Shown here: positions 1-36,048 of the stretch, in pieces | How positions within the stretch are numbered: position 1 is the first letter of the stretch | Layout of the letters: each line of letters starts with the position of its first letter | Assembly: GCA_039196715.1 (NCBI GenBank) | Contig: JBCCUP010000046.1 | Coordinates: 1-36,048 of the forward strand | Reading direction: 5' to 3' | Source: Pseudomonadota bacterium | Lineage (GTDB): Bacteria > Pseudomonadota > Gammaproteobacteria > CALCKW01 | DNA: 36,048 bases | Translations under genes and position numbers: made by a program | Notes under the pieces: generated by a model | The model's database searches: none | Seen by the model: the letters and a program-made list of their open reading frames with translations, nothing else | Told to the model about the DNA's origin: nothing

Positions 1-354
1 GTCCCGGCTGGCTCCGCCTGCGCGGCCCGGCCAGGCCAAAACACCCACGGGGGACAGCGGCAGGCTCAGACTTGCCGTGGGAGCCGCGTCCTTGCACAGC
101 AAGACACGGCGAAGGGGTGGTGCGACGAGCTTTGCATCGACGCCGCCGTATTCGTCCCGACTGGCTGCGCCTGCGCGGCCCGGCCAGGCCAGGCCAGAAC
201 TCCCACAAGGGGGGTCTGTGGCATCAAGAAGTTCTTCGTGGGAGCTGTGTCATTGCCGGGCCAAAACTCTCGCAGGAGGCTGGTGGCATCACGAAGTCTT
301 GGTGGGAGCCGCGTCATTGCCGGGCCGCGCAGGCAAAGCAAGACGCGGCGAATG
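1..354. repeat. Degenerate REP-like repeat array, non-coding
   Basis: This stretch is built of imperfect repeats. A unit of about 66 bp, starting near GGCCAAAACNCCCAC and ending near GTGGGAGCCGCGTCATTGC, appears at about 34-98, 193-262 and 259-326. A second unit, TCCCGGCTGGCTCCGCCTGC followed by a GC-rich run, appears at 2-37 and 154-190. A third, GCAAGACRCGGCGAA, appears at about 98-112 and 338-352. The GTGGGAGC core resembles the intergenic REP elements of pseudomonads and xanthomonads. Open frames across it have no coherent protein character. The array may extend beyond the left edge. No transposase is visible. Confidence 0.6.
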
Positions 355-439
355 GGATGGCACTAAGCACACGTGCGTTGCAAGACAGGCACGGGCTCAG
401 GTGTCTTGGTGTCGGCCGCTAGCGGTAACATGCGGGCAC

Positions 440-471
440 AAAAAAACCCGCGGTGTCCGACACGGCGGGTT
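440..471 (-). terminator. Rho-independent terminator of the small gene at 494-682
   Basis: Read on the minus strand, AACCCGC (471-465) pairs with GCGGGTT (451-445), and the stem is followed at once by a run of T residues (446-440). It lies about 23 bases past the stop codon of the 62-residue gene, so it most likely ends that transcript. Confidence 0.8.
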
Positions 472-493
472 CTCTTGTTCGACTGGTCAGGGA

Positions 494-682
494 TCAGTCG
501 TTGTGTGGGTGCCGAGACTCTTCGAACAGACGTTGTAACTCTACGTTCAGCAATGCGATGCCTGCCTGCAAACGCCGTGCGTCCTCGATGTAGAGAATCT
601 GCTCGAGATCCTCGGGTGCCAGCACCAGATCGTCCGGCCTCCACAGTTGCTCGTTTTCGAGCTTATCCCTACGCATTGACAT
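494..682 (-). CDS. Small acidic protein of unknown function (62 aa)
   Basis: I do not recognise this protein. It has 62 residues with a high share of Glu and Asp, no signal peptide and no membrane segment, and is probably mostly helical (a LAPEDLEQIL segment and a C-terminal ALLNVELQRLFEE helix). Support for a real gene comes from its composition, a GGGAG Shine-Dalgarno-like motif just upstream and a strong terminator just downstream. Two in-frame starts are close together: ATG at 682 is only 3 bases from the GGGAG, while ATG at 676 has about 9 bases, so the shorter form (60 aa) may be the real one. It stands alone between repeat-rich DNA and rarA. Confidence 0.55.
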   Translation of the reverse strand: MSMRRDKLENEQLWRPDDLVLAPEDLEQILYIEDARRLQAGIALLNVELQRLFEESRHPHND

Positions 683-996
683 GCACTCCCACCAAAAATT
701 GTCGCTCTCGGATGCGTCTGGCCCAGCATGCGCATCGCCGCCTCAGGTTGCTTAGCGGCGATGAATTCCGATACTTGATCATCTTGACGATGTGAAGACG
801 GGAGCCACCGACCTGGCCTGCTAAAGAAAATTTGGTGCCAGAGTCCGGGCAGGTGTGGGCGGCCTTGGAGAATCAAAAAGATCGGGGCAGTTTCGCATCC
901 ACGACCGCAGTTGTGCGGCAAGCCGTGCCGTCGCTGGCCGGCGTCGGCAACGCCTCGCCCGCCCCGCAATGACGGCGTTGCGTCAGCGGCGTGTCA
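683..996. other. Intergenic stretch between the small gene and rarA
   Basis: No convincing gene is seen. The stretch has lower GC than its surroundings around 690-860. On the minus strand a frame covers about 700-800 (FIAAKQPEAAMRMLGQTHPR), which looks protein-like, but it has no start signal and breaks down on both sides. It may be a gene remnant or chance. The promoter of the small gene should lie near 683-760. AAAATTTGGTGCCA (near 826) and AAATTTCCGTGCCA (near 1002) resemble each other, hinting at another degenerate repeat. Confidence 0.4.
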
Positions 997-1032
997 AAAA
1001 AAATTTCCGTGCCAACCGGGTGTGCTCGGTTG
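997..1032 (-). terminator. Probable terminator of the ftsK-lolA-rarA group
   Basis: On the minus strand, 11 bases after the rarA stop codon, CAACCG (1032-1027) pairs with CGGTTG (1018-1013) around an 8-base loop. A run of eight T residues follows after a spacer of about nine bases. The spacer is longer than in a textbook intrinsic terminator, so this is a likely but not certain call. Confidence 0.5.
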
Positions 1033-1043
1033 AAAAAGCCAGC

Positions 1044-2375
1044 TCAGTCGTCGCGCGCCTCGGCGTTGCGCGCGCGCAGTGCGTCGAGCTTCTCGCCGAT
1101 GCGCTGCTCGAGCCCGCGCGGCACCGGCTGGTAGAACCGCGTGCCCGTGAGCGCGGGCGGGAAGTACTCGGCGCCCGCGGCGAAAGCGTCCGGTTCGTCG
1201 TGGGCATAGCGGTAGCCGTCGCCGTGCCCGAGCGCCGCAGCGAGCGCGGTCGGGGCGTTGCGCAGCGATTCCGGCACCGGGTCCGAGCCGCGCTCGCGCA
1301 CGCACGCCATCGCCGCCTTGTAGGCGGTGTAGACCGCATTGCTCTTGGCCGCAGACGCACAATAGAGCACCGCCTGGGCCAGCGCGAGTTCGCCTTCCGG
1401 GCTGCCGAGCCGCTCCAGGCTCTGCCAGGCCGCGAGGCTCAGGTCGAGCGCGCGCGGGTCGGCGTTACCGATGTCTTCGCTCGCGATGCGCACCACCCGC
1501 CGGGCGACGTAGTGCGGATCGCAGCCGCCGTCGAGCATGCGGCAGAGCCAGTAGAGCGCCGCGTCCGGGTCAGACCCGCGCACCGACTTGTGCAACGCCG
1601 AGATCTGGTCGTAGAAGGCGTCACCGCCCTTGTCGAAGCGCCGCAGCGTGCCGCGCTGCGCCTCGGCCACGGCGGTCTCGTCGAGCGCACCGCCCTGTGC
1701 CATCTGCGCGGCCAGTTCGAGCACGCTCAGCGCCCGGCGGGCGTCGCCGTCGGCGGCCCGGGCCACCTCGGCCAGTGCGGTCGATGAACTGACGAGGCCC
1801 AGCGACCCGAGGCCGCGCTCACGGTCGTCGAGCGCACGCTGCAGCAGCGCGACGATCTCCTCGGGCCCAATTGATTTGAGTACGTATGTCCTCACCCGCG
1901 AGAGCAAGGCGTTGTTGAGCTCGAAGGCCGGGTTCTCGGTGGTCGCCCCGACAAACACCACCGTGCCGTCCTCGATGTGCGGCAGGAAGGCGTCCTGCTG
2001 GGCTTTGTTGAAGCGGTGCACCTCGTCGACGAACAACACCGTCCGGCGGCCCGCGGCGCGGTGCTGCCGGGCTTCGGCGACAGCCGCGCGGATGTCCGCG
2101 ACGCCCGACAGCACGGCCGACAGCGCAACGAACTCGGCCTCGCCGGTGTGCGCGAGCAGACGCGCGAGCGTGGTCTTGCCGGTGCCGGGCGGGCCCCAGA
2201 ACACCATCGAGTGCAAGGCGCCGCCGTCGAAGACGTGGCGAAGCGGCATGCCCTCGGCCAGCAGGTGCCCCTGCCCGACGTACTCGGCCAGGCGCCGCGG
2301 CCGCATGCGGTCTGCGAGCGGCCGCGCGTCGTCACCCGCGGGCGCGTCGAGCAGGGAGGCTTGGGGGTCGTTCAT
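1044..2375 (-). CDS. rarA: Replication-associated recombination protein RarA (MgsA)
   Basis: AAA+ ATPase of the clamp-loader-like RarA/Mgs1/WRNIP1 family, which acts at stalled or collapsed replication forks. Visible motifs are Walker A GPPGTGKT (residues 61-68), Walker B VLFVDEVHRF (113-122, DE at 117-118) and the sensor stretch GATTENPAF (143-151). The C-terminal half carries the family's SDPDAALYWLCRML and GCDPHYVARR motifs. Length (443 aa) is normal. I chose ATG 2375; an in-frame GTG at 2396 would add seven residues, but the protein then begins with a sequence unlike the family. It follows lolA and ftsK on the same strand, the order known from E. coli and Pseudomonas, so co-transcription is likely. 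Confidence 0.95.
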   Translation of the reverse strand: MNDPQASLLDAPAGDDARPLADRMRPRRLAEYVGQGHLLAEGMPLRHVFDGGALHSMVFWGPPGTGKTTLARLLAHTGEAEFVALSAVLSGVADIRAAVAEARQHRAAGRRTVLFVDEVHRFNKAQQDAFLPHIEDGTVVFVGATTENPAFELNNALLSRVRTYVLKSIGPEEIVALLQRALDDRERGLGSLGLVSSSTALAEVARAADGDARRALSVLELAAQMAQGGALDETAVAEAQRGTLRRFDKGGDAFYDQISALHKSVRGSDPDAALYWLCRMLDGGCDPHYVARRVVRIASEDIGNADPRALDLSLAAWQSLERLGSPEGELALAQAVLYCASAAKSNAVYTAYKAAMACVRERGSDPVPESLRNAPTALAAALGHGDGYRYAHDEPDAFAAGAEYFPPALTGTRFYQPVPRGLEQRIGEKLDALRARNAEARDD

Positions 2376-2431
2376 GGCGAGGAGCGGGCGCGGCACACGC
2401 CCCGCACTCTACCCGCCCGACGGCGGCACCG

Positions 2432-3106
2432 CTACGGACGGATGACGTCGGTGCCGTCGGGGATCTCGAACTCGAACAGCGCGTCGTTGACCGACGTCGT
2501 GACCTGCAGGTGGTCAAAGCGGATCTGGGTCGCCTGGCCGAGCTTGTCGCGCATCTCGAGCACGCGCATGCCGCTCGAATCGAGCGCAACGTACACGGCC
2601 TCGAAATCGGCGTCCTCGTCACGCGGCCGCAGCTCCACCCAGGCGTAACCGTCGTTGCTCTCGAGGCTGCGGATCTCGAAGCTACGCTCAAGCGACTCCG
2701 GGTCGCGGAACAGCATCGTCGGCGAGGACTTAAGCGCGGAGTTGCTGTCGTACACGGTGACCTGGGCGAGGTCCTCATCGTAGAGGTAGAGCTGCTCGCC
2801 GTTGGAGACGATGAGTTGCGGAAACGGCACCTGGTAGATCCAGCGGAAGCGGTTGGGCGGCGCAATCGAGACGTCGCCACTCGACTCGCGCACGAGCTCG
2901 CCGCTTTCGCTGTAGACCGACTGCACGAAGTCGGCGTGGTACACCTCCCCGGCGACGATGTAGGCCCGCAGGCGGTCGACCCCTGTGGCCGGTACCTCAT
3001 CACCGCTGTTTGTACCCTCCCCGTCGGCCGCCCGGGCCACGAGGCCAACGCTGAGCAGCACGGCGGTGGCGAGCACACCGATGGCACGTCGAAAAGCGGA
3101 GTTCAT
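2432..3106 (-). CDS. lolA: Outer-membrane lipoprotein carrier protein LolA
   Basis: Periplasmic chaperone that takes lipoproteins from the LolCDE complex to LolB. The protein has 224 residues with a signal peptide (basic AFRR start, hydrophobic stretch, cleavage after about ARA, residue 26-27). The mature part shows the family's FRWIYQVPFPQLIVSNGEQL and LYLYDEDLAQVTVY segments of the half-barrel. ATG 3106 is preferred because AGAGG lies 7-8 bases upstream; an upstream in-frame start at 3127 would put a non-signal-like MCVRGPA ahead of it. It sits between ftsK and rarA as in many gammaproteobacteria. The window encodes several lipoproteins that would depend on this pathway. Confidence 0.93.
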   Translation of the reverse strand: MNSAFRRAIGVLATAVLLSVGLVARAADGEGTNSGDEVPATGVDRLRAYIVAGEVYHADFVQSVYSESGELVRESSGDVSIAPPNRFRWIYQVPFPQLIVSNGEQLYLYDEDLAQVTVYDSNSALKSSPTMLFRDPESLERSFEIRSLESNDGYAWVELRPRDEDADFEAVYVALDSSGMRVLEMRDKLGQATQIRFDHLQVTTSVNDALFEFEIPDGTDVIRP

Positions 3107-3199
3107 GGCTGGACCTCTCACACACAAGGGCGGTCGTTTGGGTTGGACGGCGGCGCCTGCCGGGCGTTCCCCGCAGGCGTACCTGCGGCAGTCATCCCG

Positions 3200-5770
3200 T
3201 CAGCTGCTGACCGGGGGCGGCGCGAGCACTTCGCGCTGGCCGTTGTGCCCCACCGGGCTGACCACGCCGGCGGCCTCCATGTCCTCGATCATCCGCGCGG
3301 CGCGGTTGTAGCCGATTTTCAGCCGGCGCTGCACGTAGGAGATGCTGGCCTTGCGCGACTCGGTGACCACGGCAACGGCCTGGTCGTAGAGTGCATCGCC
3401 CTCGGACTCGAGGTCACCGTCGCCGCCGTCGCTCGGGATACCCGGCAAGGCGATCGACTCGTGCAGGATCTCTTCGTGGTAGTCGGTTTCGAAGTGGGTC
3501 TTGAGGTACTCGCAGACCGCATGCACCTCGTGGTCGTCGACGAAGGCCCCGTGCACGCGTTCGAGCGTCGAGCTGCCCGGCGGCAGGTAGAGCATGTCGC
3601 CGTGGCCGAGCAGCTGCTCGGCGCCCTGCTGATCGAGGATCGTGCGGCTGTCGATCTTGCTCGACACGCGGAACGCCATGCGGCCCGGAATGTTGGCCTT
3701 GATCAGGCCGGTGATCACGTCGACCGAGGGGCGCTGCGTCGCGAGGATCAGGTGCAGACCCGCGGCGCGCGCCTTTTGCGCGATGCGCGCGATCAGCTCC
3801 TCGACCTTCTTGCCGACCACCATCATCATGTCGGCGAACTCGTCGATGACGATGACGATGTACGGCAGCCGCTCGAGCGCCGGTGCCTCGGTGCGCTCGT
3901 CCAGGCCGTTCGGGTCGGGCTTCCAGGTCGGGTCCAGGATCGTCTCGCCGCGCTTCTCGGCCTCCTCGATCTTCTTGTTGTAGCCCGCGATGTTGCGCAC
4001 GCCGAGGCCGGCCATGACCCGGTAGCGCCGTTCCATCTCCGCGACGCTCCAGCGCAGCGCGTTGGCCGCCTCCTTCATGTCGGTCACGACCGGCGCGAGC
4101 AGGTGCGGGATGTCCTCGTAGATGTTGAGCTCGAGCATCTTCGGGTCGATCAGAATCAACCGCACGTCTTTCGCGCTCGACTTGTACAGCAGCGACAGCA
4201 GCATCACGTTGACCGCGACCGACTTGCCCGACCCGGTGGTACCCGCGACCAGGAGGTGCGGCATGCGCGCGAGGTCTGCCGTGACCGGCCGGCCGGCGAT
4301 GTCCTTGCCGAGCGCCATGGTCAGCGGCGATTCCTTCTGCTCGTAGGTGTCGGACTGCAGGATCTCCGAGAGCTGCACCATCTCGCGCTGGGTGTTCGGC
4401 ACCTCGATGCCGACGGTGGTCTTGCCCGGCACCACCTCGACCACACGCACGGAGATCACCGACAGTGACCGCGCGATGTCCTTGGCGAGGTTCGACACCT
4501 GGCTGGACTTCACGCCACTCGCGAGCTGCAGTTCGAAGCGCGTGACGACCGGGCCCGGGTGCACCGCCACCACCTTGATCGAGACGTTGTAGCTCGCGAA
4601 CTTCTCCTCGAGCAGCTGCGACATGCTGGCGAGCGCTTCGTCGGAGTAGCCCGCGGTCTGCTCGGCCGCGGCGTCGAGCAGGTCGAGCGGCGGCACCTGG
4701 GTGTCCTGGCCGCCGAAGAGCTTGCCCTGCTTCTCGCGCAGGCTGCGCTTGCTCGGTTTGATCGGGCCGGCCTTCTTCTCGATCTTGGGCGCGCTTGGCG
4801 CAGCCGCGAGCGACACCTTGGGCCCGCCCCCCCTCGGCGCGGCCGGCGCAATCACCGGGCCGTCGTCGACGTCGTCCGCGAGCGCCGGCAACACCGGCTC
4901 ACTGACCGCAGGTGCAGGGTCCGCCGGCGCATTGGCCACACGTGGGGCCTTGCGGGCCGGCGCCTTCTTGACCACGTCCTGCAGCCGCTGCGCCTCGGCG
5001 CGCGCAGTCTCGCGCTCCTCGCGCCACACGGACACACTCTCGCCGAGCCCGCGGCCACTGTCGATCGCCCAGAGCCGAAGCTGCTCGCCGATGCGCAGCG
5101 TGGCACCGCCGATCACGTCGAGCACGAAGAACCAGGAGAGCCCGGTGTAGAGCGTCACCGACACCATGAAAAGACACGCCAACAGCAGGCAGGCGCCGAG
5201 CATCTGGAAGGTCGAGACAAGGTCGCCGCCGATCCAGGCGCCGACAATGCCGCCGCTGGTCGCGCCGGGCGGCAACTGCCCCGGTTCGGTCGCAACGAGG
5301 ATGGTGGTGAGGCCGCAGCCCGCGAGCACCAGGCCGATAGCCCCGATCCAGCGCAGCATCGCCATCACGCGGTAGGAGCCGGAATCGAGTTTGCGGTCGC
5401 GGAACAGCAACCACGCGCCGTAGGCCGCAATCGGTGGGATCGCGAAAGCCATGTGGCCGAGCAGGTAGAAGGTGATGTCGGCAAACCACGCACCCGCGCG
5501 GCCGCCGATGTTCTGCACGTCGGCGTGGATGCCCGTGTGCGACCAGCCCGGGTCGTTCACGTGGTAGCTCAGCAGGGACGCCAGCAGGTACACCGCGAGT
5601 GCAAACAGCGCGATCGAGGTGCCTTCGCGGATGCCCTGCTGCACGCGTGTCACCGCCTCCGCCGGCACGTGGGGCAGCTTCAACGTGGGCGTGACCCGGG
5701 CGCTCAGGGCCCGTCGGTTCGTACTGCGCTTGGTCGCGCCGCGTTTTTTGGGAGTCGACGTGCGACTCAC
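3200..5770 (-). CDS. ftsK: DNA translocase FtsK
   Basis: Septal DNA pump that moves chromosome ends through the closing division site and activates XerCD recombination at dif. About four N-terminal membrane helices lie within residues 45-220, followed by an Ala/Pro/Lys-rich linker of moderate length, a RecA-type motor with Walker A GTTGSGKS (near 513) and Walker [13 protein letters not shown] (near 647), and a C-terminal winged-helix gamma domain (about 790-850, with [20 protein letters not shown]) that reads KOPS sites. Length of about 856 aa is typical for the shorter-linker type. The start is uncertain: the frame opens with TTG at 5788, but GTG at 5770 (MSRTSTPKK) has CAGG about 8 bases upstream and is preferred. 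Confidence 0.95.
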
Positions 5771-5979
5771 GCGTTTAGCCTGTGCCAAAGGATCGGTCTA
5801 CTGCTGCGGGTGTCGAAACGGGGTGCCGCCGTGTGCGGTCGCTGGTCGGCCACACCGGAGTCAAAAGGATAGACGAGCCGCGTCCATCGGCACGCCAATC
5901 ACGCCGCTCTGCAGCGGTGTTGCGCCAAGTTTACGACGCGCGCGTGCCGAAACCCACCGACACCGGTGCGCTGGTCGCC

Positions 5980-6696
5980 TCAAGGCAGCAGCGCGATGTC
6001 CGCGCGGATGCGCACCGTGACAGTGGTCGACCCGCCTTCGAGGGTCGGCGCGGTGTCGACCGAGGCCCGCGCCATGGCGACGAACTCGCCGTGGTGCACC
6101 GGCGGCGCCCCGCCACCGGTGTCGACCGAGATCAGGTCGAAGCGCACCTCGGACATGCCCATCTCGTGGGCGATCAGGGCACTGCGTTGCTTGAGTTTGA
6201 GGAGCGCCGCACGGATCAGGTCGTCTTCAACAGCCTCGGCGGCGGCGTCGCTCAGGCGATAGCGCACCTGGGCGACAGCGAGCGTTTCCTGCAGCACCTG
6301 CAACACCGCTTGGGTGGCGACGAAGTCGTCGCTCGAGAGACGGACTCGCTGGCGGCCCTGCCAGTGGCGGAGGGCCCCGGTCTTGGGGTCGTGGTGCGGC
6401 CAACTGCCGGCCGGAAAGGTCTGCAGATCGACCGCGGGTTCGTCGTTGACCACGTCGGCCGCCGCCGCGACAACGCGGTTGAGCGCGGCGTTCAGGCGGG
6501 CGATGTCGTCGGCCTGCCGCTCGACGTGCAAGGTGACCTCGACGCGGTCGTTCGGCACTTCCTCGGACGCGTCGCTCGACAACTGCACGCGGTTGACGTG
6601 GCGGTCGGACGCCGTCGCCGAGGCACAAACCGCACACAGCGCCAGCACGGCGAGCCAACCAGCGGGCGCCCGCGCCAGGCGAGCAGCCGCCCTCAC
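5980..6696 (-). CDS. Secreted SIMPL-domain (DUF541) protein
   Basis: A 238-residue protein of the SIMPL family, whose members are exported and whose function is mostly unknown. It starts at GTG 6696 inside the fadI stop (GTGA overlap), giving a basic N-terminus, a hydrophobic stretch GWLAVLALCAVCA and a cleavage site near ATAS (residues 28-30). The mature part has the family pattern: an alternating strand of VEVTLHVERQADDI type, a long helix, the central RQRVRLSSDDF strand, and a C-terminal FVAMARASVDTAP and TVTVRIRADIAL region. The overlap implies translation coupled to fadI, which is odd for an exported protein beside cytoplasmic beta-oxidation enzymes. An intact, normal-length gene; the family call is good, the role unknown. 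Confidence 0.8.
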   Translation of the reverse strand: MRAAARLARAPAGWLAVLALCAVCASATASDRHVNRVQLSSDASEEVPNDRVEVTLHVERQADDIARLNAALNRVVAAAADVVNDEPAVDLQTFPAGSWPHHDPKTGALRHWQGRQRVRLSSDDFVATQAVLQVLQETLAVAQVRYRLSDAAAEAVEDDLIRAALLKLKQRSALIAHEMGMSEVRFDLISVDTGGGAPPVHHGEFVAMARASVDTAPTLEGGSTTVTVRIRADIALLP

Positions 6697-7973
6697 CGCT
6701 CGAGCACGGCGACGCAACCCATGCCCCCGGCGGTGCAGACCGACACCAGGCACTTGCCGCTGCCACGCTCCTCGAGTGCCTGCGCGCCGGTTGCGAGTAC
6801 GCGTGCGCCGGTCGCCGCGAACGGGTGACCAACGGCGAGGCTCGAGCCCTTGATGTTGAGCTTGTTGCGGTCAATCGCGCCGAGCGGCGCATCGCGCCCG
6901 AGCCGGTCGCGGCAGTAGTCGTCCGACTCCCAGGCCTTCAGGGTGCACAGCACCTGCGCGGCAAAGGCCTCGTGGATTTCGTAGAGGTCAAAGTCCTGAA
7001 GCGACAGGTTCGCACGCGCCAGCATCTCCGAAACCGCCACCGCCGGTGCCATCAGCAGCCCTTCGCCAGCGACGAAGTCGACCGCGCTGTGGCGCGAGTG
7101 CGTGAGGTAGGCCTGGATCGGCAGGCCGCGCTCGCGCGCCCACTCTTCACTCGCCAGCAACAGCGACGACGCGCCGTCGGTCAGCGGCGTACTGTTGCCC
7201 GCGGTCAAGGTGCCGGCATCGGACTTGTCGTAGGCCGTGCGGAGCCCCGCGAGCGCCTCGGCGGTGCTGTCGGGCCGCATGTTGTTGTCGCGCAGCACGC
7301 CCGCGCAGGGGGTCAGCAGCGGGTCCATGAAACCGGCGTCGTAGGCCGCCGCCGCCTTCAGGTGCGAGGCCAGTGCGAGCGCGTCCTGGTCCTCGCGGGA
7401 GACCCCGAAGGTTTTCGCCATGAGCTCGCAGTGCTGGCCCATGCTGAGGCCGGTGCGTGGCTCACCGGTGCCCGGCGGCACCGGCGCGAGTTCGCGCAGG
7501 CCAAAGCCCTTGAACACCGCGAGCCGTGCCTTGAGCGAGCGTGCCCGGCCGAGCTTGATCAGCCTGGCGCGCAGCTTGTCGCCGACGACGATCGGCGCGT
7601 CCGAGGTGGTGTCGGAGCCGGCGGCGATCGCGCAGTCGATCTGGCCGCTCGCGATCTTCGCAGCCGACACCATTGCAGCCTGCAGGCTCGTACCGCAGGC
7701 CTGCTGCAGCGTCACACCCGGCGTGAGCGGCGAGAGATCGGTCGAGAGCACCGCCTCGCGCGCGAGGTTCCAGTCGCGCGAGTGGCTGACCACCGCGCCG
7801 GCGAAGACCTCGTCGATCTGCTCGCCCTTGAGGCTGAAACGCGCGCTCAGGCCCTGCAGCGCGGTGGCGAGCATGTCCTTGTTGCTGAGCTCGCTGTAGG
7901 CGGTGTTGGAGCGGCAAAACGGGGTGCGCACACCGCCGACAATCGCGACCGGTCGCAGGGTTCCAGTGTTCAC
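6693..7973 (-). CDS. fadI: Acetyl-CoA C-acyltransferase (thiolase, beta subunit), FadI-like
   Basis: Cleaves 3-ketoacyl-CoA with CoA to give acetyl-CoA and a shortened acyl-CoA, the last step of beta-oxidation. The 426 residues match the thiolase fold. The nucleophilic cysteine is in QQACGTSLQ (C93), the HEAFAAQ motif is near 333, the general-base histidine is in AVGHPFAATGAR (near 382) and the second cysteine is in VCTAGGMGC (near 411). HEAF rather than NEAF favours FadI over FadA. The start is GTG 7973, with AGGAG seven bases upstream; GTG overlaps the fadJ stop (GTGA), and the gene's own stop overlaps the next start the same way. Together with fadJ it should form the trifunctional complex. 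Confidence 0.93.
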   Translation of the reverse strand: MNTGTLRPVAIVGGVRTPFCRSNTAYSELSNKDMLATALQGLSARFSLKGEQIDEVFAGAVVSHSRDWNLAREAVLSTDLSPLTPGVTLQQACGTSLQAAMVSAAKIASGQIDCAIAAGSDTTSDAPIVVGDKLRARLIKLGRARSLKARLAVFKGFGLRELAPVPPGTGEPRTGLSMGQHCELMAKTFGVSREDQDALALASHLKAAAAYDAGFMDPLLTPCAGVLRDNNMRPDSTAEALAGLRTAYDKSDAGTLTAGNSTPLTDGASSLLLASEEWARERGLPIQAYLTHSRHSAVDFVAGEGLLMAPAVAVSEMLARANLSLQDFDLYEIHEAFAAQVLCTLKAWESDDYCRDRLGRDAPLGAIDRNKLNIKGSSLAVGHPFAATGARVLATGAQALEERGSGKCLVSVCTAGGMGCVAVLER

Positions 7974-9922
7974 GCGTGATCTCCTGATGAGAGGTGGAAC
8001 AGCGGTCCACCGCGAAAGGGGGCGAAGCCGGTGCCGAAGACAATGCCGGCGTCGAGTTCGTCTTCGGATTCGACCACGCCGTCGCGAAGACAGGCCTGGC
8101 ACTCGTCGTAAAACGGTTCGAGCAGCGCCTGTTCGATCTCGTCGAGCGCGGCAGCGTCGGCGTCGAACGGCTGCTTGACCGCCTTGCCCTTCTCCCAGCG
8201 GTAGTTGCCCTCCCCGCTTTTCTTGCCGAGCTTACCGGCGCTGACGAATTCACCGATGCGTGCTTGCAAGGCGGCGGGCGCGCTCAGGGTTTCGGCAACC
8301 TTCTGACAGACGTCGAGGCCGACCACATCGGCGAGCTCCACCGGCCCCATCGGCATGCCGAAACGCAGCGCGGCTTCGTCGAGGTTCTCGAGCTTGATGC
8401 CCTTCTCGAGGTGCAGGTCGACGGCCTTGAGCATGTACGGCGACAGCACGCGGTTGACGAGGAAGCCCGGGCTCGACTTGACTGCGAGCGGCAGTTTGCC
8501 GATGCGCTGGCCGAAGGCGAGGCCGCGCTGGACCACAACCGGGTCGGTCTGGTCGCCGCGCACCACTTCGAGCAGCGGCATCTTCGCGACCGGGTTGAAG
8601 AAGTGCAGGCCGACGAGGCGGGTCGGGTCCTGCAACGCCGGCGTCAGGCTTTCGAGCGGGATCGACGAGGTGTTGGTCGCGAGCACCGCGTCGGCGCGCA
8701 TGCGCGGCTCGAGGGCCTTGAACAGCGTCTGCTTGATCTCGGCGTCCTCGATGATCGCTTCGATCACGACGTCGGCGCGGGGTACCCCGTTGCCCTCGAG
8801 GTCGGGGATCAAGCGCGCCTTGGCCGCTACCAGCGCCCCGCCCCGCAGGCGCCGCGCAAACTGTTTGTGCGCGCGCTTGAGCGCGGGCTCGATGAAACGC
8901 ATCTCGCGGTCCTGCAGCGTGACTTCGAGGCCCTGCTGCACGCACCAGGCGGCGATGTCTCCGCCCATCACACCGGCGCCGACCACGTGGACGCGACGCA
9001 CAGGGAAGTCGACCGTCTTGCCCGAGCGTTTGAGCGACTCCATGAGGTTGAACACCCGGCGCAGACCCCTGGCCGACGGGCCGACCATGAGCTTGCCGAC
9101 CTCATCGGCCTCGGCCGCGAACTGGGCGCGTTTGTCGCCGCCGTGGGCGCGCCAGCTCTCGATCAGGCGAAACGGTGCCGGGTAGTGCGCTTCCCGGGCT
9201 TTCGCCGCCGTCTGCTTGACCATGACACGCGACAGCGCTTCGCGCGCCGGACGGCTGTTGGTCAACCGCTCGAGCTGCGTCGGGTGCACGCTCTTGCGCT
9301 TTCGCTGCACCGCATTCAGCGCGTCCCAGCGCAGGCTGCCGTGGCGCTTGCTGACCGCGTCGATCACGCCCTGCGCGCGCGCCGCCGACGGCTTGAGCAA
9401 CTTGCCCGCCAGCATCAGCGGCATGGCCTTGGCCGCGCCGATCCGGTGGGTCAGGCGCACGGAGCCGCCGAAACCCGGGAATATGCCAAGTTTGACTTCC
9501 GGGAGGCCGATACGCGTCTTGGGGTCGTCGGTGGCAATGAGGTAGTCGCAACAGAGCGCGAGTTCGAGACCGCCGCCAAGGCAGAAGCCGTCGATCGCCG
9601 CGACCTTGTGGCAGCGCAGATCCTCGAAGCGCTGAAACAGCGCGTGGGCCTCGGTGATCCCGGCGGTGACCTCGCTGGCCGACGTCAGGTGGTCGAACTC
9701 GCGGATGTCCGCGCCCGCGATGAAGCCCGACGCCTTGCCCGACATCAGCACCAGGCCGGCCGGGGTGTCCGCCTCGAGCGCCGTGAGCACGCGGCCGAAC
9801 TCGTCGAGCACGTCGCGCCCAAGCGTGTTGGTGTCCTCGCCTGCCCGGTCGATGACCAACCAGGCCACGCCCGCCGCGTCGACGTCGCAGCGCCAGTGCG
9901 CCAGCCCTTCAAGTTGCGCCAC
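7970..9922 (-). CDS. fadJ: Fatty-acid oxidation complex alpha subunit, FadJ-like
   Basis: Bifunctional enoyl-CoA hydratase / 3-hydroxyacyl-CoA dehydrogenase. The hydratase half shows GFIAGADIREF (oxyanion region, near 66-76), GGGLELALCCD with catalytic E120, and GLPEVKLGIFPGFGG with E142. The dehydrogenase half begins with the NAD-binding VHVVGAGVMGGDIA near residue 310, then ATNTSSIPLE and the catalytic GLHFFNPVAKMPLLEVV (His near 439). Its second domain carries GFLVNRVLSPYM and ends with GTGFAPFRGGPL. At 650 aa it is slightly shorter than FadB/FadJ (about 715). The chosen start is GTG 9922, with AAGGAG six bases upstream; longer frames to 9991 lack signals. First gene of a coupled fadJ-fadI-SIMPL unit. 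Confidence 0.94.
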   Translation of the reverse strand: MAQLEGLAHWRCDVDAAGVAWLVIDRAGEDTNTLGRDVLDEFGRVLTALEADTPAGLVLMSGKASGFIAGADIREFDHLTSASEVTAGITEAHALFQRFEDLRCHKVAAIDGFCLGGGLELALCCDYLIATDDPKTRIGLPEVKLGIFPGFGGSVRLTHRIGAAKAMPLMLAGKLLKPSAARAQGVIDAVSKRHGSLRWDALNAVQRKRKSVHPTQLERLTNSRPAREALSRVMVKQTAAKAREAHYPAPFRLIESWRAHGGDKRAQFAAEADEVGKLMVGPSARGLRRVFNLMESLKRSGKTVDFPVRRVHVVGAGVMGGDIAAWCVQQGLEVTLQDREMRFIEPALKRAHKQFARRLRGGALVAAKARLIPDLEGNGVPRADVVIEAIIEDAEIKQTLFKALEPRMRADAVLATNTSSIPLESLTPALQDPTRLVGLHFFNPVAKMPLLEVVRGDQTDPVVVQRGLAFGQRIGKLPLAVKSSPGFLVNRVLSPYMLKAVDLHLEKGIKLENLDEAALRFGMPMGPVELADVVGLDVCQKVAETLSAPAALQARIGEFVSAGKLGKKSGEGNYRWEKGKAVKQPFDADAAALDEIEQALLEPFYDECQACLRDGVVESEDELDAGIVFGTGFAPFRGGPLFHLSSGDHA

Positions 9923-10171
9923 GTCACACTCCTTCAATACCCGTTGGATGTGCGCGATTCTACGCCATGCACCCTGCATCGCCGTGACCAAATCCGCTCA
10001 CACCGTACCCAAATGTGCTCAGTGGTCACCGGATGTGACGGTGTCGGCCCCCCGACCCGCGAGAACGCCGAAAAGCCTGGCCAAATCGCGTATCCTAGAC
10101 GGGCGCTGACCCCGTGCGGGATCGCGCCTGCGCGCACCGGTGCAGAATGCTATCCACAAGGCCGTCCACGC

Positions 10172-13132
10172 ATGCTGAGCAAGTTATTCCGAGGTCGACT
10201 GCGTTCGGGTTCATCGCCCGAGCGGAAGCTGGCTGAGATCGAGTCGCTCAGCAGCGCCAACCCGGAGCAGCTGTCGCGCCTGCGTGCCTTCAGCGAGGAC
10301 GAGGACCCGACCGTCCGACTCGCCGCCATCCGCCACATCGGGCTGCGCGATCAACTCTGCAAGATGCTCGTGCGCGAAACGGACCCGGACGTGCGGGGCG
10401 CGTTGCTCAACGACCTCTTCAACCAGGTCAACACCGCCGACGAGCGCGAGATCGCCGCGCTGCTGTTCAGACACGCGCGCGACGCCGACACCCGGCGCCA
10501 GCTCGCACTCGAACTGCCCGCGGCCGGCGCCGTTGCGGCACTGGTGGCCCAGTGCGATGACCCGAGTCTCGCCCTCGACATCGCGGGCACGCACCGCATC
10601 GCCGCCGTGCGGCTCGCCGCGGCCGAACTCATCGACGAACCCGGGCAGCTGCAACAGCTCGCGAAATCCGCACGTGACAAGTCGGTGCAGCAGTTGGTGC
10701 GCGCCAAACAGCGCGACCTCAAGGCCGCACAGACGGCCTCCGAGGAGGCCGCCGAACGCGTCGACCGGCTGATCTCGTCCAGCGCCAAGTTGATCGACAG
10801 CGCGGACACGGTCGACTACGCGGCGCGCGTGCAGGTAGTGCAATCCCAGTTCGACGATCTTGTCGACAGGCTTGGCGACGACCAACGCCACGTGATCGAG
10901 CGCAACATCCGGCGCTGTGTGCAGCGCGCAGAGCAGCTCGAGCGCGATGCCGCGGTACCCGAGGCCGACACGGCGCCCGAGCCAATCCCGTCGACCGCGA
11001 CGCCGGTGACCGGTGCCGAGACTGCGCAGGTGCCGTCACCCGACCCCGCGCCGGACAGCGCGCCCGCGGTGCTCGACCCGCAGCTGAACGCCGCCGAGCG
11101 CGCGACCGCCGACGCGTTGCTCGACGAGATTGTCTCTGCCTGTGCCGGACTCGACATGCAGTCCGCCGACGCGCTCGAAGCGGCGCTGACGGCCGCGCAC
11201 ACGCGCTGGCAAGGCCTGCCGACCGACCGGCTCGACACCGACCTCGAGATTCGCTTCACCGACACGGTCGCGCCGATCGCCTCGGCGCTCGCCTGTCACC
11301 GCCTGCTCGACGCCGAACGCGAGGCGATCGCGGCCTTCCTCCAGACCGACATCTCGGCGGAGCTCGAACCCGAGGCGATCGCCGCACAGCAGGACCAACT
11401 CGCCGACTGGCTGGCGCGGCTCGACTGGCCGACGTCGGCCGAGCAACCCGCGGCGCTGGCCGGGCTGGTCGCGCACGGTCAGGCCCTCGCCGCCGAGGTC
11501 AAACGGCGCGATGAGGTGCACCAGCAGGCCGCGCGCAAGCTCGACCGCCTGATCCACCGCTTGCGCGGCCACGTGCAGCGCAAGCAACTCAAGAGCGCGC
11601 TGCACGCCTCGCGCGACATCGACGCGCTGCTACCGCAACTCGGTGCGGCGGCCGCGCGTACCGCAGAGCGCAAACTCTCGGCCCCCCGCAGCGCGTTGAA
11701 GCAGCTCAAGGACTGGGAAGAATTCAGCGCGCGCCCCAACCGCGAAGCGCTGTGCGAGAAGATCGAAGCCCTGCGCGACGAACCCCTGGCCCCCGACGCC
11801 CAGGCCGAGGCGGTCAAGGCGCTGCGCCAGAGTTGGCGTACCGTCGGCGCCGTGCCGCTCGACGAGGGCGATCCGTTGCGCGAGCGCTTCCTCGGCGCGG
11901 CCGAGGCGGCGTTTGCCCACTGCGCCGACTGGCATGAGCGCCAGCAGAGCGCGCGCGCGCAGAACTTGCGCGAACGGGAGCGCCTCGCGGACGAACTCGC
12001 GCAATTCATCGACACGATCGACTGGGACAACCCCGACCTCGACACGCTGAACCGCGCGATGCGGGCCAGCCGCGACGAATGGCGGCACTATTACCCCGTT
12101 CGGCACAGCGAGGCGCGCGCGTGCCAGAAGCGTTTCGACAGCATGATGGACAAGCTCAGCAAGGCCATCAAACGCGGCCACCAGCGCAACGCCGACGCGC
12201 GCGAGGCGTTGATCAGCCAGGCCGAAGCGCTCGCCGAGGACGCCGACCTCGATCAGGCGATCCAACGCGCCATCGCGCTTCAGGACGCCTGGAAACAGGT
12301 GGGGCCGGTCGCCGCCAAACAGCAGCGGCAGCAGTGGAAGCGGTTTCGCAAGCCGATGGACGCGCTGTTTGCTCGGCGCAGCGCGCGGCGCGACAGTCAG
12401 CAGGCGGAATCCGATGCGCGGGTGTCGGCCGCCCGCGACGCCCTCAGCGAATTGCGTGCGCTCGCCGCGGACGGCAACCAGCCGCTGAGCCAGCGCGCCC
12501 GTGCGGCCGAGGACATCCTCGAGGCCCTGCAACCGCAACTCGACACCCTGCCGCTCCGGGACCGCAAGGCCTTCGAGCGCGACGCCGCCAAACTGATGCA
12601 GGGCCTGCAGGACGCGCAGCGCGACGCCCCGCGCCAACGCAAGCTGGCGCGGCTGCACACCCTCGCCGAGGTGGCCCAGTCCTGTGCGGCGCTCGAAGGT
12701 GACCACCACCGAGGCGAGGTTGTCGACGCCTCCGCGCTGCTCGCCTCACTCGGCGAACGCCTCGGCGAGAACACCGCCGCGCGCGCGCTGATCGAGCAGC
12801 GTCTCGAGGCCCTCGCCGCCCCGTACGACGCGTCTCTCACGGCGCAACAGACCGAATTCCTCGGCGACACCCTGATCGAAATCGAGGTGCTCGCCGACCT
12901 GCCCACGCCGGACGCGTGGCGCGCCGAGCGGCGCGCCTGCCAGATCGAGATGCTCGAGGAACACGCCGGCGCCTCGGACACCGACGCCGACTCGCTCTAC
13001 GCGCTGGTCGAGCGCGCGCTGGCTGCGGGCCCGCTCGCCCTGCACGACACAGCAGCCCTCACGGAACTCGAAGCCGAGCCGCGTCTGGCGGCCATCGTCG
13101 ACGCGGCGCCGCGCTGGCTGCGCCGCACCTGA
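10172..13132 (+). CDS. DUF349 domain-containing helical protein
   Basis: A 986-residue, strongly helical and charged protein. The first ~190 residues look like HEAT-type repeats (DPTVRLAAIRHIG and DPDVRGALLNDLF are typical turns). A Pro/Ala/Thr-rich linker follows near 270-300. The rest contains repeated DUF349 modules with the pattern ...W..VG.V(P)....L..RF..A...F, for example LRQSWRTVGAVPLDEGDPL near 550 and AWKQVGPVAAKQQRQQWKRF near 707. There is no signal peptide or membrane segment. The family is known in gammaproteobacteria without a settled function. ATG 10172 is chosen because the MLSKLFR N-terminus suits the family; the frame stays open upstream to 7994 only because it runs antisense to fadJ. 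Confidence 0.88.
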   Translation: MLSKLFRGRLRSGSSPERKLAEIESLSSANPEQLSRLRAFSEDEDPTVRLAAIRHIGLRDQLCKMLVRETDPDVRGALLNDLFNQVNTADEREIAALLFRHARDADTRRQLALELPAAGAVAALVAQCDDPSLALDIAGTHRIAAVRLAAAELIDEPGQLQQLAKSARDKSVQQLVRAKQRDLKAAQTASEEAAERVDRLISSSAKLIDSADTVDYAARVQVVQSQFDDLVDRLGDDQRHVIERNIRRCVQRAEQLERDAAVPEADTAPEPIPSTATPVTGAETAQVPSPDPAPDSAPAVLDPQLNAAERATADALLDEIVSACAGLDMQSADALEAALTAAHTRWQGLPTDRLDTDLEIRFTDTVAPIASALACHRLLDAEREAIAAFLQTDISAELEPEAIAAQQDQLADWLARLDWPTSAEQPAALAGLVAHGQALAAEVKRRDEVHQQAARKLDRLIHRLRGHVQRKQLKSALHASRDIDALLPQLGAAAARTAERKLSAPRSALKQLKDWEEFSARPNREALCEKIEALRDEPLAPDAQAEAVKALRQSWRTVGAVPLDEGDPLRERFLGAAEAAFAHCADWHERQQSARAQNLRERERLADELAQFIDTIDWDNPDLDTLNRAMRASRDEWRHYYPVRHSEARACQKRFDSMMDKLSKAIKRGHQRNADAREALISQAEALAEDADLDQAIQRAIALQDAWKQVGPVAAKQQRQQWKRFRKPMDALFARRSARRDSQQAESDARVSAARDALSELRALAADGNQPLSQRARAAEDILEALQPQLDTLPLRDRKAFERDAAKLMQGLQDAQRDAPRQRKLARLHTLAEVAQSCAALEGDHHRGEVVDASALLASLGERLGENTAARALIEQRLEALAAPYDASLTAQQTEFLGDTLIEIEVLADLPTPDAWRAERRACQIEMLEEHAGASDTDADSLYALVERALAAGPLALHDTAALTELEAEPRLAAIVDAAPRWLRRT

Positions 13133-13181
13133 GCGCCGACCCCGCACGGTCGCGTGCAACGCCGCTGTCGGGCTGACGGAC

Positions 13182-13215
13182 CGGAACTTGCGTGCTAGAT
13201 AAGGCACCTGTTCCG
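13182..13215 (+). promoter_or_regulatory. Two-step hairpin upstream of the small basic ORF
   Basis: CGGAAC (13182-13187) pairs with GTTCCG (13210-13215), and inside it GTGC (13192-13195) pairs with GCAC (13204-13207) around an 8-base loop. It lies 50 bases after the DUF349 stop and just before the GGAGG of the next small ORF. There is no T run, so it is not a standard terminator. It could be a leader structure affecting translation of the small ORF, an mRNA 3' end stabiliser, or an operator. The loop sequence TAGATA could also be a -10 element. Confidence 0.4.
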
Positions 13216-13233
13216 AACGGGGAGGGAACCCGC

Positions 13234-13371
13234 GTGAGCACACCGATCCGCCCGCCTGCCGACGACAAGCGCCACTCGCAACGGCAACAACGCAAGTCCG
13301 ATTCGCGTCTCACCCAGCGGGTGCGGCAGTCACGCCGTCGCGCGGGGGACCTGGCGCGCCGCGCCGCGTGA
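13234..13371 (+). CDS. Very small basic protein (45 aa), unknown
   Basis: A short frame beginning with GTG at 13234, with GGAGG about 8 bases upstream, and ending with TGA at 13371. The product is rich in Arg, Gln and Ser (DKRHSQRQQRKSDSRL, then an RVRQSRRRAGDLARR tail), very basic, without a hydrophobic segment. I do not recognise it. A good ribosome binding site, a well-formed hairpin in its leader and a stop that leaves room before nudC speak for it. Small size and a GC-rich setting, where Arg-rich frames arise by chance, speak against. If real, it would likely bind nucleic acid or the ribosome, but that is only a guess from charge. Confidence 0.4.
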   Translation: MSTPIRPPADDKRHSQRQQRKSDSRLTQRVRQSRRRAGDLARRAA

Positions 13372-13437
13372 ACACGCCCCACCGCACGACCCTGCGCCGC
13401 AGCCCTGTGTGCGGCGGCCCGGCCATTCGCGGCCCGT

Positions 13438-14313
13438 TCAGCCCAGCTGCAGCCAGTCGTCGAGCAACTCGCGCGAGATCGACACCGCGCGCGGCAGCTT
13501 CACCGGCCGCTGTTCGGACGGTCGCAGGAGTTCGTCGCGCGTGTACCACGCGGCCGACTCGAGCTCGCTGGTGTTGACGGTCAAGGCCGTTTCGCGCGCT
13601 TCTGCGATGAAACCCAGCATCAGCGACTGGGGGAACGGCCAGGGTTGCGACCCGCGGTACTGCACGTCGCGCACCCGCACCCCCACCTCTTCGTAGACCT
13701 CGCGCGCCACCGCCTCTTCGAGGCTCTCGCCGGGCTCGACAAAGCCCGCCAGCACCGACTGCATGCCGGGCGGAAAGTGCGCACTGCGGCCGAGCAGGAC
13801 GCGGTCGCCACCGTCGTGCACCAGCATGATCACCGCCGGGTCCACGCGCGGGAACTGGTCGGTGCCGCAACCCGGGCAGTGGGCCGAGTGGCCCGCGCTC
13901 GCGTGCTCGAGCGCGGTGCCGCACGCCGGGCAGAAGCCGGTGCGACGGCGCCACACGGCGAGCGCCCGCGCGTGCGCGGCGACGGCCGCGAGGTCGCGGT
14001 CGAGGGTGCGGCCGATCACGCGGATGTCGAGCGCGCGCGGCCGTTCGAGCGGCGGCTCGTCCACTGCGGCCGCGAACACCGGTTCCCCGCTCCACAGCCC
14101 GAGAAACGCGCTGATCGGCAGCGTCGGCAGGGCCGCGCGCGGCAGCAGAATCTGCTCGCTGTCCTCGCCAGCCAGGATGTCGTCGCCGTGGGTCAGCACC
14201 AGGTGGCTGTGGGGGTCGCCCGCGGCGCGCTCCAGCCAGTCGGCGTCGCCGCGCAGGTGGTCGGCGCGGTCGAGCGGACTGCCTGCGAAGAACAGCGGCC
14301 GGTGGCGTGTCAT
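13438..14313 (-). CDS. nudC: NAD+ diphosphatase NudC (Nudix hydrolase, RNA deNADding)
   Basis: Hydrolyses NAD(H) to NMN(H) and AMP, and in E. coli removes NAD caps from RNA. The 291-residue protein has the zinc ribbon (FCPACG ... HCPGCG, near 135-160), the Nudix box GFVEPGESLEEAVAREVYEE followed by VGV, and the SQPWPFPQSLM motif that marks the NudC subfamily. ATG 14313 is preferred because AGAGGGG lies just upstream; the longer frame to 14442 lacks signals and adds a non-family N-terminus. It is divergent from lexA, and the LexA boxes lie about 100 bases upstream of its start, so SOS influence is possible but unproven. Confidence 0.92.
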   Translation of the reverse strand: MTRHRPLFFAGSPLDRADHLRGDADWLERAAGDPHSHLVLTHGDDILAGEDSEQILLPRAALPTLPISAFLGLWSGEPVFAAAVDEPPLERPRALDIRVIGRTLDRDLAAVAAHARALAVWRRRTGFCPACGTALEHASAGHSAHCPGCGTDQFPRVDPAVIMLVHDGGDRVLLGRSAHFPPGMQSVLAGFVEPGESLEEAVAREVYEEVGVRVRDVQYRGSQPWPFPQSLMLGFIAEARETALTVNTSELESAAWYTRDELLRPSEQRPVKLPRAVSISRELLDDWLQLG

Positions 14314-14410
14314 GGGCGTCCCCTCTGTGAGCAAGCCCGCTATTGTAGGGGTGCAGGCCGTGCGTGGCACCCGGCGGCACCGTCGACCGCACCGCGGCGG
14401 CGCTTGCCCT

Positions 14411-14446
14411 ACTGTGCGAAACACAGTACTGTACATAAACACAGAT
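14411..14446 (+). promoter_or_regulatory. LexA binding region (canonical SOS box plus adjoining near-box)
   Basis: The canonical box is TA-CTGT-ACATAAAC-ACAG-AT at 14427-14446, with the required CTGT-N8-ACAG geometry. Directly before it, TACTGT ... ACAGTA at 14411/14412-14428 has perfect arms but a 7-base centre, and shares TA with the canonical box. The canonical box ends 19 bases before the lexA ATG, where it can block the lexA promoter. This is the standard autoregulation of lexA; the off-spaced second palindrome may add a weaker half-turn-shifted site or be a relic. Confidence 0.85.
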
Positions 14447-14465
14447 ACAGCAACCGGACGTGCTC

Positions 14466-15110
14466 ATGCGCCCCCTGACCGAACGCCAGATGCAAGTGCT
14501 CTCGTTGATCTGCCGCACCATCCACGACGACGGCATGCCGCCCACGCGCGCCGAAATCGCCAGTGCACTCGGTTTTGCCTCGGCCAACGCCGCCGAGGAC
14601 CACCTCAAGGCGCTCGCCAAGAAAGGCATGATCGAGAAGATCCCGGGCAACTCGCGCGGCATCGTCATCACCCCGCTCGCGCGCGAGCACTGCCCGGACT
14701 GCAGCGGTTTCGGTGACGCCAGCGGCGGCCTGCCGGTGATCGGGCGTGTCGCGGCCGGCGCACCGATCGAGTCGCACGAACACATCGACGACTTCCACCG
14801 CGTCGACCCGCACCTGTTCAGCCCGCGCGCCGACTACCTGCTGCGCGTCCAGGGCGACAGCATGCGCGATGTCGGCATCCTCGACGGCGACCTGCTCGCC
14901 GTGCACCGCACGCACGAGGCCCACAACGGCCAGATCGTGGTGGCGCGCGTCGACCACGACGAGGTCACGGTCAAGCGTTTCCAGAAGCGCGGCAACACGG
15001 TCCGTCTGCTGGCGGAAAACCCCGACTACGACCCGATCACCGTCGACCTGCGCGAGCAACACCTGAGCATCGAGGGGCTCTACGCCGGCGTGCTCCGCGT
15101 CGCCGGCTAG
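14466..15110 (+). CDS. lexA: LexA repressor, with a Cys-x-x-Cys insertion in the hinge
   Basis: SOS repressor that cleaves itself when stimulated by RecA filaments. The N-terminal winged helix-turn-helix (residues 1-68, [13 protein letters not shown] then [11 protein letters not shown]) reads the CTGT-N8-ACAG box seen upstream. The cleavage site is A97-G98 (GRVAAGAP), and the Ser/Lys dyad is S132 (QGDSM) and K170 (VTVKRF). At 214 residues it is about 12 longer than E. coli LexA. The extra residues sit in the hinge before [11 protein letters not shown] and include H75-C76-P-D-C79, an unusual CxxC. ATG 14466 gives the family N-terminus [11 protein letters not shown] at 14460 would add two residues. 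imuA and imuB follow on the same strand. Confidence 0.95.
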
Positions 15111-15211
15111 CCACGCACCGGTGCTCACCGTGGGATGCCCTCACCCTGCCAGCCCCGCGCGCACCGCCTCGGTGTGCGCCCGCACAGCGCCCCGCTGAGC
15201 TGTGTGCCGCC

Positions 15212-16039
15212 GTGTCCTCCCTCGAACAACTGCTGCAGGCGCAGCCCCGACTCTGGCGCGGCCGCCAACACCCGCACGGCCAGCGCACCGCCCCCACCGG
15301 TGACCGCCGGCTCGATGCCTTTCTGCCCGGCGGCGGCTGGCCGCTCGGCAGCCTGACGGAGCTGCTCACCCCGCCGCCCGGCGGGGGCGAGCTGTCCCTG
15401 GTGTTGCCCAGCGTGCGGCGCCTGACGGCCGAGGCGCACTGGGTCGCCCTGGTCGCCCCGCCCTTTCTGCCCTACTCACCCGCCCTGGCGCGCGCCGGCG
15501 TGGCCCTGTCACGCGTGTTGATCGTGCAACCCGAACACGCCCGTGACGCGGCCTGGGCCGCCGAGCAGCTGCTGCGCTCCGGCGGGTTTCGTGCGGTCCT
15601 GAGCTGGCTGCCCCACGCCAGCACCACCCAGCTCCGCCGCCTGCAGCTCGCCGCCGAAGCCGGCCACGACGCCTGGGCCCTGGTCTACCGCCCCGAATCG
15701 ACCCTCGACACCGCGTCGCCCGCCGCCCTGCGCCTGCACTACCAGCCCGCCGACGCCCGCCGTCGGCGCCCCGCCCAACTGCAGGTGGTCAAATGCCGCG
15801 GTGCCAACCCCGGCACCCTGAGCCTCGGCGGGCCTGGCGCAGCGCCGTGCTCCCAGCAACCGGCGGCACCGCCGTCGCCCCAGCAACGGCTGCCGCAGCA
15901 ACGGCTGCCGCAGCGAGGGCTGCCCCAACAACGGCTGCCGCAGCACCGGCTGCCGTCCCCCACACTGACCGCCCACGCGGCCCGGCAGGAGGCGCTGCCG
16001 TTCGCCGGCCTGCCACCCGACGCCGCCAACGACGGCTGA
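15212..16039 (+). CDS. imuA: ImuA, SOS mutagenesis accessory protein (SulA/RecA-like)
   Basis: RecA-fold-like partner of ImuB and DnaE2 in SOS translesion synthesis. Family features are RRLDAFLPGGGWPLGSLTELL near the start, the GGGELSLVLPSVRRL strand where RecA would have its P-loop, WVALVAPPFLPYSPALARAG, and the LRRLQLAAEAG and AALRLHYQPADARRRRPAQL stretch. Total length is 275 residues. Unusual features are a C-terminal tail with five QQRLP-type pentapeptides (about 224-248) and a QEALPF hexapeptide at 259-264 resembling a sliding-clamp binding motif. The start is GTG 15212 with a weak ribosome site. No SOS box lies in the 101 bases after lexA, so expression is probably by read-through from the lexA promoter. 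imuB begins one base after its stop. Confidence 0.88.
   Translation: MSSLEQLLQAQPRLWRGRQHPHGQRTAPTGDRRLDAFLPGGGWPLGSLTELLTPPPGGGELSLVLPSVRRLTAEAHWVALVAPPFLPYSPALARAGVALSRVLIVQPEHARDAAWAAEQLLRSGGFRAVLSWLPHASTTQLRRLQLAAEAGHDAWALVYRPESTLDTASPAALRLHYQPADARRRRPAQLQVVKCRGANPGTLSLGGPGAAPCSQQPAAPPSPQQRLPQQRLPQRGLPQQRLPQHRLPSPTLTAHAARQEALPFAGLPPDAANDG
15881..15955 (+). repeat. Five 15-bp tandem repeats inside imuA
   Basis: Consensus CAGCAACGGCTGCCG, at 15881-15895, 15896-15910 (identical to the first), 15911-15925, 15926-15940 and 15941-15955, with a few substitutions in the last three. Each unit encodes one pentapeptide (QQRLP, QQRLP, QRGLP, QQRLP, QHRLP), so gain or loss of a unit keeps the reading frame. 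It is a coding minisatellite, not a CRISPR array. Confidence 0.95.
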
Positions 16040-16040
16040 C

Positions 16041-17486
16041 ATGCCCGCGCTCTGGCTCTGCCTCAGCACGCCGACCCTGTTGCTCGACACCCTCGCCAGT
16101 GACGCGGGCGACCAGCCCGCCCGCGCGCTGGTCGAACACCACGGCCCGCGCCGCTGGGTGCACAGCGCCAACCGCGAGGCCCGCGAGGTCGGCGTGCGCA
16201 CCGGGCAAGCGGTCAGCACCGCGCTGGCACGCGTGCCACACCTGCAATTGATCGCCCACGACGCCGAGCGCGAGCGACAACAGCTCGAGGGCCTCGCGCT
16301 CTGGGCCTGGCAATTCTCCTCGCAACTGTCCCTGCTGCCGCCCACGGCGCTGCTGCTCGAGGTCGGCGGCAGCCTGAAACTGTTTGGCGACCTCGACCGC
16401 CTGCTCGCGGCCGTCTCGTCCGGGCTCGAGGCCCTCGGCTACCGGCACCGCTGCGGCCTCGCACCCACGCCGTTGGCGGCCCGCCTTGCGGTCCGGTGCG
16501 ACCTGCCGCCGGTGCTCGACGCGGCCGCGCTCGACACCGTGCTGTCGGCCCTGCCGGTGCAGCAACTCGACCTGCCGACCGCCACCCTGCGGGCCCTGCA
16601 GCAATGCGGGATCCGCCAGACCGGTGCCCTGCTGGCCCTGCCGCGCGACGCCCTTGCGCGGCGTTTCGACCCGGCGTGCTGCGACTACCTCGACCGGCTG
16701 CGCGGCCAGGCTGCCGACCCGCGCCCGCGCTTTTCCCCACCCCGACGATTCGACCAGCGGCTCGACCTGCTGCAGGAAATCGACAACACCGCGGCCCTGG
16801 GCTTCCCGCTCAAACGGCTCGTCGACACCCTCGGTGCCCAGCTCACCGGGCGCGATTGCGGTGTCAGCAGTGTGCGCTTGACGCTTGGCCACCCGCGCGA
16901 GCCGGACAGCGAGTTGCACGTGCGCCTGCTCGAGGCCAGTGGCAACGCCACCCACCTGCTGCACGTCGCGCGCACCCAACTCGAACAGCTGCAACTGCCC
17001 GAGCCCGTGCGTGCCCTCCGGCTGCGCTGCGACCGTTTCGAGGCGGTCGCACGCGGGGGGGACGACCTGTTCCACCACCCCGGGCGCAGCGCGGTCGAAC
17101 GGCGCAGCGCGATCGAACACCTGCGCGCCCGCCTCGGCGAGGACGCCGTGTACCAGGTTGAGACGGTCGACGACAACCGACCCGAGTGCGCCTGGCGTGC
17201 GCACCTCGACAACCCGGCGTCCGCGGGCGCCGAGCCCGTGCGCTGGCCACCGCGCCCGCTGTGGCTGATAGACCCGCCCGAACCGGCACCGGCCGGTCTG
17301 ACCCTCGAGTCCGGCCCCGAACGGCTCGAGAGCGGTTGGTGGGGCGGCCAGTGTCAGGACGGGCGCCCGGCGCCGGACATGCGCCGCGACTATTACATCG
17401 CACACGACAGCACCGGCTTGCGCTATTGGGTCTTCCAACGCCGCGACGCACCGCGCGACTGGTACGTCCACGGCCGCTTCGGCTGA
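16041..17486 (+). CDS. imuB: ImuB, Y-family polymerase-like SOS mutagenesis hub
   Basis: Inactive Y-family polymerase homologue that in known systems recruits ImuA and the DnaE2 polymerase to the sliding clamp. The N-terminus (PALWLCLSTPTLLLDTL) lacks the metal-binding aspartate of active DinB enzymes. The palm carries LLLEVGGSLKLFGD; helix-hairpin-helix-like segments (QQLDLPTATLRALQQCGIRQ) and a little-finger region follow. The usual clamp motif position (expected Q-x-DLF) reads G339-G-D-D-L-F344, with the glutamine missing; a run of seven G bases lies here. The C-terminal part (RDYYIAHDSTGLRYWVFQRR ... WYVHGRFG) matches the family tail. Its 481 residues are normal. ATG 16041 is one base after the imuA stop, so the two are surely co-translated. 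Confidence 0.92.
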   Translation: MPALWLCLSTPTLLLDTLASDAGDQPARALVEHHGPRRWVHSANREAREVGVRTGQAVSTALARVPHLQLIAHDAERERQQLEGLALWAWQFSSQLSLLPPTALLLEVGGSLKLFGDLDRLLAAVSSGLEALGYRHRCGLAPTPLAARLAVRCDLPPVLDAAALDTVLSALPVQQLDLPTATLRALQQCGIRQTGALLALPRDALARRFDPACCDYLDRLRGQAADPRPRFSPPRRFDQRLDLLQEIDNTAALGFPLKRLVDTLGAQLTGRDCGVSSVRLTLGHPREPDSELHVRLLEASGNATHLLHVARTQLEQLQLPEPVRALRLRCDRFEAVARGGDDLFHHPGRSAVERRSAIEHLRARLGEDAVYQVETVDDNRPECAWRAHLDNPASAGAEPVRWPPRPLWLIDPPEPAPAGLTLESGPERLESGWWGGQCQDGRPAPDMRRDYYIAHDSTGLRYWVFQRRDAPRDWYVHGRFG

Positions 17487-17727
17487 CACCTTCACCCCCG
17501 CCGGACGCGTCGCAACACCCGACCCCGGGCCGCAACCCGGGTACGCCCGACGCACCTCCGACCCCCGGTTCCACGGCCCGACCCGGGGCCGCGCCGCAGT
17601 CGCTGGGGCAGCGTGCCGCCACTGTCCTGCGGCGGCGTCAAAAAAAGCGCACCGCGGCCTGCAGCTCTGATCCCATTGACTATCATTGGGGCGCTGACAA
17701 CGTTCTCATAAGAGTCATCAGACCCGC

Positions 17728-18135
17728 ATGGCCGACCCGCAGACCCACACGACCGTCCTGTACGGCTCGCCGGATGCGCTGTTTTGCGAATGCCTGACAG
17801 CCCTGTTCAAGGCGTTGCCCTACAACGCCCACCGCCCGATCCGCAGCGACGCGCTGCTGCGCGAACTGGACCATGTGACGCCCGACATCGTGCTGCTCGA
17901 CGACAGCTACGGGGAAGAACAGGTTGCCCAACTCAGCCACGCGCTGAAGCGGCGCGCACCGGAGGTGCCGGTTGCCGTGATGACCGCGAACTGGCTCGCG
18001 AGCGAGGGCGCCCGGCTGAACGCGGCCGGCGTCGACCACATCCTGCGCAAGCCCTTCGGCGTTGACCGCCTCATCGAGCTCATCGATTCACTGCCCGTCC
18101 ACCAGAGGGAAGACACATGTTCAGCGGACGCCTGA
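17728..18135 (+). CDS. Single-domain receiver-like protein with altered acidic pocket
   Basis: A 135-residue CheY-like protein with no output domain. Strand 1 reads TVLYGSPDALF, so the usual Asp-Asp metal-binding pair is replaced by Ser-Pro with one Asp after it. The phospho-acceptor aspartate appears kept in DIVLLDDS, the switch threonine in VAVMTAN and the lysine in ILRKPF. It may bind phosphate or metal poorly and act as a docking partner. ATG 17728 follows a weak AAGAG. It overlaps the next gene by 19 bases, so the pair is made together. A 241-base gap without an SOS box or clear terminator separates it from imuB. Confidence 0.75.
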   Translation: MADPQTHTTVLYGSPDALFCECLTALFKALPYNAHRPIRSDALLRELDHVTPDIVLLDDSYGEEQVAQLSHALKRRAPEVPVAVMTANWLASEGARLNAAGVDHILRKPFGVDRLIELIDSLPVHQREDTCSADA

Positions 18136-20192
18136 TTCAACTCACCGCCGGTGCCTGCCTCTCAATTGCGTTGGTCACCGCGGTGCCCGCGTTCCTGCTC
18201 TGGCTCGACTTCAGCACCTTCGAGAAGGAGCAGATTCAAGCCCTGCTCGAGCCGCGGCAGAACTTGATCACGGTGCTGCTGGCCTGCGCTGCGCTGCTGC
18301 CGGTCATCTTCTTCGGCGCCTACTTCAGCAAACACCTGCGCACCATGCGCAAGCTGAACCTGCAACTGCGCGAAGCGGTCGAGGGCCACACCAACGAACT
18401 CGATTTCGATGAGGAAGCGCCGCCCGAGACCCGCGAGCTGGTCAACACGGCGAGCGAAATGCTGATCCGTTCGCAGCAACGGCAAGACGAACTCAACAGC
18501 AACCTCGCCAGTGCCACCAGCGTGAGCACCCGCGACCGCACCCGTTTCACCACGATGATCGGTGAGCTGGCGCAAGGTGTGATGGTGTGTGACGTCCACG
18601 GCAAGTTGCTGCTGTTCAACTCGCGCGCCCGCGACCTGCTCGGCGAGGAGTCCAACCAGGTCGAACTCGGCGGGTCGATCTTCCAGCTGTTCGATCAGGA
18701 ACTGATCAAGCACGGCCTCTCGATCCTGCGCCACCGACTGAATGCCGGCGAGCTGCACGCGCGCGCGGTGCTGAACGCAAGTTCGCACGAGGGCACGCTG
18801 GTGCGCGTGCAGATGGCGCCGGTGGTCGAGGGTGCCGAACACGCACCGAGCCCCGCCGAGGCAATCACCGGGTTCATCCTCACACTCGACGACGTCACGC
18901 TGCAGCATTCGATCAGCACGCGCCGCGACCTGTTGTTGCAAAGCCTGACCCGCGAGACGCGCAACATGCTGACGCGCCTGCGCACCGGCCTCGACAGCCT
19001 CTCCCGCACGGTCGAGTCCCGCCAGCACAGCGGCCTGGTGAAGGCGCTGGGCCGCGACGTGCGACGCCATTGCGAACACCTCGAGCGCCTGAGCTTCCAG
19101 CAATCCGACCTGCTCGAGCAAACCTGGCCGCTCGAGCCCATTCTCGCGAGCGACCTGCTGACCGCGATCAACCAGCGCCTTGGGCGCGAGCACAACACCG
19201 AGTTGCCGCTCAGTGCCGTGTTGCCGGCCGAGACCTGGGTGCGGGCCGACGGCTTCGCCATGGTGCAGGGCTTCTCGGCCGTGGTGCAAACCCTGGCACG
19301 CGACTACGACAGCCACGTCACCAGCCTTTCGGCGCGCGCCGACAAAGGCCTGTTGATGGTCTCCTTGCACTGGGGCGATGGCACCCTGCGACAGGAGGAT
19401 TTCCGCGCGCTGGCCATGGCGAGTGCCCGCCGCGGCAACGAGGCGAGCAGCGCCAGCCTGCTCGAGTTGCTGCAACGCCACAGCGGCCGCGCGTGGCTCG
19501 AGGAGAGCCGGACCGGCCAGAACCTGCGTGTGGCGCTGCCGCTCTGCGAGCCGCCGGTGCTCGGTTCCAACCGCGGCGCCCAGGGCGCGTACGACTTCGG
19601 TGACCGCATCGAGGCCGGCAGCATCCGGACCCCGGAACCCCCGCTCGCCACGCAAGTGTGCACCGCGGTGGGCCTGCTCGCCCTGCCCTCGCCGAGCGGC
19701 GAGAAGACCGACGGCCAGATGTCACTCGCGGCCGTGCGTCTCGTCGACGGCAGCATCCAGTCGACCGCGCGCACCGAGTTCGAAACCCAGTGGCTCAACT
19801 CCCCGGACGATGAAGCGGGCGGCCCCGACCCGCTCGCTCTGGCGCGCTTCAGCGAAGGTACGGTGGTCGCCTTGCACGACGCCGAACGCACCCTGAGCAA
19901 GCTCGGCCACGTCCAGCGCGAGGTGCTCGAATCGGCCAACATCGCCGACACCGCCAGCATGGCCCGCCTCGCGATGCCGATGGCCGACGGCTTCAGCCTC
20001 TACCTGATCGCCGAGCAGCTCGGTATCGAGCCCCGGCTCGACAGCGCGGAATCGATCGCCCGCACCACCGGCAAGGTGTACCTGCGCCTCGCGAAAGCCC
20101 TGGAGAAGCGCGGCATCCGCAGCTACGGGCAACTCGCCCACGCCACCCGCGCGATCGAAGAGCAGAGCAACGCCTCCAACCCCTACCTCTGA
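18117..20192 (+). CDS. Membrane PAS protein with degenerate kinase and degenerate DnaQ-type exonuclease domains
   Basis: A 691-residue inner-membrane protein. Two membrane helices (about 11-32 and 47-72) precede a linker, a PAS domain (about 142-265, ELAQGVMVCDVHGKLLLFN), and a kinase-like region (about 275-490) where LLQSLTRETRNMLTRLRTGL replaces the histidine box; no N or G ATP motifs are seen. The end (about 510-685) aligns by eye with the DEDDh exonuclease of a known family of TM-PAS-exonuclease proteins: TVVALHDAERTL stands where LVAHNAAFDM is usual, and FSLYLIAEQLGI where HSLEAIAERLGV is usual. All five catalytic residues appear substituted (DTETTG is AVGLLA; the FD aspartate is Thr; H and D of HTALGD are Asp and Ile). 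It is likely a signalling scaffold working with the overlapping receiver protein. Confidence 0.75.
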   Translation: MFSGRLIQLTAGACLSIALVTAVPAFLLWLDFSTFEKEQIQALLEPRQNLITVLLACAALLPVIFFGAYFSKHLRTMRKLNLQLREAVEGHTNELDFDEEAPPETRELVNTASEMLIRSQQRQDELNSNLASATSVSTRDRTRFTTMIGELAQGVMVCDVHGKLLLFNSRARDLLGEESNQVELGGSIFQLFDQELIKHGLSILRHRLNAGELHARAVLNASSHEGTLVRVQMAPVVEGAEHAPSPAEAITGFILTLDDVTLQHSISTRRDLLLQSLTRETRNMLTRLRTGLDSLSRTVESRQHSGLVKALGRDVRRHCEHLERLSFQQSDLLEQTWPLEPILASDLLTAINQRLGREHNTELPLSAVLPAETWVRADGFAMVQGFSAVVQTLARDYDSHVTSLSARADKGLLMVSLHWGDGTLRQEDFRALAMASARRGNEASSASLLELLQRHSGRAWLEESRTGQNLRVALPLCEPPVLGSNRGAQGAYDFGDRIEAGSIRTPEPPLATQVCTAVGLLALPSPSGEKTDGQMSLAAVRLVDGSIQSTARTEFETQWLNSPDDEAGGPDPLALARFSEGTVVALHDAERTLSKLGHVQREVLESANIADTASMARLAMPMADGFSLYLIAEQLGIEPRLDSAESIARTTGKVYLRLAKALEKRGIRSYGQLAHATRAIEEQSNASNPYL

Positions 20193-20193
20193 C

Positions 20194-22998
20194 TCAGTCG
20201 GGGCGACGTGACAGGTCCGGCGGCACACGGCGTGCCGCCCGGTCGGCACGCGGCCCCATGATCAGCGCCACCCGCCCCGCGTCATTGAAATAACGTCGGC
20301 TGAAGTCGGCCAGCGCCGACGCGTCGATGCGACCCAGCGTGTCCGATACCCTCGACACCGCCGCATACGGCAAGCCGTGCTCGCGCAACAGGGCAAACTC
20401 GTGCATGACGCCGAGGTTGCTGCTTAGCCGCTCGTCACGGTCCGCCAACCACCTCGCCCGCAAGCGCGACCACGGCGCCGGGTTGACGGGTGCCGATTGC
20501 AAGGCTGATACCGTCTGATCGAGTGCCCTCAGCACCCGGTCGACGTCGACCGGGTCCGCCTGGGTGCGCACCACCACACTCGCGCCGCCGCGCGCGTAGG
20601 CGCGACGCAACAGTTGCACCGAGAGTTGGTAGACGAGCCCGTCTTGCTCGCGCAGCCGGTACCACAGCTGACGTTCGAGTGCCGTGCGCAACGCGATCAG
20701 GTGCGCCGCGTCGGTGTCGACGCCGTTGTCCTTATTCTGCAGAAAGTGCACGCTGATGTCGGCGAGCTCCGCCCCGGTCGACACCCGGATCAGGCGGTTG
20801 GCCGGTTTCGGTTCGAGCCGCACGGCACCGTCGGTGCGTCGCAACACCAGGCCGCCGAGGTGCTGTCTGGCAAGGTGTCGCAGCAACGGCGCCGGCACAG
20901 CGCCGACGACGATGACATCGGTCTCGACCGCGTTGGCGAAGAACACCGTGTGGGCCGCCCGCAGCACGTCCCGGGTCGGTACCGCGTGCGTGTCGAGTGG
21001 CGGCACCGCGTAGAGCGAGGCGTTGAGCAGGTCGCGCAGGCGGCGGGTGTTGTCCGAGCGCACGCTCGACCAGCGGTGTTGCAAGCGGCCCGATTGCACC
21101 GCACCGGCGTCAGCCGGCACCGCGCCGACGCGGAACCAGTCACCGATCACGGCAAAGGCCGCATCCAGCCCCGCGCCCGGAAGTTCGAGCACCATGCCCT
21201 GCCGGGTCGGCTCCACGAACACCGACGCGCGCACACCCGCTGCGTGCGCGCGCCGCAGCGGTCCGTCGCCCGTGTCCGTGTCGCGCTGCATCAACTCGAA
21301 CAGGTCGGGCAAGGCGCGCGCCGAGGACGCGAGTGACGGGCCCGCGTGCAGCAGACTGTTGCGGTTGATGACCATGACTGAAACCGGGTCATCCGGGTGC
21401 ACCGACGGCACGTGGTGGACCTGCACGCCGCTCGCGAGGTGCAGGACGCGTGCACCGTTGACCGACACCGCCTCGTCGACCAGCCGCGCCACCGGCCGCT
21501 CCCTTGGCGGCGAACGGTCACGGCCGGACGGGGTCGACGAGCGTGGCGACGCCACGGCACCGACCCGCGTCGGTTCGGCTGCCGCGATGCGGTCCAGCGC
21601 GGCGCGGAGCACCGGAACCGCGGGCAGCGTGGCTGTCTCGCTGCCGGTCTCGAAGGCCGCGACCCACGACGCGTTAGCCAGGGTGGCCCGAATCAGCGCG
21701 CGACCGTCAGCCGGTCCGAGGCGAGCCAGCTGTGTCAGCACCGCCTCGCCGAGCCCGCCGACCGCGGACGCCGGCAGGCCGGACAGACGGTACCGCACCG
21801 TGGTGTCGGCGAGGTGTGCCGAGGACGAGGGCGCGGCGTACCAGTGTGCACCGCGCAGCGCAGCGTGCAGGGCATCCGCGAGCACGGCCCAGCGCGGCCC
21901 ATCCAGCGCGGCGAGCTCACGTGCGAGTGCGGTCTCGAGTGCGTCGAGGCACCCTGGCAAACGGCCAGGCCCCACGTTGGCCACGAAGAACGCACCGGTT
22001 CCCCCGTGCGCGAGCGGTAACCATTCGCGCAACACGGGCCCACACCGCCGCTGCACCGTCGCCGTCTGATGCCACCAATGCACCAGGCTCTCCACCGCAA
22101 TCACCTCGGCTGCGGACGCGACACCCGTGCCGCGGTTCAGCAGACCGAGCACCAACTGCGGTTCGTCCAGCGCCGGGTTGCGCTGGATCAGCACGGCCGG
22201 CGGCGCACCGGTCGCGTCGTGGTGAAGCGAGACCGGGTTTGGCCGGGCGGCGCCCCCCGACGCGAGGCCGTCGAAGGCGTCGGTCGCCAAGCGCAGCACC
22301 TGTTCGCCGTCGACGTCGCCGGCCACCACCAGCGCCGCGCGTGACGCGCGGTAGTGCGTGGCCCAGAACCGCCGCAGCGCAGTGGGGTCGGCCGGGTCGA
22401 GCGTGGGGTGCACGCGGTCCGGTGAGGGGGCGGTGCCGCCGTCGAGCAGGGCCGACCACGCGGCGTCGGCCTTGCGCTGTCGGTGCGAGGCAGCCGAGAG
22501 CAGTTCCGCCTGCACCACCCGGGATTCGCGCGCGACCGCGTCAGGTGCGGCATGCAGGTCCGACAGCCAGGCGGCCATGAGCGCGAGCGTGTCCCGGAGC
22601 ACGTCGGGGCGGTTGCGCGGCACACTCGCGGTGTACACGGTGTGGTGGGCTGCGGTGTAGGCGTTGAAATCGCGACCGTGCCGCAGGAGGGGCTGGTCGT
22701 AGAGCGCGTCGATGTCGGCGCGCGAGAACCGGCCCGCACCGAGGAACGCGAGGTGTTCTACGAGATGCGCCCAACCGCGCTGACCGCGTTGCTCGTCGGC
22801 GGCGCCGACGTCCACCACCAGGCGCAGTGCGATGCGGTCGCCGACGCGCCGCGCCGGCGCGCTCTGCACCACGATGTCGAAGCCGTTGGCAAGGGTGCGC
22901 TCGAACGTGGCCGCGGCGCGCACCGGCGCGGCGACCGCCATGGCGAGCACCAGGCAGAGCAGACCGAGGCACGCGCTGCTGTCGCGACGGGAGACCAT
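20194..22998 (-). CDS. Secreted M16-family zinc peptidase
   Basis: A pitrilysin-type peptidase of 934 residues with a signal peptide (hydrophobic GLLCLVLAMAVAA, cleavage near VRA-AA, residue 28-30). The inverted zinc motif H78-L-V-E81-H82 is intact, and the distal glutamate is E158 (RESRVVQAE) or E165. The fold is a four-domain M16: a second half (about 490-934) contains SDNTRRLRDLLNASLYAVPP and the family's WYRLREQDGLVYQLSVQL. The role is probably breakdown of small or misfolded peptides in the periplasm. Its stop lies one base from the stop of the converging sensor gene, leaving no room for a terminator. The start at 22998 has no obvious Shine-Dalgarno, but the signal peptide begins there. 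Confidence 0.88.
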   Translation of the reverse strand: MVSRRDSSACLGLLCLVLAMAVAAPVRAAATFERTLANGFDIVVQSAPARRVGDRIALRLVVDVGAADEQRGQRGWAHLVEHLAFLGAGRFSRADIDALYDQPLLRHGRDFNAYTAAHHTVYTASVPRNRPDVLRDTLALMAAWLSDLHAAPDAVARESRVVQAELLSAASHRQRKADAAWSALLDGGTAPSPDRVHPTLDPADPTALRRFWATHYRASRAALVVAGDVDGEQVLRLATDAFDGLASGGAARPNPVSLHHDATGAPPAVLIQRNPALDEPQLVLGLLNRGTGVASAAEVIAVESLVHWWHQTATVQRRCGPVLREWLPLAHGGTGAFFVANVGPGRLPGCLDALETALARELAALDGPRWAVLADALHAALRGAHWYAAPSSSAHLADTTVRYRLSGLPASAVGGLGEAVLTQLARLGPADGRALIRATLANASWVAAFETGSETATLPAVPVLRAALDRIAAAEPTRVGAVASPRSSTPSGRDRSPPRERPVARLVDEAVSVNGARVLHLASGVQVHHVPSVHPDDPVSVMVINRNSLLHAGPSLASSARALPDLFELMQRDTDTGDGPLRRAHAAGVRASVFVEPTRQGMVLELPGAGLDAAFAVIGDWFRVGAVPADAGAVQSGRLQHRWSSVRSDNTRRLRDLLNASLYAVPPLDTHAVPTRDVLRAAHTVFFANAVETDVIVVGAVPAPLLRHLARQHLGGLVLRRTDGAVRLEPKPANRLIRVSTGAELADISVHFLQNKDNGVDTDAAHLIALRTALERQLWYRLREQDGLVYQLSVQLLRRAYARGGASVVVRTQADPVDVDRVLRALDQTVSALQSAPVNPAPWSRLRARWLADRDERLSSNLGVMHEFALLREHGLPYAAVSRVSDTLGRIDASALADFSRRYFNDAGRVALIMGPRADRAARRVPPDLSRRPD

Positions 22999-23186
22999 GC
23001 CACAGGGTCGCGCGGGACGCCTCCGGAAAGCGCGCGGTGGTTCACACTTTCAGCGCGAATTGCCGCGTCAGGCTGCCGGGCCCCGTGGCACTGCGTCGCC
23101 CGTGTTACAGCGGCAAGCGCCCGCACCAGCGCGCACCCGCCGCTGTGGACCGGCAGCCGTGTGGCGAGTGGACTCAGTCAGCTGAA

Positions 23187-23206
23187 TACTGTATAGATAA
23201 ACAGTA
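23187..23206 (+). promoter_or_regulatory. SOS (LexA) box overlapping the dnaE2 promoter and start region
   Basis: TA-CTGT-ATAGATAA-ACAG-TA is a perfect LexA box with CTGT-N8-ACAG geometry. It ends two bases before the dnaE2 ATG. Its centre contains a possible -10 (TATAGA, 23192-23197), with TGGACT 17 bases upstream as a 4-of-6 match to a -35. If that promoter is used, transcription would begin at about 23204, giving an almost leaderless message. Confidence 0.9.
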
Positions 23207-23208
23207 TC

Positions 23209-26200
23209 ATGTACGCCGAACTGCACTGCCACAGCCCCTTCAGCTTCCTGCGCGGCGCCTCGTCTGCCGACGAGCTGTTTCAGACCGCCCGGGCCCGGGG
23301 TTACACCGCCCTCGCGATCACCGACGCCTGCTCGCTCGCCGGCATCGTGCGCGCGCTCGAAGCCTCGGAGACCCACGGCGTGCGCCTGATCGTCGGCGCC
23401 GAATTCGCGCTCGAGCACGGCTGCCGGCTGCTGCTGTTGGCACGCGACCACACAGGCTACAGCAACCTGTGTGCGCTGATCACCGCCGGCCGCCGCGCTG
23501 CTCAGAAAGGCCACTACCGCCTCGGGCTCGACGACTACGCGCGGCACGCCCGCGGGTGCAGCACCGTGTTCGTCCCACCCGACTTCGGCGCACACGCGGC
23601 CGCGGACCTGCGTCCGGTCGCGCGTCTCGCGCGCTGGTGTGCACGCGCACTCGACGACCCGCACCTCGCCTTTGCCCTGCACCACGGTGCCGACGACGCT
23701 CGTCACGTGCGTGCACTCGACATCCTGTCGCGTCGCACTGGCCTGCACGCGGTGGCCACCGGCGACGTGTACATGCACTGCCGCTCACGGCGTGCGCTGC
23801 AGGACGCGATGACCTGCATCCGGCTGGGTTGCACGCTGGAGACCGCCGGCCGCGCCCTGCACGCCAACGGCGAACGCCACCTGCGCCCCGTCGACACGCT
23901 GCGCGCCCTCTACCCGCCCGCGGTGATCCGACGCGCTGTGGCGCTGGCCGAGCGCTGCCGCTTCTCGCTGCGCGACCTGCACTACGTCTACCCGTCCGAG
24001 CTCGTGCCCGCGGGGCTCGACGCCAGCGCTCACCTGCGCGCGCTGACCGAGGCTGGCGCGACCGAGCGCTGGCCCGACGGCGCACCGGACGGCGTCCGCA
24101 ACCAGATCGAGCACGAGCTCACGTTGATTGCAGAGCTCGGCTACGAGCACTTCTTCCTGACCGTCCACGACGTCGTCGCCTTTGCGCGGCGCCAGGGCAT
24201 CCTGTGTCAGGGGCGGGGCTCGGCGGCCAACTCTGCGGTGTGTTTCTGCCTGGGCATCACCGAGGTCAACCCTGCCCAGGGCAGCCTGCTGTTCGAGCGC
24301 TTCATCTCGCGCGAGCGCAACGAACCCCCGGACATCGATGTCGACTTCGAGCACGAGCGCCGCGAGGACGTCATCCAATACCTCTACGGCAAGTACGGTC
24401 GGCAACGGGCCGCCATCGCCGCCACCGTGATCACCTACCGCAGCAAGAGCGCGGTGCGCGAACTCGCCAAGGTGCTCGGTTTTGCCGCCGACCAGATCGA
24501 CGCCCTGACCCGCTCGATGGCGTGGTGGGACGGCACCGGCGCGATCCCCGAACGCCTGGCCGAGCTCGGGCTCGACGTCGAAGCGCCGATCGTCCAGCGC
24601 TTCCTCTACCTGCTCGGGCAACTGGTCGGGATGCCCCGCCACCTGTCGCAACACGTCGGCGGTTTCGTCATCAGCGAGCACCCGCTGCACACCCTGGTGC
24701 CGGTGGAAAACGCGGCGATGCCCGATCGCACCATCATCCAGTGGGACAAGGACGACCTCGAGGCGCTCGGCCTGCTGAAAGTGGACGTGCTCGCACTCGG
24801 CATGCTCAGCGCCCTGCGCAAGTGTTTCGCGCTGGTCGAGGGCACCACGGGTGAGCGCTGGACACTCGCCAGCCTGCCGCCCGAGGACGATCAGGTCTAC
24901 GGCATGATGTGCAAGGCCGACACCGTCGGGGTGTTTCAGATCGAATCGCGTGCACAGATGACCATGCTGCCCCGGTTGCGCCCGCGCACCTTCTACGATC
25001 TGGTTATCGAGGTGGCCATCATGCGGCCGGGGCCGATCCAGGGCGGTATGGTCAACCCCTACCTGCGGCGTCGCCAGGGCCTCGAACCGGTGATCTACCC
25101 CTCCGAGGCGCTCGAGGGGGTGTTGTCGCGCACCCTCGGCGTACCGGTGTTTCAGGAACAGGTCATGCAGATTGCCATGGTCGCAGCGGGCTTCAACGCC
25201 GGGGAGGCCGACGCGCTGCGCCGCTCGATGGCGGCCTGGGGCCGGCACGGCAAGGTCGAGAAGTTTCGCGAGCAACTCATGGCCGGTATGTACGAGCGTG
25301 GCTACCCCGGCGACTTTGCCGAAGCCGTGTTCAACCAGATCAAGGGCTTTGGTGCCTACGGTTTTCCCGAGAGCCACGCCGCGAGCTTCGCCCTGCTGGT
25401 GTACGCCTCCTGCTGGCTCAAGTACTACCACCCGGCCGCCTTCTGCTGCGCCCTGCTGAACAGCCAGCCGATGGGCTTCTACTCACCCTCGGACCTCGTG
25501 CGCGACGCCCGCAACCACGGCGTGGTGGTGCACCCGATCGACGTCACGCGCAGCGGCTGGGACCACAGCCTCGAGGCGCTCCCCGAACCGGCGGCGAACA
25601 CCGTCTACCCGAGGGCCCGCGCGCACACCCACGCCCTGCGACTCGGCCTGCGCCTGGTGGCCGGGCTGCCGCAGGCCGCCGCCGAGCGCATCGTCGCCGC
25701 GCGCGCTGCCCAGCCCATCCCCGATGTCGCGAGCCTGGCCCGCGTCGCCGCGCTCGACCGCCGCGATCGGCAGGCGCTCAGCGACGCCGGCGCGCTGCAG
25801 TCGCTCGCTGGCCACCGCCACAACGCCAGCTGGCAGGTGCTCGGCATCGAGTCCCTGCCCGGCATGCTCGACGGCGCGAGCCAACGCGAACAGCGCCTCG
25901 AGCTGCCGGCGCCGAGCGACGCGCAGAACACCCTGGCCGACTACCGCAGCACCGGGCTCACGCTCGGCACGCACCCGCTCGCCCTGCTCCGGCCCCGCCT
26001 CGAGGCCAGGCGCGTGATCACGTCGGCCGACTGGTCCAGCCGGCCAAACGGCAGCCACGTGCGACTGGCGGGTCTGGTGACCGTGCGCCAGCGCCCCGGC
26101 TCAGCCAAGGGTGTGATGTTCGTGACCCTCGAAGACGAATACGGGCACATCAACGTGGTCTGCTGGCAGAACATCGTCGAGCGCTACCGAAAGGCGCTGC

Positions 26201-26334
26201 TCGGCACCCGTCTGTTGATCGTCAGCGGCGACACCCAGCGCGCGGACCGTGTGACCCATCTGGTGGCGCGCAAGGTGGAGGACGTCTCAAGCTGGCTCGG
26301 CAGCCTGGACGTCAGCGCGCGCAACTTCCACTGA
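23209..26334 (+). CDS. dnaE2: Error-prone DNA polymerase DnaE2 (ImuC)
   Basis: C-family polymerase used for SOS translesion synthesis with ImuA and ImuB. The 1041 residues show an N-terminal PHP domain (AELHCHSPFSFLRGAS at 3-18), the palm with catalytic aspartates in PPDIDVDFEHER (near 373-380) and LLKVDVLALGML (near 525), the fingers, helix-hairpin-helix repeats (DALRRSMAAWGRHGKVEKF region and the AAERIVAARAAQPIPDVASL segment) and a C-terminal OB fold (HVRLAGLVTVRQRPGSAKG). The start cannot be moved downstream, because the conserved PHP motif begins at residue 3, and there is no Shine-Dalgarno: the SOS box fills that space. It converges on the ABC gene (14 bases between stops). In the usual cassette it follows imuB directly; here other genes intervene. 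Confidence 0.95.
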   Translation: MYAELHCHSPFSFLRGASSADELFQTARARGYTALAITDACSLAGIVRALEASETHGVRLIVGAEFALEHGCRLLLLARDHTGYSNLCALITAGRRAAQKGHYRLGLDDYARHARGCSTVFVPPDFGAHAAADLRPVARLARWCARALDDPHLAFALHHGADDARHVRALDILSRRTGLHAVATGDVYMHCRSRRALQDAMTCIRLGCTLETAGRALHANGERHLRPVDTLRALYPPAVIRRAVALAERCRFSLRDLHYVYPSELVPAGLDASAHLRALTEAGATERWPDGAPDGVRNQIEHELTLIAELGYEHFFLTVHDVVAFARRQGILCQGRGSAANSAVCFCLGITEVNPAQGSLLFERFISRERNEPPDIDVDFEHERREDVIQYLYGKYGRQRAAIAATVITYRSKSAVRELAKVLGFAADQIDALTRSMAWWDGTGAIPERLAELGLDVEAPIVQRFLYLLGQLVGMPRHLSQHVGGFVISEHPLHTLVPVENAAMPDRTIIQWDKDDLEALGLLKVDVLALGMLSALRKCFALVEGTTGERWTLASLPPEDDQVYGMMCKADTVGVFQIESRAQMTMLPRLRPRTFYDLVIEVAIMRPGPIQGGMVNPYLRRRQGLEPVIYPSEALEGVLSRTLGVPVFQEQVMQIAMVAAGFNAGEADALRRSMAAWGRHGKVEKFREQLMAGMYERGYPGDFAEAVFNQIKGFGAYGFPESHAASFALLVYASCWLKYYHPAAFCCALLNSQPMGFYSPSDLVRDARNHGVVVHPIDVTRSGWDHSLEALPEPAANTVYPRARAHTHALRLGLRLVAGLPQAAAERIVAARAAQPIPDVASLARVAALDRRDRQALSDAGALQSLAGHRHNASWQVLGIESLPGMLDGASQREQRLELPAPSDAQNTLADYRSTGLTLGTHPLALLRPRLEARRVITSADWSSRPNGSHVRLAGLVTVRQRPGSAKGVMFVTLEDEYGHINVVCWQNIVERYRKALLGTRLLIVSGDTQRADRVTHLVARKVEDVSSWLGSLDVSARNFH

Positions 26335-26348
26335 GTTGCGGTCTCGCG

Positions 26349-28199
26349 TCAGTGGGAGGTGGCGACGAAGTGCCCAGCCGACACTTCCTCGTAGAGCGTG
26401 GGCGGCGGTTGGTAACCGACCGGGTGAATCGGGTTGGGCGCCACGCGGGGGTCGGCCTTGCGCGGCTTGCGCCGGCGCGGGTCCGGCACCGGCGCAGCCG
26501 AGAGCAACTCGCGCGTGTAGGCGTGCTGCGGGTTCTCGAACACCGCGGCACGCGGGCCGATTTCGACGATCCGACCGAAATACATCACCGCCACCTGGTG
26601 GCTCACGCGTTCGACCACCGCCATGTCGTGCGAGACGAACACGAAACTGATGCCGAGGTCGGCTTGCAGCTCGAGCAAGAGGTTCACCACCTGTGCCTGC
26701 ACCGACACGTCGAGGGCCGAGACGCTCTCGTCGGCAATGATCAGCTTGGGCGACAGCGCGAGCGCGCGCGCAATGCACACGCGCTGGCGCTGGCCACCGG
26801 AGAACTCGTGCGGGAAGCGGTCGAGGTGCTCGTCGCCGAGGCCAACCCGACGGAACAGTTCGCTGGCCCGCTCGCGCAGCGCGGCGCCGCTGCCCATCTT
26901 GTAGTTTTGCAGCGGTTCGATGACCTGTTGGAATGCGGTGAGCCGCGGGTTCAACGCCGCGTACGGGTCCTGGAAAACGATCTGCATGTCACGGCGTTGC
27001 TCGCGCAGCTGCGTGCTGTCGAGGCTCGCGAGGTCGACGCCGTCGAGCGTGACACGGCCCGCGGTCGGCTCAACCAGCCGCAGCAGCGACATGCCCACGG
27101 TCGATTTGCCGCAGCCCGACTCCCCGACCAGCCCCAGAGTCTCACCGCGTTTGACCTCGAAAGACACGCCCTCCACCGCGTGCACGTGGCCGACCGTACG
27201 GCGCAGCAAGCCCTTGCGCACCGGGAAGCGTGTCACCAGGCCCTCGACCTTCAACAGCGGCGCATCCGCCGATTCGGCGGCGGTCTCGGTCGGTGTCCGG
27301 GCGTCCGCCGCGGTGTTCGACTCGCGCGCTACCACGGCGCCGTCGGCGTCCAGCAAGGCCATCGGCTCGGGTTTGCTGAGGCCGCGCATGGCGCCAAGCC
27401 GCGGCACGGCGCGCAACAGTGCCTGGGTGTAGGCGTGCTGGGGCGCGTCGAAGATCTGCTCAACCGGCCCCTCTTCGACCTTCTTGCCGCGGTACATCAC
27501 CACAACGCGGTCGGCCATCTCGGCAACCACGCCCATGTCGTGCGTGATGAACATCACGGCCGAACCGAAATCCGATTTCAGCCCGCGGATGAGGTCGAGG
27601 ATTTCCGCCTGAATGGTCACATCGAGTGCGGTGGTCGGCTCATCGGCGATCAGCAAGCGTGGCTCGCACGCGAGCGCCATGGCGATCATCACGCGTTGGC
27701 GCATGCCGCCGGAGAGTTCGTGCGGGAACTGACGCAGGCGCCGTTCGGGTTCCGGGATGCGGACGGTGCGCAGCATCTCCACCGTGCGCTCGTCGGCCTG
27801 CTCGCGGCTCATGCCCCGGTGCACACGCAGGCTCTCGGCGATTTGCCAACCGACCGGGAACACCGGGTTCAGTGAGGTCATCGGCTCCTGGAAGATCATG
27901 CCGATCTCCCCGCCGCGCACGGTGTAGAGCGTCTCCTGGTCGGCCGAGCGCATGTTCAGCAGTTCGCCGTTCGGCCGCCGGAAGTTCAGGTCGCCGCGCA
28001 CGATATCGCCGCCACCAAACTCGACCAGGCGCATCAGCGACAGCGCGCTGACCGACTTGCCCGACCCCGACTCGCCGACGATGCACACCGTTTCGGCTTC
28101 GTTGACGTCGAAACTCACCCCGTCGACACCGACAACGGTGCCTTTGGACGTGGGAAATTCGACGCGGAGGTCGGTGATGGACACGAGGGGCGACGGCAT
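26349..28199 (-). CDS. Two-domain ABC transporter ATPase, dipeptide/oligopeptide (Dpp/GsiA) type
   Basis: A single chain of 616 residues holding both ATPases of a peptide-type importer. Domain 1 has Walker A GESGSGKS (42-49), signature LSGGMRQRV and Walker [14 protein letters not shown]; domain 2 has GESGCGKS (near 363), signature FSGGQRQRV and [12 protein letters not shown]. Each ends with the oligopeptide-binding ATPase tail ([26 protein letters not shown]). The domains are joined by an Ala/Thr-rich linker. No permease or binding-protein gene is adjacent, so its partners must be elsewhere. The substrate (peptide, glutathione, nickel or sugar) cannot be told. ATG 28199 starts at the first ATPase strand; GTG at 28226 would add nine residues. 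Confidence 0.92.
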
Positions 28200-28217
28200 G
28201 CGGGCGGGGGTCTCCGA

Positions 28218-28259
28218 CGCGTGCACACAACCGCGTGCACACGACTCCGGTAGGCGGAG
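28218..28259 (-). promoter_or_regulatory. Direct and inverted repeats upstream of the ABC ATPase gene
   Basis: CGCGTGCACAC occurs twice, at 28218-28228 and 28232-28242, 14 bases apart; each copy contains the palindrome GTGCAC. Next to them CTCCG (28245-28249) is inverted as CGGAG (28255-28259). They lie just upstream of the preferred ATG, a place where a repressor or leader structure would act. No known regulator can be assigned. Confidence 0.35.
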
Positions 28260-28355
28260 CCCGAGCGTACCACAGAGCCGCTGGTTCAGTGCGTGGGCGC
28301 GGGTTCACCCCGCCGCGAGGGCAGCGCCGTCACCGCAGGCGCGCCGCGAGGTGGG

Positions 28356-28847
28356 TCAGCCTGTCGACTGCTCCCGGCGAAACGCAATGCCGGTCCGGCA
28401 GCCAGCATCGATCTCGGCGATGTGGTGCGTGAGGCTACCGCGCGGGCGCGAACGCAACAGATCGCCCTTGAGAATCAGCGTGATGCCCCCGTCGGCGAGC
28501 GACTCGTCCGAACTCGGCGCCTCGGTCACCGCGTACTCGGTGCCCTGGCGCAACTCGAAGCGACCCCGCGAATCGACCGGCTGTTCGACGTACTGACCCA
28601 GAAGGTTGATCTGGGCGACCGACTCCACCACTTCGAAGGCAAACTCCCCTTCGATGTCCTGACAGGTCAATTCCCAGTCGCCTGCGAACTGCGTGCGCGG
28701 TGTGCCGCCGAGCTCGGCTGTCCACCAGCCGTCGAAGGGGTGTGCGATGACCGCACCCTGCACGTCGTGGTGAACCACCGGGTCGGTGGTCGCACACCCG
28801 GACACCGTCGTGATCAAAACGGCCAACGCGGCCAGTCGGGCTGCCAT
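28356..28847 (-). CDS. Small lipoprotein A of a paralogous pair, unknown
   Basis: A 163-residue lipoprotein precursor with lipobox V15-S-G-C18. The family is not one I can name. The mature part has HPFDGWWTAELGG, WELTCQDIEGEFAFEVVESV, a strand-rich centre, EAPSSDESLADGGITLILKG and a final GCRTGI, which fit a small beta-structured domain with two cysteines that could pair. It is clearly homologous to the lipoprotein at 30386-30883, sharing near-identical GEFAFEVVESV and EAPSSD blocks, so the two arose by duplication. AGGAG lies about 8 bases before ATG 28847. It is the last gene of a three-gene unit with a HExxH lipoprotein between the two paralogues. Confidence 0.8.
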   Translation of the reverse strand: MAARLAALAVLITTVSGCATTDPVVHHDVQGAVIAHPFDGWWTAELGGTPRTQFAGDWELTCQDIEGEFAFEVVESVAQINLLGQYVEQPVDSRGRFELRQGTEYAVTEAPSSDESLADGGITLILKGDLLRSRPRGSLTHHIAEIDAGCRTGIAFRREQSTG

Positions 28848-28946
28848 GGGTGTCGCTCCTGTCGTATTCGGGTTTGCACGGTCGGTTGGTCAGTTGGTGT
28901 CCGAGCGGGCCCAGCGCCGTGCGAAGGGCACCCCGCGCCCTGTCAC

Positions 28947-30389
28947 TCAGGCCGCGCCGTCGACGAGGTCACGCAGAAACGCACGTCCCGCGCGGACCGC
29001 TGCCGCGTGCATGCCAACCGGCACACCGCTGACCACTTCAAACACGTAGTCGGCACTTGCCGTTGCAGTGAAATTCAGCACGCCGACGCGTTCGCCACGC
29101 TGGTACAGGTGCGCACTGACCTCGTACATCACCCCATCAACGCCGTGTCGGGCGGTGCTCATCTCGGTCTGCTCGGCCCTGAGATTGCGCAAACTGAGGC
29201 TCGCACCCACCACACTGCCGGACTGGCGCCGAAACGCGCTGGCCGCTTCGGCGGCGAAGTGCTGTGCCGTTTCGGCCGAGGTGGTGCGCGTGACCCGCAG
29301 CTCCACCGGATCCAGGCGGTCGCCGCTCTGCTCGTAAAACACCGTCTCGGCAGCACCTTCGACGATGCGCAGGCGCGAGGACACCACCTGCTCACGCCGC
29401 GTGGCGTTGGTCGGGAAGGCGTTGGCGTCGACCGGGTTGCCGGCGAACTGCACCCAGTCACCGGTTTTCAGGGGAAACTCGAAACGCGACAGCGCCGACT
29501 GCAAGGCCTGGTTTTGCTGTTCCCGGTGCGTGTCCGGGCGCGGGTCCGCCGCGAAGATGCTGACCGCGTCGCGCGGCGGTTGACGCAAGGTGGCCTCCAC
29601 CAGCGCCTGCCCCTCCGGCATACGCACCATCCGCTCGAGGTACCGGCGCCCCTCAAGGTAGCGCAGCGTCGAACTGTTGCCGCTTCGCCCGGGCAGCACG
29701 TCCAGCGTGGCATAGCCGCGGTTGCGGTGCCGGAACGAGCTCGCAGCCACCGCGAAACCGTGCTCGCAGTCGAGCTGCCGGCACAGGGTCTTGGCAAGAA
29801 GTTCGGCGTGGCCTTCAAACACGGCGGAAAAGGCAAGGTTGTTGCCGCCGTACTGGGCTTGCAATCCTGAAAAGTCGACGCGCACATCGTCGGCGGCGTG
29901 AACCCACTCGTGGATGAAGAGCGGCAACAGCGCGTCCCGCTCCGACACGCCCGCCTCGGCGAGGGACGCCACGTAGTTCGCGACGTTGACGGCGTCGTAG
30001 ACGATCACTTTATCGGTCTCGTCGTAAAAGGCCAGCACGCTGTCGAGTCGCTCCTCGACGAAGTCGTCCGCCAGACGGTCGAGGTGACGCTGGTCGAATT
30101 GGCTCAGAAACCCGCGCGTGACCGAGCGTCGGTGCCAGTCCGCCATCGTGTCCTTGTCGACCACGTGCACGTCGACGTGCGCAAGGTCGACGCGGAGCCG
30201 GCGCTCGACAGCCGCCCGGGCGACATCAATCAGCCGATCCACCTCCGGCCTCACCGTCACAGGCGAGGCGTCGGTGAACAGCGAGCGCTGCACGGCGGTG
30301 TTGGAAGGCACGGTCGCGCAGCCGGCGATCACGAGGCTGAGAGACACGCCGAGTCCGCGAAGCGTGCGAGCAAGCACGTCCCGAATCAC
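28947..30389 (-). CDS. Putative zinc-metallopeptidase lipoprotein (HExxH), unknown family
   Basis: A 480-residue lipoprotein precursor with lipobox I21-A-G-C24. A candidate gluzincin site is present: H160-E161-W-V-H164 within LLPLFIHEWVHAADD, and 28 residues on F191-E192-G-H, where E192 could be the third zinc ligand. The sequence before it (RHLDRLADDFVEERLDSVLAFYDE) and after it is unlike any family I can name. The C-terminal third (about 330-480) is probably a second, beta-rich domain. GTG 30389 overlaps the upstream lipoprotein stop (GTGA) and has GAGGAG eight bases ahead, so translation is coupled. It is probably anchored to the inner leaflet of the outer membrane. Enzymatic activity is inferred only from the motif. 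Confidence 0.7.
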   Translation of the reverse strand: MIRDVLARTLRGLGVSLSLVIAGCATVPSNTAVQRSLFTDASPVTVRPEVDRLIDVARAAVERRLRVDLAHVDVHVVDKDTMADWHRRSVTRGFLSQFDQRHLDRLADDFVEERLDSVLAFYDETDKVIVYDAVNVANYVASLAEAGVSERDALLPLFIHEWVHAADDVRVDFSGLQAQYGGNNLAFSAVFEGHAELLAKTLCRQLDCEHGFAVAASSFRHRNRGYATLDVLPGRSGNSSTLRYLEGRRYLERMVRMPEGQALVEATLRQPPRDAVSIFAADPRPDTHREQQNQALQSALSRFEFPLKTGDWVQFAGNPVDANAFPTNATRREQVVSSRLRIVEGAAETVFYEQSGDRLDPVELRVTRTTSAETAQHFAAEAASAFRRQSGSVVGASLSLRNLRAEQTEMSTARHGVDGVMYEVSAHLYQRGERVGVLNFTATASADYVFEVVSGVPVGMHAAAVRAGRAFLRDLVDGAA

Positions 30390-30883
30390 CCCTGTTGCTC
30401 CTCTGCGCCTGCGTCACGCACGTAGCGGATCTTGGTTCGGCACCCGCCCCAGAGCTGCTCGATTCGCTCGGTCAGCGTGCCGCGCGGGTTGGCGCCGGCG
30501 AGCTTTCCCTTGATGACAAGCGTGACACCGCCGCGGTTGAGCGCGCTGTCGGACGATGGCGCTTCCTCAAACGCGTAGGCGGTGTCTTTCTCGAGCGTGA
30601 ACTTGCCGCCACGGCTCAGGGGCTGGGCTACCTCTTCGCCGAGCAGGCTCATGTGCACCACGGACTCGACCACTTCGAAGGCGAACTCGCCCGCCATGTC
30701 ATCGCAGGTGATGATCCAGTTTCCGGCTTTCTGCTGGCGGGTTGTGGTCTGCAGTTGCGCAGTCCACCACCCGTCGTAGGGGTGCGCGGAATCAGCCAGT
30801 GCGCCGTCGGCGACCGTGGGTTGCGTGGCGCAGCCGTGCAGCGTGAGCGCCAGCAGGGCTGTCAGCAAGAGGGGTGAGCGCAT
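30386..30883 (-). CDS. Small lipoprotein B of a paralogous pair, unknown
   Basis: A 165-residue lipoprotein precursor; the lipid cysteine would be C18 (L15-H-G-C18, with an unusual histidine at -2). It is a paralogue of the lipoprotein at 28356-28847, sharing HPYDGWWTAQL, a TCDDMAGEFAFEVVESV block, an LLGEEV-QP segment, EAPSSDSAL, GGVTLVIKGKL, an NPRGTLTERI stretch and GCRTKI. Both have the lipid cysteine at 18 and two conserved cysteines in the mature part. It is the first gene of the three-gene unit, and its stop overlaps the start of the HExxH lipoprotein. The start is ATG 30883. A short inverted repeat (GTAGT ... ACTAC) lies just upstream and could shape the leader. Confidence 0.8.
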   Translation of the reverse strand: MRSPLLLTALLALTLHGCATQPTVADGALADSAHPYDGWWTAQLQTTTRQQKAGNWIITCDDMAGEFAFEVVESVVHMSLLGEEVAQPLSRGGKFTLEKDTAYAFEEAPSSDSALNRGGVTLVIKGKLAGANPRGTLTERIEQLWGGCRTKIRYVRDAGAEEQQG

Positions 30884-30991
30884 GGGTCAGTCCGTAGTAA
30901 TAAAGCACTACAACGGTTTTCACGTCGCAGCGCGGGTCCTGTCTCTACGGTCTGTGGCGGTCAAGTCACCCGAAAACCTGAGCCGCCAGCC

Positions 30992-31007
30992 TGACCCAAA
31001 CGGGTCA
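30992..31007. promoter_or_regulatory. Perfect 16-bp inverted repeat between the aldehyde dehydrogenase and the lipoprotein operon
   Basis: TGACCC-AAAC-GGGTCA lies three bases beyond the aldehyde dehydrogenase stop codon and about 110 bases upstream of the lipoprotein B start. It could be the stem of a terminator for the dehydrogenase, although only scattered T residues follow on that strand, or an operator for the downstream operon. Confidence 0.4.
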
Positions 31008-31009
31008 AT

Positions 31010-32497
31010 TCATCGCATCACAAACGGATTGGCCATGGGTGTGTCGGCGGTGTTGATCCAGGTCGTGCGCGTGCGGGTGTAGTCGAGCACCGACGCCAGG
31101 CCCGCCTCGCGCCCGTAGCCCGATTGGTTGAACCCCCCGAAAGGCGCGATCGGCGAAATAGCACGGTAGGTGTTCACCCAACAGATCCCCGCCCGCAGGC
31201 GACCCGAGACACGGTGCGCCCGAGCCAGGTCGCGCGTGAAGATGCCCGAGCCGAGCCCGAAGTCGCTGTCGTTGGCAAGTCGGATCGCGTCGGCCTCGTC
31301 GTCGAACGGCAAGAGCGACATGACCGGCCCGAACAGTTCGGTCTTGAGGGTTTCGGTCTCCGGCGTCCGGCATTCGACCAGCGTCGGTTCAAAGTAGTGC
31401 CCCGACTGCCCCGCCGGTCGCGCGCCCCCGAGATGGATGACCGCCCCTTGCGCGACCGCCTGCTCCAGCGTGCGTTCGATCCGCTCCACCTGAGCCAGGG
31501 TGCACAGCGGGCCGACGTGGGTCGCCGGATCGAGCGGGGGCCCGACGACAATGCCCGCCGCTTTGCTCCGAATGCGTTCAATCATGTCGGCGAGGATGGG
31601 ACGGTGGATCAGGCCGCGGCTGCCGGCAACACAGGATTGGCCGGACGCGCCGAAATTGCCGGCGATCAGGCCGTTGGCAGCGCTGTCGAGGTCGGCGTCG
31701 TCAAAGACGAGGATCGGCGATTTGCCGCCGAGCTCCAAGGTCGTGACGGCGAAGTTGTCGGCGGAGTTGCGCACCACGTGGCGCGCCGTCTCGGGTCCAC
31801 CGGTGAAGGCGATGCGATCCACGTCCGGGTGTGACGTGAGCGGCGCGCCGCACGACGGTGCGTCGCCGGTGATCACCGACACCACGCCGGGCGGGAAGCC
31901 CGCCTCGTCGATCAGACGGGCAAAGGCCAGCATCGCGCACGGGGCCACCTCGGAGGCCTTGATGATCACGGTGCAGCCGGCGGCCAGGGCCGGCCCGAGC
32001 TTGGTCGCGGTGAGAAACATCTGGGCGTTCCAGGGCACCACCGCGACCACGACACCGACTGGCAACGGCGTGGTGAACACGTGCATGTCGGGTTTGTCGA
32101 TCGGCAGCACCGCGCCTTCGATCTTGTCCGCGAGGCCGGCAAAGTACCGGTAGTAGTCGGCGACGTAGGCCGTTTGCGAACGCGTCTCCGCAGCCAGCTT
32201 GCCGCTGTCGCGCGTTTCGATTTCGCCGAGCGCCCCGGCATCGCGTTCGATCAGGTCGGCGAGTCGGTGCAGCAGCTTGCCGCGCGCGGTTGCGCTGAGG
32301 CCACACCAGAGCGGGTCGTCGAGTGCACGCCGCGCGGCGGCCACGGCGGTGTCGACATCCGATGGTCCGGCCAGGGGGAACTGCGTCCAAGGCTCGCCCG
32401 TGGCCGGGTCGAGCGAGTCCGCGGTCGCGCCGAGTGAGCCCTCGCTGAACACACCGTCGATGTAGAGCAGGTAGGGGTCGGTCAGGTCGATCGGCAT
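31010..32497 (-). CDS. NAD(P)-dependent aldehyde dehydrogenase
   Basis: ALDH-superfamily enzyme of 495 residues that oxidises an aldehyde to the carboxylic acid. Visible elements are VPWNAQMFLTATKLGPALAA (cofactor and Asn site), IIKASEVAP, FTGGPETAR, general-base Glu in LELGGKSP (near 254), nucleophile Cys in GASGQSCVAGSRG (near 289), ELFGPVMSLLPFDDE and the C-terminal PFGGFNQSGYGREAG. The frame is open to 32725, but ATG 32497 (MPIDLTDPYLLYIDG) gives the family N-terminus; the ribosome site is weak. The substrate cannot be read from sequence; betaine- or carnitine-related aldehydes are among the options. It is divergent from the TRAP importer, which may point to a shared substrate route, or may be chance if the importer is a recent arrival. 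Confidence 0.9.
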   Translation of the reverse strand: MPIDLTDPYLLYIDGVFSEGSLGATADSLDPATGEPWTQFPLAGPSDVDTAVAAARRALDDPLWCGLSATARGKLLHRLADLIERDAGALGEIETRDSGKLAAETRSQTAYVADYYRYFAGLADKIEGAVLPIDKPDMHVFTTPLPVGVVVAVVPWNAQMFLTATKLGPALAAGCTVIIKASEVAPCAMLAFARLIDEAGFPPGVVSVITGDAPSCGAPLTSHPDVDRIAFTGGPETARHVVRNSADNFAVTTLELGGKSPILVFDDADLDSAANGLIAGNFGASGQSCVAGSRGLIHRPILADMIERIRSKAAGIVVGPPLDPATHVGPLCTLAQVERIERTLEQAVAQGAVIHLGGARPAGQSGHYFEPTLVECRTPETETLKTELFGPVMSLLPFDDEADAIRLANDSDFGLGSGIFTRDLARAHRVSGRLRAGICWVNTYRAISPIAPFGGFNQSGYGREAGLASVLDYTRTRTTWINTADTPMANPFVMR

Positions 32498-32959
32498 GGC
32501 AGTCAGGGCTCGGGTGGCGAGCGCCGACCTTCGCATCCCGTCAGCGTACCCGCAAGCGCCGCTCCGCCGGCCGGCCAACGAGGGGCCGCCGGTCCCACCA
32601 TCCCCGGCCTCGACCTCGCCCGCGGCCCGCTCGACCGACCGCCGCCGGCTGCGGGACACGCAACGCTGGGCCCCGTTCGGCCGAATTCGAGCCGTCGAAC
32701 TGCCCACCCGACCACCGTGGCGCAACCGGCAGGGGCAGAAACCGGAAGCGAAGCCCAGAATGAATCAAGAACTTGAAATATAGTTCTGTCACTTCACGTC
32801 GAATGAGAGTACGATCGAGACCGTTGGTCTCATTTAAGCAATCTGCCGGTTCCCGCCAGCGCCGCTGACGTGGAACGTCGGACCAATAAGCTTCGAGGTG
32901 CTGCCTTCAGCCTCGCGGCAAAACACATCACGAAGGTTCTTTCAACAAGAGGAGTTGAC
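32498..32959. other. Intergenic region between the aldehyde dehydrogenase and the TRAP genes
   Basis: About 460 bases with no convincing gene. The first 250 bases are very GC-rich like the left part of the window; from about 32750 the sequence turns markedly AT-richer (CTTGAAATATAGTTC) and stays mixed to the dctP start. The TRAP promoter should lie here; TTGAAA (32773-32778) and TATAGT (32779-32784) are -35- and -10-like hexamers, but they abut each other and cannot form one promoter. No tRNA, transposase or attachment site is seen. Confidence 0.5.
32817..32831. promoter_or_regulatory. Operator-like palindrome upstream of the TRAP genes
   Basis: GAGACC-GTT-GGTCTC is a perfect inverted repeat, and an outer pair AATGAGA (32802-32808) and TCTCATT (32828-32834) overlaps it. 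The position, about 130 bases before dctP in the AT-richer segment, suits a binding site for a transporter regulator (GntR or LysR type are common for TRAP operons). No regulator gene is in the window. Confidence 0.4.
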
Positions 32960-34051
32960 ATGAAACTCAAACACATCGCTGCTACAGCAGCAGCCTTGAC
33001 CCTCATGGCATCGCCTGCCATGGCGGACAAGGTCCTGCGCATCCAGTCGGTCCTGCCGAACTCGGCCGACGAAGTCGTCATGCTCGAGGAATTCGGCAAG
33101 GACGTCGCAGCGCTGACCGACGGTTCACTCACCATCGAAGTGCTGCCCGCCGGTGCCGTTGTCGGACCGCGTGACATCATCGACGCTGTCGATGCCGGCC
33201 TCGTCGAAGGCGGCTTTGCCTGGACACACTACTGGGGCGGCAAGCACGTTGCAGCCAACCTGTTCGGTGCACCCGTTGCTGGCGCCGGTGTCGGCCTCGA
33301 CAACATCGCCTTCCTGAGCTGGTTCCAGTACGGCGGCGGCAAGGAACTGTACGACCGGTTGTGGGACGAAATGGGCGTCAACGTCAAGGGCTTCATGCTC
33401 CAGCCCGTTGGCCCGGAAGCCCTCGGTTGGTTCCCCGAGCCGATCAAGTCCATGGACGACTTCCGCAAGCTGCGTTTCCGTGCGCCGCCGGGCATGGTCG
33501 GTGCGGCCTACGCTGAAATCGGTGTGCCTGCGGTTGCCATGGGTGGCGGTGACATCCTGCCCGCTCTCGAGAAAGGCACCATCGACGCGGCCGAGTGGTG
33601 CTGCCCGAAACCCGACTCCGTGTTCGGTTTCCAGAAAGTCCTGAAGCACTACTACCTGCAGGGCCTGCACCAGGTGACCGTGAACGCGGACATGTATGTG
33701 AACCGCGATTTCTATGACAGCCTGACCGAGGCCGAGCAGAAAGCACTGGAAGTGGCTGCCAACGCATCGCTTTCCAAGTCGCTGTCCTATCGGATCTTTG
33801 AAAACGGCAAGGCGCTGAAGGAACTGACGGACGTACATGGCGTTATTCTGGAAGACACGCCTGCGGACTACTTTACCGAGTATTCGGCGGCCGCAACCAA
33901 GGCTCTGGAAGCAGCAGTGGCTGAAAACGAATTCTTTGCCGAGGTCTGGGCGTCACAAAGAGCATTTGCGGAAGTTGCCGTCCCATTCTGGGCCGGTGCG
34001 CAAACCTCAAATGCAAGCCTTGGACGCGCCTTTGCGGACACGATGAAGTAA
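32960..34051 (+). CDS. TRAP transporter substrate-binding protein, DctP/TakP-like
   Basis: Periplasmic solute receptor of 363 residues with a clear signal peptide (KLKHIAATAAALTLMASPAMA, then DK). It belongs to the TRAP DctP group, nearest to the TakP / mannitol-chloroaromatic type that binds 2-oxoacids or similar carboxylates: RFRAPPGMVGAAYAEIGVPAV and GGGDILPALEKGTIDAAEW are the diagnostic stretches. In TakP-like proteins the ligand-site motif is EWVGP; here it is E212-W-C-C-P216, with two neighbouring cysteines. ATG 32960 has a near-ideal AGAGGAG seven bases before it. Codon use is GC-rich for the first three quarters and changes after about 33740. The permease gene follows after a hairpin-filled gap. 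Confidence 0.9.
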   Translation: MKLKHIAATAAALTLMASPAMADKVLRIQSVLPNSADEVVMLEEFGKDVAALTDGSLTIEVLPAGAVVGPRDIIDAVDAGLVEGGFAWTHYWGGKHVAANLFGAPVAGAGVGLDNIAFLSWFQYGGGKELYDRLWDEMGVNVKGFMLQPVGPEALGWFPEPIKSMDDFRKLRFRAPPGMVGAAYAEIGVPAVAMGGGDILPALEKGTIDAAEWCCPKPDSVFGFQKVLKHYYLQGLHQVTVNADMYVNRDFYDSLTEAEQKALEVAANASLSKSLSYRIFENGKALKELTDVHGVILEDTPADYFTEYSAAATKALEAAVAENEFFAEVWASQRAFAEVAVPFWAGAQTSNASLGRAFADTMK

Positions 34052-34062
34052 AAGATATCTGC

Positions 34063-34087
34063 AACGGGCCCTCAAGCGGGGCCCGTT
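34063..34087 (+). terminator. Terminator-like hairpin between dctP and the TRAP permease
   Basis: AACGGGCCC (34063-34071) pairs with GGGCCCGTT (34079-34087) around a 7-base loop, followed by a T-rich stretch (CGTTCTTATTCTC). It lies 11 bases after the dctP stop. It probably ends most transcripts, so that much more binding protein than permease is made, as is common in such transporters. Confidence 0.65.
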
Positions 34088-34104
34088 CGTTCTTATTCTC
34101 AAAG

Positions 34105-34153
34105 CGTCTTCGACAGACGTTTCGACAATAAGAGCGTGGATTACAAATCCGCG
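34105..34153 (+). promoter_or_regulatory. Two further hairpins before the TRAP permease start
   Basis: CGTCT (34105-34109) pairs with AGACG (34115-34119). CGTGGATT (34135-34142) pairs with AATCCGCG (34146-34153), with one G-T pair and a 3-base loop. The second ends just before the GGGAGGG ribosome site. They may control permease translation or protect the 3' end of the dctP message. Confidence 0.35.
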
Positions 34154-34173
34154 TCCATGGGAGGGACAACCAC

Positions 34174-36048
34174 ATGGCAGCCGACGAACCAAATCCGGAA
34201 GATCTGGAAATCGCGGACGAACTGATCGCCGAACGACGGGCCGAAGCGCCGGGCGAAACGCCAGAGGATATGACGGCATGGCAGCGCCCCATCACTGCGG
34301 CCATCGACGTGATCAACTACCGCGCCGGTCAGATAATCGCGCTGATGATGGTCCCCCTGATCGCCATCGTTGTATGGGAGGTTTTCTCGCGCAACAGCTT
34401 CATCATCTTGCAAAACGCAGGCTACGAGGAATTTGCCCGCAGCATGGGCCTTGGCCCGACATTGCAGGCCTATGACCTCAGCCGCATGATCGCTGGCGTC
34501 TTGTGGATGGCAGGGGCCGGCTATGGCCTGATGCGCGGCGTGCATATCCGCGCCGACTTTCTCTATCGCAACTGGAGCAGCAAGACACAGGCCACCGTCG
34601 ACGCCGTGGCGTATCTTTTGTTTTTCATCCCGTCGATGATCTTTTTCACCGTGGTGTCTGCCCAATACAGGTACCTCGCGTACGAAACCGGCGAGCGTCT
34701 GGCGCTGGACCGCGCGTGGCAACCCATCCTTTGGCCCGCGCGTCTGGCCATGCCCATCGGAGGGTTCCTCCTGCTGTTGCAAGGTCTTCCCGAGATTTTC
34801 CGGGCTTTTCACAAGATGGGTAAAGAACGCGAACGCTGGTTCGTACGCGCCCTGCCAATCTATCTGATCGCTCTGATATGGCTTTCACTGGCGATCTTTG
34901 CACCCGATCTGGTGCCGGGCGGCGCGCAGTTCACCGAAATGATGTCTGCGCGCCCGGAACTCAGCAAACCCATCATCGGGCTGATAATGCTGTGCGCAAT
35001 GCTGTTCGTGATTTTCATCGGGTTCCCGATTTCGTTCACGCTGATCTTTTTAGCCTTCGTCTTTGGCATCTGGGGCGCGAACTTCAAGCTCACAACGCTG
35101 CTCATGACGCTGAACACCAACTCCACCATGCTGAACGATCAGCTGATGGCTGTCCCGCTTTTCGTGCTGATGGGCATCGTGATGGAAAGTGCCGGACTTA
35201 TGGAGCGGCTCTTTGCCTCAATCCAGATGATCATGGCCCGTGTGCGCGGGGCGCTCTTTATCGCTGTGCTTATCGTGTCCACAATCTTTGCCGCCGCGAC
35301 GGGCATCGTCGGCGCGTCGGTCACCCTGTTGGGGATCATGGCGGGCGCCACGATGAGCCGGTCCGGCTACGACGTGAAACTCGCGGCCGGTACGATCACG
35401 GCGGGCGGTACGCTCGGCATTCTGATCCCGCCGTCGATCATGCTGATTGTGATGGGGCCAGTTTTGGAGGTCTCTACGCTCGATCTCTTCCGTGGCGCCT
35501 TTATCCCGGGGGCGCTTTTGGCGTCACTCTATCTGCTCTATACGCTGGGCAGGTGCTGGCTGAACCCCAGCCTGGGACCCATCCTGGCAGACGAAGACCA
35601 ACCGGAAACGTCCAAGTTCTACGGGGCTGAGGTTGCCTTGATCTGTCTCGGCATCCTCACAGTATGCCGCGTGTTTGGTCTTGGGCTTGGAGGAGCATTC
35701 GCCGGTACCGTGCCCTTTGCCGGCCTGTTCATTTTGTTGATCACTTTGGCTGTGGCTTATGCGGCCTACAGAAACCTCACGGTACTCAGGATCACTTTAC
35801 CAATTGCCGTTCTGTTTCACCTTTACATGATTGCAGCGAACTTGGGCGAAGGCGACAGCTTTCCAATATGGTCCAGCGTTTTTGCAGCATTCGTGATCCT
35901 GTTGGCGTTCCTGTCGCGCCCAATTTATAGCAAGGACGCCGAAGGCGGCTTTTACTTCTCGAACCTTTGGGATGAATTCTTCGCTGGGCTAATGCCGCCA
36001 ACGATCCTGATATCCTTTGCTCTTGGGTCTATCCTTCTTGGATTAGCA
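34174..36048 (+). CDS. Fused TRAP transporter permease (DctQ-DctM), cut by the window edge
   Basis: An open frame of 625 codons from ATG 34174 to the last base, with no stop, so the gene continues outside. After a cytoplasmic acidic N-terminus (about 40 residues), four membrane helices form the small DctQ part (about 40-215, RADFLYRNWSS near its middle). A further helix and loop link to the large DctM part (from about 230), recognisable by IGFPISFTLIFLAFVFGIWG, MAVPLFVLMGIVMESAGLMERL and ATGIVGASVTLLGIMAGATM, then TAGGTLGILIPPSIMLIV. It uses an ion gradient to import the solute delivered by the DctP-type protein next door. The ribosome site is GGGAGGG 10 bases upstream. Codon use is much less GC-biased than that of genes left of 32.7 kb, as in Rhodobacterales. 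Confidence 0.92.
   Translation, partial: MAADEPNPEDLEIADELIAERRAEAPGETPEDMTAWQRPITAAIDVINYRAGQIIALMMVPLIAIVVWEVFSRNSFIILQNAGYEEFARSMGLGPTLQAYDLSRMIAGVLWMAGAGYGLMRGVHIRADFLYRNWSSKTQATVDAVAYLLFFIPSMIFFTVVSAQYRYLAYETGERLALDRAWQPILWPARLAMPIGGFLLLLQGLPEIFRAFHKMGKERERWFVRALPIYLIALIWLSLAIFAPDLVPGGAQFTEMMSARPELSKPIIGLIMLCAMLFVIFIGFPISFTLIFLAFVFGIWGANFKLTTLLMTLNTNSTMLNDQLMAVPLFVLMGIVMESAGLMERLFASIQMIMARVRGALFIAVLIVSTIFAAATGIVGASVTLLGIMAGATMSRSGYDVKLAAGTITAGGTLGILIPPSIMLIVMGPVLEVSTLDLFRGAFIPGALLASLYLLYTLGRCWLNPSLGPILADEDQPETSKFYGAEVALICLGILTVCRVFGLGLGGAFAGTVPFAGLFILLITLAVAYAAYRNLTVLRITLPIAVLFHLYMIAANLGEGDSFPIWSSVFAAFVILLAFLSRPIYSKDAEGGFYFSNLWDEFFAGLMPPTILISFALGSILLGLA

Follow-up and report, generated by a model that had tools for sequence, protein, structure and literature searches.

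A lipoprotein operon with a probable gluzincin-type metallopeptidase, remotely related to Hvo_1808 surface proteins, in a gammaproteobacterial genus

The window analyzed here is the whole of a 36,048-nucleotide stretch (contig JBCCUP010000046.1, positions 1 to 36,048, GenBank assembly GCA_039196715.1) of a marine gammaproteobacterium of the lineage CALCKW01, and it carries three consecutive lipoprotein genes on its minus strand. The first, lp1 (30386..30883), encodes a small lipoprotein of 165 amino acids with its lipobox cysteine at Cys18, a DGWW motif and two conserved cysteines; the call rests on the open reading frame, the identity to lp2 and the family alignment. The second (28947..30389) starts with GTG and encodes an HExxH lipoprotein of 480 amino acids, a probable gluzincin-type metallopeptidase (hereafter the peptidase), called from its open reading frame, an orthologue in a sister genome, a family of 32 members and homology to Hvo_1808. 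The third, lp2 (28356..28847), called as an open reading frame of 163 amino acids, is a paralogue of lp1 and starts 99 bp past the peptidase stop. Shine-Dalgarno-like sequences precede the peptidase (GAGGAG) and lp2 (AGGAG), and the G+C contents of the three frames by codon position (about 0.66-0.72, 0.46-0.50 and 0.81-0.82) fit coding in the called frame. The operon is flanked by an aldehyde dehydrogenase gene on one side and a gene for an oligopeptide/dipeptide-type ABC ATPase on the other. Just upstream of lp1, a terminator-like hairpin of 11 pairs followed by TTTATTA lies on the minus strand (window 30905-30933) and might set the operon off from the neighbouring aldehyde dehydrogenase; the terminator scan gave 4 sites against 2.2 expected.

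The three genes were confirmed as real where a sequence-only reading of this DNA had placed them, and the interpretation given there was borne out in part. The translational coupling of the peptidase to a small lipoprotein is seen in a four-nucleotide stop-start overlap, GTGA (30386..30389, minus strand), which is matched by a TGATG overlap in the sister species; the two small lipoproteins are indeed paralogues, with 52% identity over 143 amino acids; and the HEWVH motif and downstream FEGH of the peptidase place H160, H164 and E192 exactly at the residues named. The reading had also found no family to which any of the proteins could be assigned. This stands insofar as the window proteins gave no credible match to a named family in Pfam, NCBIfam, PHROGs or PADLOC, and no solved structure in a sequence search of the PDB, but it does not stand for the peptidase, which is remotely related to the Hvo_1808 family. 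A phage or anti-phage origin of the operon was considered and rejected, there being no PHROGs or PADLOC matches. All three proteins carry a signal peptide and a lipobox (LHGC, IAGC and VSGC), with alanine after the cysteine in each; under the Lol rule, by which alanine at this position leads to the outer membrane, all three are predicted to be located there.

The best conserved stretch of the peptidase is the region around HExxH and E192, as reflected in the 32-row alignment by a mean majority fraction of 0.75 at residues 151-215 vs 0.40 at residues 346-480. The codons for H160-E161-W162-V163-H164 (29898..29912, minus strand, as for the features that follow) and for E192-G193-H194-A195, in which E192 is the candidate third metal ligand (29805..29816), are followed by those for a cysteine pair, C203 and C208, that may form a disulfide (29766..29783), and by the codon for Y244 of a YxEG motif (29658..29660), a candidate catalytic-site residue. 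Across 32 distinct homologues, the more distant of which fall to about 20-27% identity with the window peptidase (those from the other order to about 20-25%), H160, E161, H164, D167, S188, E192, G193, H194, A195, C203, C208, Y244, E246, G247, P271, P272 and D274 are invariant; the spacing from H164 to E192 is 28 residues in 32/32, and the lipobox cysteine (C24) is kept in every homologue aligned. An HExxH motif arises in 2.3% of shuffles of the 480-residue protein, so that the motif alone proves little, whereas its invariance across the homologues does. If the 30 invariant columns were placed at random in 480 positions, the probability that they would include all four metal and catalytic ones is about 1e-5. 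The invariance of HExxH and E192, the fixed spacing and the remote homologues together indicate that, at the level of sequence, the active-site pattern of this lipoprotein is a genuine gluzincin-type signature and not a chance HExxH.

The kinship of the peptidase can be traced to the Hvo_1808 family of surface proteins. The NCBIfam model NF038145 (Hvo_1808 family surface protein) was matched by 30 of the 32 homologues, with a best E-value of 1.6e-12, over a stretch reaching from before HExxH to PP and including EGxA and YxEG; the best homologue scored 47.5 bits vs the 200-bit cut-off of the model, and a search with the window peptidase itself gave no match to it. The family was further compared by hhalign with four Hvo_1808-type proteins, namely a haloarchaeal member found by a weak tblastn match and three more, one of them from a Chloroflexota plasmid. 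The 32-row alignment matched these with 96.8% probability and an E-value of 3.1e-10 over 207 columns, while the two sequences of the window lineage alone matched weakly (41% probability, E 2.7e-4), and thus the link to Hvo_1808 runs through the Granulosicoccaceae members of the family. All four relatives share HELxHALQDQ, EGxA and YxxG in a common order, with the tyrosine corresponding to Y244, and the three haloarchaeal ones also have paired cysteines where the window peptidase has C203 and C208. The NF038145 matches and the hhalign result together point to a remote bacterial branch of the Hvo_1808 group, and by these profile comparisons the window peptidase is remotely related to the Hvo_1808 surface proteins, although it lies below the family cut-off.

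The likeness extends along the protein, the shared order being HELxHAxxDQ, EGxA 27-36 residues further on, the cysteine pair, YxxG, PP and Q-I, after an N-terminal lipobox that reads LAGC in Hvo_1808 and IAGC at C24 in the window peptidase. In contrast, the window branch has HAADD where the relatives have HALQDQ, and EGHA(Q/E) where they have EG(E/D/T)A, and the haloarchaeal plasmid copies have no small lipoprotein seen alongside. Hvo_1808 itself, the best-studied member of the group, has been described as processed and cell-associated, with LAGC as its lipobox, and the part of the source consulted gives no function for it (PMC2945643). The combination of HExxH with a downstream glutamate is also that of the gluzincins among the zincin-like peptidases (Pfam DUF6782 'putative metallopeptidase', M61, M76), and the peptidase homologues gave weak, sub-threshold matches to gluzincin-type Pfam families; however, the peptidase family rises above no Pfam cut-off, and the resemblance is one of sequence.

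The distribution of the two protein families was followed through related genomes, above all through an order-level set of 48, which we take to be the family Granulosicoccaceae. The group is marine, and some of its members live in association with seaweed. Profile searches detected the peptidase in 44 of the 48 genomes and the small-lipoprotein family in 29, counts drawn mainly from draft assemblies that differ in completeness. A class-wide sample added only two further, distant relatives of the peptidase; in the class and phylum samples it was not convincingly found beyond the window's genus and Granulosicoccaceae, the other matches being short and weak (E 1e-5 to 0.1) and taken as noise. In the sister MAG of the same genus (G001, contig L005), the peptidase orthologue is 57% identical, the surroundings are shared and the gene order is kept, with one small lipoprotein only. 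The Granulosicoccaceae proteins are orthologous to the window peptidase and share its motifs and lipobox, but they differ in their setting: no small lipoprotein adjoins the peptidase in any of the ten loci read, where it is solo, and in several genomes an HNH endonuclease gene lies next to it. The proposal, made from the window alone, of a system with two related accessory subunits is weakened by this comparison, since the sister lacks the second small lipoprotein and the peptidase stands by itself in the Granulosicoccaceae loci read.

Searches of a third species of the genus (G003) matched neither the peptidase nor the small lipoproteins, nor any close aldehyde dehydrogenase. In an rpoB tree, in which the row of G022 is misread and that of the window's own assembly (G000) is discordant, this third species is sister to Granulosicoccaceae with support of 100/99, and shared descent can therefore explain the distribution of the peptidase. 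The discordant rpoB gene (L111, G000 contig C6, 590-4645) is 74% identical to that of G003 and is placed elsewhere in the tree; contig C6 may be a contaminant of the window's MAG. The site of the operon is itself variable. Between flanks shared with the window (DnaE2-ABC ATPase on one side and a DctP-type TRAP protein on the other), G003 has a different cassette on contig C78 (L095 8306-12093, compared with window 28356-32545), which presumably encodes a sucrose-phosphorylase-like enzyme, a glucosyl-3-phosphoglycerate synthase and a mannosyl-3-phosphoglycerate-phosphatase-like protein, and this sugar cassette replaces both the lipoprotein operon and the aldehyde dehydrogenase. Between the window's assembly and the sister MAG, the operon proteins are 49-57% identical vs 84% for the aldehyde dehydrogenase, 88% for the ABC protein and 90% for DctP, from which it follows that the operon is changing at a much higher rate than the genes around it. 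Given the one small lipoprotein of the sister, the solo peptidase of Granulosicoccaceae and the cassette of G003, the best reading of the operon is that this arrangement belongs to the genus and occupies a variable site, with lp2 as an extra copy.

By their alignment, lp1 and lp2 are members of a second unnamed family. The lipobox cysteine, DGxW, a tryptophan, C62, C150 and GxL/GC motifs are invariant in the 13 small lipoproteins aligned. These 13 gave no credible match in Pfam or NCBIfam, and lp1 and lp2 searched against Pfam at E<=5 gave none apart from a spurious one. AlphaFold2 predicted for lp2 a beta-barrel at residues 40-158, with a pLDDT of 74 in the best model out of five and 34-56 in the others; the model places C62 between strands early in the fold and C150 in its final strand. 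The best structural matches of this model are to assorted beta-barrels, among them the PknI sensor, Cap15, fHbp, NHBA and avidin, with Z values of about 6-7 (7.4 at the top) that may reflect only a common arrangement. No I38 entry is among the 50 structural matches listed, an absence that excludes nothing.

We consider it somewhat probable that the operon encodes an outer-membrane-anchored, gluzincin-type zinc metallopeptidase facing the periplasm, together with one or two coupled, calycin-like lipoproteins that modulate the peptidase or its substrate. In the enzyme, H160, H164 and E192 would bind the metal, E161 would act as the general base and Y244 is the candidate transition-state residue; held in the outer membrane by its lipid anchor, the protein would act either in the periplasm or at the cell surface. 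The peptidase would be the old core of the system, alone in Granulosicoccaceae and remotely related to haloarchaeal Hvo_1808 lipoproteins, and the small lipoproteins would represent a separate, lineage-specific family that was put beside it in the window's genus and then duplicated in the window's species. Translational coupling would keep the small lipoproteins in step with the peptidase, and their most likely role would be to bind or modulate the enzyme or its substrate. Being translated just before the enzyme, lp1 would be best placed to serve as a chaperone or inhibitor, an adaptor also having been considered; the most likely reading of its coupled synthesis is that it is a binding partner of the peptidase in one of these three roles. 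Support for a functional link between the peptidase and the small lipoproteins comes from two genomes of one genus.

It is also possible, if less likely, that the genes sit together by chance: small ligand-binding lipoproteins, unrelated to the envelope peptidase, would be co-transcribed with it in the window's genus and share no function with it. The two families are unlinked in Granulosicoccaceae (27 genomes with both, 17 with the peptidase only, 2 with the small lipoprotein only and 2 with neither; Fisher p = 1), although this test has low power with four genomes lacking the peptidase, and the site holds other genes in the third species. What argues against mere proximity is that the stop-start overlap has been kept in two species despite only 49% identity between the small lipoproteins and 57% between the peptidases, and that the second copy, too, adjoins the peptidase in the window's species.

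If the small lipoproteins are partners of the peptidase, inhibition offers a familiar model. Small proteins, often beta-barrels, that inhibit proteases encoded nearby are an established theme. On such a model lp1, perhaps with lp2, would block the peptidase until it had reached its place or substrate, in the manner of Inh/AprI (I38), Omp19 or BamI, and the logic is shared, in that a small lipidated protein with two cysteines, predicted to be a beta-barrel, would be made just before the protease. Omp19 of Brucella is a lipoprotein inhibitor with an eight-stranded calycin barrel resembling Inh (PMC9486555); in the bicistronic bamI-mep72 operon, BamI, predicted to be partly unfolded, counters the toxicity of the Mep72 metalloprotease (PMC4334185). 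The likeness to these systems, a small periplasmic beta-barrel made with a zinc protease, is on the side of the window predicted from sequence and model. Against it, none of the 13 family members matched Inh or any other Pfam family, and C62 and C150, 88 residues apart, would join other elements than those joined in Inh and Omp19, where the disulfide runs from beta2 to the loop after beta3. Membership of lp1 and lp2 in Inh/I38 was rejected on these two grounds, and since they fall outside by both sequence and cysteine placement, the comparison extends only to how they could work. The putative protease partner in the window would also differ from those of Inh/AprI and BamI, as a gluzincin and not a serralysin-type metzincin. 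In the Granulosicoccaceae loci read, the peptidase has no neighbouring partner, so it does not in general require an inhibitor of its own; a peptidase-inhibitor pair in the window is unlikely.

A further reading, to which we likewise give little credence, is that the HExxH lipoprotein does not act as a peptidase but is a pseudo-enzyme or has a metal-binding or structural role. Pseudo-enzymes usually lose the general base, and E161 is invariant along with the metal ligands. In its favour, no family in the Hvo_1808-related branch has a demonstrated activity, and Hvo_1808 itself is known, from the part of its description consulted, only as processed and cell-associated (PMC2945643). A further proposal, that of a self-contained envelope protease-control unit in which a gluzincin of the Hvo_1808 superfamily has a dedicated inhibitor, a translationally coupled calycin lipoprotein that would represent a new inhibitor family and was duplicated in one species, we regard as improbable.

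With the reading of an outer-membrane metallopeptidase and modulating lipoproteins preferred, an uncharacterised lipoprotein family of nearly all sampled Granulosicoccaceae is now tied to the archaeal Hvo_1808 surface-protein family. The window genes are real and unnamed, and the peptidase forms a new, remote branch of a group that was already known but is uncharacterised. The prediction is that the whole Hvo_1808-related group consists of zinc peptidases, with specific residues named for mutation. To our knowledge, no candidate partner or regulator had been available for any member of this group, and lp1 and lp2, if they do bind the peptidase, would be such candidates.

A structural model of the peptidase built by AlphaFold2 from the two-sequence alignment of window and sister was poor (mean pLDDT 45.5), and Foldseek returned nothing meaningful with it, the overall match being to BlaR1. 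The C-terminal part (window 28950-29340) of this low-confidence model gave DcrB/PsbP-like matches. The corresponding part of the Hvo_1808-type relatives has a W...A..F motif, and this end of the peptidase may form a second domain.
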